A stretch of 64,000 bases of DNA from Elephas maximus indicus. Its lineage: Eukaryota > Chordata > Mammalia > Proboscidea > Elephantidae. The notes beneath the pieces are model-generated. The model saw only the letters and a list, made by a program, of their open reading frames with translations. It made no database searches and had not been told where the DNA came from. Numbering within the stretch: the stretch's first letter is position 1; each line of letters opens with the position of its first letter. The position numbers and the translations under genes are program-made. Where the stretch lies: the NCBI RefSeq assembly GCF_024166365.1, contig NC_064826.1, forward strand, positions 60,281,001-60,345,000. The letters run 5' to 3'. Shown here piece by piece: positions 1 to 64,000 of this stretch.

Positions 1-1823
1 TGCTGTCACATTAGAGGGATTGCAGCTAGTGTCACATAACAATATGTGTATAAATTTTTGTATGAGAAGTTAACTTGAGCTGTAAACTTTCACCTAAAGC
101 ACACACACACAAAAAAGATAGCCAGTGATATAGCTTAACATCTTTGGATCTGTGTACCCATACGCTTTTGATTCACGTAATGACTATGTTTCAGGACATC
201 TGTTTTGTGCCATAGTATACATGAATCTGCACAATAACAATCCATGCTTTTCTATATAACAGCTTTTGAAACCACTGGTTAAGAAGACCAAATTATGCCT
301 AAAGTAAAATTAAACATTTAGAAGAACTATTTCATTGATTCATTCAGTAAATGTATTATTGAATGCTATCAGCCAGATACTGTAATAAGTACTAGCAATA
401 AAATGTGAGTAAGCCTTCAAGTTTGTTATTCATTTATTCAACAAATAATTATTGTCTGCTCTGCACCAGGTTCAGTACTAGGTAGTAGAAATAAAATTGA
501 AAACAATGAAGCCATGGTCTCTATTTTCACGTTTTTTATAATGTGATAGGCGAGAGGGACAAGGAAATAAGCAACTAAAAGAGAATGTACTAAATGTTAT
601 GAAAGAGATTATCACAAGGGACTATGTGTTCTTCAAAAGAGGGTGAATTCACAGTTTTGGGTTGCACATGACAGAAAACGTAAGTCAACTGACCTAAGCA
701 GTATAGAGAATTTATGGACTCATGTATACAGACTTATTTGGAGACATCAAAATTCACGTGGGCTGGATTCAAGATTCCAGCAGTGTCAGGAGTTAGGCCC
801 CGTTCATCCTCCACACTGTCTTCTACTGTGTTGGCTTCATTTTTAGGCTACACCTGTTGAACCCTGGGAAGTCCAGGTTCACATCATCACAGCACCAAAT
901 CAAGTAGAAGAGAAGGCTTGCTATTCTGAAAGCTCAAAGAAAAGTGTTCAAATTGAGTTCATGTTGGCTATCACTGGCCTGGTGTTGCTCGTATGACCAT
1001 TCCAGAGCCAGTTACTGATGCTAGAGAGAAGGAATGTTCCGACTGGCTAAAAGGCAGCTGAAGACAAGCTTTATACGTCCAACAGTTGGGGAGGATTGAG
1101 TGCTTAGATGAAAATAAGGGTATTGTCATCATTAGAAGGGTGAGTGCGTCCCATGAGGCAAAATAACAAACATCCACTGTAGAGGGAACCTGACCAGACT
1201 GGGAATATTAACAAATGCTTCATGCAGAAAATGAGAGCTAATTTGGTACCTGAATGGTATGTAGGAAGTAGCAATATAAAAGAGTTTTGCATGCTGAGAG
1301 CATCCTAGACAGAGGGAACAGAAGTGAAAATAGAATTTTGCAAAATCAAGAAACTAAAAGAAATTCAGTATGGTGAGAGCCATTGAAGGATGTTAAAAGT
1401 GAAATGACATGATTGAATCTTCATTTTAGAGCAATGTTTCAAATGGATTTGTTGATTCTTACCAAGTGCATAGTGAATTAGAGATAGATTTGGAAATGTA
1501 GAAATACTTAGAAATGAATAGTATAAAAGGGGAATTTTATTGAAAGCCAAATAGTATTTCCGTAGAACATAAAAATGTGATTTTACTTTCTAGGGCTTTG
1601 AAGGAAGTATTTAAAAATCTGTTTATAAGAGGTTTTAGTAATTACGATCGCCAACTTAGAAATGATATATTAGTGATCACTACAATTATAGCTCAAAACC
1701 CTGGAGCACCAATGATTGTAAGTACAAATCAAGTTGCATTCATTTAATTGTGGAAGAGGTGGATGTGTGGGGAAGGAATCTTAAAAATGTTTTAATATTT
1801 ATGGATTTTGTTGTAATGCTACG
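1..1823. other. CFAP69 intron, left part
   Basis: No coding exon found. L2-like sequence occurs at about 330-500 (two CATTCA...AACAAAT blocks). The open frames near 643, 971 and 1104 have no family match. The 5' exons of CFAP69 must lie outside the window. Confidence 0.5.
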
Positions 1824-2172
1824 TGTCTTAGCCATCTAGTACTGCTGTAACAGAAATACCACAAGTGAATGGCTTTAACAAACAGAAGTTTATTCTCTCA
1901 GTCTAGAAAGCTAGAAGTCTGAATTCACGGTGCCAGCTCCAGGGGAAGGCTTTCTCTCTGTTTTTTGGCTTTGGGAGAAGGTCCTTGTCATCAATCTTCC
2001 CTGGTCAAGGAGCTTGTTAGTGCAGGGACCCCGGGTCCAAAGGATGTGCTATTCTCGCTCTTCTTTCTTGGTAGTATGAGGTTCCCATGTCTCTCTGCTC
2101 TCTTTTATATCTCAAAGGAGATTGACTTAAGATACAGCCTAATCTTATAGATTGAATTCTGCCTCATGAACA
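1824..2172 (-). mobile_element. MaLR-type LTR fragment
   Basis: The reverse complement of the same LTR family as 48639 and 55056: it starts TGTCTTAGCCATCTAGTACT and includes CAGCTCCAGGGGAAGG and GGGACCCCGGGTCCAAAGGA. The 5' part of the LTR is missing or too diverged to follow beyond about 2172. Confidence 0.85.
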
Positions 2173-2897
2173 TAAAAAGAAGTTATGATTGCCATCCTTG
2201 CAAACATTCTGGTATGAATTCCATGAATGTGAGTGAAAAGGACTAACATCCTCAATTTTAAAGAAACCATATGGATCCTAAACTAGTAGAAATATAAAAC
2301 TGCAAGCTCAAAAACCCGGGATTTGACCTTGCGAACTCTGTCATGTACAAAGTCCAACTTATATATCTGTCTGGCACGAGTTCCCTCATGCTGAAATGTT
2401 TGCAACTCTGGTTATACTTGAGGACTTTTCATGTTAAGTAGAAACTACTTTGTAGCTCTTAACCAAATATTTGGCATAATGAGAATGGTCGGGGTGAGAG
2501 TGGCGTGTTTAAGAACAAATGCAGTTGAAAATAATGGCTGGATTTTTCTCCCTTATTGTGTCACTTGAAGGCATAGCAAATGGATTATATATGTAGGCTT
2601 AATACATTCTGATGTTTTACCAAATTTTAAACAGTACTTTGTAAAATAGTCTGAGAATAATGTAAATTATTTCTTAAAACCTACAGAAGTTAAAAATTAA
2701 ATAAATTACAAATTTACCTGGCTATATGCTTTATTTCCTTGCTTTCCTCTCTTATTATTATTTGTGCTTTATGAATTAAAAATGACAATACTCGTATCTG
2801 GTAAGGATACTTAAATTTTAGGCAAATATAAGGCATCTGTATCTTAATTTCCACTAAATTAATTGATTCTTCTGCTTGTTTTGTGTATTTATATTAG

Positions 2898-2946
2898 GAA
2901 AGTGGCTTTACCCAAGATTTAATACTGTTTGCAACCTTTAATGAAG
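2898..2946 (+). CDS. CFAP69: CFAP69 coding exon A (first in window)
   Basis: The 49-nt exon follows acceptor TATATTAG and ends at donor GAAG|GTAAGA. It encodes [16 protein letters not shown] plus one base of a split valine codon. It starts in phase 0. It is short and was called by splice sites, phase and family match. Confidence 0.9.
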
Positions 2947-5900
2947 GTAAGAACCATAATCAGTTTAACTTCTTGTAATTACCTTAGTGAACCTTGAACA
3001 TCATTTTAACTTTCATTTTGCTGTGTATTTTTTTCCCCACAGTTAAAAGTCAAAATCCTTTGGTAAAAGGACTTAAGCTTACTAATTCCTATGAGGATTT
3101 TGAGTTGAAGAAATTGCTACTCAACATAATTGTGATTTTATGTAAAGATTTATCTACTATACAGGTAAAGAGTAGTCAAAATGGAAAAATAAATGAAAAT
3201 CATCTCACTTTATAGTAGTATAACTTCCTTTAAATTATGGCTGCAGTTCTTTCATCCACCCAAATCTTGCCATAGAAAGTAAACTCTTACTGGCTTAAAT
3301 TTTAGCTTTTAAAATTTTAATTTGTTTATCTGTTAATGAACAGTGAAGTTACCTAAATTTAAACCAGATAAACCAAAGAAAAACTAGACAGCCTAAAAAG
3401 TTTGTTAATATATTTAGATCTCCTGAGTAACGGAACATAAAATTAAAGAAGTTCCATACAGGCCCATCCAGCCTAATATTCTCCCTCTGACCATAGTAAC
3501 AGTGCTTAAAAGAGTTTCAGGACTTAAAAGAAATTTGACGTAACACAGCATGTAACTAAACTAATGGAATTGATAGTAATATGTTTTTCTATTACTTTAC
3601 AAAGCCTTCATCTCAACCTCACAACAGCTCTGTGAGCAAAGCAGAGGTGTTATAATCATTCTTTTACAGGAGGAATTGATCTCAAAAGGGTAGATGATTT
3701 TGCCACACTGTGGTAAGCCAGGAGTGAAGTTCAGTTCCGGGAAGAGTCCTAAAACTCTTTCAAGCACGGAGGGGTAATCGTGAAAAAGAAGTCTGAATTC
3801 ATGCTACACAGTATCATTAATGATAATATAAAGGTGGTACGTATAGTGGTTAAGGCTTATAGTCGGGCAGAATCCCAGTGCTGTCACTTTCTAGCTATGT
3901 GGTCTTGAATAGGTTTAGTTTCTCTGCACTTCCCCATCTTCAAAATGGGGATAATACCTACCTCATGGGATTATTGTGAGGACTCAGTGAACTCAGCATT
4001 TTCTTGGTATTGCCACCAGACATTTTTTAAAATGTTCAGAAAAAGAAAAATTGTCTTTACAGTTATTGTTAGCTGTCTAGTCAGTCTTTGATTCATGGTG
4101 ACCCCATGTGTTACAGAGTAAAACTGCACCCATATGGTTTTCTTAGCTGTAATCTTTATGGAAGCAGATCAGAAGCAGATTGCCAGTCCTTTTCTTCTGC
4201 CAAGCCATTGTGAGGGCCTGAACTGCCAATCTGTAGCTTACGACGATTATTTATACCAGAAAAACGCTCAGTGAGACGGACTGACACAATAGCCACAACA
4301 ATGGACTCAAACATACCAATGATCGTGAAGATGGTGCAGGACAGGGCAACATGTTGTTCTGTTATACACAAGGTCACCGTGAGTCTGAGCTGACTTGACA
4401 GTGAACTAACAATCACAACGTATAATTTAAACATATTTTCTGAAATGCCAAATAATTATTCAACAAAATATGGTTTGTTATTAGAGTTGGGTATTATATA
4501 ACCATTAAAATGCTAGCTATAAAAAATATAATTTACATTACAGTTGATAAACCAATTTTAGTTGATTGGATAGCATTGTATAGACAACAGAGTCAAATGG
4601 ACAAAGATAATGGTAAGCTTCCTAAAGCACTTTGAGAACAGTGGAAATCAACTTTTTTGTTATGCCATATACTTGTGATGCAGTAATAGTGGTGATAATA
4701 ATAAATGTGTGTACTGTCCTTTACAGTTCACAGAGTATTTAAAAAACATTATCCACTTAGTTCTCACAATAATGCTAGAATTAGTTGTTATTCTTATTTC
4801 TGTTTTACAAGATAGGAAATTAAGGCTGAGAGAGGTCAAATAATTTGCCTCCAACCAGCACTGGCTAGGGCTTTAAGGTGGATATTCTCAACTGAAGCAA
4901 CCTTGCCCACTGAAAGCAAAGAGAATTTGAAGCCCTTACTGGTGAAGATCAAAGACTATCTAGCCTTATTATGGGTTACTCTTCAACATAAAGAAAACAA
5001 AAATCCTCACAACTGGACCAATAAGCAACGTCATGATAAATGGAACAAAGATTAAAGTTGTCAAGGATTTCATTTTACTTGGATCCACAGTCAACACCCA
5101 TGGAAGCAGCAGTCAGGAAATCAAAAGATGCATCGCATTGGGCAAATCTGCTGCAAAAGACTTCTTTAAAGTGTTAAAAAGCAAAGATGTCACTTTGAGG
5201 AGTAAGGTGCACCTGAGCTAATCCATGACATTTTCAGTCACCTCATATGCATGTGAAAGCTAGACAGTGGATCAGGAAGACTGAAGAAGATTTGATGCCT
5301 TTGAATTATGGTGTTGATGAAGAATGTTGAATATCCCATGGGCTGCCAGAAGAACGAACAAGTCTGTTTTGGAAGAAGTATAGCCAGAATGCTCCTCAGA
5401 AGCAAGGATGGCAAGAGTTTGTCTCACATACTTTGGATGTGTTATCAGGTTATCAGGAGGGATCAGTCCCTGGAGAAAGACATTATGTTTGGTAAAGTGA
5501 GCGTGAGCAAAAAAGAGGAAGACCCTCAGAGTGATAGATTGACACAGTAGCTGCAACAGTGGGCTCAAACATAGCAATGATTGTGAGGATTGTGCAGGAC
5601 AAGGCAGTGTTTTGTTCTGTTGTGCATAGGGTTGCCATGAGTCAGAACCAACTTGATGACACCTAACAATAACAACATTCTCAACTCTAAATCTTGTGTT
5701 CTTTCCGTGTGGGCTAATAGAGAATTTGGAAAGAATTCATAGATGTTATTGTGAAAAAGCCTTTATAAAATAATCCCAAATTTTAAAAATTGAATAGAAA
5801 ATAGCATAAATACTTGGAAGCCATAAATAAGTAATGACCAAAATCGGCAATAATATTAACTCTTTGTCATAATAGGTGTTATTTTTATTTGTTTTAGTTA

Positions 5901-8900
5901 TATCGAGATGATGGCTTCAATACCGCTCTAAAACATTGGGCATGTAATGAAACGTGGCTGTAATCTGATGTTCATTTGATGGAATGTTTGTATGAGCTTT
6001 GTTGTGTATGGTTGAAAATAAGCCATAGTCATACTTTAGAAAAAAATTGTTTTTATGGTACAGAAATTAGTTTGTTAACTTTTACTTTTTAAAAAGGGAG
6101 GAAGGGGGAAAATGGCAGAAGTTTATTTGCCCCCAAATTTTCTACTCCTGTGGTTTTATCATAAATAATAGTTTTTTTTTTAATTGTATAGAGGAGCAGC
6201 ATAGACAGCAAAATTAATACTTACATTATTGCCTTCTAGACAGTGCATAGCCCAAGAAAGAAGATCATAACCAGCTGTTATAATTTTTACATTTAGTTTA
6301 TTTTGTTTTTGGTATCTGTCATAGGCTGGGGATATTTAGGGAGGAAATACTTTTAAATTATCATCAATAAAACATGAAACTGGAAACCTTTAATTTTCTT
6401 GGATTAAATAAATGGTTTTCATTTTATTTTTACCAAGTATTATTTTCTTTCTCTTAGCTATTAGTTCACGGCAAAGTTATCTTGGCTTTGTTCACCTATG
6501 TCAAAAACCCTGAGAAGCAGAAAATCATCGAATGGTCGTCAGCACAGCGTGAAGAATTACAGCTGCATGCAATTGCCACGTTGTCGTCAGTAGCCCCTTT
6601 GTTAATAGAAGAGTATATGTTGTACCAGGGAAACGCTCGCGTTCTTGCATTTCTAGAATGGTGTGAGAGCGAAGGTGAGTGGCCCTTCCAGATCTTTGTG
6701 AAAAGAGAACAGTTCGGCAACTTACAGGTAAAATATAACATTGGTTTACTGTTGCAAGAATCTTTATAATTCCTGTTGAAATTCCAGTCTACATACTTCA
6801 GCTGAGCTCTCAGTATATGCATAGAAAAAGCAATAAAATTAATTAAAGCAAAGAGAAAATTGTGATGTCTGTTTCCCCAAGATTTTAGTGTATTTTGTTC
6901 TTAAGTTTTAAGGAAAAAGCAGTGAGATTTCATATAAAGTCAGACATTAGTAAATGTCAAAACCGTAATTATAGTTAATGCAAATAAATAAAATAGATAA
7001 CATACCTCACTAAAAGAAATTATACATATAATTTGATTGAAATTTTTATATTATTGAAATGTACAAAGTCCTGGGATTATTTTCATTCATTCATTCAACA
7101 AATATTTAGTAAATGCCTACTAGGTATCAGGTACTGTTTTTATGTGCTGGAGATAAATTAATGTTCAAAATTTTAAAAAATAGACATTTTTAGTCACTAC
7201 GTAATGAGAGCAGTATTTTGAATTTTATGTTTTTAACTTCAAACATAACTTCTGAAAGAACCTCTTAAAGAATTAATATTAATGCCCTATTATTGAGACG
7301 TATCATAAACCTATGGTAATTAAAATTACGTGGTATTGGGCCAGGAATAAACCAAAACAATGACACATATGGGAAATTGGCATTTGCCAGATATGATACT
7401 GCCAGTCAGTGGAAGAAGGATCATACTGGAGCAATTGACCTTCCGTGTGAAAAAATAAAAATTAGACCCTATACCTTGTTAAAAAAAAAAATCAATTGCA
7501 AAATGAATTAAATACGTAAATATGAAATGCTCAACTGTATAACTCATAGAGGAAAACTTGGGAAAATATCTTTATGATATCAGGGTAGGAAAAAATTTTC
7601 TTTAAAAAGACTTAAGAATTTAAGCAATAAAAGAAAAGATTGATGCATTTAACTACTGTAAAATATGGCTGCTAACCAAAAGGTCAGCAGCTTGAATCCA
7701 CCAGGCACTTCTTGGAAACTCTATGGGGCAGTTCTGCTCTATCCTGTAGTGTCCTATGAGTCGGAATCGACTCGACAGCAGCGGGTTTTTGGTATATGAC
7801 AAAAGCTGAATAAAGTATCAGTCTATAAATTGAAAGAGGACATTTACTACCCCTGTGATTGATAAAGAACTAGAATCCAGGTTCGTAAAGTACTCCTACA
7901 ATATCAACAAGAAAATAACAACTCATTAGAGAAGCAGACAAAGGATATGGACTGCTTATCACAGAAAAAAACTCAAATTTAAAAAAAAACCATGAAAAGA
8001 CACTAAACCCCATTGGTAATCAGGGAGATGCTAACAAGGAACTACCATTTCACATTTAAGATTGGCAAAAATTAGTCTTAAACATTGTCTCCCTATAACC
8101 ACTTTGGTAAACAATTTGGCAGCTTCTAGTTAAGTTCAATATGGTATACTCTATATGAATCTGGTGTCGTGTGAAGAAGCTCTTCTCCATGGAAGTAAGA
8201 AGACATGAGCCAGAATGTTCATTGTAGCACAATTTGTATTAGTGCTAAACAGATAAACTGACTTATAAAATCAGTGCTGAAAACATTCTAAAAACCAGCA
8301 TTCTAGGGGATGCCATGAGTCAGGGTTGACTTGATGGCAACAGGTGTGTGGTGTGCGTATATGTAGAGTGATCTAGAGCTACTTGAGACAATGTGAATAA
8401 TTTTTAAAATAAAGTTGAGTAACAGAAGCAAGTTATAAAAGATACATACAATCTGATACATTCGTGTAAAATTTTAAAGCAGGTTGTTCTGGAATCAGGA
8501 GGAAGGAGAATGGATAATATTTTATTTCTCTTACTAAACATTAAATTTTAGTATCTGTTTAGTCTTATGAATATATGTCTGATATATTCTGTTTTCTGTT
8601 TATTTGAAATGTTTAGATTTTAAATTTCTTGATGTAAAGTCATTTATTAATTTTTCCTCACAGATCCCTTCTTGAGCCAGGGTAACAGTTTTCATGGTAC
8701 AGGTGGCCGTGGCAACAAGTTTGCCCAGATGCGATACAGTTTAAGACTCCTGAGAGCCATGGTCTACGTTGAAGAGGAGATTATAAACAAGGATCTTTGT
8801 GAAAAGGGTACAATTCAGCAACTTATAGGTAAAATATAACCTGTTAGTTTACTGATGAAAGTAGAATATTTATAATTTGTTCTGCATTTTTTGTCCTTGC

Positions 8901-11900
8901 AGCTGAGAAACTCGTGTTTCCTTGATTTGTATTTCATATTGTTACTATAAACCAGATTGTCTTTTTTACTAAGACTTCATAATCACTAATCCTTTAAACA
9001 TTTGTTTCCTCAATTAAGGAACTATTTCATTTAGGACTACCTTTTTTTTTTTTAATTGGCTATTGTTATGTTTTACTCTTTTATTAATAAACCCATTGCC
9101 ATCGAGTTGATTCCAACTCATAGCAACCCTATAGGACAGAGTAAAACTGCCCCTTAGAGTTTCTAAGGAGCAGCTGGTAGATTCGAACTACTGGCCTTTT
9201 GCTTAGCAACCAAACTCTTAACCGCTGTGCCACAGGGCCTCTTTTAGTAATAAGATCACCACTTTTAGATTAGTCCAAAGTACTAATGGACCACATCTAC
9301 CACGGCCTCTGCCAGACTGAGTCCAGTACAACTAGATGGTGCCCAGCTACCACCACTGGCTGCTCTGACAGGGATCACAATAGAAGGTCCTAGACAGAGC
9401 TGGAGAAAATGTAGAACAAAATTCTAACTCAAAAAAAAAAAGACCAGACTTACTGGCCTGACAGAGACTAAAGAAACCCCAACAGTATGGCTCCGGACAC
9501 TCTTTCAGCTCAGTAATGAAGTCACCCCTGAGGTTTACCCTTCAGCCAAAGATTAGACAGGCACATAAAACAAAACAAGACTAAAGGGGCACACCAGCCC
9601 AGGGGCAAGGACTAGAAGGCAGGAGGGGACAGGAAAGCTGGTAATAGAGAACCCAGAGTTGAGAAGGGAGAGTGTTGACATGTTGTGAGGTTGTTAACCA
9701 ATGTCAGAAAACAATGTGTACTAGTTGTTTAATGAGAAACTAGTATGTTCTGTAAACCTTCATCTAAAGTACAATAAAAATAAAAATCATGTTTCCTTTT
9801 TTAAAAAAAAGATGGCTTTTAGTGAAGCTTTTTTGGAGCAATTTTAAAAGAGGATAACATTTTATTTTCCAATGCATCTGACATACCAGAACACTGGTAT
9901 GCTGGTATGTACAGGAACACACTTAAGAGTTTCTTTTCTGATATAAAATATCAGAATATCCCTGATTTTCAACTTAGAATCAGTTATTCTAAGTTATTTT
10001 ATCCCCCAAATACATACATATTCAAAAAACAAACAAACCCCTTGCTGCTGAATCAATTCCAACTCACAGTGTCCCTGTAGGACAGAGTAGAACTGCTCCA
10101 TAGGGCTTCCAAGGAGCAACTGGTGGATTCGAACTGCTGACCTTTTAGTTAACAGCTGAGCTCCTAACCACTGTATCACCAGGGCTTCCACATACATATT
10201 AGCCCACTATAAAGTTCAGTACCACTAAACAAAATCTACATTCCCTTTTGTTAATTAAAAAAAAAAAAAAAAAAAGTGTATAGTTCCTCAGCTCTCACCC
10301 TTCCTGACTTTGAAAGGTAAGAATGATTTCAGTCACATTAATATTCACAGATGACCTTATGAATAAATGGTTGCCTTTGTGGTATTAATTGCTTGGTGTC
10401 AAGTACAGGTGCCTATTTAAAGACTCTTCCACCTCTTAAGTCAAAATGCCTACTCTTACATTATTAGTGCCTTCCATTAATAACACTAATGGACAAAAAG
10501 AGGATACTGAAATGAGATCTAGGCAAAAACATTCACCATCTTGATAAGTTTACTTAGGATGACCAAACCTGGAAGTAGATTTTATCACTTCCATGAATCC
10601 ATAGAACTCAGTCTTAAGGCCCAGACTAACTGAAGGAAGTCTAGGAAATATAATTTTCCGTGTGTTCAGAAAGAAGTCTTAACCTTATCTGAGCTGGGGA
10701 GTGGAGCAGAAAAGAGGGAAGACAGCAAGCAAAGGTTCTTCTCTGCTTATGACCTTTTCCCCTTAACTTTAAATAAGCTGATCTTTATCATGTGTTTTTT
10801 TTTTTTTAAGGCAAGGGTCCTGTCTTATTTAATCTAACAGTAGACTTTATAGTAGTAATGGACTCAACAAATAGTAATTGCATTATAAATGTAAATGTTT
10901 ATATACCTTCTGTCTAGCCACTGGGGTTACAAAGATGTATAGAGCAGGGCGCTGTGAGCCTTGCCCTTGGTGTGAATTAAAAAAAAGATGTACGTCATAG
11001 AAACATAGCATGTATTACCTTGCACCATCAGCTAGGCACCTGATGACTAGTATGCAGAGTAGGTAACACAGAAACTAAGAGGCTTGGGTTAATTTTGAAG
11101 GCTGGGCAGTCATAGTAGGAGCCTTTATTGAGTTGAGGTCTGAGGATAAGAGTAGTTTCCAGAGAGAAAAGAAATGGCCTTTCGAGCCAGGAGGACAGCA
11201 AGAGCAGAGATGTGGTACTGAAATATATGTGGGACAATGTGTTCAGAGCTGGCTTAACTAGAGTCAAAGTTTTATGCAGATAAATAATGTGAGATAAGGT
11301 CAACTGTATAGTCAGAAGCCAAGCTGGAAAGAGTTTGGAATGCCAGACAACAGAGTTCGAGCTTCCTAGTCTTTGGGTATAGGGAGCCATTAAAGGTTTT
11401 GATCAGGAAAACTATGTATACAATGCTCTATTCTAGGAAGATAATCTGAGAGAAATATATAGAATGATAAGAATAAAACAAATAGAGGGAAAGGCAGGGA
11501 GTTAAACGGTAATGAAGTATAAAGAAAATAATTCAGTAATAACATAATGTGTTTTGAGTAGCAGGGAAAGTTACATGCCTATTCCCAGGCAGGAAGGAGA
11601 ATGAGATATTCCAGAAAGGAGAAGCAAACCTATGGCCAGCCAGGTTGGATTTCTAGTAGATTCTCCTGATAAAGGAACATAGATTCCTCCTTCTATGGCA
11701 TGCCCCTGCACTGGGCCTCCAGCAGCCTCAGCAAGTCTCCCTAGGGTCTGATTGCCCAGTTGTAATTCATTCTAACAGGTCCAAGAATAGTCCCTGGCAG
11801 GCCAGCTGTGGAGACAGGGTGTCATTTCCATGACCCTTTTTTCTACTTTGGAACATAGCTCTGTACCTCCATGCTAATGACAATAACTCTTACCAGAGGA

Positions 11901-14900
11901 AAAACGACTTTTGTTCCTCATTTAAAGCTCAAAGGAAAATTCACTTTTTAGGTGAAGTTTTATTGTGAATATTATTCCATCAGTAAGTAACAAGCTGTTT
12001 TCAAGTCCATTTTCATTTTGATTAGAAGTAAGGGAGGGATTTTAAAGGACAGGGAGATACTGCTATCTAAAGACACCTGCAGACAGACATTAGGAAAGGA
12101 TGCAGAAAGAACAGGAGTAGAAAACACACATAGGGAGGTGTTCCACCTTTGTTTAAAAATGTTAACTGTGAGAAGAAGAAAAGCACGTTGCGGTCCAGCA
12201 TTTTGGTTATGTATTTCCAAAATCTGTCGTCTCTGCCTCATGAATCTGCTGATTTCTAAACAAAGCTTTGTTGCTAGGGCAAAGTATCCGGTTGTTAAAG
12301 CATCTTTTAATGACATCCCATTAATTAATTCTGTACTGTATATATGGGGCTACTGATTGTATTGAGAGCTCCAAGAATCCATCCTTCTCCCCACAGCTTC
12401 TAAATAAATATGCAGTGAAAATACCACCTTTTAAACGGTTCTTAGTTTAGTTTAGCTTAATTAGTAAAGAATGTCTGCCTTGAGCGTTGTGCTCCTTAAA
12501 AGAACTATCTATATGGGATCAAATTTACAATATCAACTCAAAAGGTTAGATAGGAAGCTTAGGGGACAGTGAGTTTTTGCCAGTGGGGGAGCAACAATTC
12601 CGAAAAGGAGGGTGAGAATGGTCGCACGTCTTGAAGAATGTAATCAGTGTCACTGAATTGTACAGGTTATTGAATTGGTGTATGTTTTGAGGTGTGTATT
12701 TTCAGCAACAGTAAAAGAGAGAGAAAATAGTTCGTACAGCTAAGGAAATTTTATTAGAAAGGATTTTCAAACAGTAATTGATAAAATAAAAATACAGTGT
12801 CCAACAACTTTATATTCTTTATACTTTTTCATACCAGGAATCTTTAAAAGTACAATAAACAAGCCTAATGAAAAGGAAGAGTCTATCGTTTTGGAAATTC
12901 AGTCTGATATATTACTTACCTTATCTGGCCTTTGTGAACATCACATTCATGGGAAGGTATGTATGCCTGTGAATCAACGTTTTGTTCAGATCTCCCAATC
13001 ACCTAACACTCTGAATATTTTCTTAGTGATTGCTAATGTTTTCTTTATTCTTATAAAAAATTAATTTAATAGTCTTTCTTTATAATTGGAGTATAATTAC
13101 ATTAAAGTAAAATGTGCATATCTTAAGTATGTAGTTCAATGAGTTTTGACAAATGTATAACCCATTTTTTAAATTTTTACTGGGTTTGTACACCCGTTTA
13201 AATAATACCCCAAACAAAAGATAGAATATCGCCATCACCCTATATATACAGTTCCGTATACCACTTACCAGCCATCCCCCCATCTCCAGGCAACCACTTT
13301 TCTAATTTCTATCCCTTTATTCTTTAACTTTTTATGAACAGAGCCACACAGTATTTATTTTGTGTTTGTTTCTGTCATCCAGCATCAAGTTTCTGAAATA
13401 GATCCATGTTGCTGAATGTACCAATAGTTCATTTCATTTGATTGCTGAATAGTTTTCCATAGTATGAATATACCAAAATGTATTTATACATTCTCCCATT
13501 GATGGACATTGAGTGTTTCCATTTGGGGCTATTGTGAATAAAGCTTCAGTGCACATTTTTTCACTGTCTTTTTGTGGACATATGCTCCATTTCTCTTGGG
13601 TAAATACCTAGGAGTAGAATTGCCAGGTCGTAAGGTAGGTATATGTTTAACTTTTTAAGACACTTTTCCAAACAGTTTTCCAAAGTGAGATGAACGATTA
13701 TAAATTTTTTTTTATTTGAATTGGGTTCATATCTAGCACTAAAAATTCAAACAAGAGCTTAATAGCCTCTGATCTTTTTTAACTCCTTAACAAATTCTGA
13801 GTCTCAGAGATTGATAACAATAGCAAGAGAAGAAATTGGAAAGATAAAAATAAAAAATATGATGGTTCCAATGAAGATATTTTGGGGGAAGGCACAGGAA
13901 TGGTGATTCCATACTTTGCTCCAAGCTTTGATACAAGTTCTCCTTATATTACACCACCCTGTACTTTTACTCTTCTAGAAAAATAATCATAATCTTGTTT
14001 ACTGAGCCCCAGAACTAAACATCGAGGCAGTGGGAATGATAATTGGTAAAGGAAAAATAAAAACTGGTTATAACTTCATATAAGTTATAAAAGTTTTTAA
14101 CTACTATTTGTGTATTTATTTCTCTCTTGGGAGCATTAGAAAATATTCCATGATAGGATTTTAGCCTCTGAAATCAGTTGTTGCTGCCTGATATTCATCT
14201 GACATGCTGCTGGACTACATCTATTATAATGTGAAAGACAATCATGCGGCAGGTCTTATAGTTGATTTTTTAAAAAAGAATAAAAACAAGAAATGTAAAA
14301 GGACATTAATTGTTGATTGACTCTCTCTCCTAAAATGATTAGCCTTACAGTAATTTTTCTTAAATTCCTGAAAACAAGTTCAAAAAATTTTTGTATTAAA
14401 AACTGTTTCCCTCATAGTGTTGTTATATTTTTCTGGTAGAAAAACAGTTTTAGGGGACAGAATGAGAGGCAAAGGAAGGGACTATTTATTTATTTCAAGA
14501 AATAATTTTAAATAAACTTCTTAAACAGGAAATTTTTGGAACTGAAGGAGTAGATATAATTCTTCATGTAATGAAAACAGACCCCAAGAAGTTACAGAGT
14601 GGATTAGGCTATAATGTACTTCTTTTTAGTACATTGGACAGCATCTGGTGAGTATTACTGTAACCAAGTTAGATAGAACCTTATAGAGGTATAAGAAAAT
14701 TACCTCTATAGCTATGTATGCCAATTTTCATTATTCAAACTATGCCAAGAAGATAGCTCTTTCTATGTCTTTTTTTTGGATAGTCCAAAAATGACACTAA
14801 TGTCCTTTGGAAAGTAATCTTGTCTATCACTCAAATTCAAAACCATTCTTGTATCTAAACTTAAATTTTTATTTTCATGCTTTGACCCCATTCTGCTTTG

Positions 14901-17900
14901 GCCTGGTCTAGGGTAAACACAAGCATCCACTATTACTGATACAGTATTTTTGTTTGTATTTGAAGACTGCTGAATTCCTCATTCTTCTCTTCAAAGAGTT
15001 GTAAACATATTGATTAGGTATTTTCTAATCAATATTATATCCTAAACTTTTTAGCATTCCTAAGGGCAGAAATACTGCTTTTCTTAAGCGTTAATTTAAC
15101 AAATTTTTGTCTCGAGGAGAAAATTAATTGATTTTCTGATACTATTAAAAGCCAACACATTTCCTTTGTTCTCTCTGCTTGGAATTTATGAGAACTGCTC
15201 TTGTAATCAGGCAGTCTGATTAATATTACTTTCCGTGAGATCAAGTAACTAAATTTACCTACTGCACGTTCTTTGTTTATACAGAGAGTTGACTTACTCA
15301 ACTCTTACCCAAATATACACAGACAACTGGGGAAACCAGCACAACTTGTACAAGGCAAGGTCATGGAAGCTTTAAACTCCTGAGGGACCAAATTGCTGGG
15401 CAGAGGGCTATGGGGACCATGGTCTTGGGAAACATCTAGTTCAATAGGCATACCATAGTTTATAAAGAAATTGTTCTACATTCTACTTTGGTAAGTAGTG
15501 TCTGGGGTCTTAAAAGCCTGTGAGCAACCATCTAAGATACTTTGCTGGTCTCACCCTTTTGGCAGCAAGGGAGAATAAAGAATACTAAAGACACAAAGGA
15601 AAGATTAGTCCAAAGGACTAATGGACCACAACTACCACAGCCTCCACCAGACTGAGTCCAGTACAACTAGATGGTGCCTAGCTACCACCACTGACTGCTC
15701 TGACAGGGATCACAATAGAGGGTCCCAGAGAGAGCTGGAGAAAAATGTAGAACAAAATTCTAATTCACAAAAAAAGACCAGACTTACTGGCCTGAAAGAG
15801 ATTGGAGAAACTCCAAGAGTATGGCCCCTGGACCGCCTTTTAGCTCAGGAATGAAGTCACTCCTGAGGTTCACCCTTCAGCCAAAGATTAGACAGGCACA
15901 TAAAACAAAACGAGACCAAAGGGGCACACCAGCCCTGTGGCAGGGACTAGAAGGCAGGAGGGGACAGGAAAACTGGTAATAGGAAATCCAAGGTTGTGAA
16001 GGGAGAGTGTTGACATGTTGTGGGGCTGTTAACCAATGTCATAAAGCAATGTGTTTACTAACTGTTAAAATAAATAAATATATATAGACAATCAGGCTAA
16101 TCAGCTATCTAGTTTGTTACTATAGAGAAGAGATGATATCTGGTCTTTTTAAAGTTTCAAGAGTAAACTCTTACTGGCCAAAGCATAAAAAATTGAGAGA
16201 TGAGTATTGATGAATGCTATCCTTGCTGTCTAGCAATATATTAGATCCAGAGGTAGCTGCAGAAGATGTCTTGATATTTCCTAATCCCTTCTTTATCTAA
16301 TGCATCACAGTCGTACTAAGAAATATTATTAGATTAATGGTTTTATTTACATGTGTTTTGTTATACACAACTTCACATCCCAATGGGTAAGAGATTAGGT
16401 AGAAGTAGCAAATAAATAAATGAAGCCTAAGTCATTGTGTGTCTGTTGTACTAGAAACAAGTCCATAGCTTTATAGCATTCCAACTTGAGGACAGGCAAT
16501 ATCTTTAAGAGACCCGTGCTCCTGTTGCTGATTTGCTTACAAATATATAATATCCTAGGGCATTCAGAAATACTATTAGCAGCATTAAAAATAACTCTGT
16601 CCAAAATGTAACTCTTCATCTTTTTTGGAGCCTAGTAAATGCGTAATTATTTTCCTGGCACTATTAAGTATAATTAGTCCAGGTTTATCACTTACATCCT
16701 TATAGTTGATGTGTTTTTTTAAATGCATTTTCCCAATTTTTTGTCTTAGTTTTAATTTTATTGAAATATGATATAGTTTTAATATTGAAATAGTTTTAAT
16801 TTTTATTGAAATATGATATACATCCAGAAATATTCATTAATTATAAATATATTATCACAAAATACCTTCACAAGCACCATCCTTATCGAGATATCAAAAA
16901 CAAAAAAAACCAAACCCAGTGCCGTCAAGTCGATTCCGACTCATAGCGACCCTATAGGACAGAGTAGAACTGCCTCACAGAGTTTCCAAGGAGCGCCTGG
17001 CGGATTCGAACTGCTGACCCTTTGGTTAGCAGCCGCAGCACTTAACCACTACACCACCAGGGTTTCCCATCAAGATACAGAATATAGTAATACCCAGAAA
17101 TCCTCCTCATATCCCTATCCTTTTCCTTTTCCCCAAAGGGAACCATTATCTTGATTTCTAATACCATGAATTAGTTTTGCCTGCTTATGAATTAATGAAA
17201 TCATATAGGATGTATTCTTTTGTCTTAACTTCTATCACTCCATCTTATGAGATTCTTCCAAACGTGTTCAGTATAGCAGTATTTTGTTAATTTTAATCAC
17301 CGTGTAGTATTCCACAGTTTATCCTCTCTACTATTTATGAACATTTGGAAGAGGAGCTGTTCCATGACTCCAGGTTTTTGGTGGCTGCTGGCAATCCTTG
17401 GCATTCCTTTACTGCTTATAGATGTATCTGCTTCCTTCATTACATGGCATTTGTCTTCTCCTTGTGTATGCCTCCCTTTTTATAAGACAGCACTCAGAAG
17501 TAATTAGGACCCCCCCCCCCACTCCAGAATAATATGGTTAACTGATAATATCTGCAAAGAAAAACGCTATTTCCCCAAACGAGGTCACATTCACAGGTAT
17601 AGGGATTAAGTCTTCAACATTTCTTTTTGGAAGATACAATTCAGTCCATAACACATCCCAATCCCTAACACCACCACCACCATTATCACTATCATGAGGC
17701 AGGAGGCAGAGACAGTAGTCTCTTTTTTCCCAGTGGGAGCCATGTTTAGGGAGAGGAGACAGGCAGTGAACCCCGGCAGGGCTATTTACCACCCTGCCAC
17801 CACCACCAGCAAGAGCTTGTTTAACCCTCCACGCTGGAAAATAACGTAAGTATCTCAGGCAAGTCCTTCAATCCCTCACTCCACGTGAGCTGCACAGGGG

Positions 17901-20900
17901 TAAGCAACTGACACTTTTGCAAATAATATCAGCTGCAAACATGCAATGTAATCAAGATTCATCAAATGCTTGAGGCACACCAATATCATGGAAGGAAGAC
18001 AGTGAACAGATAAGCCTTGAAGAAACAATAGAGAATCAGAGTGGAAATTTTAAAATAATATCATGAGAGATAAGGAGAATAGTGCATGTGTAGGAAAAAA
18101 AGGTAATTATGAAAAAGAATTCATTGATATTGGTTTAAAAAGAGTTGAAATTAAAAGTTTCTTCAAAGTTCTATTTTTTTTAAAGTTAAACTATTGGTTA
18201 CTTAAGAGAATGAAAACGTTCTTTGAAAATATTCTTTTTGATAGAAAGCTCTGCAAATTGAGTTTAACAGTAAATCTTTGTTAATGAATAACTTCCTTTT
18301 TTATTTAAGGTGCTGCATTTTGGGATGTTATCCCTCCGAGGATTACTTTCTTGAAAAAGAAGGCATTTTTCTCCTTTTGGATTTACTAGCAGTAAGTACG
18401 CTTATAACAACTGTAAGACAAAAGGTATTTTTTATTAATCCTTTACACAATGAATACCACAGAACACTCTTCTATGAATAAAACCAAAAAACCAAACCCA
18501 CTGCTGTCAAGTCGATTCCAACTCACAGCGACCCCAAAGGGTTTCCAAGGCTGTAAATCTCTATGGAAGCAGGCTGCCACATCTTACTCTTGCAAAGCCG
18601 CTGGTGGCTTTGAACCACCAACCTTTTGGTTAGCAGTAGATTGCTTTACCCATGGGGTAAATGTAGCCCAAGTCATGTTTAAGTGTATTGTTTTAAACAG
18701 AATACCTCCTGGACATTCATAGTATGCATCAGCATATTGAAGGCTCTGAAAATTCCTCTCGTTAAGAAATCCCTTTTTTTAGATCAATGTTCCCAAACAC
18801 ATTCTAGCAGAGGATTCTTTTTCTTCCCCCCTTTGTACTTTATCAACCTTCTAAGAAGCAGTCAGCGAAATACCAGAACATATCAAAATCCCCAGTCATT
18901 TACAAATTAATTCTAGGTTTTCCCTCTGGTATTAAAAGTTAAGAGCCACAGTAGCCGGAAGGACAAAGATAAGCATTTTTTGAGAACCATATATAGTTAG
19001 GAGGTAAAGTTAAGAAGTCTAGTATGTCATGGACCATGGTTTTACTGAATGAGCAGAGGTGAGCATACTAAGCCTGTCAGTAAAGATTGTTGCCATCTAA
19101 CAGCTGAGAATAATGTCAAAGACCCTCATTGATCTTTCAAGTAATCCCTACTAGCCTCAATTCTAAGTGGGGTCCATAGTCAAGATGATGTGGGAGGAAA
19201 AATTTAATTTTGTGTCAGTAACATTTTGGAAGATTCTCACACAGAGTTCTAGCCATGTCGCTGCCTGTGACTGCTACCATCATTGATTTTATTAACAGAA
19301 TAACAAATAACAAACATACTTCGATTTAGCAGATGTACAGAAGTTGTTTGTGTCCCTTCACTTCCTGAAAGAAAATTAGTTCTAGAGATAAGAGAGCAAA
19401 CACTAATACAAAACACCACATATAAAAAATAAGTGAATAATAATGATAATAATCCATCTTGATAAACAGGAATGAATCATAACCAGAAACCCTTGGAAAG
19501 TTTAGAAAATTGAACATAATACAAGGGGATGTATGTCTAGCGCTGCCAATGTAGGACTAGATGGTGTGGCTTACAATGTTTCTCTGACTAGGGTATAGCT
19601 ATACCCAGAGCCATGTGGTGATGTGTCAGGGAATTCCCAAAGTCACAAAATTAACCTGGCACATCTTGGCTGGAACATCCCTTTTAGTTAAAGATTTGGA
19701 AGTGAGGTGTTATATTAAACATAGAAAAATTAAATAATGTAAAATTTACACTAAGGTTTAAGACTGGATAGAAGGCCTCAAAGGCATTTCCCACTTGTTC
19801 ACTGTCCTTTGCCTTTAGTGTTTCTTTGATGGAAAGGTATGAAAACAACTGGGAGGAGAGGCCAAATAGCAGAGTGGTTATGAGGATAGGCTGAAGCCAA
19901 TCTGACTGAGGCCTCCAGAATTTGTTAGCTGTGTAACTTGGGCAAATTATTTAAAAACCATGTCCCTCGGTTTCTCCATCCGTAAAACAGGGATAGTAAC
20001 AGTATCTACTTCATAGTACTAGTGGGAAGGTTAAGTGTGCAGAATGTGTGTGTGTGTGTGTATTAGAATGATGTCTGATGCATATCATTGCTATATAAGT
20101 GTTTGCTGTTATTATGATTATTATTATTAGATTGGCTTAATATGAATTGAACCAGTCAAGTTAATTACAAGTACATTTTAATGAAGTTTTTTTTTTTTTG
20201 GCTTTAACAAAGAGAAATTTATTTCTTCAGAGTAAAGTAGGCTAAAAGTCCAAATTCAAGGCATCAGCTCCAGGGGAAGGCTTTCTGTCTCTGTTGGCTC
20301 TACAAGAAGGTCCTTGTCCTCAATCTTCGCATGGTTGACAAACTTCTCAGGGGCAGGGACCCCAGGTCCAAAGGACATACTCTGATCCTGGTATTACTTT
20401 CTTGGTGGTATGAGGTCCCCAACTCTCTGCTTGCTTCCCTTCCCTTTTATCTCTTGAGAGAGAAAAGGTGGTGCAGACCACACCTCAGGGAAGCTCCCTT
20501 TACACTGGATCAGGGAAGTGACCTGAGTAAGGGTGCTGTTACAATCCCACCCTAATCCTCTTTTTTTTTTTTAATAATTTTTATTGTGCTTTAAGTGAAA
20601 GTTTACAAATCAAGTCAGTCTGTCACATGTAAGCTTATATACACACCTTACTACATACTCCCATTTACTCTCTCCCTAGTGAGTCAGCCCGCTCCCTTCT
20701 TCCAGCCTCTCCTTTCTTGACCCTTTTGCCAGTTTCTAACCCTCTCTACCCTCCCATCTCCCCTCCAGACAGGAGATGCCAATACAGTCTCAAGTGTCTA
20801 CCTGATATAAGTAGCTCACTCTTCATCAACATCTCTCTCCAGCCCATTCTCCAGTCCCTTCCATGTCTGATGAGTAGTCTTTGGGAATGGTTCCTGTCCT

Positions 20901-23900
20901 GGGCCAACAGAAGGTTTGGGGACCATGACCGCCAAGATTCTTCTAGTCTCAGTCAGACCATTAAGTCTGGTCTTTTTATGAGAATTTGGGGTCTGCATCC
21001 CACTGTTCTCCTGCTCCCTCAGGAGTTCTCTGTTGTGTTCCCTGTCAGGATAGTCATCAGTTGTGGCCAGGCACCATCTAGTTCTTCTGGTCTCAGGATG
21101 ATGTAAGTCTCTGGTTCCTGTGGCCCTTTCTGTCTCTTGGGCTCATAGTTATCCTGTGACCTTGGTGTTCTTTATTCTCCTTTGATCCAGGTGGGTTGAG
21201 ACCAATTGATGCATCTTAGATGGCCGCTTGTTAGCATTTAAGACCCCAGACACCGCACTTCTAAGTGGGATGCAGAATGTTATCATAATAGAGTTTATTA
21301 TGCCAATTGACTTAGAAGTCCCCTTAAGCCATAGTCCCCAAACCCACACCCTTGCTCCGGTGACCTTCGAAGCATTCAGTTTATCCTGGAAACTTCTTTG
21401 CTTTTGGTCCAGTCTAGTTGAGCTGACCTTCCCTGTATTGAGTATTGTCCTTCCCTTCACCTAAAGTCGTTCTTATCTACTAACTAATCAGTAAATAACC
21501 CTCTCCCACTCTCCCTCTCTCCCCCCTCTCGTAACCGCAAAAGAATGTGTTCTTCTCAGTTTATACTATTTCTCAAGAACTTAAAAAAAAAAAAAAAAAT
21601 TTTTTTTTTTTTTTATAATAGTGGTCTTATAAAGTATTTGTCCTTTTGCATCTGACTAATTTCACTCAGCATAATGCCTTCCAGGTTCCTCCATGTTATG
21701 AAATGTTTGACAGATTCGTCACTGTTCTTTATCAATGCGTAGTATTCCATTGTGTGAATGTACCATAATTTATTTAACCATTCATCTATTGATGGACACC
21801 TTGGTTGCTTCCAGCTTTTTGCTGTTGTAAACAGTGATGCAACAAACATGGGTGTACATATATCTGTTTGTGTGAAGGCTCTTATTTCTCTAGGGTATAT
21901 TCCGAGGAGTGGGATTTCTAGGTTCTATGGTAGTTCTATTTCTAACTTTTTAAGAAAATGCCAGATAGATTTCCAAAGTGGTTATACCATTTTACATTCC
22001 CACCAGCAGTGTATAAGAGTTCCAGTCTCTCTGCAGCCTCTCCAACATTTATTATTTTGTGTTTTTTGGATTAATGCCAGCCTTGTTGGAGTGAGATGGA
22101 ATCTCATCGTAGTTTTAATTTGCATTTCTCTAATGGCTAATGATCGAGAGCATTTTCTCATGTGTCTGTTAGCCGCCTGAATATCTTCTTTAGTGAAGTG
22201 CGTGTTCATATCCTTTGCCTACTTTTTGACTGGGTTGTTTGTCTTTTTGTGGTTGAGTTTTGACAGAATCATATAGATTTTAGAGATCAGGTGCTGGTCA
22301 GAGATGCCATAGGTGAAAATTTTTTCCCAATCTGCAGGTGGTCTTTTTACTCTTTTGGTGAAGTCTTTAGATGAGCATAGATGTTTGATTTTTAGGAGCT
22401 CCCAGTTATCTGGTTTCTCTTCGTCATTTTTGGTAATGTTTTGTATTCTGTTTATGCCTTGTATTAGGGCTCCTAGGGTTGTCCCTATTTTTTCTTCCAT
22501 GGTCTTTATCGTTTTAGTCTTTATGTTTAGGTCTTTGATCCACTTGGAGTTAGTTTTTGTGCATGGTGTGAGGTATGGGTCCTGTTTCATGTTTTTGCAA
22601 ATGGATATCCAGTTATGCCAGCACCATTTGTTAAAAAGACTATCTTTTCCCCAATTAACTGACACTGGACCTTTGTCAAATATCAGCTGCCCATACATGG
22701 ATGGATTTATATCTGGGTTCTCAATTCTGTTCCATTGGTCTATGTGTCTGTTGTTGTACCAATACCAGGCTGTTTTGACTACTGTGGCTGTATAATATGT
22801 TCTAAAATCAGGTAGAGTGAGGCCTCCCACTTTCTTCTTCTTTTTCAGTAATGCTTTACTTATCCGGGGCTTCTTTCCCTTCTGTATGAAGTTGGTAATT
22901 TGTTTCTCCATCACTTTAAAATATGTCATTGGAATTTGGATCAGAAGTGCATTGTATGTATAGATGGCTTTTGGTAGAATAGACATTTTTACTATGTTAA
23001 GTCTTTCTATCCATGAACAGGGTATGTTTTTCCACTTATGTAGGTCCGTTTTAGTTTCTTGCACTAGTACTTTGTAGTTTTCTTTGTATAGGTCTTCTAC
23101 ATCTTTGGTAAGATTTATTCCTAAGTATTTTATCTTCTTGGGGGCTACTGTGAATGGTATTGATTTGGTGATTTCCTCTCCGATGTTCTTTTTGTTGATG
23201 TAGAGGAATCCAAGTGATTTTTGTATGTTTATCTTGTAACCTGAGACTCTGCCAAACTCTTCTATTAGTTTCAGTAGTTTTCTGGAGGATTCCTTAGGGT
23301 TTTCTGTGTATAAGATCATGTCATCTGCAAATAGAGATAATTTTAATTCTTCCTTGCCAATCCAGATGCCCTTTATTTCTTTGTCTAGCCCAATTGCTCT
23401 GGCTAGGACCTCTAGCACAATGTTGAATAAGAGCGGTGATAAAGGGCATCCTTGTCTGGTTCCCGTTCTCAAGGGAAATGCTTTCAGGCTCTCTCTATTT
23501 AGAGTGATGTTGGCTGTTGGCTTTGTATACATGCCCTGTATTATGTTGAGGAATTTTCCTTCAATTCCTATTTGGCTGAGAGTTTTTATCATAAATGGGT
23601 GTTGGACTTTGTCAAATGCCTTTTCTGCATCAATTGATAAGATCATGTGGTTTTTGTCTTTTGTTTTATTTATATGGTGGATTACATTAATGGTTTTTCT
23701 AATATTAAACCAGCCTTGCATACCTGGTATAAATCCCACTTGGTCGTGGTGGATTATTTTTTTGATATGTTGTTGAATTCTATTGGCTAGAATTTTGTTG
23801 AGGATTTTTGCATCTATGTTCATGAGGGATATAGGTCTATAATTTTCTTTTTTTGTGATGTCTTTACCTGGTTTTGGTATCAGGGAAATGGTGGCTTCAT

Positions 23901-26900
23901 AGAATGAGTTAGGTAGTATTCCGTCATTTTCTATGCTTTGAAATACCTTTAGTAGGAGTAGTGTTAACTCTTCTCTGAAAGTTTGGTAGAACTCTGCAGT
24001 GAAGCCATCGGGCCAGGGCTTTTTTTTTGTTGGAAGTTTTTTGATTACCGTTTCAATCTCTTTTTTTATTATGGGTCTATTTAGTTGTTCTACTTCTGAT
24101 TGTGTTAGTTTAGGTAGGTAGTGTTTTTCCAGGAATTCATCCATTTCTTCTAGGTTTACAAATTTGTTAGAGTACAATTTTTTGTAATAATCTGATATGA
24201 TTCTTTTAATTTCAGTTGGGTCTGTTGTGATATGGCCCATCTCATCTCTTATTCAGGTTGTTTGTTTCCTTTCCTGTATTTCTTTAGTCAGTCTGGCCAA
24301 TGGTTTATCAATTTTGTTAATTTTTTCAAAGAACCAGCTTTTGACTTTGTTAATTCTTTCAATTGTTTTTCTGTTCTCTAATTCATTTAGTTCAGCTCTA
24401 ATTTTTATTATTTGTTTTCTTCTGGTGCCTGATGGATTCTTTTGTTGCTCGCTTTCTATTTGTTCAAGTTGTAGGGACAGTTCTCTGATTTTGGCTCTTT
24501 CTTCTTTTTGTATGTGTGCATTTATCAATATAAATTGACCTCTGAGCACTGCTTTTGCTGTGTCCCAGAGGTTTTGATAGGAAGTGTTTTCATTCTCGTT
24601 GCATTCTATGAATTTCTTTATTCCCTCCTTTATGTCTTCCATAACCCAGTCTTTTTTGAGCAGGGTATTGTTCAGTTTCCAAGTATTTGATTTCTTTTCC
24701 CTGATTTTTCTGTTACTGATTTCCACTTTTATGGCCTTGTTGTCTGAGAAGATGCTTTGTAATATTTCGATGTTTTGGATTCTGCAAAGGTTTGTTTTGT
24801 GACCTAACGTGATCTATTCTAGAGAATGTTCCATGTGCACTAGAAAAAAAAGTATATTTTGCAGCTGTTGGGTGGAGTGTTCTGTATAGGTCTATGAGGT
24901 CAAGTTGGTTGATTGTAGCAATTAGGTCTTCTGTATCTCTATTGAGCTTCTTACTGGAAGTCCTGTCCTTCTCCGAAAGTGGTATGTTGAAGTCTCCTAC
25001 TGTAATTGTGGAGGTGTCTGTCTCACTTTTCAGTTCTGTTAAAGTTTGTTTTATGTATCTTGCAGCCCTGTCATTGGGTGCATAAATGTTTAATATGGTT
25101 ATATCTTCCTGGTCAATTGTCCCTTTAATCATTATGTAGTGTCCTTCTTTATCCTTTGTGGTGGATTTAACTTTGAAGTCTATTTTGTCAGAAATCAATA
25201 TTGCTACTCCTGCTCTTTTTTGATTGTTGTTTGCTTGATATATTTTTTTCCATCCTTTGAGTTTTAGTTTGTTTGTGTCTCTAAGTCTAAGGTGTGTCTC
25301 TTGTAGGCAGCATGTGGATGGATCGTGTTTCTTTATCCAGTCTGAGACTCTCTGTTTCTTTATTGGTGCATTTAGTCCATTTACATTCAGTGTAATTATA
25401 GATAAGAATGTGTTTAGTGCTGTCATTTTGATGCCTTTTTGTGTGTGTTGTTGACAGTTTCATTTTTCCACTTACTTTTTTGTGCTGAGATGTTTTTCTT
25501 TGTAAATTGTATGTTCCTCATTTTCCTAGTAGTCGAATTTATGTTTGCTGAGTCGTTATGTTTTTCTTGGGTTTTATTTTGAGTTATGGAATTGTTAGAC
25601 CTCTTTGTGGTTACCTTAATATCTGCCGCTATTTTTCTAAGTAAAAACCTAACTTGTATCGTCCTATATCGCCTTGTTTTCCTCTCCATCTGGCAGTTCA
25701 GTGCCTCCTGTATTTAGTCCCTCTTTTTGATTATTGTGATCTTTTACATAATGACTTCAATGATTCCCTGTTTTGAGTATTTTTTTCTTTTTAAAATTAA
25801 TCTAATTTGTTTTTGTGATTTCCTTATTTGAGTTGATATCAGGATGTTCTGTTCTGTGACCTTGTATTGTGTTGTTATCTGATGATATTGATTTTCTGAC
25901 CAAACAATTTCCTTTAGTATTTCTTGTAGCTTTGGTTTGGTTTTTGCAAATTCTCTAAGCTTGTGTTTATCTGTAAGTGTTTTAATTTCGCCTTCATATT
26001 TGAGAGAGAGTTTTGCTGGATAAATGATCCTTGGGTGGAAGTTTTTCTCCTTCAGTGCTTTATATATGTCATCCCATTGCCTTCTTGACTGCATGGTTTC
26101 TGCTGAGTAGTCTGAACTTATTCTTATTGATTCTTCTTTGTTGGAGAGCTTTCTTTTATCCCTGGCTGCTTTTAAAATTTTCTCTTTATCTTTGGTTTTG
26201 GCAAGTTTGATGATAATATGTCTTGGTGATTTTCTTTTTGGATCAGTCTTAAATGGGGTTCGATGAGCATCTTGGATAGGTATCCTTTTGTCTTTCGTGA
26301 TGTCAGGGAAGTTTTCTGCCAACAGATCTTCAGCTATTCTGTCTGTATTTTCTGTTATCCCTCCTTGTTCTGGAACACCAATCACACACAAGTTATTCTT
26401 CTTGATAGAGTCCCACATGATTCTTAGGGTTTCTTCATTTTTTTTAATTCTTTTATCTGATTTTTCTTCAGCTATATTGGTGTCAATTGCTTTATCCTCC
26501 ATCTCCCCCACTCTGCATTCCAATTCCTCAATTCTGCTCCTCTGACTTCCTATTGAGTTGTCTAATTCTGTAATCTTCTGGATTTCTGAATGCTGTCTCT
26601 CTATGGATTCTTGTAGCTTATTAATTTTTCCACTATGTTCTTGAATAATCTTTTTTATTTCTTCAACTGCTTTATCAGTTTGTTCCTTGGCTTTTTCTGT
26701 AGATTGCCTTATTTCATTTCTGAGGTCATCCCCGATGTCTTGAAGCATGCTGTAAATTAGTTTTTTATATTCTGTATCTGGCAATTCCAGGATTGTATCT
26801 TCATTTGGGAAAGATTTTGAATCTTTAATTTGGGGAGTTGTAGAAGCAATCATGGTCTGCTTCTTTACGTGGTTTGATATCGACTGTTGTCCCTGAGCCA

Positions 26901-29900
26901 TCTATAAGATATTGTAATGGTTTATTTTATATTTGCTCACTGAGACTTATCTTGTTTTGTTTTCTTTCAGTGTACGTAAATGGGCTACTAGATTGCCCTG
27001 TCTTGATTGTTGTAGGCTTTGAATCACTTGTGTCCTCTTACCAGCTGGTTTGGGCCATTACCAGAAATATAAGCCTAAGAGTCCATTCACTATTCTTGAG
27101 TGGAATCTGATTTTGGGTCACCAAGTGTGTGAGGTAGACTGTCACCTATTCGCTTAGAGGAGTAGTGGTGATAGTTGTGTGCACCAGATTCTAGTAGCAG
27201 CAGGGGGTCACATTCCAGGGGGGGCAGGATGCTGACAGGCTTCCCCCAAGTGCCAGTGAGGTAGGTGTGTCTCTATTCCTAAAGCACTTTGGTTGGTGGG
27301 CTCTGCAGCTGTACCTTAGGCACCCAGTGCATGTACCTCTACAGATTGGTAGATGTCACTATCCTCAGACCCCTGTGGCAGGAGGTTAGGTGGTTTGGGT
27401 GGAGCTTCAGCCCTCAGTTCCCTGTTGTGGGTCAGTGAGGGCTCTGTTTAATAGGTGGAGATATCAGACCTGGGAAACTTGTTTTTCCAGTAATCCACTA
27501 AAACAGTTACAGTGAGATCCCTATCAGAATTGCCTTTGCATTATAATAGCCACCTTGTTCCCTGTAGGGATGAAAGCCCGAGACTGTGGATCTCAAATGC
27601 TTGGCTGGAGCTGGCTCTGTATTTTTAGTCCAATTTTGGGAAGTCAGGGAAGGATTCTTGGTCCCTGGGTTTTTTGTAGCTGCTTTTCTTTCAAGCCAGG
27701 AGAATGGATTAGGAAAAGACAAAACAAACAAAGAAAAAAAAATCCTCAGAGCACTTCACTCTCTGGCCCAGGAAATTCCAATGTTAATGAAGCTGCCTGG
27801 GAAGGGGAGGGGAGGGATCAGATAGATAGGAGAGAGTAGCACCCTGGAATATAGACAAAGTTTCTTATCTTGCTGGGATGACTGTTTTATCTGAGATTCC
27901 CAAGGGGCACGTGGACTGTGTGCACTGGCTGGGTAGAGATTGCCTCTGAGGGTCAGGCCTGCGTCCCGTGCTTGCGCTGTCTCAGGAGCCATGGTTAGTT
28001 CCTCTGCTCCCAGTCCAAAGCCGAGCACCAAGGTTCCCTGGCTGGGACACCGCACTCCAGGCTCCAAAACCAGTCACTGCCTCCTGGTAACTTCTCCTCC
28101 TGTCAGCCGCGTCGCTGCGCTGCCTTCGTGCACTGGCTGGGCTTCCCCCGAGGTCACTTCTGTGGGCTAGGGCTGCTTCCTGTGTTTGCTTTAATGAAGT
28201 TTTTATATCAACTTGGTCCTTGTCATTTGCCTCCTTCTCTAGAAAATAAAGTACAGGAATAAAAACTCAAAGCTTCTGATTATTACCATTCTGTTTAAAT
28301 ATTTATTTAGTGTGCACTGATAATAATTGCTAATAATGGCTAAGTGTTATTGTGGGCTTATTATGTGCCAGGCAATCTCATGTAACTCTTCATACTAACC
28401 CTCTGATGCAGGTAATACCCTTCATTTTATAAGAGGAAATTGATAATGTGTTGCAATACAAACAAAACATTACATGTTTCCTTTGCTATATTCTATTAGC
28501 AGTAAACTATAAGAATTAGTCAACAAGAAGTATTTCACGTAGAAACTGTTACTATGTGGAAGCCGTTGCTCTGGATGGAATTTTTTATACCTAAATTTTG
28601 GTTTGGTGAAAACTAGTTGTAGAAAAACAAAGAAAATATGCTTGATAATAAGAATTTTCCTTAAGTGCTTTCTTATGGCTGCTGGTATTCAAAATATTTA
28701 TAAAATTATACCTGATTTGTTTTATTTTTGTATGTGGCTATGACTTGCAGCCACCATTAGTTATTTTCTTAATAGCAATGAAGTTATAGCTAATAAGAGT
28801 CTTTACAGACTAGAATAAAGCATGTAAATTTGAAAGATCCTATAATTACAGTGCACTGTATATAACACTGTTGACCTTGCCGCACTTAAACACCTTCACT
28901 TGTTTTTGCAAATCTCCCTTCTCCAAATCAAAAAATTAATTACACTTTTGGTCATGACATTTGTTTAAGACTGCCTCAGGGCTGTATTGAATCTGTTTCC
29001 TTTTTATCCTTTTGAATTTCTAATATTTAAAAATGTACTCATTACAGTGGGCATCTCCTTTATAGGATGTTGTTCCAAATCTTATTTAATTAGACTCAGA
29101 GTTTTATAAGGCAAACATTTAGAAGTAATTTATTCATAATGCAAGTTTTTTTTTTTTTGAAGGCAATATTTCTTGCAACTTTTTTCCTTTTCTGTTTCCT
29201 TTCTGTAGCTGAACCAAAAAAAATTCTGTAATCTAATACTTGGAATAATGGTTGAATTTTGTGATAATCCCAAAACTACAGCTCATGTCAATGCTTGGCG
29301 AGGGAAGAAGAACCAGACAGCTGCTAGCCTTTTAATTAAATTGTGGAGAAAAGAAGAAAAAGAACTAGGAGTAAAGCGTGATAAAAATGGGAAGATAATA
29401 GGTAAGTGTATCTGTAATTGTTGGCCGATGCAATTCCATGAATATCTTCAAAAGAGAATTTTAAAAGACACTTGGAAAGTATGAGGACTGTCACCCCTTT
29501 GTCTAAAGTTCTTTCACAGGGTTTGAAAACTTGCAATCATAAATTCTGAGTGATTAGGAAAAAACTAAGTAAATTACTAGCAGGTTCATATTTTTATAGA
29601 ATATTGTTAAGAAATGGTATTTGATTATATTCTTTAACACAAAAAAACTAACAGTACCTCCTGAAGAAATTTCTTTGGGCTCCCTTTTACTTACGCAGGT
29701 ATTGAGTAATGTTTCATTTACCAATAAAATTTTGGGATGTAAATAGAGTGCTTTGAAAACAGTTTTTATAGTATTTTGTACATCCTTGCTGATATTTGTT
29801 TACACAATTATTTTTTACTATGAGAGAAGAAATTATTTTCTAAATAAAAATAAACTCAAATGTTCCTAAATTTTAATTCCTGGATTCTAAATTAATGGGA

Positions 29901-32900
29901 CTTATAATTATCCTTTCATATATTCTACAATGCTACATTATATTTTCTAAACCTTTTAAAATTCTTAGTTTCATTTAAATTCTGTTATTATTTAAGTGAA
30001 AATACTTTTAATTTCTGTTTCTATTTTTTAATTTCTGAGTTTTGATTTACAACATCATAAAAGAGTTGTTATATTTATAGTATACTCTGTAGTATACTGT
30101 GTAGTTTGTTGTCTTTATATAGTAAACCGGAGCCCTGGTGGCACAGTGGTTAAGTGATAGGGCTGTTAACCAAAAGGTCAGCAGTTCTAGCTATGGGTCG
30201 GAATCAAGTCACCAAGGCAGTGAATTTTTTTTACAAGATACAGTAAACTAAAGCAAAGGAGGCTACATCATTCTGAAAGTGAAATTATTTAATTTCTGGA
30301 TCTCAAAATGAAAAGGTATTTACAACAAAATTTTTACTTTTTAGAGAAATTTTTCAAAATTTTCATATTACAAACAATAAAATGGAAAACTTTCCATTTT
30401 GCCACAAAATGGGGGAGAAATAAATAATTGCTAACTTTAAAAAGAATAACCATGTACAAGGCATAATTTTACTCTGTGCTAATATTTCTACATATTTTAT
30501 GTTGTGTAGATTAAAATCTCAAAATTTAGCATTTATTTCCTATTGTTTTAACTTCTGTGTTTTCATGATATCCAATGATTAGATACAAAGAAACCTCTAT
30601 TTACTAGTTTTCAAGAAGAACAAAAAGTCATGCCACTGCCTGCCAACTGCCCTACGGTTGCAGTTATGGATGTTGCTGAGAATATCAGAGCAAAAATTTA
30701 TGCTGTGTTGGGCAAACTAGGTAAGAAGTAACTCATCAAAATCACGAGAGCTTCTCTGTTTGGCTGAATATGCCAGTTGACTTTGGTTTGTGATCTGTTT
30801 TTCGAACATGATGAATAAAATTCCTTTATACTATAAATGCATGTCCCACTGCTACCTCAAAGCCCAGACTGCACCCCTGACCAATTAAATCAGAATCTCT
30901 GCATGTAGGGCCCAGGCATCAGTATTTTTTAAAGTTCCCCAGGTAATTCCAGTGTGCACCCAAGGTTAAGAAATATTAAATAATTAGGCCGAAGTACCAG
31001 AAGTCTAATCAACTGAGTTTTTAAAGTCCTTGCTTCCTATAAAGAAAAAAAATCCCCCACTCTTCTGCTTCTAAAAGTACAACACCATTGTCTGACCACA
31101 GCACAGAAAGAAAAGGTGACTGGATAAGGATAGCCTGACAGAGGTTTGCTATATAGGAGGAAGCCAGGTGCTCACAAATATAGCTTTTTCATAAATCAAG
31201 GTGAAATCAAAAGTGACTGTTTGCACTGTTTTTATGATCGATATATACTTCTTGGAATCACTTGCTCTGTTAAAGTAATTGCCTTTTTATACACTTTGTT
31301 TAGATTTTGAAAATTTGCCTGGCTTATCTGCGGAGGATTTTGTCACGCTTTGTATCATACATAGATATCTTGATTTTAAAGTGAGTACCTTCTTTACAAC
31401 TTTGCTATTAAAATTTTATCTGGCAAAAATAAAATAGGAAAGAAAAAATCTATAGTTTTGAGCAATGATCCACATACTGTGTTGCTTTTATTTTCCATTT
31501 TATATCTGATACTGCCCATAGAGTTGTTCAGGAGACATACCATTAATTGATCAGATATTTTCTAATTATTAGTTTATGAAAGATGAATGTTATTGACATA
31601 GAGCTATTCAGAAGCTTAACCAAATTTTTAAATATATAGTTTCTTTTCTTTACAGAGCACTAGGAACTAGAATTAAATAAATAATTACTTTATTAAAATA
31701 AATTATTAATACTTATTAGTGTTTTTGGAGCCCTGGTGGCACAGTGGTTAAGAGCTCGGCTGCTAACCAAAAGGTTGGCAGTTCGAATACACTAGCCACT
31801 CTTTGGAAACCATGTGGTGGCAGTTCTCTGTCCTGTAGGGTCACTGTGAGTCGAAATCAACTTGGAAGCAACGAGTTTTGTTTTTTGTTGTTGTTGTTGT
31901 AAGTGTTAAACAAAGGATTACCTAAAATGGTATTATTTACTTCTGGTTAATTATAAACATAAACTTTGTTATCACAGATTGGAGAAATATGGAATGAAAT
32001 ATATGAAGAAATAAAATTAGAAAAGTTAAGACCAGTCAGTACAGATACAAAAAATTTGGAAGCTATTACAACAGCATCAGAAAATATTGGAAAGATGGTC
32101 GTTTCTCTGCAAACTGAGATGATTGAAAGCCAAGCACGCCAAGACGTACAAAATGAACAAAAAGTATATACAAAAGTAAGCCACAGATACCGTTGAAGCA
32201 CTAAATATTCATTTCATTGTATAAACTAGTTAAGATTATCCATAAAATATATTTGCCTTACCTGTGAATGTTTCAGCACTTGGTTTCTCTTACACTCATT
32301 TAGTTTTTGTGTAGCTTTTAAAGAAATCATGGAGTAAAGAACTTCGAATTCAGCTACTACTTGTAATGCTGTATATTGCATTATAATTTGTTTTCAACAG
32401 GCTTCCGTTTTAAAAGGTAAAGAGATACCTGAGACACTTCCATTTTTTTGAAATGCAACAGGTTCCAAAATTGTGACATATTTAAGTTTATGTTGTTGTC
32501 AGGTGGCATTGAATCAGTTTCTATTCATATCAACCCTGTGTACAACAGAAGGAAACATTGCCCGGTCCTGTGCCATCCTCATAATCGCTGCTATGTTTAA
32601 GCCTATTGTTACAGCAACTGTGTCAATCCATCTCATTGAAGGTCTTCCTCTTTTTCACTAACCCTCTGCTTTACCAAGCATGATGTCCTTCTCCAGCGAC
32701 TGGTCCCTCCTGATAACATGTCCAAAATACACAAGATGAAGTCGTGCCATCCTCGCTTCTAAGGAGCATTCTGGCTGTACTTCTTCCAAGGCAGATTTGT
32801 TTGTTCTTCTAGCAGTCCATAGTATATTTAATTTTCTTCACCAACACATAACTCAAAGGCATCAATTCTTTGGTCTTCCTTATTCATTGTCCAGCTTTCA

Positions 32901-35900
32901 CATGCATATGAGGTGATTCAAAATATCATGGCTTGGGTCAGGTGCACCTTAGTCCTCAAAGTGACATCTTTGCTTGTTAACACTTTAAAAAGTCTTTTGC
33001 AGCAGAATTTAAATATATACATTTAACAAATTATATCTGATAAAACGGTCTATCTCTAAGACTATATACATAACCTCATTTAGAGATAAAGTTGACTCAC
33101 TTCTCTCCTTCTATGATAGGCCTTTATTGGTATGCTAACCTTAGGCATACCGTAAAGAAAACAAAAATCCTCACAACTGGACCAATAAGAAACATCATGA
33201 TAAATGGAGAAAAGATTGAAGCTGTCAAGGATTTCATTTTACTTGGATCCACAATCAATACCATGGAAGCAGCAGTCAAGAAATCGAAAGACGCATTGCA
33301 TTGGGCAAACCTGCTGCAAAGGACCTCTTTAAAGTGTTGAAAAGCAAAGATGTCACCCGGAAGACTAAGGTGTGCCTGACCCAGGCCATGGTATTTTCAG
33401 TTGCATCATATGCATGTGAAAGCTGGACAATGAGTAAGGAAGACCGAAGAAGAATTGATGCCTTTGAATTGTGGTGTTACCGAAGGATATTGAATATACC
33501 ATGGACTGCCAAAAGAACGAACAAATCTGTCTTGGAAGAAGTACAACCAGAATGCTCCTTTAAAAGCAAGGATGGTGAGACTGTGTCTTACATACTTTGG
33601 ACATGTTGTCAGGAGGGATCAGTCCCTGGAGGAGGACATCATGCTTGATAAAGTACAGGGTCAGGGGAAGATAGGAAGATCCTCAACGAGGTGGATTGAC
33701 ACAGTGGCTGCAACAGTGGGCTCAAGCATAACAACGATTGTAAAGATGGTGCAGGATCGGGCAGTGTTTCGTTCTGTTGTGTATAGGGTTGCTATGAGTC
33801 GGAACCCACTCAACGGCACCTAACAACAACCATAGGCATATTAATAAGCTTCATCCTCACCTTAGTGCCAAGACACTTAACTCTGAGCCTGCAGTAAATC
33901 ACCGGTCTCTGACTTTAGCTGATCAGAAAAAGCCTTCTGGTGTATTCAGCTGGAACGCTGAATACGTCAGAAGTTTTTGAGCAAGTGGGTTAAGTGACTA
34001 TTCAAATTAACTTGTCCAAAGATATGAAGATAATGTAGATTCTCCTCTTTTGCTCTATGATCCTTTATGACTACAGTTTTTAAAACCCTTTCAAGTCATT
34101 TTCAGTGTGTTTTCTATTGCCTGAGCTTTTCAAGTAGACTATTAAATGTTTATTTCTTTAGCTTAGTAGGTATTCTCTCTGCATCCGGCTATGAATTCTG
34201 CTCCACCTTAGACACCTGGTTGTTTGAAAGATTTTATTGCATGGATGCTACCCTTTAAACCCATTATTCTTCTTAAGTAGTCAGCCCCATTGGCAAGTTC
34301 TGCTGCCTTGTTAGTTCTGTCAAATGGTAGAATGTCTGCTGTGTTTGACTGGCTATTGTTGATTGTTATCATGGCTCTGACTCCACTTATTTTTTAGCCA
34401 TTGTTTTACTTGTGAATTCTTAGGTTCATCATTTCAACTTAATAGTATATTGTACACCAACCAACAGCATGTGTTTTCTGATTATATGTTTAATGGATAG
34501 CCTGTTGAGAACTATAGTTTTTGCAGTTATTTTTTAGTGGTTATCTCCCTAAATGGTGTCACCACAACGAACTTAGTACTCTCACAGAATTGCTTGTCTT
34601 GCTACAGTCATGAATTAGAAGTAATTTTACAACATAATCTTGACTAAATTATTATCAGCGGCCAGCAGGAATCTCTCTTTATTTTCTCCTATGGATTTGC
34701 TGTTCACACAATTGCTGTTAGGTCATTTAAATAGCTTGTTCTTGATTATAATCTGTTTTCACAAGTGCTAATCATGTTAAACAAGAAGTCTTGCTGAGAG
34801 TGATTGTTATTAAAATAGCAAGTTTTTCATTATATTTCATAGAAAGCTGTTCAAACCGTAGCCACATAACTAGCAAAGGATTTTTTCCAGTTTAAATTGG
34901 ATTCAATGAATACTATCATCCTTTTGCTGGGTGGCCTTAAAATTTATCTTGGCAACATCTAAGAGCATCCTTCAGAATAAGGGCTTTCAAGTTTTTTGGT
35001 GTCCTTTCGTAGAAACTGGAACTCTTTAATTATCTTTCTCATTTCAGATACAAGCCACACACAAGCAAAGAGAATTGGCTAATAAATCATGGGAAAATTT
35101 CCTGGCTAGAACATCAAATGCTAAAACTTTAAAGGTAAGTTTTTTGTTTTTGTCTTTTAAGTATCACAATGCCCACAAAAAATAACCAACTCTGTTTTGT
35201 TGGCATTTTAAGGAATGAATATTCATTCACATTTCTCTGCCGACCTTTCTGTAGAATATCAACACTATTATATCCTTATATGCAATTTAACATGATAACT
35301 GAAACTACCCATTTTCACAGTTACAGAAGATGCTACCCTGAGTTTCACTTGGTTTAGTATTGGGAAGCTGTGGTTTAAAAGTGGTGTTCCTGAGCTGCAT
35401 AAAGGAGATAATAGTTAACCAAGAAATCAACAGGAGAAAGCGCCTGCTTTCTGTTCCGAACCTTCTTATTCACTGATTTATTTTGTTTTTTGTAAGAAGG
35501 CAGGGGGGAATATTATCCTTATTATCCTCTCCCCAAGGGTTTTACTCCTTCATGACCCTAAAATACATGTATCCCAAATTCCTTTGGGATAAACATGACA
35601 TTTGAAAAGTGTGATGAGTTGCTTCAGTTATAAGCTAAAATCTCACCTAAAAACTTTATAATCCTAATTGTTCACTTGAAATATGTGAAAAGCTCCTTGA
35701 ATCTCCAAAATCTCATTACTTTTTCCAACTTTTCCATTAATACTTTAGATACACTTTTACCTAATATTAGAATTCCTCCTCTAGATATGAAGTTGTTAAA
35801 TGTTACGTTAGTCCAAGAAAATAGTGAAACCATATTAGGGTAGCAAAACCAAAGTTAAGAACAAAATCACTCAAGATACCATGTATCCACCTTTTCATTA

Positions 35901-37456
35901 AAAGGTCTTCTCAACTTTAGCTACAAAATATCCTCAGAACCTCTGTCATATTTAAAGAATAGTTAATGAAAATCAGCCTCTGCCCTTTCAGATCATTTGT
36001 TATGTCGCATTTCACCTATTTTAGTGCAACTACTGCATTTGAATATAACTGCGACAAATTATATGGTTTATATTGTTCTGAATATTTGACACATTTAAGT
36101 GTGCTGAATTAGTATTTATGTAAAATATATTGAAAATAGGCATCACCTGATGTAAATTAGTAGCTTTGTATAACATGCTAAAAATTGAACCTAATTTCTT
36201 TAGTACCTGCTTTACTCTTTGGTCCTATATGACTGGTACCCTGGGAAATCTCAGTAACATTTTCTGGTAAGTGGCGATTCTTCAGTGCACCAACGATATA
36301 ACGTGCCAGCAACTGTCTTTCACCTAAATGAGTAACTGCAAATTCCAGGGCTACCTAATCAACTGCCACCATAAGACAGACACAATTAAAAGTATTTTGT
36401 ATATCTCAATGTAAGTAGCATAGTTTACTAGAAATTAATCTTATTTTCTTCCTAATTTAAAAATCTTCAGAAAGCAAAAAGGCTTCAGGAAAAAGCCATA
36501 GAATCCTCTAGACAAAATGAGCGACCACAAAATGCAGTATTTCATCGGACAGAGATTAAAGGCCTTAACACAACGGTAAGATTTTTTTTTTCTCCCTAAC
36601 TCTTCTTTTTGGAAACTCTGGTGGCATAGTGGTTAAGAGCTACAGCTGCCAGCCAAATGGTTGGCAGTTTGAATCTACCAGGTGCTCCTTGGAAACTCTA
36701 TGGGGCAGTTCTACTCTGTCCTGTAGAGTCACTGTGAGTCAGAATTGACTCAACGGCAACGGGTTTTGTTTTTCTTTTTTTTTTTTTTTTTAACTCTTCT
36801 TAATAGATATTAAATTTAGTCCCCAAAGAATGTTATTTCTACAGGGGTTTCATCTCTTTTTTTTTTACTATTCAGATTTCACAGAGTTCAGGCATATCAA
36901 TCTCTAAGGTACATCCACCCTCACCCAGTGCTGGTCTACACCAGAACTAGCACTCTGGGATGGCCATAAAGTGCTACAAGCACTAAGTCAGAATATATCC
37001 CTGCAGGTCTTTAACAGCAAATATGTGGTGCTGCCTATGCCTGGCAAAAATGGATCCATGCCATACTCCAGGGTTTCTAGCGTTGTCTTCTGGGCATAAT
37101 TTGCACCAGGTTGCACAGCTGATTGATAAGCAGTAGAAGTAGAACGCAGACCCACTTTTACTGGCTCCAAAGCTCCTAATCTTTGCATTATGCCATGCCG
37201 CATAAGCTGAAGGGTGGAATGAATTTTTTCCTTACTGAAGAAAGTTTTAAATGGACTTTTAGATATTTACATTTTACTTTTTTAGGTTTCTTCTGGTCGG
37301 GTAGTAACAGTGGAAAGCACTCCTGCCCGAATAATAGGAGGACCCCTGGCTGACACAGATATTGCCCTTAAAAAACTGCCTATTCGAGGAGGAGCCTTGC
37401 AGAGGGTGAAAGCAGTTAAAACCATAGATGAGCCAAAGAAGAGCAATCTGACATGA
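2898..37456 (+). CDS. CFAP69: CFAP69, C-terminal 613 codons in 14 exons (5' part outside window)
   Basis: Cilia- and flagella-associated protein 69 is a largely helical, armadillo-like protein. In mammals it is needed for sperm flagellum assembly (its loss causes multiple flagellar abnormalities and male infertility) and it acts in olfactory cilia; the algal FAP69 belongs to the central-pair apparatus. Coding exons: 2898-2946, 3043-3164, 6458-6674, 8664-8828, 12838-12956, 14529-14647, 18310-18391, 29209-29401, 30583-30720, 31304-31380, 31978-32175, 35048-35134, 36471-36575, 37286-37456. All introns are GT-AG, phases join without a break, and the sum is 1842 nt including TGA. The joined protein closely follows the human CFAP69 C-terminus as I know it, from ESGFTQDL to the final KKSNLT. 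The human protein has about 941 residues, so roughly the first third lies to the left. No frameshift or early stop is seen, so the gene looks functional. Confidence 0.97.
3043..3164 (+). CDS. CFAP69: CFAP69 coding exon B
   Basis: The 122-nt exon has a pyrimidine-rich acceptor (TTTTTCCCCACAG) and donor ACAG|GTAAAG. It encodes [15 protein letters not shown] through LCKDLSTIQ, a predicted helical part of the armadillo-like array. It enters in phase 1 and ends in phase 0. The intron before it is only 96 nt. Confidence 0.96.
3598..4010. repeat. MIR fragments
   Basis: Two MIR-like pieces: one with CTCACAACAGCTCTGTGAG (3598-3750) and one with CACTTTCTAGCTATGTGGTC, CATCTTCAAAATGGGGATAA and CTACCTCATGGGATTATTGTGAGG (3835-4010). 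The second is a near-complete sense MIR. Confidence 0.82.
4060..4257 (-). mobile_element. AfroSINE, longer subfamily
   Basis: Reverse copy, tail complement TCAGTCTTTGATTCATGGTG, body with GCTGTAATCTTTATGGAAGC as in 18482-18660. It is diverged. Confidence 0.8.
4258..4425 (+). mobile_element. RTE 3' end fragment
   Basis: The last 165 bp of an RTE element (AGACGGACTGACACAATAGC, AAGATGGTGCAGGACAGGGC) ending GAACTAACAATCACAAC. Confidence 0.82.
4690..4865. repeat. MIR/L2-like fragment
   Basis: The phrases CAGTTCACAGAGTATTTAAA and GGAAATTAAGGCTGAGAGAGG fit a mammalian-wide SINE core. Family not certain. Confidence 0.6.
4894..5676 (+). mobile_element. RTE (BovB-like) 3' end with target duplication
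   Basis: A 5'-truncated insertion: [40 protein letters not shown], then broken frames including [16 protein letters not shown]. The end is GACACCTAACAATAACAAC. ATTCTCAACT at 4884-4893 and 5677-5686 is an exact target duplication. It contains no active reverse transcriptase motif. Confidence 0.93.
6458..6674 (+). CDS. CFAP69: CFAP69 coding exon C
   Basis: The 217-nt exon runs from acceptor TTTCTCTTAG to donor GAAG|GTGAGT. It encodes [17 protein letters not shown] through [13 protein letters not shown]. The frame stays open past the donor to 6769 because a copied piece of the next exon follows (see the repeat at 6691). The donor at 6675 is the one that keeps frame with the next exon. Confidence 0.96.
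6691..6775 (+). repeat. Partial copy of CFAP69 exon D end plus its donor, inside the preceding intron
   Basis: Bases 6691-6739 match 8792-8840 at 44 of 49 positions, counted by eye, and similarity continues with small gaps for some 40 bases. The match covers the last 37 bases of exon D (8664-8828), the GT donor and the start of its intron. The copy starts 17 bases after the donor of exon C. In the frame used by exon D it is still open ([12 protein letters not shown]), and its CAG|GTAAAA donor at 6727/6728 is intact. Using that donor for exon C would shift frame and meet a TGA within four codons of exon D. Confidence 0.88.
7078..7165. repeat. L2-like fragment
   Basis: CATTCATTCAACAAATATTT, then GCCTACTAGGTATCAGGTAC, typical of an L2 end. 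Confidence 0.65.
7290..8560 (+). mobile_element. Old L1 (L1M-type) 3' fragment with SINE insertions
   Basis: Degenerate L1 ORF2 C-terminal sequence followed by 3' UTR. It is recognisable from the segment reading like [12 protein letters not shown] near 7350 and from the classic 'wait for the first tens of bases of plain ORF2, then AT-rich tail' layout. Many stops and indels mark it as ancient. It is interrupted by an AfroSINE at 7664-7795 and a short SINE tail at 8309-8343. It fills most of the intron between CFAP69 exons C and D. Confidence 0.7.
7664..7795 (+). mobile_element. AfroSINE, 5'-truncated
   Basis: The copy begins within the tRNA-like head (GCTGCTAACCAAAAGGTCAG, B-box region) and runs through the body (GGGGCAGTTCTGCTCT) to the tail CTATGAGTCGGAATCGACTC and a GGGTTTTTGG end. 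The A-box half is missing. Confidence 0.9.
8664..8828 (+). CDS. CFAP69: CFAP69 coding exon D
   Basis: The 165-nt exon lies between acceptor TTTTTCCTCACAG and donor ATAG|GTAAAA. It encodes [20 protein letters not shown] through [12 protein letters not shown]. Entry and exit are both phase 1, so the exon is symmetrical and could be skipped or duplicated without a frame shift. Its 3' end has a partial copy at 6691. Confidence 0.97.
9086..9242 (-). mobile_element. AfroSINE
   Basis: Reverse-oriented full-length copy. The tail complement (CCATCGAGTTGATTCCAACT) is at the left and the tRNA-like head complement (CTTAACCGCTGTGCCAC) at the right. Confidence 0.92.
9268..9790 (+). mobile_element. L1 3' UTR fragment, 5'-truncated
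   Basis: This matches the L1 3' UTR seen at 15604-16060, starting AGATTAGTCCAAAG, through CAGTACAACTAGATGGTGCC and TTAGACAGGCACATAAAAC, to CTAAAGTACAATAAAAATAA. It is also the reverse complement of the 3' UTR of the big L1 at 20562-21612, so it belongs to the same Afrotherian L1 lineage. Confidence 0.88.
9791..12837. other. CFAP69 intron D, remaining sequence
   Basis: Apart from the AfroSINE at 10023-10189 this stretch shows no coding exon with good splice sites. There is a poly-A run near 10257-10275. The ORFs near 11.0-11.4 kb and 12.0-12.3 kb lack any recognisable protein family and read like chance frames. Some of 10.9-11.5 kb looks like a very old repeat, which I could not assign. Confidence 0.5.
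10023..10189 (-). mobile_element. AfroSINE with 11-bp target duplication
   Basis: Full-length reverse copy, tail complement at left and tRNA-like head complement (CCACTGTATCACCAGGGC) at right. It is flanked by ACATACATATT at 10012-10022 and 10190-10200, an exact target-site duplication, so it is a relatively young insertion. Confidence 0.93.
12838..12956 (+). CDS. CFAP69: CFAP69 coding exon E
   Basis: The 119-nt exon starts after ATACCAG and ends at GGAAG|GTATGT. It encodes [20 protein letters not shown] through [12 protein letters not shown]. It enters in phase 1 and ends in phase 0. Confidence 0.97.
13060..13715 (-). mobile_element. Old L1M 3' fragment
   Basis: Reverse-oriented L1 3' UTR and ORF2 end. 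Typical complement phrases are present, such as TCTATTGATGGACATT-like (CCCATTGATGGACATTGAG) and GGAGTAGAATTGCCAGGTC. It is heavily diverged, with no open frame. Confidence 0.8.
14529..14647 (+). CDS. CFAP69: CFAP69 coding exon F
   Basis: The 119-nt exon runs from acceptor CTTCTTAAACAG to donor TCTG|GTGAGT. It encodes [18 protein letters not shown] through [10 protein letters not shown], with the tryptophan codon split 2+1. It starts in phase 0. Confidence 0.97.
15326..16085 (+). mobile_element. L1 3' UTR, 5'-truncated
   Basis: About 760 bp of L1 3' UTR, longer than the related copy at 9268. It starts near AACTGGGGAAACCAGC and ends in an A-rich tail (GTTAAAATAAATAAATATA). Flanks AATATACACAGACAA (left) and AATATATATAGACAA (right) look like an imperfect target-site duplication. 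Confidence 0.85.
16740..17345 (-). mobile_element. Old L1M 3' fragment split by an AfroSINE
   Basis: Reverse L1 3' UTR/ORF2 end with typical complement sequence (CACCGTGTAGTATTCCACAG near 17300). It is interrupted at about 16905-17068 by a reverse AfroSINE. The order of insertion is therefore L1 first, SINE later. Confidence 0.75.
16903..17068 (-). mobile_element. AfroSINE, well preserved
   Basis: Full-length reverse copy (CCGTCAAGTCGATTCCGACT at left, CTACACCACCAGGGTTTCCC at right). ATCGAGATAT at left and ATCAAGATAC at right are a likely imperfect target duplication. The low divergence of the body suggests a younger subfamily member. Confidence 0.93.
17360..17653 (-). mobile_element. MaLR-type solo LTR fragment (MST/MLT1-like)
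   Basis: Reverse complement of an ERVL-MaLR LTR. It runs from CTGCTGGCAATCCTTGGC-type sequence through GAGGTCACATTCACAGGTA to AATTCAGTCCATAACA, whose complement is the conserved LTR start TGTTATGGACTGAATT. It contains a C11 run near 17510. Confidence 0.75.
18310..18391 (+). CDS. CFAP69: CFAP69 coding exon G
   Basis: The 82-nt exon starts after TTTTTTATTTAAG and ends at GCA|GTAAGT. It encodes [18 protein letters not shown] through LLLDLLA. It completes the split tryptophan and ends in phase 0. The intron after it (10.8 kb) holds the large L1. Confidence 0.96.
18482..18660 (-). mobile_element. AfroSINE, longer subfamily
   Basis: Reverse copy whose body contains the insert GGCTGTAAATCTCTATGGAA and ends in CCAACCTTTTGGTTAGCAG. 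The same variant is seen at 4060-4257, so at least two AfroSINE body types coexist here. Confidence 0.88.
19868..20115 (+). repeat. MIR element
   Basis: The core reads CTGTGTAACTTGGGCAAATT, then TCGGTTTCTCCATCCGTAAA and a region like TACTTCATAGTACTAGTGGG, which is the standard MIR consensus order. A (TG)n run follows at about 20047-20061. Confidence 0.85.
20200..20560 (-). mobile_element. Transduced part of a MaLR LTR
   Basis: The segment is the 3' two thirds of the same LTR family as 55056-55563 and 48639-49480, with matching phrases such as CAGCTCCAGGGGAAGG and GGGACCCCAGGTCCAAAGGA. On the minus strand it ends at an AATAAA (complement at 20218-20223) followed about 20 bases later by the poly-A. 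It begins directly after the L1 poly-A, inside the LTR. Confidence 0.88.
20575..21612 (-). mobile_element. L1 3' UTR
   Basis: About 1 kb between the ORF2 end and the L1 poly-A. Its complement matches the isolated copies at 9268 and 15326. A canonical AATAAA lies near its end (complement of TTTATT in AATTTTTATTGTGC), but the source transcript read past it. A long A/T homopolymer junction sits at 21583-21614. Confidence 0.85.
21613..25426 (-). pseudogene. L1 ORF2 (endonuclease-reverse transcriptase), inactivated
   Basis: The ORF2 protein would nick target DNA and reverse-transcribe L1 RNA. The endonuclease part starts at 25426 ([20 protein letters not shown]) with LQETHL, NIYAPN, GDFN and RIDH motifs. 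Then comes a frameshift near 24817 just after RIDH. A TGA near 24253 precedes the reverse transcriptase block 24240-22219, which keeps [21 protein letters not shown] and the FADDMILY catalytic box. A TGG-to-TAG change ends that block at 22219. The C-terminal Cys-rich part ([14 protein letters not shown]) has at least two more stops before [13 protein letters not shown] and the end at 21613. The breaks are ordinary decay, mostly C-to-T-like. Confidence 0.95.
25423..25689 (-). CDS. Open frame between L1 ORF1 and ORF2 (88 codons)
   Basis: The frame starts at ATG 25689 and ends in TGA at 25425-25423, which overlaps the ORF2 start codon as ATGA. The predicted product is basic and Lys/Asn/Thr-rich ([15 protein letters not shown], ending NNTHKKASK), with no domain that I know. 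The inter-ORF gap is 317 bp, longer than the few tens of bases usual in human L1. It may be a chance frame, or may help ribosomes reach ORF2 by stop-start coupling. Confidence 0.4.
   Translation of the reverse strand: MERKTRRYRTIQVRFLLRKIAADIKVTTKRSNNSITQNKTQEKHNDSANINSTTRKMRNIQFTKKNISAQKSKWKNETVNNTHKKASK
25744..26901 (-). CDS. L1 ORF1 protein, intact 385 codons
   Basis: ORF1p is a trimeric RNA-binding chaperone of the L1 ribonucleoprotein. Residues about 45-155 form a heptad-rich coiled coil ([32 protein letters not shown]). The RRM begins near [13 protein letters not shown], and the C-terminal domain has [32 protein letters not shown] and the conserved [20 protein letters not shown]. The length is slightly above the 338 of human L1 because of a longer coiled coil and tail. 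No stop or frameshift was found, unlike ORF2 beside it. Confidence 0.95.
   Translation of the reverse strand: MAQGQQSISNHVKKQTMIASTTPQIKDSKSFPNEDTILELPDTEYKKLIYSMLQDIGDDLRNEIRQSTEKAKEQTDKAVEEIKKIIQEHSGKINKLQESIERQHSEIQKITELDNSIGSQRSRIEELECRVGEMEDKAIDTNIAEEKSDKRIKKNEETLRIMWDSIKKNNLCVIGVPEQGGITENTDRIAEDLLAENFPDITKDKRIPIQDAHRTPFKTDPKRKSPRHIIIKLAKTKDKEKILKAARDKRKLSNKEESIRISSDYSAETMQSRRQWDDIYKALKEKNFHPRIIYPAKLSLKYEGEIKTLTDKHKLREFAKTKPKLQEILKEIVWSENQYHQITTQYKVTEQNILISTQIRKSQKQIRLILKRKKYSKQGIIEVIM
26902..28189 (-). promoter_or_regulatory. L1 5' UTR with internal promoter
   Basis: About 1.3 kb upstream of ORF1, GC-richer than the rest of the intron, with CpG clusters near its start (GCCGCGTCGCTGCGCTGCC near 28107 on +). 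It reaches the target duplication at 28190, so the 5' end appears complete or nearly so. In sense it points opposite to CFAP69, so any remaining activity would give transcripts antisense to the host gene. Confidence 0.75.
28318..28465. repeat. MIR-like fragment
   Basis: TTATTATGTGCCAGGCAATC, then CTAACCCTCTGATGCAGGTA and TTTATAAGAGGAAATTG, in MIR order. Confidence 0.7.
29209..29401 (+). CDS. CFAP69: CFAP69 coding exon H
   Basis: The 193-nt exon follows a long pyrimidine tract (TTTCCTTTCTGTAG) and ends at ATAG|GTAAGT. It encodes [19 protein letters not shown] through [10 protein letters not shown]. It starts in phase 0 and ends in phase 1. It contains the Lys-rich stretch [16 protein letters not shown]. 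Confidence 0.97.
30128..30237 (+). mobile_element. AfroSINE with internal deletion
   Basis: The tRNA-like head (GGAGCCCTGGTGGCACAGTG) joins directly to the tail (TATGGGTCGGAATCAAGTC); the middle body is missing. It is flanked by ATATAGTAAAC (30117-30127) and ATACAGTAAAC (30238-30247), a 10-of-11 target duplication, so the deletion is in this copy or its source. Confidence 0.88.
30583..30720 (+). CDS. CFAP69: CFAP69 coding exon I
   Basis: The 138-nt exon runs from acceptor CCAATGATTAG to donor CTAG|GTAAGA. It encodes [20 protein letters not shown] through KIYAVLGKL. Entry and exit are phase 1 and the length is a multiple of three. The acceptor has a poor pyrimidine tract, so skipping is conceivable and would keep frame. 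Confidence 0.96.
   Translation: MQRNLYLLVFKKNKKSCHCLPTALRLQLWMLLRISEQKFMLCWAN
30862..30975. mobile_element. MER5-type hAT DNA transposon remnant
   Basis: The phrases AATTAAATCAGAATCTCTGC, GGGCCCAGGCATCAGTATTT and CCCCAGGTAATTCCAGTGTGC match the well-known MER5A/B consensus. It is short and diverged. Confidence 0.75.
31304..31380 (+). CDS. CFAP69: CFAP69 coding exon J
   Basis: The 77-nt exon lies between ACTTTGTTTAG and AAA|GTGAGT. It encodes [19 protein letters not shown] to HRYLDFK, one of the most conserved parts of the protein. It enters in phase 1 and ends in phase 0. Confidence 0.97.
31737..31900 (+). mobile_element. AfroSINE, full length
   Basis: Sense copy from GGAGCCCTGGTGGCACAGTG with A-box and B-box (GGTTGGCAGTTCGAATAC) through CACTGTGAGTCGAAATCAAC to a (TTG)n tail. 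It ends 77 bases before the next CFAP69 exon. Confidence 0.93.
31978..32175 (+). CDS. CFAP69: CFAP69 coding exon K
   Basis: The 198-nt exon lies between TTGTTATCACAG and AAA|GTAAGC. It encodes [20 protein letters not shown] through QNEQKVYTK, rich in Glu, Lys and Gln. It is symmetrical at phase 0. Confidence 0.97.
32491..33008 (-). mobile_element. RTE (BovB-like) 3' end, left arm of an inverted pair
   Basis: The reverse complement of an RTE C-terminal coding region and 3' tail, starting with the tail complement TGTTGTTGTCAGGTGGCATT. Read on the minus strand it has the same order as 33308-33830: CACATGCATATGA, AGGAGGGACCAGTC-type and TTCTGTTGT sequence. It lies in the CFAP69 intron before exon L. 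Confidence 0.9.
33152..33830 (+). mobile_element. RTE (BovB-like) 3' end with target duplication
   Basis: A 5'-truncated RTE insertion. It reads [53 protein letters not shown], then [20 protein letters not shown] and [20 protein letters not shown], with at least two frameshifts. The end is CACCTAACAACAAC. TAGGCATA occurs at 33142-33149 and 33833-33840 as the target duplication. Confidence 0.93.
33841..35047. other. Intronic sequence without recognised elements
   Basis: No exon with matching splice sites and no repeat family I can name. The stretch 34270-34640 has few homopolymers and a more balanced base composition than its surroundings, so an old repeat or conserved non-coding element cannot be excluded. 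Confidence 0.4.
35048..35134 (+). CDS. CFAP69: CFAP69 coding exon L
   Basis: The 87-nt exon follows TTTCTCATTTCAG and ends at AAG|GTAAGT. It encodes 29 residues, [20 protein letters not shown] to AKTLK, probably one long charged helix. Phase 0 at both ends. Confidence 0.97.
35135..36470. other. Intron L, no element recognised
   Basis: AT-rich sequence between CFAP69 exons. No SINE, LINE or LTR that I can name and no splice-supported exon. The small frame at 35169-35357 has no family match. Confidence 0.5.
36471..36575 (+). CDS. CFAP69: CFAP69 coding exon M
   Basis: The 105-nt exon lies between AAAATCTTCAG and ACG|GTAAGA. It encodes [20 protein letters not shown] to TEIKGLNTT. Phase 0 at both ends. 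A SINE begins only 32 bases after its donor. Confidence 0.97.
36608..36790 (+). mobile_element. AfroSINE next to a CFAP69 splice donor
   Basis: Full-length sense copy from TTGGAAACTCTGGTGGCATA to a GGGTTTTG plus T-rich tail. It is flanked by the exact duplication TAACTCTTCTT at 36597-36607 and 36791-36801. Confidence 0.94.
37286..37456 (+). CDS. CFAP69: CFAP69 last coding exon and stop
   Basis: The 171-nt coding part follows TACTTTTTTAG and ends in TGA at 37454-37456. It encodes [39 protein letters not shown] and a basic C-terminus KKSNLT. The tail is proline/lysine-rich and conserved with the human protein. Confidence 0.97.
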   Translation, partial: VSSGRVVTVESTPARIIGGPLADTDIALKKLPIRGGALQRVKAVKTIDEPKKSNLT

Positions 37457-37477
37457 AATGCTCCAGAACCTTTTTAC

Positions 37478-37483
37478 AATAAA
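37478..37483 (+). terminator. CFAP69 polyadenylation signal
   Basis: AATAAA lies 22 bases after the stop codon, giving a very short 3' UTR if cleavage follows within 30 bases. A second, weaker A-rich signal could act further downstream. Confidence 0.75.
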
Positions 37484-37689
37484 TTCTGCTTATAATTTTC
37501 TAGTTAAATATATCTTTATATACAAATGTAAATCGAATATTTTAGGATAGATATTTCAGTAAAATACTATGTATGAAAAAGTAAAAGTAAGCACATATAA
37601 ATTATTTTTATTGAAACTATCAACATATAGTCTCAGAAGAGTTGTCATCAATTTCTCTGGAAAGATTACAAATTCTCTTAATTAAAATT

Positions 37690-38110
37690 GTGAAACAATA
37701 TTGTATCAATTAGGACTCTTGGTTGCAAGTGAAAGAAGAACCCTACTCAAATCGGCTTAAGCCAATATATATATATATATATATTTATTACAAGTTCTGT
37801 ATCTATCAAATCTAGAAGTAATTTAGACTATAGACATTGTTGAAGCTAGGGACCGAAGCTATGTGAGTAGTGTCTTCTCCTTTCCCAGCAGCTTCTGGCT
37901 CACATTCTCTGAGGTTCGTAATTGGATGAGAAGCATGTACGCCTGTCTCTCAACAGTCTCTGCAATGGCCTCTGTGCATCTTGGGGCTCCTAATTGGACC
38001 ATGTGCCCACTCCTGAGCCATCATTCACCGTGACTTTGGGCAGATCTGAGAATGTCTATTCTTGGAGCCAGAAGCAGGCCAACCCCATCCGAAGTATATA
38101 GATTTGAGAA
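37690..38110. repeat. Ancient interspersed repeat with a (TA)n microsatellite
   Basis: The start GGACTCTTGGTTGCAAGTGA and phrases such as CACATTCTCTGAGG and GGACCATGTGCCCACTCCTG look like a known old mammalian repeat that I cannot name with confidence. A TA run of about 24 bases lies at 37762-37784. Confidence 0.45.
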
Positions 38111-38817
38111 AGAAAGTGGAGGTGACCTAAGGTACTGGCTGAGGGAAATATGTATGAATACCAAGTGGTAAAAATAAGTAAATCTGCAACAAATATATTG
38201 GCCAAAGTAAAATAAGCTATCTCTACTATAAAAATGTAAATGTTAGTCATGAAGTGAGCAACAAAAAGTACAGGTGAGATATATGTATGCATACACACAC
38301 ACAGGAAATTCTAATGCTACTTCTCATTTTTAATGGGAAAGGCAGAGGATGGAAATGTCCTCCCCCACCTTTAGTGGTGGTATCTGACAAAGAATAGGAG
38401 GCAGATGCCTTAATGCTAGATGTACAGCAAAATCTTTTTGCTGGCTGCCGTTATGAGGTTTCATAGCCTACCCATATCCACCCTTAGCAGCCGAGCGTGG
38501 TAACTGTTTGCACCACCCAGGGACCAAGTGTGATAGCAGCCTCAGCTCCTAGCAGCCTCTCCCTTGAGCTCTGCAAATGCAACCACATCCTGGGCCCAAA
38601 GGGAAGATTGGGTCAGCAAAATACTATGCAGGGAATGCTAAACACAGACAACATGTTAAAGTAATTCAAATATATTTGTAACAATGATATGTCTTCTCAA
38701 ACAGTGAGGCATAAATGTTATTACATGAATATAACCAAGGTATAGAAATTAAATTGATATTATATACTTATTTGAATACCATTTTTTGTTTGTAATACAA
38801 TATATCTCCAGATTGAT

Positions 38818-38980
38818 GAATCAAAAGCAAACCTGTTGCTGTGGAGTCATTTATGACTCACAGGGACCCTACAGGACAGAGTAGAACTGCCCCATAGGGT
38901 TTCCAAGGAGCAGCTGGTGGATTCAAACTGCCGGCCTTTTCTTTAGCAGCTGAGCTCTTAACCACCGTGCCACCAGGGCT
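38818..38980 (-). mobile_element. AfroSINE with target duplication
   Basis: Reverse full-length copy (tail complement CTGTTGCTGTGGAGTCATTT at left, CACCGTGCCACCAGGGCT at right). CCAGATTGAT at 38808-38817 and 38981-38990 is the target duplication. Confidence 0.93.
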
Positions 38981-38990
38981 CCAGATTGAT

Positions 38991-40900
38991 CAAGGCTATC
39001 CCAGTTCAGATAACCTGTGGAACTTTCCCCTGCCACATTAATCTTAGGCATTGAGAAGGGGAAAAGTGAAACAGGGCAGGTTATAACCAAGCAGCCATTT
39101 AACAGGGCAAGAAATGTAGGTTAACGAATGGCGGGCAGTGATGTTGCTTTATCTAGATCTTGCACTTGGTAGACAGAAAATATCCGCCCATTGTGTCTAT
39201 TTGCATATTCAGTTCCAGCGGCCATACAGTGAGCAAGTGAACCAGCCTGTCTGATGAGGTCACTAATTCTACTAGTTCTGTCTCTGCTCATCACATCCCA
39301 TACTCCCACACCAACTCCTGAGCACCAGGGAATATGTTGCTTAACCTATCCAGCCTGACTGTGAGGGGTTGGTATCTTTTCTTCCATGAGTGAGTTGAGA
39401 CAAAATTTCAAGCTTTCCAACTGAAATTTTTACTACTAAACTGAATAAAAAGAAAATCAAAAGGATAAAAATGATAGAGTTTAGTGAGCACAGATAAAAG
39501 TGGCTTCAATATTCCCAGTAAGAGGACTTTGTTACCATATGAGGGAGCTCATTCCATTGTTAAACTCTTTATTCTCAGATGTTTACTTATACTGGGTTAA
39601 AGCTAGTAAGTATTTGAATAGCTTTCATCCTCTGGTCTCTGGTATACCTTCTGGAGCACATATTATATTTCATATCAAAGCAAACAACTATGACGTCCAC
39701 CCTAAGTCTTTTTCAGGGTCAAATAGCCCTAATTTCCTTAAGCATTCTTGTGGTACGGTTTCCTGACTTTATGAATTGGCCAGCCCATTCTGAAGTGCTA
39801 CTATTTGTTAGTATCTCCTAAATTGACCAGCAGACCCAAACACAGATTTCTAGGTGTAGCAGGATGCATGCAGAGTATGAGACTACTCCCTCTCATTTTT
39901 ATACATTTTCTGCGCATACCACTCAAGTTTACATTAGTTTCAATAGCAACCATGTTTGTTTATTGCTTGTATTTAGTTTACAGTCAAGGAAAAGATCAAG
40001 GATGTTTTCTGAGAGAAAAGCAGCCCCTGACATCTGGGAGCTGAGCTGGTACTACGAGGTCAAAATTCTATAGACACACCCAGTGCCTAGATCTCGGTTT
40101 CTAATAGCATTTTCCAATAAAAGGAACCAGGGCTCCTTGGAGAAGTGGCTGATTCTAGAATTTTCCTGTATACAATGGCATGATTTGTGCCAAAAACTGG
40201 GAGGGATTTATAACAGAACATGATATCTAACTACCATCAAAAAGGCTTCAGATGAACTGCTTTAAAACCAGAATGTTCATTTTTGGCAACTGCCCTCCAG
40301 TATTAATTGACTATTTTTAATAATCCAATGTGGCATTTCAACTCAATTAGGAGAACTAGGAAAACATTTTGTAGTTAACACCTTGGAAGGCTAACATTCC
40401 ACTGAATTCATTAAAACTAGAAGTTTATCAATGCAATAAAATCTTTATGATGACTATGGGTGATTGATGACAACTGATTGAACAATTTTTAAGCTAAAAT
40501 TACTGTGATCTTGCTTATGGCACTAAACTTTTGAGCCTCAGTCATTCATTTGCCCACAGATTTTAAAAGCCGTGGAACTCTTTTCTCAGGAGAATCATGA
40601 CCCTGTATCTCGAGGTATTCCTTCGGCTCACCTGCAGGCAATGAACTGGGCACTCCTTGGGTATCTGTCTATATTTATAAAAGAATATCAGCCCTACCCC
40701 TCCCATCAGTTTATTTTCTGAACTTGGGGATACACCCTTAATTGGCAACATAAAATATTTGCAATCTAGGAGTTTATTAGACTTACAAGTTCAGAATATC
40801 TGCTACTGTTTATCATAAAAAAAAATTTTTGTTATATGAAATAATATTTGTAAAAGAATACCTGAAAGTGATGCAGTTAAGTCATTAATATTAGCGATTC
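38991..40900. other. Intergenic sequence between CFAP69 and FAM237B
   Basis: No gene or named repeat family recognised. Short open frames near 39.1, 39.5 and 39.8 kb lack family matches and splice support. Confidence 0.45.
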
Positions 40901-40902
40901 AT

Positions 40903-41540
40903 TTTTTTTTAATTGTGTTTTAGGTGAAAGTTTATAGCTCAAGTTAATTTCTCATTCAAAAATTTATACACATATTGTTGTGACATCAGTTGCAACCCCC
41001 ACAATGTGACAGCACACTTCTCCTTTCTGCCCCGGTTCCATGTATCCAATTGACCAGTTCCTCTCCTTTCCTGCCTTCTCATCCTGCGTTTGGACAGGAG
41101 ATGCCCATTTTGTCTCATATATCTGATTGAACTAAGAAGCACATTCCTCACATGTATTATTTTTTGTTTTATAATCCTATCTAATCTTTGTCTAAATAGT
41201 GAGCTTTGGGAATGGTTTCAGTTCTGGGTTAACAGAGCATCTGGGGGCCACAGTTTCAGGGGTTCTTCCTGTATCTGTTAGACCATTAAGTCTGGTATTT
41301 TTAGGTGAATTTGAGCTCTGTTCTACATTTTTCTCCTGCTCTGTCCGGGACTCTCTTGTGTTCTTTCCCTGGGCGGTCATTGGTTGTAGCCAGGCACTAT
41401 CTAGTTCTTCTGGTCTCAGGCTGATGGAGTCGCTGGTTCATTTGGTCCTTTAGTCCTTTGGGCTAGTATTTTCCTTGTGTCTTTGGTTTTCTTCATTCTC
41501 CTTTGCCCCAAGTGGGATGGGACCAATTGATGTATCTTAG
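40903..41540 (-). mobile_element. L1 3' UTR, 5'-truncated
   Basis: The reverse complement of the Afrotherian L1 3' UTR. It shares GAGCTTTGGGAATGGTTTC, GACCATTAAGTCTGGT and ATCTAGTTCTTCTGGTCTCA with 20575-21612 but is more diverged. The poly-A complement (T8) is at the left. Related sequence may extend to about 41850. Confidence 0.88.
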
Positions 41541-41849
41541 GGGGACTTACTGTACTTGTTCAGTGTTGTTTGGGCTGTTTTTAAAATTGTTCGTATGTAA
41601 TTAAGTTTGGGCGTGCTGGCATCAGTTTGCTGAGAAGGGAATCTGTCCTTGTAGGGATACATTATGCAGACCTGTACGAGAAGTTTCTATTGGTTCTTAG
41701 TCTTGGGAAAGGCTGGGCTTCTCTTGAACATGTGGTTTGGTTCTTATCAGCATTGTGAATCCTGAGATTGCTGATGAGCCCCTCTTCTTCTGAGTAGTAG
41801 GAAACTGAGACCAAATTTACAGCTATCCTCTATCAAAGGTATAGGCATT

Positions 41850-43116
41850 CAAAAGTATTAATCTAAACCATAACACTACATATTAGTTTCCTGTCTCCAT
41901 TTGCCTACATTCAGTTTCCTCATCTGTTTCATGTTATCCAATTTAGTATATTTCTATAAAGCTTCCTATCCTTTTTGGAATAAGATGTTACATATAAACA
42001 ACAAGCACAAAACTAGCTGAGCTAATGCCTAATACAAAAATTCTATCAGCGCATTTGAGTAAAATGAAGTTTCTTACTGCCTTTTTGTTTGTTGTTCTTT
42101 TTTTAGCATGATGAAAATAAAAATAAGAGCACCAAAATTTTTTGTTCTGTATTGCATAGAAAAATACTTTAATATATGATGGCTTAGTGATTAAGTGCAC
42201 ATTTCAGAAACCACACAATACACTACACCAAGATTAAATACTAGTTTTTAGGACAATACTGCCGTTACTTCTGGCACAGTTTTAAAGTCAATATGAATGT
42301 ATAAGATACCTTATAAAATTGGTTACAATTTTATTCTATCGACTACTGTATTAAAAAATATTTTGTATTTACATTTTAAGTCGTGTTTTCTTTAAAACAA
42401 GGATGATTTTGGAAGATGCCTTCCGAATAAGAAATAAGTATTAACATTAACAAATTACCTGAAAAGATAAAAATGATCATTCAGTAGCAATAAAGCAATT
42501 ACACACCAACAAAAATACAACCTTCAATATTAAACAACATTAATACTAAAGAATTAGAAATAACAATTTTGACAAATACTACAGGAAATATTTGACCTCC
42601 TAATTACTGACAGTGAGAGTTAAGCTTTTAGGATGATGTCATCTTGCTTGAGGTATTTTCCATATTCTCCCTCTTAAATGTAAAACTCACGTTTTGTAAA
42701 GTCCAGTCCTATAAGGTTAGAGAGAAGAAAGTAAGATTTAGGTAAATAAACTTCCTTGCCCCCTTTTTTACAACACTATTGAAAAAATTTATTTTCAAAA
42801 GTCTAAATACATTTCCAATGTTAAAAAATTTCTTCAGCAAATGTAGTATGAATAATTAGTGTTAAATGGCTTTCTTATAAGCATTCACTCAAAAAAAAAA
42901 AAGGCAACAATTCTAAAGACCTACAAAAACATATATTCCAAGAGCATTTGAATCAAGTATTTATACATCAGAGCTCTTCTGGCTTCTAAATAATATAAAA
43001 TCAAAGCCTCTCATATTAAGAAAACTCTAAATATGGTAAATTTACTAACTTGTTAAACTCGAAAAAATATCAGAAAGATTGAATAATGAGCCTTTAGGAA
43101 AACTAAACTGCTATCC
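41850..43116. other. Downstream flank of FAM237B, likely 3' UTR or last intron
   Basis: AT-rich, with no named repeat. On the minus strand a strong acceptor (CTTCTCTCTAACCTTATAG) lies at 42709-42710, followed by open sequence. It could begin a further FAM237B exon or be unused. Confidence 0.35.
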
Positions 43117-43590
<474 letters not shown>

Positions 43591-44378
43591 ATCATTTTTG
43601 CTTATACTTTACTTAGAAAACTACTCAATTACTCAAGGATCTATTTAAAATTTTAAAAAATATGTAAATATGTTTTCAATCAAGCCAAACTTGCCTCCTA
43701 TGTACTGTATTTATTGGTTTTTCTCTAAGTTGCCTACTCCAGACCTTGCTTTGAAAGGATATTACAATTCAACTTGATTACCAACACTGTGATAAACAGT
43801 CTTAGGGAGCCACTGAAATCCAACAAATCATGTTTATGAAGATGTGATAGGTTCATTTCATCACAGACTGTTACAGCTGAAGGAACCTTAAAGAGCACGT
43901 GTTCCAACCCTTTCCCTTAGCTTAGACCAGTTCCTAGTGATTTGCCTCAATAAGTTTTCAGGTCTCCTGCCACCCCACCTGAGACTCCTACCACACCAAA
44001 ATTCAACCAGATGAAACAAAATTCAGCCCGTTCTTTGTGTAAACATGAGAGAAAATTTTATTAAGATGTATGTTACCAGTCTGTTAACCCAAATAGTAAT
44101 GGACCTCTCAAACACCTTTTTAAGTTTCAAAGCTACTGCTGCTTCCATTTTTATTCCTGACAAAGTTATTTGTCAGGCAGTACTGGTGGGTCCCTAGCTT
44201 CCTCAGGTTGCTCAGGAGTTGTTTGGAGATGAACACGCACACGCAACGGAGCTTGAAAACAGTAAAAGTGATGTAAGCTAATATGTGATGAAAAAAAAAA
44301 AAAGATGGTGCGGGGTCAATTACATTCAGCAAAATCTTGCCATTCTCTGTTTCTTTGCACAAGTTCCTTGCTGATTGA

Positions 44379-44385
44379 TGACTCA
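44379..44385. promoter_or_regulatory. AP-1-like site TGACTCA
   Basis: A perfect TGACTCA about 210 bp upstream of the TATA box at 44592. A single seven-base match can occur by chance. Confidence 0.3.
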
Positions 44386-44591
44386 GTAAATCGGCCTAAA
44401 GCACTTAAGTGGAAGCCTAGGAGCAAGTCGGCGTTGATTTGCCACAGAGCTCCTATCCAGGCTGGCACTGGAAATGTCTCTGACACACCTTGACAGCCAG
44501 GGTGGAGGGTGAGGTGGGGGAACAGATCAGACGACAGGTCTCACCTCCTTCCCCGTATACCGCCGTCTGCCACCTCCCCCCAAAAAGCTGG

Positions 44592-44599
44592 TATAAATA
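44592..44599 (+). promoter_or_regulatory. TATA box on the + strand
   Basis: TATAAATA in GGTATAAATAGAGG, a strong consensus TATA box in GC-rich flanks just left of the CpG island. It would place a rightward start near 44622-44630. No known gene begins there, so it may serve a non-coding transcript divergent from FAM237B. Confidence 0.5.
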
Positions 44600-44819
44600 G
44601 AGGAAGCAAACGAAGCAAACCCAAGCTCAACTCGTTTCACAGCGTCAAAAAGTGTGCAGATTCCCCAAACTGAGCTGATAGTGGCCAATTTATAGTACAA
44701 GTTCTAAATGGAAGAGACTGTGTTGGGACGGAGAATTTTCTTGGCCATCAATTGCAGGTTAAGATCCCCGACAGTGCCCATGGCTCCGGGTTCTCTCCCT
44801 CAACACAGAGGAGGGAGCC

Positions 44820-45310
44820 TGAGCGGGAAATCAAGTACCTCTTTTCGGCGGCCAGGCGCGCGTCCCGGCGCGGTGTCGTGGGTGCGCCGCGTTCGCTCAG
44901 GGGACGCGGGACACGGGCGGCTTCTGCCCAGGAGAGACAAGCGGTATTAGCGCGAACCCGGGACGCCCCCGGCCCGTCCGGGGTCCCACCCCCTTCCCTG
45001 CCAGGCCTACCCCCGGAAGCAAGCGAAGAGGGGGGAAACACTCTCTACGGTCGGCCGGGAGCGCTCACCTGGCGCCTGGGCTCACTCCGCAAATTCCCGG
45101 GGAAAGCGCCGAACTTTCGCGGCCGCGCCGCACTCCAGAGCTGAGAGGCTCTGGTTGACCGATGGGGGGCGCTGCAGGACCTGCTGCGGCCGCGCGGGGC
45201 TCCAGAAGTCACCCGCAGGCGGAATCACGCTCTTTTTCTAGAGGCAGAGTCAGGAAGCAGAGTGGGTGGCCGCGGTCCCGAGGCCCCGCCCTCACCTTGC
45301 CCACCTTCTC
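44820..45310. promoter_or_regulatory. CpG island, likely FAM237B promoter and first exon
   Basis: A dense run of CpGs (for example CGGCGGCCAGGCGCGCGTCC near 44846 and GGCCGCGCCGC near 45120), unlike the AT-rich flanks. On the minus strand GGCGCCAG|GTGAGC gives a perfect splice donor at 45069/45068, which could join to the acceptor at 43567. The open frames within the island have no family match and are best explained by high GC. Confidence 0.75.
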
Positions 45311-45838
45311 AGACCCAGACCACGCCTCGGCCGCTGCTTCTGCCTCACTTGTCCTCCTCTCCCTTCCTTGTTCCTTCCTGAGAAGATGCACATCTCGGCA
45401 GTAGTCCATATACCCAGGCTATCTTTTCCTTCTACCAACCCAGTCCCATGCCCTGTTCTCCTGCCTAAAAAAGAAGAACAAAACAAAACTCTCATAAGGC
45501 TGTGGCCCCTATGAGGATTTAGGTAATTCTAAACCTCTCTGGCCGGTTCCAACCTCTAGCTAAGCACCACTTATTAACGCTAACACATGCAGAGATATAA
45601 ACATGGTCTCCCCCCTAAGTTCACACTGTTTAACTATGGGCAGTTAATTTTCTTTAGCCTTTAACAGAATGAAGATTCCAGGCAAATCCCTTACATTGCA
45701 TTCTGTATCTTCTTCATCACCCCTGGCCTTGACACGTTGTTGGGACTACCCTTGTGTTTATGTCTTACTGCTATGCCCAAACCCCAACATCAATCAATGG
45801 CTGGGGCTAGAACAGGAAGTCAGTCTAAACAGGAAATC

Positions 45839-45886
45839 CCTCTCTTTCTCCCTTTCCCTTTCCCTCTTCCTCTCTCTGTCTCTGGC
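45839..45886 (+). repeat. Pyrimidine-rich low-complexity tract
   Basis: Repeated CTCTTTCTCC / CCCTTTCCCT units. No longer array. Confidence 0.7.
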
Positions 45887-45941
45887 ATAAAGTATACATC
45901 GATAAAAGAAAGGTGAGAAGAAGTCGGAGGACTATGCCCAA

Positions 45942-46028
45942 ATTTTTTGTTGTTAGGTGCTGTCAAGTCGATTCCAACTCATAGTGACCCCATGTGACAG
46001 AGTAGAACTGCTCCACAGGGTTTTCTTT
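45942..46028 (-). mobile_element. AfroSINE tail fragment with an RTE-like end
   Basis: Left end TTGTTGTTAGGTGCTGTCAA is the complement of the RTE 3' tail, followed by SINE body up to ACTGCTCCACAGGG. The tRNA-like head is missing. Confidence 0.8.
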
Positions 46029-46630
46029 GGATTCCATACATTCTGAATGGAACCAATGAAGGAAGGAGACAAAGAGCAATCAGCCTACACAAGCTCCGAG
46101 ATGACATAATGTCAAAGAACAAAGGGAAGAAAGGTTGAAGAGCCGAAGAGTGCTGTAGAGTTATATACCATAGAGAGGGCTACAAGAATTGGACTTGAAG
46201 TAAAATTTTTCATTTAGCAAAAAGAAGGTACACTGGTAAAATTCAAAAACATATAACTTATTTTAAAATAGCCATGAAAAAATTCATGTAGAAGTTTAGA
46301 TTTACCTCTTGGCTATTTGTAAATTCAGAGTACTATCTAATCAACCCACCTAATTTATCATTATAAACAAAACTAACTATGCAAGTATGTTTCCAGGCCT
46401 CATATTATTTTTATTAAGATCATCTTCACCATTAGCAACATATTCATTATCATCTTATCATGATCATCCTGCTACCAGCTTATTTCTGTTGTCCCCAGCC
46501 TTCATTTTTTAGTTATATCACACAGCAGCATCTGTCTCTTTCTCTCTGTTACTTTAGGTTCTCACTCCACTTCAAAGTCTCTTTCACTTAATTCAGCTTT
46601 GCCTCTGCAGTTCATTTTTCACTATATTAC

Positions 46631-46788
46631 CTGTCGCCGCCACGTCAATTCCGCCTCATAGCAACCCTATAGGACAGACTAGAACTGCCCCATAAGGTTT
46701 CCAAGGAGTGCCTGGTGGATTCAAACTGCTGACCTTTTGGTTAGCAGCTGTAGCTTTTGACAGCTACTCTACCAGGGTTTCCTTCTTT
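46631..46788 (-). mobile_element. AfroSINE
   Basis: Reverse copy from CTGTCGCCGCCACGTCAATT to CTCTACCAGGGTTTCC. TATATTAC at 46623-46630 and again at about 46789-46796 is a likely target duplication. Confidence 0.9.
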
Positions 46789-46796
46789 ATATTACT

Positions 46797-47765
46797 TAGC
46801 TTCTATTTGTGTATTACTGTATTTGTTGTCTTTTTCCCATAAGAACATGTAATCTCCCCTACTAGTTGATAAAAATATCATCTTTGTCTTTTTCCAATGC
46901 CTGGCCTATAGTACAAAGGACACTTAATAAGATACTTAATAAATATTTTTAATTTATTTCATATGCATGATATCCCTTCTACTTAGGAAATTTTTTCGGC
47001 TTTCTACCAGCCACATCCCTCTGGTCTTTCAGAACTCTAATGTTGCCTGTGAAGTTTTCCTGGCTTAATCAGGCCAGTAGCCCATCAATTTGCCCCATGC
47101 TGCCTACCTTCCAATCACGTAGGTAGAGGTCTGTCACACTTGTATTTATCCTGTTTTCCTTTATATGGCATGCTCCTCCAGGAAATGCTACCATCATCAC
47201 TCCCCACGGAATTTAGAAGAGCACTCCACACACAGCGGGGACACATCGACTGACTAACGCTGAATACCTACAAAATGAATAATTTTTCAATTCATTGACT
47301 TTCTGACTCATTTTAATGAAAGACATTAATTTAAAACATCTACCATTTCAATTGCCTCTAGTGAACCTAATAACAATGTATTTATCAAAGTGTGATTCAA
47401 TGACCTTGGAGAGAAAGAGAGCAGGAAATGAAGTTGAAACAAATGAATACCCTGCAGAGAAAAAAAGCGCTCATTGACTGCTGATAAATTGAAGGAAAAG
47501 GGGCATTCTTTTTTAAGGAACGGAAGGAACAAGATGAAAAAAGTATTGTCTCTGAGACAGGAGAAAAAAAGAAAGTTCAGGAGAGAAACTGAAAAAAGAT
47601 CATTAATCCTTACGCCTGACTAAAAGGGCTATCAGTAGAAAATATTTGTTGTCATTGTTTGAAGGCAAGAAATAAAAATTTATCTTAGGATATGAGAGCT
47701 GAGGCTGGAAACATGCATAAATATCATGTATTCCAGAATCCTCATTTTACCTCTTCGCGTTATAT
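46797..47765. other. Intergenic, nothing recognised
   Basis: No gene or named repeat could be supported. The frames seen are short and without family features. Confidence 0.45.
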
Positions 47766-47769
47766 TTTA

Positions 47770-47965
47770 GTGGTTGCTCTAAGGATTGCAGCTTTGCAAT
47801 TGGTTGCTAACCCAGAGGTTGGCGGTTCAAATCCACCCAGCAGCTCAGCAGAAGAGAAGGCCTGGTGAATGGTTTCTTTAACAATAACAACCAAAAAAGT
47901 CCTATGGAGCAGTTCCATTCTGTAGCATGAGGTTACCATGAGTCAGGGGCCAACTCGACAGCAGC
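47770..47965 (+). mobile_element. AfroSINE, old copy
   Basis: Diverged sense copy with a B-box (GGTTGGCGGTTCAAATCC), a middle insert (AGAGAAGGCCTGGTGA) and the tail ACCATGAGTCAGGGGCCAAC. Confidence 0.8.
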
Positions 47966-47971
47966 TATTAA

Positions 47972-48130
47972 CAATAGCTCTGGAGGCAGGGTGGTTAAGA
48001 GCTCAGCTGCTAACCAAAATGTCAGCAGTTTGAATTCATGAGCCACTCCTTGGAAAACCTATGGAGGCAGTTCTACCCCGTCTTTTAGGGTTGCTATGAA
48101 TCAGAATTTGTTCAATGGCAATGAATTTGG
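47972..48130 (+). mobile_element. AfroSINE
   Basis: Second sense copy directly behind the previous one: GGCAGGGTGGTTAAGAGCTC to TTGCTATGAATCAGAATTTG and a GGCAATGAATTTGG end. The pair is arranged head to tail. Confidence 0.88.
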
Positions 48131-48401
48131 TTATCAAAACCATATATATATATCCCCTTAACTTTTCAAAAGACTAGGGTTAATGAATTGCTTCATGTAA
48201 AATTTTTAAATCTTGCAAGGTAGAGGTCCATTTACTCACTCTCCCATCCTTTTTGCTATAGTTGTCAAATCAATTACTTCTCTATATATTATAAACCCCA
48301 TGATGCCAAAATTCCCATGCTCTTCATTTTTTTTCCCTGAAGATTTGGATTTCTATCAGGTTGCATTTCTCTTAAGCCTGAAGAAATTCCTTTAGCATTT
48401 C

Positions 48402-49800
48402 TTTTTTTAATGTATGTATAATTTATTTTGTTGTTGACAATATATACACAGCAGAACATAACACCAATTCAACAATTTCTACATGTACAATTCAGTGACA
48501 TTTATTACATTCTTCAAGTTGTGCAACCATTCTCATCCTTTTCTGAGTTGTTCCTCCCCCATTAACTCACTGTCCCTTAAGGTTCCTATCTAAACTTCCA
48601 AGTTGTGGTTGTCAACTTGATCCCATGTAGATAGTTCTTGTCATGGATTAGACTGTGTCCCCCAACAATATGTATCAAATTGGCTAGGCCATGATTGATT
48701 CCTAGTATTATGTGGTTGTCCTCCATTTTGTGATCTGATTATCCTCCATTTTGTGATGTGTTGTAAATGCTAACCTATATGCCTGTGGTTATGGTCCCAT
48801 TTGGGAATGAGCGGTCTGTTATGTTAATGAGAATTAGGTTATGTTCGTTACCGTTAATGAGGTAGGATTTGGTTGGGATGTATCTTGAGTCATCGCCCTT
48901 CACTGAGAGAGATAAAAGCAGAGAGAAGCAAGCCTAGAGAGGGGGACCTCACAACCAAGAAAGAAGAGCCAGGAGTGGAGTACGTCCTTTGGACCCAGGG
49001 TCCATGCATTGTGAACCTCCTTGACCCAGGGGAAGGTTTACACCAATGAGACAGGCAGCCTCAGAGCTCAACCCTTCTAAGAATAACCTGCTCTGGCTTA
49101 TCCTCCTGTACAGAGCAGAATAGGCCACACATTTTTCTGAAATTGTCCTAGACAAGATAACCACAGAATGGGCCATAGCTGGCTTTGGCCAGTTTTAGCA
49201 GGTTTTCAATACCATCTTGGCACTTTAAGTGACCTAATAGCTCATTAAGTGCAATATATATATAAGACACATGTAGATCTTCAAGGAACACCAGGCCTAT
49301 AGATGTTAAAAGGAGACCAAGACCTTCCCCTGGGGCCAGCAGAAAGAGAAAGCATTCCCCTAAAGCTGGCATCCTGAGTTTGGACTTCTAGCCTCCTAAA
49401 CTGTAAGAGAATAAATTTCCATTTGTTAAGACCACCAACTTGTGGTATTTCTATTATAGCAGCACTAGGTAACTAAGACAGTTCTTAAAAGAGCATAATG
49501 CTCAAGGCAGGCATTTTTTGGTAGGTAAGCTAAACTATTGTTTGGTTTTAAGAAGACTTCAGGGAATATTTTTGATTTAAGGTTTAAAGATTATTTCGGG
49601 GCAAGAGATTCTGGGAGGTCATCCAGCATCCATGGCTCCAGAAAGCTTGTAGTCCATGAGAATTTTAAATTCTGTTCTGCATTTTCCCTCTTTTGGTCAG
49701 GATACTTCTATAGAATCTTTGACCAAAATGGTCCGTAATGGTAGCCAGGCACCATCCACATCTTCTGGTCTCATGACAGTTGTTCATCTTTAGTATTTCT
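48402..49800 (-). mobile_element. L1 3' UTR copy split by a solo LTR
   Basis: Old L1 3' UTR (TTGTTGACAATATATACACA, TCAGTGACATTTATTACATT) in two pieces, 48402-48638 and 49481-49800, separated by the LTR at 48639-49480. The two pieces line up with one continuous stretch of the next copy at 49870-50720. Confidence 0.85.
48639..49480 (+). mobile_element. Solo MaLR-type LTR, 842 bp, with 5-bp target duplication
   Basis: Starts TGTCATGGATTAGACTGTGT and ends GGTAACTAAGACA. GTTCT flanks it on both sides (48634-48638, 49481-49485), as expected for an ERVL-class insertion. The AATAAA at GAGAATAAATTTCC marks its R region. It is about 330 bp longer than the LTR at 55056 because of an extra segment near 49085-49310. 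No internal viral sequence remains, so it arose by LTR-LTR recombination. Confidence 0.9.
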
Positions 49801-50904
49801 TGTGGTGCACGTCCACTGGTAATATATTCTTTTAGCTTTTTTTAAATTTGAAAATATATTTTTGTTCACCTTCATTGGCACTTTTATTTCCTTTTTAATA
49901 ATTTTTTTTATTTTGTTGTTGAGAATATACACAGCAGAACACATATCAACAATTTCTACGTGTACAATTCAGTGACACTGGCTACATCAAATTGTGCAAC
50001 CATTCTCACCCTCATTTTCCAAGTTGTTCCTTCCCCATTAATATAAACTTACTGCGTCCTAAACTTGCTATCTAATCTTTCAAGTTGCTCTTGTCAATTT
50101 GATCCATACAGGTAGTTCTTAAAAGAGCACAATTCTCAAGGCAGATGTTCTTTACTAGTTAGGCTAAACCATTGTTTGGTTTTATGAAGACTTCATGGGA
50201 TATTTTTGGTTTAAAAGTTTAAGGTTTAAAGATTATCTCAGGGCAATAATTTCAAGGGTTTATCAGCCTTCACAGTTCAGAAAATCTGGATTCTATGAGA
50301 GTTTTAAATTCTGTTTTGTCTTTTCCCCCTCTTGATCAGGATTCTTATATAGAATCTTTGATCAAAATATTCAGTAATGGCAGCCAGGAACCATCCAGTT
50401 CTTCTGGTCTCTTTGTAAATGAGGGAGTTGTTCATGGAGGAAGTGAGCCACACATTCCATTTCTTCCTATTCCTGACTCTCCTTCCTCTGTTGCTCCAGA
50501 GCGATTAGAGGTGAACAGAGCTGAATAGAGACCAATTGTTGCACCCTGGATGGCTGCTTGCAAGCTTTTAAGAATCCAGGCACTACAAAACAAACTAGGA
50601 GGTAGAACAGAAGCACTAAACACAATAATTGGCCAATTAACTGGGATTTCCCATGAAACCATGACCCTAAACCTCCAAACTAAGAAACCAAATCCCATGA
50701 GGTATTTGGTTGTTCGTAAGCAGCCTGAGCAGCTACTCTTTTTATTTTTTCCATTGTTGCAAATATATCTATCACACAACTTTTGCCAATTCAACTTTTT
50801 ATAAGCATACAATGTAATGACAGCAATTACATTAATCAGCTTGCAACAATATTCTTAACCAATATGATTTTTCCATCATCTTAAACAGAAACTCAGTATT
50901 CCAC

Positions 50905-50945
50905 AAGCAATAACCACCACCACCCCCACCACCCCCGCCTTCTTA
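50905..50945. repeat. CCACC simple repeat
   Basis: Short run of CCACCACCACCCCCACC within the old L1. Confidence 0.7.
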
Positions 50946-51464
50946 CCTCTTTCTCAGCCCTGGTGACCACTAATAAACTTTGGTCTCTATATGTTTGCCT
51001 GGTTTTGTCTTTCTATTGAAGTGAGGTCATACAATATTTGTCCTTTTGTGATTGACTCATTTCATTAGGCATAAAGTCTTTAAGCGCTATTCATGTTGCA
51101 CCATGTATCAAGACTCCGTTTCTCCTACTGGCTGAGTAGTATTCAATTGTAGGTATGTACCAAATTTTGTTTATCCGTTCATCCATTGATGAGCATTTAG
51201 GTTGCTGTAACCAACACTAGTATACGAGTGTCTGTTTGAGTCTCTGCTTTCACTTGTTTGGGGCATATACCTAGGAATGCAATTGTTGGGTCATATGAAA
51301 GTTCTGTTTTTTGTTTTTTTGAGGAACCACCACAGTTTTCTACAAAGGCTGTACCATTTTGCATTCCCACCAGCAATGGATAAGAGTTCCAATTTCTGAA
51401 CATCCTTGCCAACATTTATTATTTTCTGGATTTGTTTGTTTGTTTTGTTTTTTAGCTTAGCCAT

Positions 51465-51620
51465 CCTAAACGCATTGCCATCAAGTTGATTCCAACTCAT
51501 AGAGACCCTATAGGACAGAGTAGAACTGCCCCATAGGGTTTCCAAGGAGCAGCTGGTGGATTCAAACTGCCAGCCTTTTATTTAACAGCCAAATGCTTAA
51601 CCATTGCGCCACCAGGGCTC
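51465..51620 (-). mobile_element. AfroSINE with target duplication, inside L1
   Basis: Reverse full-length copy, flanked by CTTAGCCAT at 51456-51464 and 51621-51629. Confidence 0.93.
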
Positions 51621-54436
51621 CTTAGCCATACTAATGGGAATGAAACGGTATTTCCTTGTGGTTTTGATTTGCACCTGTCTCATGAATAATGATGCTGAGT
51701 ATCTTTCATGTGTTTGGTGGCCATTTGAATGTCCTTTTTGGTGATCCATAAGTTTTGGTATGTTGTGCTTTTATTTTCATTTGACTCTAAGAACTTTGTG
51801 ATTTCTTCCTTGGCCCACTGGTAGTTAATAATGTGTTGTTTAATTTCCAGATTTTGTGTGTTTTCCAGGTGTTTTTCTGTTATTTATTTCTAGCATTATT
51901 CCATTGCGATCAGAGAAAATACTTTTGTATGATTTCAGTCTTTCTAAACTTATCGAGATTTGCTTTGTGACCTAGTATGTGGTCTATCCTGGAGAATTAT
52001 CCATGTGCATCGTGTATATCGTGCTGTTGTTGCGTAAAGTGTTCTATATATATGTTAAGTCTAGTTGGTTTATGGTATCATTCAGATCCTCTGTTCCCTT
52101 GTTGATCTTCTTTCTAAATGTTCTGCTCTATATTGAAAGTGATGTATTGAAGTCTCAAGTTATTATTGCAGCGTTATATATTTCTACCTTCAATTCTATC
52201 AGTGTGCCTTTACATATTTGGGTGCTCTGATGTTGGGGGCATATATTTTTATGGTTGTTAAATTTTCTTCATGAGTTGACCCTTTTATTACTATATAATG
52301 TCCATCTTTATCTCTTCTAACAGATTTTGTTTCAGTCTTCTTTGTCTGATATTAAGATTGCTACCCAGCTCTCTTTTGGCTATTATTTTCATGGACTATC
52401 TTTTCACACCCTTTCATTTATGACTTATTTGTGTCCTTGGGTCTCAGGTGAGTCTCTTATAAATAGCATATGTTTGGATCATGTTTGTTTGTTTATTTTT
52501 TTCCCCATACTGACATTCTCTGCCTTTTGATTGGAGCATTTAGTCCATTTATTGTAATTATCCATAAGAAGTGTCTTACTTCTACCGTTTTGTTATTCGG
52601 TTTTTGTGTGTCTTAAGCCTTCTTTGTCTTTTTCTTTTACTACTGTTTGCTTTTTTGTTTACAGCATCCTAGGGTAAGTTGGTATCAACTTAATTTTAAT
52701 AATATACAAGAAATTCTATATCATTTTGTTGTTGTTATAACTGATCACATCTTTATATTTCATGTGCCCTGTAACGTAATTTTATCCTTACTTTTTACAT
52801 GTTTGACATTAAAAAGCATGAAGGACAAAACAATTAGAATTATCAAGCATGAATGCCTTATTACTAGCCCTTATATTTGTCCATGAAATTCACTTTACTA
52901 GGGATCATTCTTTTTATGTATGGTTTTGAATTGCTTTGTAGTGTCTTTCCCTTCCATGTATGGAAATTCTATTAGTATTTTTTGCAGGGCCAGTCTAGTG
53001 GATATGAATTCTCTCAGCTTCTGTTTGTCTGGGAATGTTTTAATTTCACTCTTGTTCTTGAAGGAGAGTTTCATTGGGTATAGTATTCTTGGTTGACTTT
53101 TTTTTTTCTTTCAGCACTTTATTCCATTGCCTTCTGACCTCCAATGTTTCTGAAAAGAAATTGGCATTTAATCTTACTGGGGATCCTTTATATGTAACTG
53201 TTTGCTTCTCTCTCATTGCTTTAAGGGTCCTCTTTCTATCATTACTTTTTGAGAGCCTGACTGTGATGTGTAGATCTCTTTGGGTTTATCCTGCTTGGGG
53301 TTTTTTGAGCTTCTTGGATTTGTAGATTCATGTTCTTCAGATTGGGGAAATTTTCTGTCACTACATATTCTTTCTGTCCCTTTCTCTCTCTCATCTCCTT
53401 CTGGAATTCCCATGATGTATATATTGGGTCTCTAAAAGTTGTCCCATAATTCCATTAAACAGTGCCCAGACTTTTTGAACCTCCATTCTTGTTGCTCTTC
53501 AGCCTACGTAATTTCGACTATTTTATCCTTTAATTTGAGGATTCTTTCTTCTGCATGATCAAATCTGTCATTAAATCCTTCCATTGTGTTTCTCATTTCA
53601 GTTATTTTAAACTTTTCAGTTGCATTATTTCTGTTTGGTTTCTTTTTATTTCCTTTTTTAGATCCTCATTTTGTTCAAGCATTGTTTTCCTTATTTCTTT
53701 ATATCCTTGTCTCTGTTTTCCATGTTTCCCAGGAAGGCAGGTAGAGTGTTGACAATGGGAGCAGACTCCACTGCAGGGGACTTCTGTGGCAATTCACAGC
53801 AGCCTGGTAGCGGACAGTGACTGGGTAGGGGAAGGGCTGGCCATGTCTGAATGAACCCCTATGGAGGTCTGCCTTGTTGATTTTGGAGGATAAGCTTGGG
53901 GTCTCTTTGTACAGGCAGGGGGTATGTTGGTTAAGAAAGCAATCTGTTTTATTAGGGTCGCTTCCCCAGTTCATAGAAGCTGGCAGCCCGCATGGCTGCA
54001 GTAAGAAGCAGGGATGGTAGGAGAAGTGATTTTCCTACCTTATACAGCTTGTTGTTGATTCATTGATTCTTGCCTGTCTGTGGTTCCCTGATGCTGCCCT
54101 CTGCTTTGCAGTCATGGTCCTTGAAGGCTGAGCACCATTTCCTTGTTGCATTTCTTGTTGTTTTTGTAGGAGAGGGTCATAACGATGGTCTGATTATGCC
54201 ACCATTTTCCCAGGATCCTGAAACTAAAATGATGAGACAGAGCTGGTCATGCAAAGATCTGTATGGCAAGCAAAGGGAACATGGCAAGCAGAGGGAACAG
54301 CTAGGAGAAAGATCCTAAACTGCGTACAGATTTAGTATGTTCAAAATGAGTGTGGTGAAAAAAAATTGACAGGAGCCAAATCATGTGGGGCCTTAAAGTT
54401 TGGATTTTATTCTAATTGTAGTGGGTAGATATTAGA

Positions 54437-54612
54437 GTCTCTAGGTGGTGCAAACAGTTAATGCACTCAATTGCTAACTGAAAGGTTAGCAGTTGGAGTC
54501 TGCCCAGACTGTCCTGGTGATCTACTTCTAAAAAATCAGTGATTGAAAACCCCATGGAGCACAGTTCTATTTTGAGACATATGGGGTCACCATGAGTCAG
54601 AGTCCACTCAAC
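54437..54612 (+). mobile_element. AfroSINE, old copy
   Basis: Diverged sense copy: CTAGGTGGTGCAAACAGTTA head, CCCATGGAGCACAGTTCTAT body and GGGTCACCATGAGTCAGAGT tail. Confidence 0.8.
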
Positions 54613-55055
54613 CACCAGTGGTATCAGTATTACTATTGGAAAATTTTAAGCTATGTTGCTGCACAGGCTACTGGCTCAGAAATTAGAGAAGCTGAAGGAG
54701 GAAATCTGATGAGAGCTAGAGAAGCTTTAGGCCTGGGGGCTCCCCTATGTGAAACGGGGAGCCAGAATGTCAGGAACAACACACACATGCATGCAGACAT
54801 GCTCACAAGCACACAAAGACACCAATACAGCTGTGCCTGGGGCTCTGCACCTACCCTCAGAGCATGCTACCTACTGCTCTGTCTTCCAAATATCATGCAA
54901 ATGTCTCTAATGGCCAACTCTAAGTTGAAACCACATCGGGAAGGAAATTCTAGAAACCATAGTTCCAGCCTAGCAGCGTCAACACAGTATGAAATCACCT
55001 CATGTATGATCTTCATCAAACATACCATGAGAAAAAATGCAACAATTCACCCCCC

Positions 55056-55563
55056 TGTCATGGATTGAATTGTGTCCCCCGAGAATATGTGTCAATTTGG
55101 TTAGGCCATGATTTCCAGTATTGTGTTTGTCCTCCATTTTGTGATTGTAATTTTATGATAGGATTAGGGTGAGATTGTAATACCCTTACTAAGGTCAGAC
55201 CCCTGATCCAATGTAAAGGGAGTTTCCCTGGGGTGTGGCCTGCACCACCTTTTATCCTACAAGAGATAAAAGGAAAGGGAAGCAAACAGAGAGTAGGGAC
55301 CTCATAAACTACCCAGAAACAAGAGTCAGGAGAATAGTGCATCCTTTGGACCCGGGGTCCCTGCACTGAGAAGCTCCTCAACCAGGGGAAGATTGATGAC
55401 AAGAACCTTCCTCCAGAGCTGACAGAGAGAGAACACCTTCCCCTGGAGCTGACTCCCTGAATTCGGACTTGTGGCCTACTAGACTGTGAGAGAATAAATT
55501 TCTCTTTGTTAAAGCCATCCACTTTTGGAATTTCTGTTATAGCACCATTAGATAACTAAGACA
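55056..55563 (+). mobile_element. Solo MaLR-type LTR, 508 bp
   Basis: Starts TGTCATGGATTGAATTGTGT and ends GATAACTAAGACA, flanked by CCCCC on each side (55051-55055, 55564-55568). It contains TTTATC and GAGAATAAATTTC (polyadenylation signal). It is the best match in the window to the segment transduced by the L1 at 20200-20560. Confidence 0.9.
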
Positions 55564-55568
55564 CCCCC

Positions 55569-57290
55569 CCACACCAATCATGGCCCTATTAAAAAAGATA
55601 CGAAGTGAGATTAGATGTCCCACAGAATGTGATGGGACAAAATAACTCAAATGAACTCAATTGTCTGGCTCTAACCACTCAACAACTTTACCTGAAATTC
55701 TCAGATATTATGACTAGCACTAGCATAGCTGTTTTTGTGAGCTTGGGGCTACTGTTAATCAAATGCTGGCTGCATGGGTCATAGCTTTGACTTAGTAGTA
55801 ATTACTATATACCTGTGTAAATAAAATGTGCCAAGATTACTCAATTTTATACCCTCTTTAATTCTACTACAGCCTTTTATATCTAGCCTCACAGTAATGT
55901 TTTATATGTAATCTTTTTTTGCTTTCTTGTTGCAACACTTCAATATTTTAGAAGGAAGTAACACAAAATTGACGTAGTTACTGGTTTATCTTCTTTGTGA
56001 ACTGTGTGTAAGTAATTTCCATACACCATAGATCTTATCTTCTCTTAATAAAAAGTGTTCATTAACTAATATGAAGCCATTTTTCTTTGATAAAAACTAC
56101 GTTTCATCTACGCAAGGATTTTCTATGTCAGAAGCCTTCCATGGCAAGATTGACAATATTAACACTGTTTTCTAAGATGACATTTCTTGTGAGAGATGTT
56201 TTCCTTAATGAAGAGATGTAATCAATTCTGACTGTTGGAGTGACAATTTACACAGCAGGTAAAGAGAAGTCCAGATTTGAAATTAATGGCACACGAGAGA
56301 GTAGTTCTCAAAGTTCAAGATCAGCCTTTAGAGATGCACTCGAAGGATTACTTCCTTTACATTTTAGAAGAAGGAAAAAAAGTATAAAAGAGATGGGAGA
56401 TATCATTCTAAAATAAATAGTTATTATAACAGAAATGTCATAAAGAGTAAAAATTCATATTAACACCTTCTCCAGTCCCCCATAACTAAATTATTAATCA
56501 ACTAAGCAAAGAGAAATGACAAAAGTTTTTGATCATTCAGAGAAGCAAAAATAGAAAACAATGTATTTATGTTCTACTCAAATTCAATTCCAGTCCCCAA
56601 TTTCATATTACCCTCAGAAGGAAATAGCTCAGGATATAAATGGCAAGTTCAAAATGAAGTACCAAGATGAAATGTTTTCTTTCATACTAAAGTAAGGTGC
56701 CAGGCCCAAAATCAGATTTTTAAAGGAAATGTTCAAAAACTAGCTCCACAATTCTTGAACCCCTGAGCCAGAATAATGGTGTAAGAAGTAAGACTGAGCA
56801 TGGTGGGGGAAGATGCTGTGAAAATGATTTTTGGTGGGAGTTTTTGGAGTACACCCACGCCCAACAGGGAGTGAGTAAGAGGTGCCTGGTTTCTTTCCTC
56901 ATGCTTTTTTGGATGGGCAGGAACCCCCAACCTGCCTATGGAGGAGAGAGTTTACGAACTGACAACTGCAGTAACATGGAGTTATGACTGCAGTCTGACT
57001 TCCTCTCAGAGAATGCAAGAGGTCAACAAATTGACTCACCACCTGCTTTGGTGGTGAAAGCCCATATTCCAAAAATTTGCCCAAATGAACAAACATTCTA
57101 ATTTCTGAATCCAGACTGTGTTTTGGGCCTTAAAAAGAAAATGTCCTTAAGGACTTCTTACTATCCAAGAGTGAGCAGAAAATCTTGGAACTCTAATTCA
57201 ATGGTGGGAAAAAGCTTCCACCACTGAAAAGGTTTAAAGAGACAATGGGACACCAAAAAAAAGAAAAGTGTTTTAATAAGTCCTAAACTT
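55569..57290. other. Intergenic, nothing recognised
   Basis: No gene, RNA gene or named repeat. The two overlapping short frames at 56.7-56.9 kb lack any family features. Confidence 0.45.
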
Positions 57291-57297
57291 ACAGCAA

Positions 57298-57485
57298 GGA
57301 ACCTGGTGGCACAGTGGTTAAGTGCTGCGCTGCTAACTGAACCTACCAACTGCTCCCTGGGAGAAAGATGTGGCAATCTGCTTTTGTAATGATTACAGCC
57401 TTGGAAGCCCTGTGGGGCAGCTCTGCGTTACCTGTAGGGTCGCTATGAGTCAGAATCGACTCAATGACAGCAGGTTTGGTTTTTG
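57298..57485 (+). mobile_element. AfroSINE, longer subfamily
   Basis: Sense copy: GGAACCTGGTGGCACAGTGG head, middle insert AGAAAGATGTGGCAATCTGC and TTACAGCCTTGGAAGCCCTG, tail GCTATGAGTCAGAATCGACT and a GGTTTGGTTTTT end. Confidence 0.92.
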
Positions 57486-57489
57486 TTTA

Positions 57490-60028
57490 TAATTATAGCT
57501 TGTTCATTGTAAAAGTTACACAAGTATCACCCACACGTAAACCTTATACAAGTCCAGACTGGCAGGTGCCCTGGGTAAACAACTTGACCTTTCCTTTCTC
57601 TGGGCTCATCATTACCTTTGTTCAATTAGTGTCACCTCTTTATGAGTCGCCATAATCTTTCTTAGCATTCTGTCAGGCCAGCGGGGCTGATGCTTGGGAT
57701 AATTGCAAGACATTGTATGTTTTTTTCCCTTAACTTTGTTACGTACTGGAGTTTGAGCCTGATTTTTCTAAGAATTATATAACATCAAAAGTTCAACGGA
57801 TATATTACATCAATTTTGAATATGTTCTTTTCTTTTTTCCTTCCATTTCTTAGCATTAAGTTTAATCAACAAATTGGGGCATGTCCCGCACTCTAATTTT
57901 CTCACTAATAGATACTTCCAGGTCAAATCCACTGGAAAAAAGATTTATTAAGTGAAATTTTAATGAAATAGTAAGAAAAGAAGCAAAGTTCTAGAAGGTT
58001 GAAGAGTAAATAAGAGATAACAAAGTAGATACAAGTAACAAATACCAAAATTTCTGGGAGTTTGGCTGTAACCAAATAAGAGATTCGTTACTGTTACAAG
58101 AACTAGATTAAATGAATAAATAAATTTTAAGGCCAAATAAAAAAATTACAGATCTAATATTTTTGAAAATAATATCTCTTTTAAATGCCTAAGACCCTTT
58201 AAAAAAGTTTCAAAACACTAGTTTTGATATTTTATATAATTCGTGAACAAATGAGTTCTCAATAAACCTCAGTTCTGCTTGCACAACTATGTACGTCCTC
58301 CAATAACTTATGCATTCTGTATCTTCTCAGAGTATACTCCCTGTTATGTGTTCTATGTTGGCCTCACAGTGGGTACAATGTGCACGAATGTTATTCCATT
58401 AGAAAGCTATAGCTTACTGTGGATGAAGTGATAGTCCATTATACATGCAGAAGACAATGACTTACATATTCGTACAATATCTCCTTCTATGGAAGTATTT
58501 CTAGCTGATTTATTTACGATGTAGTAATAATAAAAACTTAAAACTTCTTATTCAAATTACCTAAGAATGTCTATCGTACTGTCAGTGGCTATTGCTTTAA
58601 GAAATTTAGTAACAAGCAACAAAGAAAATGAATTAGGTAAATGAGAACCCTGAATACAATAGACTTTTCTGCAGTATGAGTACTCTTGTTTTTTGAAAAG
58701 CAGGAAGCATCATTACAAAATTCAGCTTCTGATAAGTGAGCTGCCATTCGTATTCCTGTTGATGATTAAAAGAAAGTGTAAAAAAAAAAAAGCAATCTAT
58801 GACTAACAGTGTAGTAGGAGCCCCTTAAAATATTTTTATTCTTCTAATACAAGTGGTTGACAATGTGGGGGAGGGGGGTCTTAAAAACATGATTCAACAA
58901 ATTCTTAGGCTTTCTATAAACATTTCTAAGAAAGTAAGCTTTCAATGATGTCCACCTTCAAATTAAAAGCAGAGTACACTAAGAACAAAGTCATGTTCAA
59001 TAGGGATAAGTTTCCCTCGCTATGAATTCGGACATCAGAAAGATTAAAATTTGCTTCTTTCTTTCATTAACACAACTACTCTGCTTATTCTTGCTTAGTT
59101 TTTCTAGCACTTACAACAGTGTCCTAGTATATGCTGTGTGGGGGGAACAAATTTGGAACTCAGTAAATTGTTACATAAATGAATGAAAGAAAAACCTGTA
59201 AATTTTTAAGAAGAAAGGGAATAAGTCCACTTTTTTTTTTTCCTTCACATTGGGCTTGCTTCAGGGCAATAATTACATGGCCGAGGCTGTGGCTTTGACA
59301 ATGCTTCATTTAGAAAGATAAAGATCTTAGCTGGTATATAGGCCTCATTTATACAATCCATTTACCTTCATCTCTAGGAGAACTTAAATGAACCTTACAA
59401 TGTAAGACCTCAATTTATAATTGTTCTCAAAGTAACAATATTTTGAATAGAATGAAACTAAAAGAATATTTGATACATTACCTTTTGGAGATTATAAGGA
59501 TAATGAGTGAGAATAACTCTTTGCCCCACTTTAGGCAATTCACAAGTTAGCAATTTATTTATTATCTTTCTTATGAATAAACTAATTAACTAACAAATAT
59601 TCAGAGAGTATTCTGCATAATCAAGGCCTGAACCAGATACACCACGTTAGGAAAAATATAAAGATAAGATGTAGACATCTAAATTCTTGGGAGTGGTGAT
59701 GTATCCAGCTTTAAAAAAAAAAAAGATCTTTTTCCAGCTTTTATGGTAGATAGGGGTGGCAATGAGATATATGGATGGAACGTTCAGGAAAGCAACTTCA
59801 TAAATGTTTCCAACTGTGACATGGATATGATGGCTGCAACTGCAACAGTCATATTGAAGCCACGACAGGATCTTGAATATGGTGATGTGGTCAGATCTGT
59901 ATCCTCAAGGGGGAAAAAAAACAAACCTCTTGAGATCATGTGGCTAAAAGATTACAATGAACAAGACCTTTGGGCTATGTGATTTTCTTTGTATATGAAA
60001 GGTGTGAAGCCTGATAATAGAGTCATGT
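57490..60028. other. Intergenic, nothing firmly recognised
   Basis: Mostly AT-rich unique-looking sequence. The 79-codon frame at 59743-59982 (MVDRGGNEIYGWN...) sits in sequence that looks repeat-derived, but I cannot assign it. No gene supported. Confidence 0.4.
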
Positions 60029-63000
60029 TATTGTTGTTGTTAGGTGCTATCGAGTCAGTTCTGACTCATAGCTACCCTATGTACAACAAAATGAAACACT
60101 GCCAGGTCCTGTGCCATGCTCACAATTGTTGCTGTTTGAGAACCTTGTTGCAGCCACTATGTCAATCAATCTCATTGAGGATCTTCCTCTTTTTCGCTGA
60201 TCCTCTACTTTACCAAGCATGATGTCCTTCTCCAGGACTGGCCCCTCCTGATGACATGACCAAAGTATTTGAGATGAAGTCTTACCATCCTCACTTCCAA
60301 GGAGCATTCTGGCTGTACTTCTTCTAAGACAGATTTGTTTGTTCTTCTGGAAATCCATGGTATAGACAATATTCTTCACCAACACCATAATTCAAATGCA
60401 TCAATTCTTCTTCAGTCTTCCTTATTCATCGTCCAGCTTTCACATGCATATGAGGTGATTAAAAATACCATGGCTTGAGCTGGGCGCACACAGCAAAGTG
60501 ACATCTTTGCTTTTTAATACTTGAAAGAGGTCTTTTGCAGCAGATTTGCCCAATACAATGAGTCTTTTGATTTCTTGACTGCTGCTTCCATGGCTGTTGA
60601 TTGTGGATCCAAGTAAAATGAAATGCTTGGCAACTTCAGTATTTTCTCTGTTTATCAAGGTGTTGCTTATTGGTCCAGTTGTGAGGATTTTTGTTTTCTT
60701 TATGTTGAGGTGCAATCCATACTGAAGGTTGTGGTCTTTGATCTTCATCATTAAGTGCTTCAAATCCTCTTCACTTTCAGCAAGCAAGGTTGTATCATCT
60801 GCATAATGCGGGTTGTTAATGAGTCTTCCTCCAATCTTGATGCCCTGTTTTTCTTCATACAGTCCAGCTTCTCAGATTATTTGCTCAGCATAGAGATTGA
60901 ATAAGTACGGTGAAGGGATACAACCCTGACACACACATTTCCTGATTTTAAAATACACAGTATCCCCTTGTTGTGCTTGAACAACTGCCTCCTGGTCTAT
61001 ATACAGATTCTTCACGAGCACAATTAAGTGTTCCGGAATTCTCATTCTTTGTAATGTTATCCATAATCTGTTAGGATCTACACAGTTGAATGCCTTTGCA
61101 TAGTCAGTAAAACACAGGTAAACATCTTTCTGGTATTCTCTGCTTTCAGCCAAGATCCACCTGACATCAGCAATGATATCCCTCATTCCACATCCTCTTC
61201 TGAATCCAGCTTGAATTTCTGGCAGTTCCCTGTTGACGTACTGCTGCAACCATTTTTGAATTATCTTCAGCAAAATTTTACTTGCGTGTGATATTAATGA
61301 TATCGTTCAATAATTTCTGCATTCTTTTGGAACACCTTTGTTTGGAATGGGCACAAATATAGATGTTTTCCAGTTGGTTGGACAGGTAGCTGTCATCCAA
61401 ATTTCTTGGCATAGACAAGTAAGCACTTCCAGCATTGCATCTGTTTCTCAAAACACCTTACTTGGTATCCTATCAGTTTCTGGAGCCTTGTTTTTCATCG
61501 ATGCCCTCATTGCAGCTTGGGCTTCTTCCTTCAGTACCATTGTTTCTTGGTCACACGCTACCTCCTAAAATGATTGAATGTTGACCCATTCTTTTCAGTA
61601 TAATGACTCTATATTCTTTCCATCTTCTTTTGATGCTTCTTGCGTCATTCAGTCTTTTGCCAGTAGAATACTTCCATATTGTAACTTGAAGCTTGAACTT
61701 TTTCTTCAGTTCTTTCAGCCTGAGAAATGTGGAGTGTGTTCTTCCCTTTTAGTTTTCTAACTCCAGGTCTTTGCACATTTCATTATAATGCTTTACTTTG
61801 TCTTCTCCAGCTACCCTTTGAAATCTCCTGATCAGCTCTTTTACATGATCATTTCTTCTGTTGACTTTAGCTACTCTACGTTTAAAAGCAAATTTCAGGT
61901 ATTTTTGTCTGAAATTCATTTTGGTCTTTTCTTTCTTTCCTGTCTTTTTAATGACATTTTGCTTTCTTCAAGTATGATATCCGTGATGTCATCCCACAAC
62001 TTGTCTGGTCTTCGATCGCTGGTGTTCAGTGTATCTAATCTATGCTTGAGATGATCTCTAAATTCACATGGGATATACTCAGGGCCTTACTTGGGCTTTT
62101 GTGGGCTTGTTTTCATTTTCTTCAGCTTCACCTTGAACTTGGATATGAGCAACTGATGGTCTGTTCCACAGTCAGCCCCTGGCCTTGTTCTGACCGATGA
62201 TTTGAGTTTTTCTATCATCTCTTTCCACAGATGTAGTTGATTTGATTCCTGTGTATTCTGTCTGGTGAGGTCCATGTGTACAGTTGCTGTTTATATTGTT
62301 GAAAAATGATTTTGCAAGGTCCATGTATATAGCTGCCATTTATATTGGTGAAAAAAGGTATTTGCAATGAAGTCATTGGTCTTGCAAAAGTCTATCATGC
62401 GATCTCTACCATCGTTTCTATCACCAAGGCTTATATTTTCCAAACACAGATGCTTCTTCTTAGTTTACAACTTTCATATTCTAATCAACAGTAATTATCA
62501 GTGCATTTTGATTATATGTTTGATCAATTTCAGACTGCAGAAGTTGGTAAAAAATCTTCAATTTCTTCATTTTTGGCATTAGTGGTTGGGGCATAAATTT
62601 GAATAATCTTATTGTCTGGTCTTCCTCGTAGGTGCATGGATATGATCCTATCACTGACAGTGTTCTATTTCAGGATAGATCTTGAAATGTTCTTTTTGAT
62701 GATGAGTGTGAGGCCATTCCTCTTCAATTTGTCATTCCTGGCATAGTAAGCATATGATTGTTTGTTTCAAAATGGCCAATACCAGTCCATTTCAGCTCAC
62801 TAATGCCTAGGCGCTACATTGATCAAGAGCTGGGCTGTCAACCAAAAGGCTGGCGGTTCAAATTCACTAGTCCCTGCTTGGAGCCCAATGGGGCAGTTGT
62901 ACTTAGTTCTATAGGATCACTATGATTTGGAATAGACTCAACTGTAATAGGTTTTTTTTTTTTTTTTTTAATGCCTAGGATATTAATCTGTATTGGTTCC

Positions 63001-63240
63001 ATTTGATTTTTGAAGGCTTCCAATTTTCCTAGATTCATACTTTGTACATTTCATGTTCCGATTATTAATGGACATTTGCAGCTCCTTCTTCCTATTTTGA
63101 GTTGTGCCATTCCCGCAGATGAAGGTTCCAAAATCTTAATTTCATCCGAGTCATTAAGGTCAACTCTACTTTGTGGAGGCAGCTCTTCTTCCCCAGTTGT
63201 ATTTTGAGTGCCTTCCAACACTAAGAGGCTCATTTTCTGG
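60029..63240 (-). mobile_element. Nearly complete RTE (BovB-like) element, decayed
   Basis: About 3.2 kb on the minus strand. The 5' side near 63240 reads MSLLVLEGTQNTTGEE and KLEAFKNQMEPIQINILGI, then (after a SINE) SELKWTGIGHFE, the start of the endonuclease domain. Further in are SVRTRPGADCGTDHQLL (endonuclease end), the reverse transcriptase from about 61273 with GFRRGCGMRD and FTDYAKAFNCVD, a YADD box at 60794-60805 and [20 protein letters not shown]. The element ends in the tail GGCACCTAACAACAACAAT at 60029. A Trp-to-stop change before NVQSMN and many frameshifts rule out activity. Confidence 0.92.
62812..62968 (+). mobile_element. AfroSINE inside RTE, with target duplication
   Basis: Sense copy (AGAGCTGGGCTGTCAACCAA to GGAATAGACTCAACTGTAAT and a T-rich tail), flanked by TAATGCCTAGG at about 62801-62811 and 62969-62979. 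It splits the RTE endonuclease frame between ILG and ISELKW. Confidence 0.93.
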
Positions 63241-64000
63241 CACTATATCAGACAAATATTAAAGTTAGGAGAAATCCTATACAAGCTATGCAAGCCACCA
63301 ACTTCTGTGAAACTAAGAGCACCAAGAAGCTTCCTCTGCTTTCACATATTTCCCCTACTTCCCCGCGAGGATCTCCCATATTGAGATTCTTTTCATAGAA
63401 GCTACGTCTTTCTTTCATTCCAGAATTAGAGATAAAATCTAAAGGCAATTGCATTGCCTCGGACAGAACTAACACATTAACGTAAAGTCATGCCAAGTTA
63501 TAAAATGCAAGTATCAAACCAATGTCAGAGATCCAGCTTTGATGGGCACTGTGAGAGGAGGGCAAAAGGTTACTTAGTGCCTGCAGTAAGAAGTTATTAC
63601 AAGGTGTATGGGATGCAGAAAAAAGACGTTAGGAACAATAAAAACAAGCTATTTCAACATTTTGTCTTTGGGGTGATTTTGGAAGAGGAAATGCAGTGAG
63701 GAAACACTTTGTTAATATTTACTAACATTTGTAAATCTACAAATCTACAACATGTATAAAAAAGATAGTAAGTACTGAAGAGTAACAGAAAGCTAATCTC
63801 ACAATAAATACAGAGGTAAGCTACTTTTTGAGTAACTATATTAATGGAGATAAGTGGAGTAGATAATGTAAAACAATAAAAAACACGTTTAAGGTTCTAA
63901 ATGTCGTGCTGCACTTTCATTTATATGTTGTATATGAAACTTCCTGGGAATTTTTTATCTCATAAAAACAGACACACACCTATACAGGGTTATTTATTTA
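63241..64000. other. Right flank, nothing recognised
   Basis: No gene or repeat family named. GTPBP10, expected further right by synteny, is not visible in the window. Confidence 0.45.

Follow-up and report, generated by a model that had tools for sequence, protein, structure and literature searches.

In the mouse, the Lama2 dy-Pas allele is described as an L1 insertion that brought along an IAP LTR by transduction and received its poly(A) within that LTR; the source is known, and the IAP had inserted into the source L1 (PMC6466679). In ordinary human L1 3' transduction, transcription running on to a poly(A) signal further downstream carries along sequence of up to hundreds of bases; high-confidence cases span 8–997 bp, with a median of 63, a mean of 206.4 and an upper end that is limited by the method (PMC9311842). 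Two RNAs, one insertion and one duplication characterise U6/L1 and other L1 RNA chimeras, where, in the cases described in PMC13174262, the foreign RNA lies 5' of the L1. HERV-W processed pseudogenes are LTR-element RNAs ending in U3-R and poly(A) that were inserted by the L1 machinery as a transcript of the LTR element alone, with no L1 attached (PMC5537654). In connection with an artificial L1-MaLR insert in the mouse, it was stated that such chimeras may stem from template switching or transduction (PMC6500023).

The locus analysed here lies in a 64-kb stretch of DNA from the Indian elephant (the window, referred to throughout at its full length). Like the dy-Pas allele as described in PMC6466679, it combines a nearly full-length L1 with a 3' piece of an LTR inside which the inserted sequence was polyadenylated; it differs from that allele in that the LTR is MaLR-like and the parent L1 probably sat within the LTR. 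The length of the LTR piece, 361 nt, falls within the range of the human transductions (PMC9311842), but the segment that would have been transduced consists of repeat DNA and possesses an evolved poly(A) signal of its own. Unlike the U6/L1 chimeras of PMC13174262, in which the foreign RNA is found on the 5' side of the L1, the foreign piece is situated 3' of the L1 poly(A) and has a poly(A) of its own.

Read in L1 sense, the insertion consists of a 15-bp repeat, a 1288-bp 5'UTR, ORF1, ORF2, a 3'UTR with AATAAA, a run of 12 A (A12), 361 bp of LTR, a run of 13 A (A13) overlapping the repeat, and the second copy of the 15-bp repeat. The repeat, TTTAATGAAGTTTTT, is an exact 15-mer with two occurrences on the plus strand of the window, one starting at 20177 (20177–20191, the copy of the target-site duplication on the element's 3' side) and the other at 28190 (28190–28204, the copy on its 5' side). 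At the latter, the plus-strand nick, GTTTTT/ATATC, is close to the preference of the L1 endonuclease, for which the motif TT/AAAA is given (PMC13174262). That the target duplication encloses both the L1 and the LTR part had been claimed in an earlier note on this DNA, and this was borne out. A chance match was ruled out as an origin of the repeat by a control in which 19,887 pairs of 40-nt segments were drawn at random from the window and none shared 15 or more exact bases, the maximum being 14. When the T-rich left segment was held fixed, 5 of 12,670 tiled segments shared at least 15 bases; all five shared 17, presumably reflecting T runs.

The flanks of the L1 alone have just 4 bp in common, as against the 15 bp around the L1 and the LTR piece together, so a non-A duplication belonging to the L1 by itself was not found. 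A single duplication surrounding both parts is the arrangement of an L1 3' transduction; a duplication around the LTR piece alone, if composed entirely of A, would escape this comparison. The earlier note had also stated that each part ends in its own poly(A), which holds: the L1 proper ends in A12 on the minus strand (20561–20572, T on the plus strand), with the L1 AATAAA beginning 13 nt before it, and the LTR piece ends in the terminal A13, likewise on the minus strand (20187–20199, T13 on the plus strand), of which as many as 5 A may be part of the target duplication. An L1 with a poly(A) of its own, then sequence foreign to the L1 and after that another poly(A) is again the layout of a transduction. 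A search of Rfam gave no match at the gathering score.

The partial LTR (20200–20560, minus strand) is in the sense of the L1. As a reference for its extent, a complete 508-bp LTR of the same family at 55056–55563 (plus strand) was used, which lies outside the insertion, between C runs, and has TG...CA ends; the two are identical at 296 of 363 positions (81.5%). On this reference, the attached piece begins at LTR position 105 and falls 46 bp short of the LTR end. Where it ends, just before A13, the related LTR has a CA, and AATAAA begins 24 nt earlier; a poly(A) signal of its own shortly before the second poly(A) is what a transduction would carry. It is well supported that this end is the cleavage point expected for an RNA using the LTR poly(A) signal.

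By within-window BLAST, members of this LTR family were located at three further places, namely 55056–55563, 48639–49480 and about 1824–2097, and AATAAA is present in all four LTR copies of the window, the attached one included. The copy at 48639–49480 has TG...CA ends and GTTCT on either side, which is what the 5-bp duplication flanking a solo LTR should look like. It additionally contains some 275 bp of extra sequence (about 49039–49317) and has a short U3 segment in duplicate, near 48720 and 48743. The combination of TG...CA ends and a 5-bp duplication fits LTRs of the ERVL/MaLR type, without singling out MaLR, which we take to be the family of the attached piece. Of the earlier description as about 360 bp of a MaLR LTR, the size stands, now at 361 bp, and the name, drawing on LTR structure, is putative. 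An exact 23-nt LTR pattern had no match in the viral_contigs and genome_contigs collections, which hold no related animal genomes.

The L1 itself (20573–28189, minus strand, about 7.6 kb, with a putative 5' end) was identified as a LINE-1 by its coding regions. ORF1 (25744–26901, minus strand) is open over 385 aa and matches both Pfam L1 ORF1 domains, RBD and dsRBD (PF17490, E 2.6e-24; PF02994, E 2e-17). ORF2 (21603–25426, minus strand, lower boundary approximate) carries a frame change and several in-frame stops that disrupt it, and its three pieces were searched separately against Pfam: one matched the endonuclease (PF03372, E 1.6e-21), one the reverse transcriptase (PF00078, E 2.1e-46), and the third (24253–24726) had no Pfam match. 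The reverse transcriptase piece aligned, over residues 2–673 of 673, with solved human LINE-1 ORF2p (8uw3) with an E value of 6.5e-296. Since ORF2 is broken by the frame change and stops, this L1 copy is presumably dead.

Three further L1 3' ends in the window, near 103, 9781 and 40907, are matched by the last 127 bp of the L1, and at none of the three did within-window BLAST place an LTR match alongside; therefore, tails of this L1 do not normally include the LTR. In the interior of the L1, near the border of ORF2 and 3'UTR, A17 is directly followed by T15 (21583–21614). An older L1 copy at 51003–51428 matches the L1 from 21603 on, a border that may be an artefact because the query was cut at 21600. 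A self-match search for monomers in the 5'UTR (26902–28189) yielded one weak internal repeat of 62 bp (69% identity, E 0.005), possibly a trace of monomer structure.

Elsewhere in the window, ARAGORN calls a tRNA-Ser(tga) in the tRNA-like part (36639–36728) of a segment at 36560–36950 on the plus strand. This segment matches 14 other places in the window with 73–92% identity, two further 19-nt matches of 100% identity that resemble A runs being left out, and because of these 14 matches it is, judging from sequence, probably a tRNA-derived SINE and not a tRNA gene.

For the insertion at 20177–28204, we consider it likely that a parent L1 lay in sense orientation within a MaLR-like LTR and took part of that LTR along by 3' transduction. 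We infer a parent locus, read-through and the joint arrival of the L1 and the LTR piece as follows. The parent L1 would have been situated at about LTR position 105; its RNA would have escaped cleavage at the L1's own AATAAA, continued for 361 nt and been cleaved and polyadenylated at the AATAAA of the LTR; and target-primed reverse transcription by the L1 machinery would then have placed a copy of the L1-LTR RNA at the present site, leaving one 15-bp duplication. This reading is favoured because one duplication encloses both parts, none was found for the L1 alone, both have the same orientation, and the second poly(A) is located at a real poly(A) site. The earlier note had proposed a 3' transduction ending at an LTR poly(A) signal; the single duplication and the end at the LTR signal agree with that proposal, which is the most likely reading, although its rivals give the same anatomy.

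At the position corresponding to the junction, the 55-kb LTR reads TCCT/AT, which has 3 of 6 matches to the L1 endonuclease consensus and is equalled or bettered at 118 of 503 positions of that LTR, making it an unremarkable endonuclease site. A single G between A12 and the LTR match is without counterpart in the 55-kb LTR. Both findings count against a simple parental site. The parent's own LTR may have differed around the junction. The 48.6-kb and 1.8-kb copies are too diverged near the junction to reveal the parental site.

A different history would comprise two insertions, with the L1 arriving first and generating the 15-bp duplication, and an LTR-element RNA, 5'-truncated inside U3 and terminating in a poly(A) of its own, being copied later by L1 enzymes into the A-tail of the L1; the second target duplication would be invisible because it would consist only of A. 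From its sequence, the end of the L1, ATTATT/AAAAAAAAAAAA, would itself be a good target for the L1 endonuclease, and the copying of LTR-element RNA by L1 machinery is exemplified by the HERV-W processed pseudogenes with their U3-R and poly(A), even if HERV-W is, according to PMC5537654, the sole HERV group so mobilised. More demanding is that a second rare insertion must have hit precisely this tail, in matching orientation. Room in the A13 run would also be tight: it would have to accommodate a duplicated stretch of tail as well as the newly added one, besides as many as 5 A contributed by the host duplication, though tails are subject to shrinkage. On balance, two insertions are unlikely.

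A chimera formed during or before reverse transcription would, like the transduction, be expected to show a single enclosing duplication. Here, an LTR-ending RNA would have been the first to prime, with the enzyme then switching to an L1 RNA at its poly(A) end; alternatively, the two RNAs would have been joined by ligation. Template switching and RNA ligation have both been proposed for L1 chimeras (PMC13174262), and template switching is named beside transduction for L1-MaLR chimeras (PMC6500023). Yet in the catalogue of PMC13174262 the foreign RNA is joined to the L1 on its 5' side, and 5' truncation of the L1 part is frequent among the U6 chimeras, so that the order of parts and the long L1 of the present insertion are unlike the cases described there. 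This counter-argument is weak because the study in PMC13174262 was designed to look at the 5' side. Visual inspection of the junction between L1 and LTR revealed no homology beyond As, which also speaks against a chimera, and we regard this origin as decidedly unlikely. The earlier note had adduced the start of the LTR part in mid-LTR, exactly at the L1 poly(A), as support for transduction; this argument does not discriminate, because a retrocopy into the A-tail or a template switch produces identical anatomy.

That the L1-plus-LTR unit represents a small L1 lineage that came to end at the adopted LTR poly(A) signal and kept copying in this form is very improbable. Insertion of the L1 into an LTR already resident at this site, with later loss of part of that LTR, would account for a partial LTR adjoining the L1 and was rejected as scarcely credible, since the duplication lies outside the LTR piece and not around the L1 (whose own flanks share 4 bp), the LTR terminates in A13 at its poly(A) site and not at its CA end, and the 5' part of the LTR was not found beyond 28190, a search with the full LTR at E values up to 1e-3 matching only itself and the three other loci.

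Transduction of an LTR piece by an L1 is a process that is already known, with a direct precedent in the mouse, and the elephant insertion is a good but ordinary example of it. It provides a clean instance of an L1 capturing an LTR poly(A) signal, a single case that agrees with known biology. If several such copies existed, this would suggest that L1 read-through naturally comes to an end in LTRs, which bring signals of their own.
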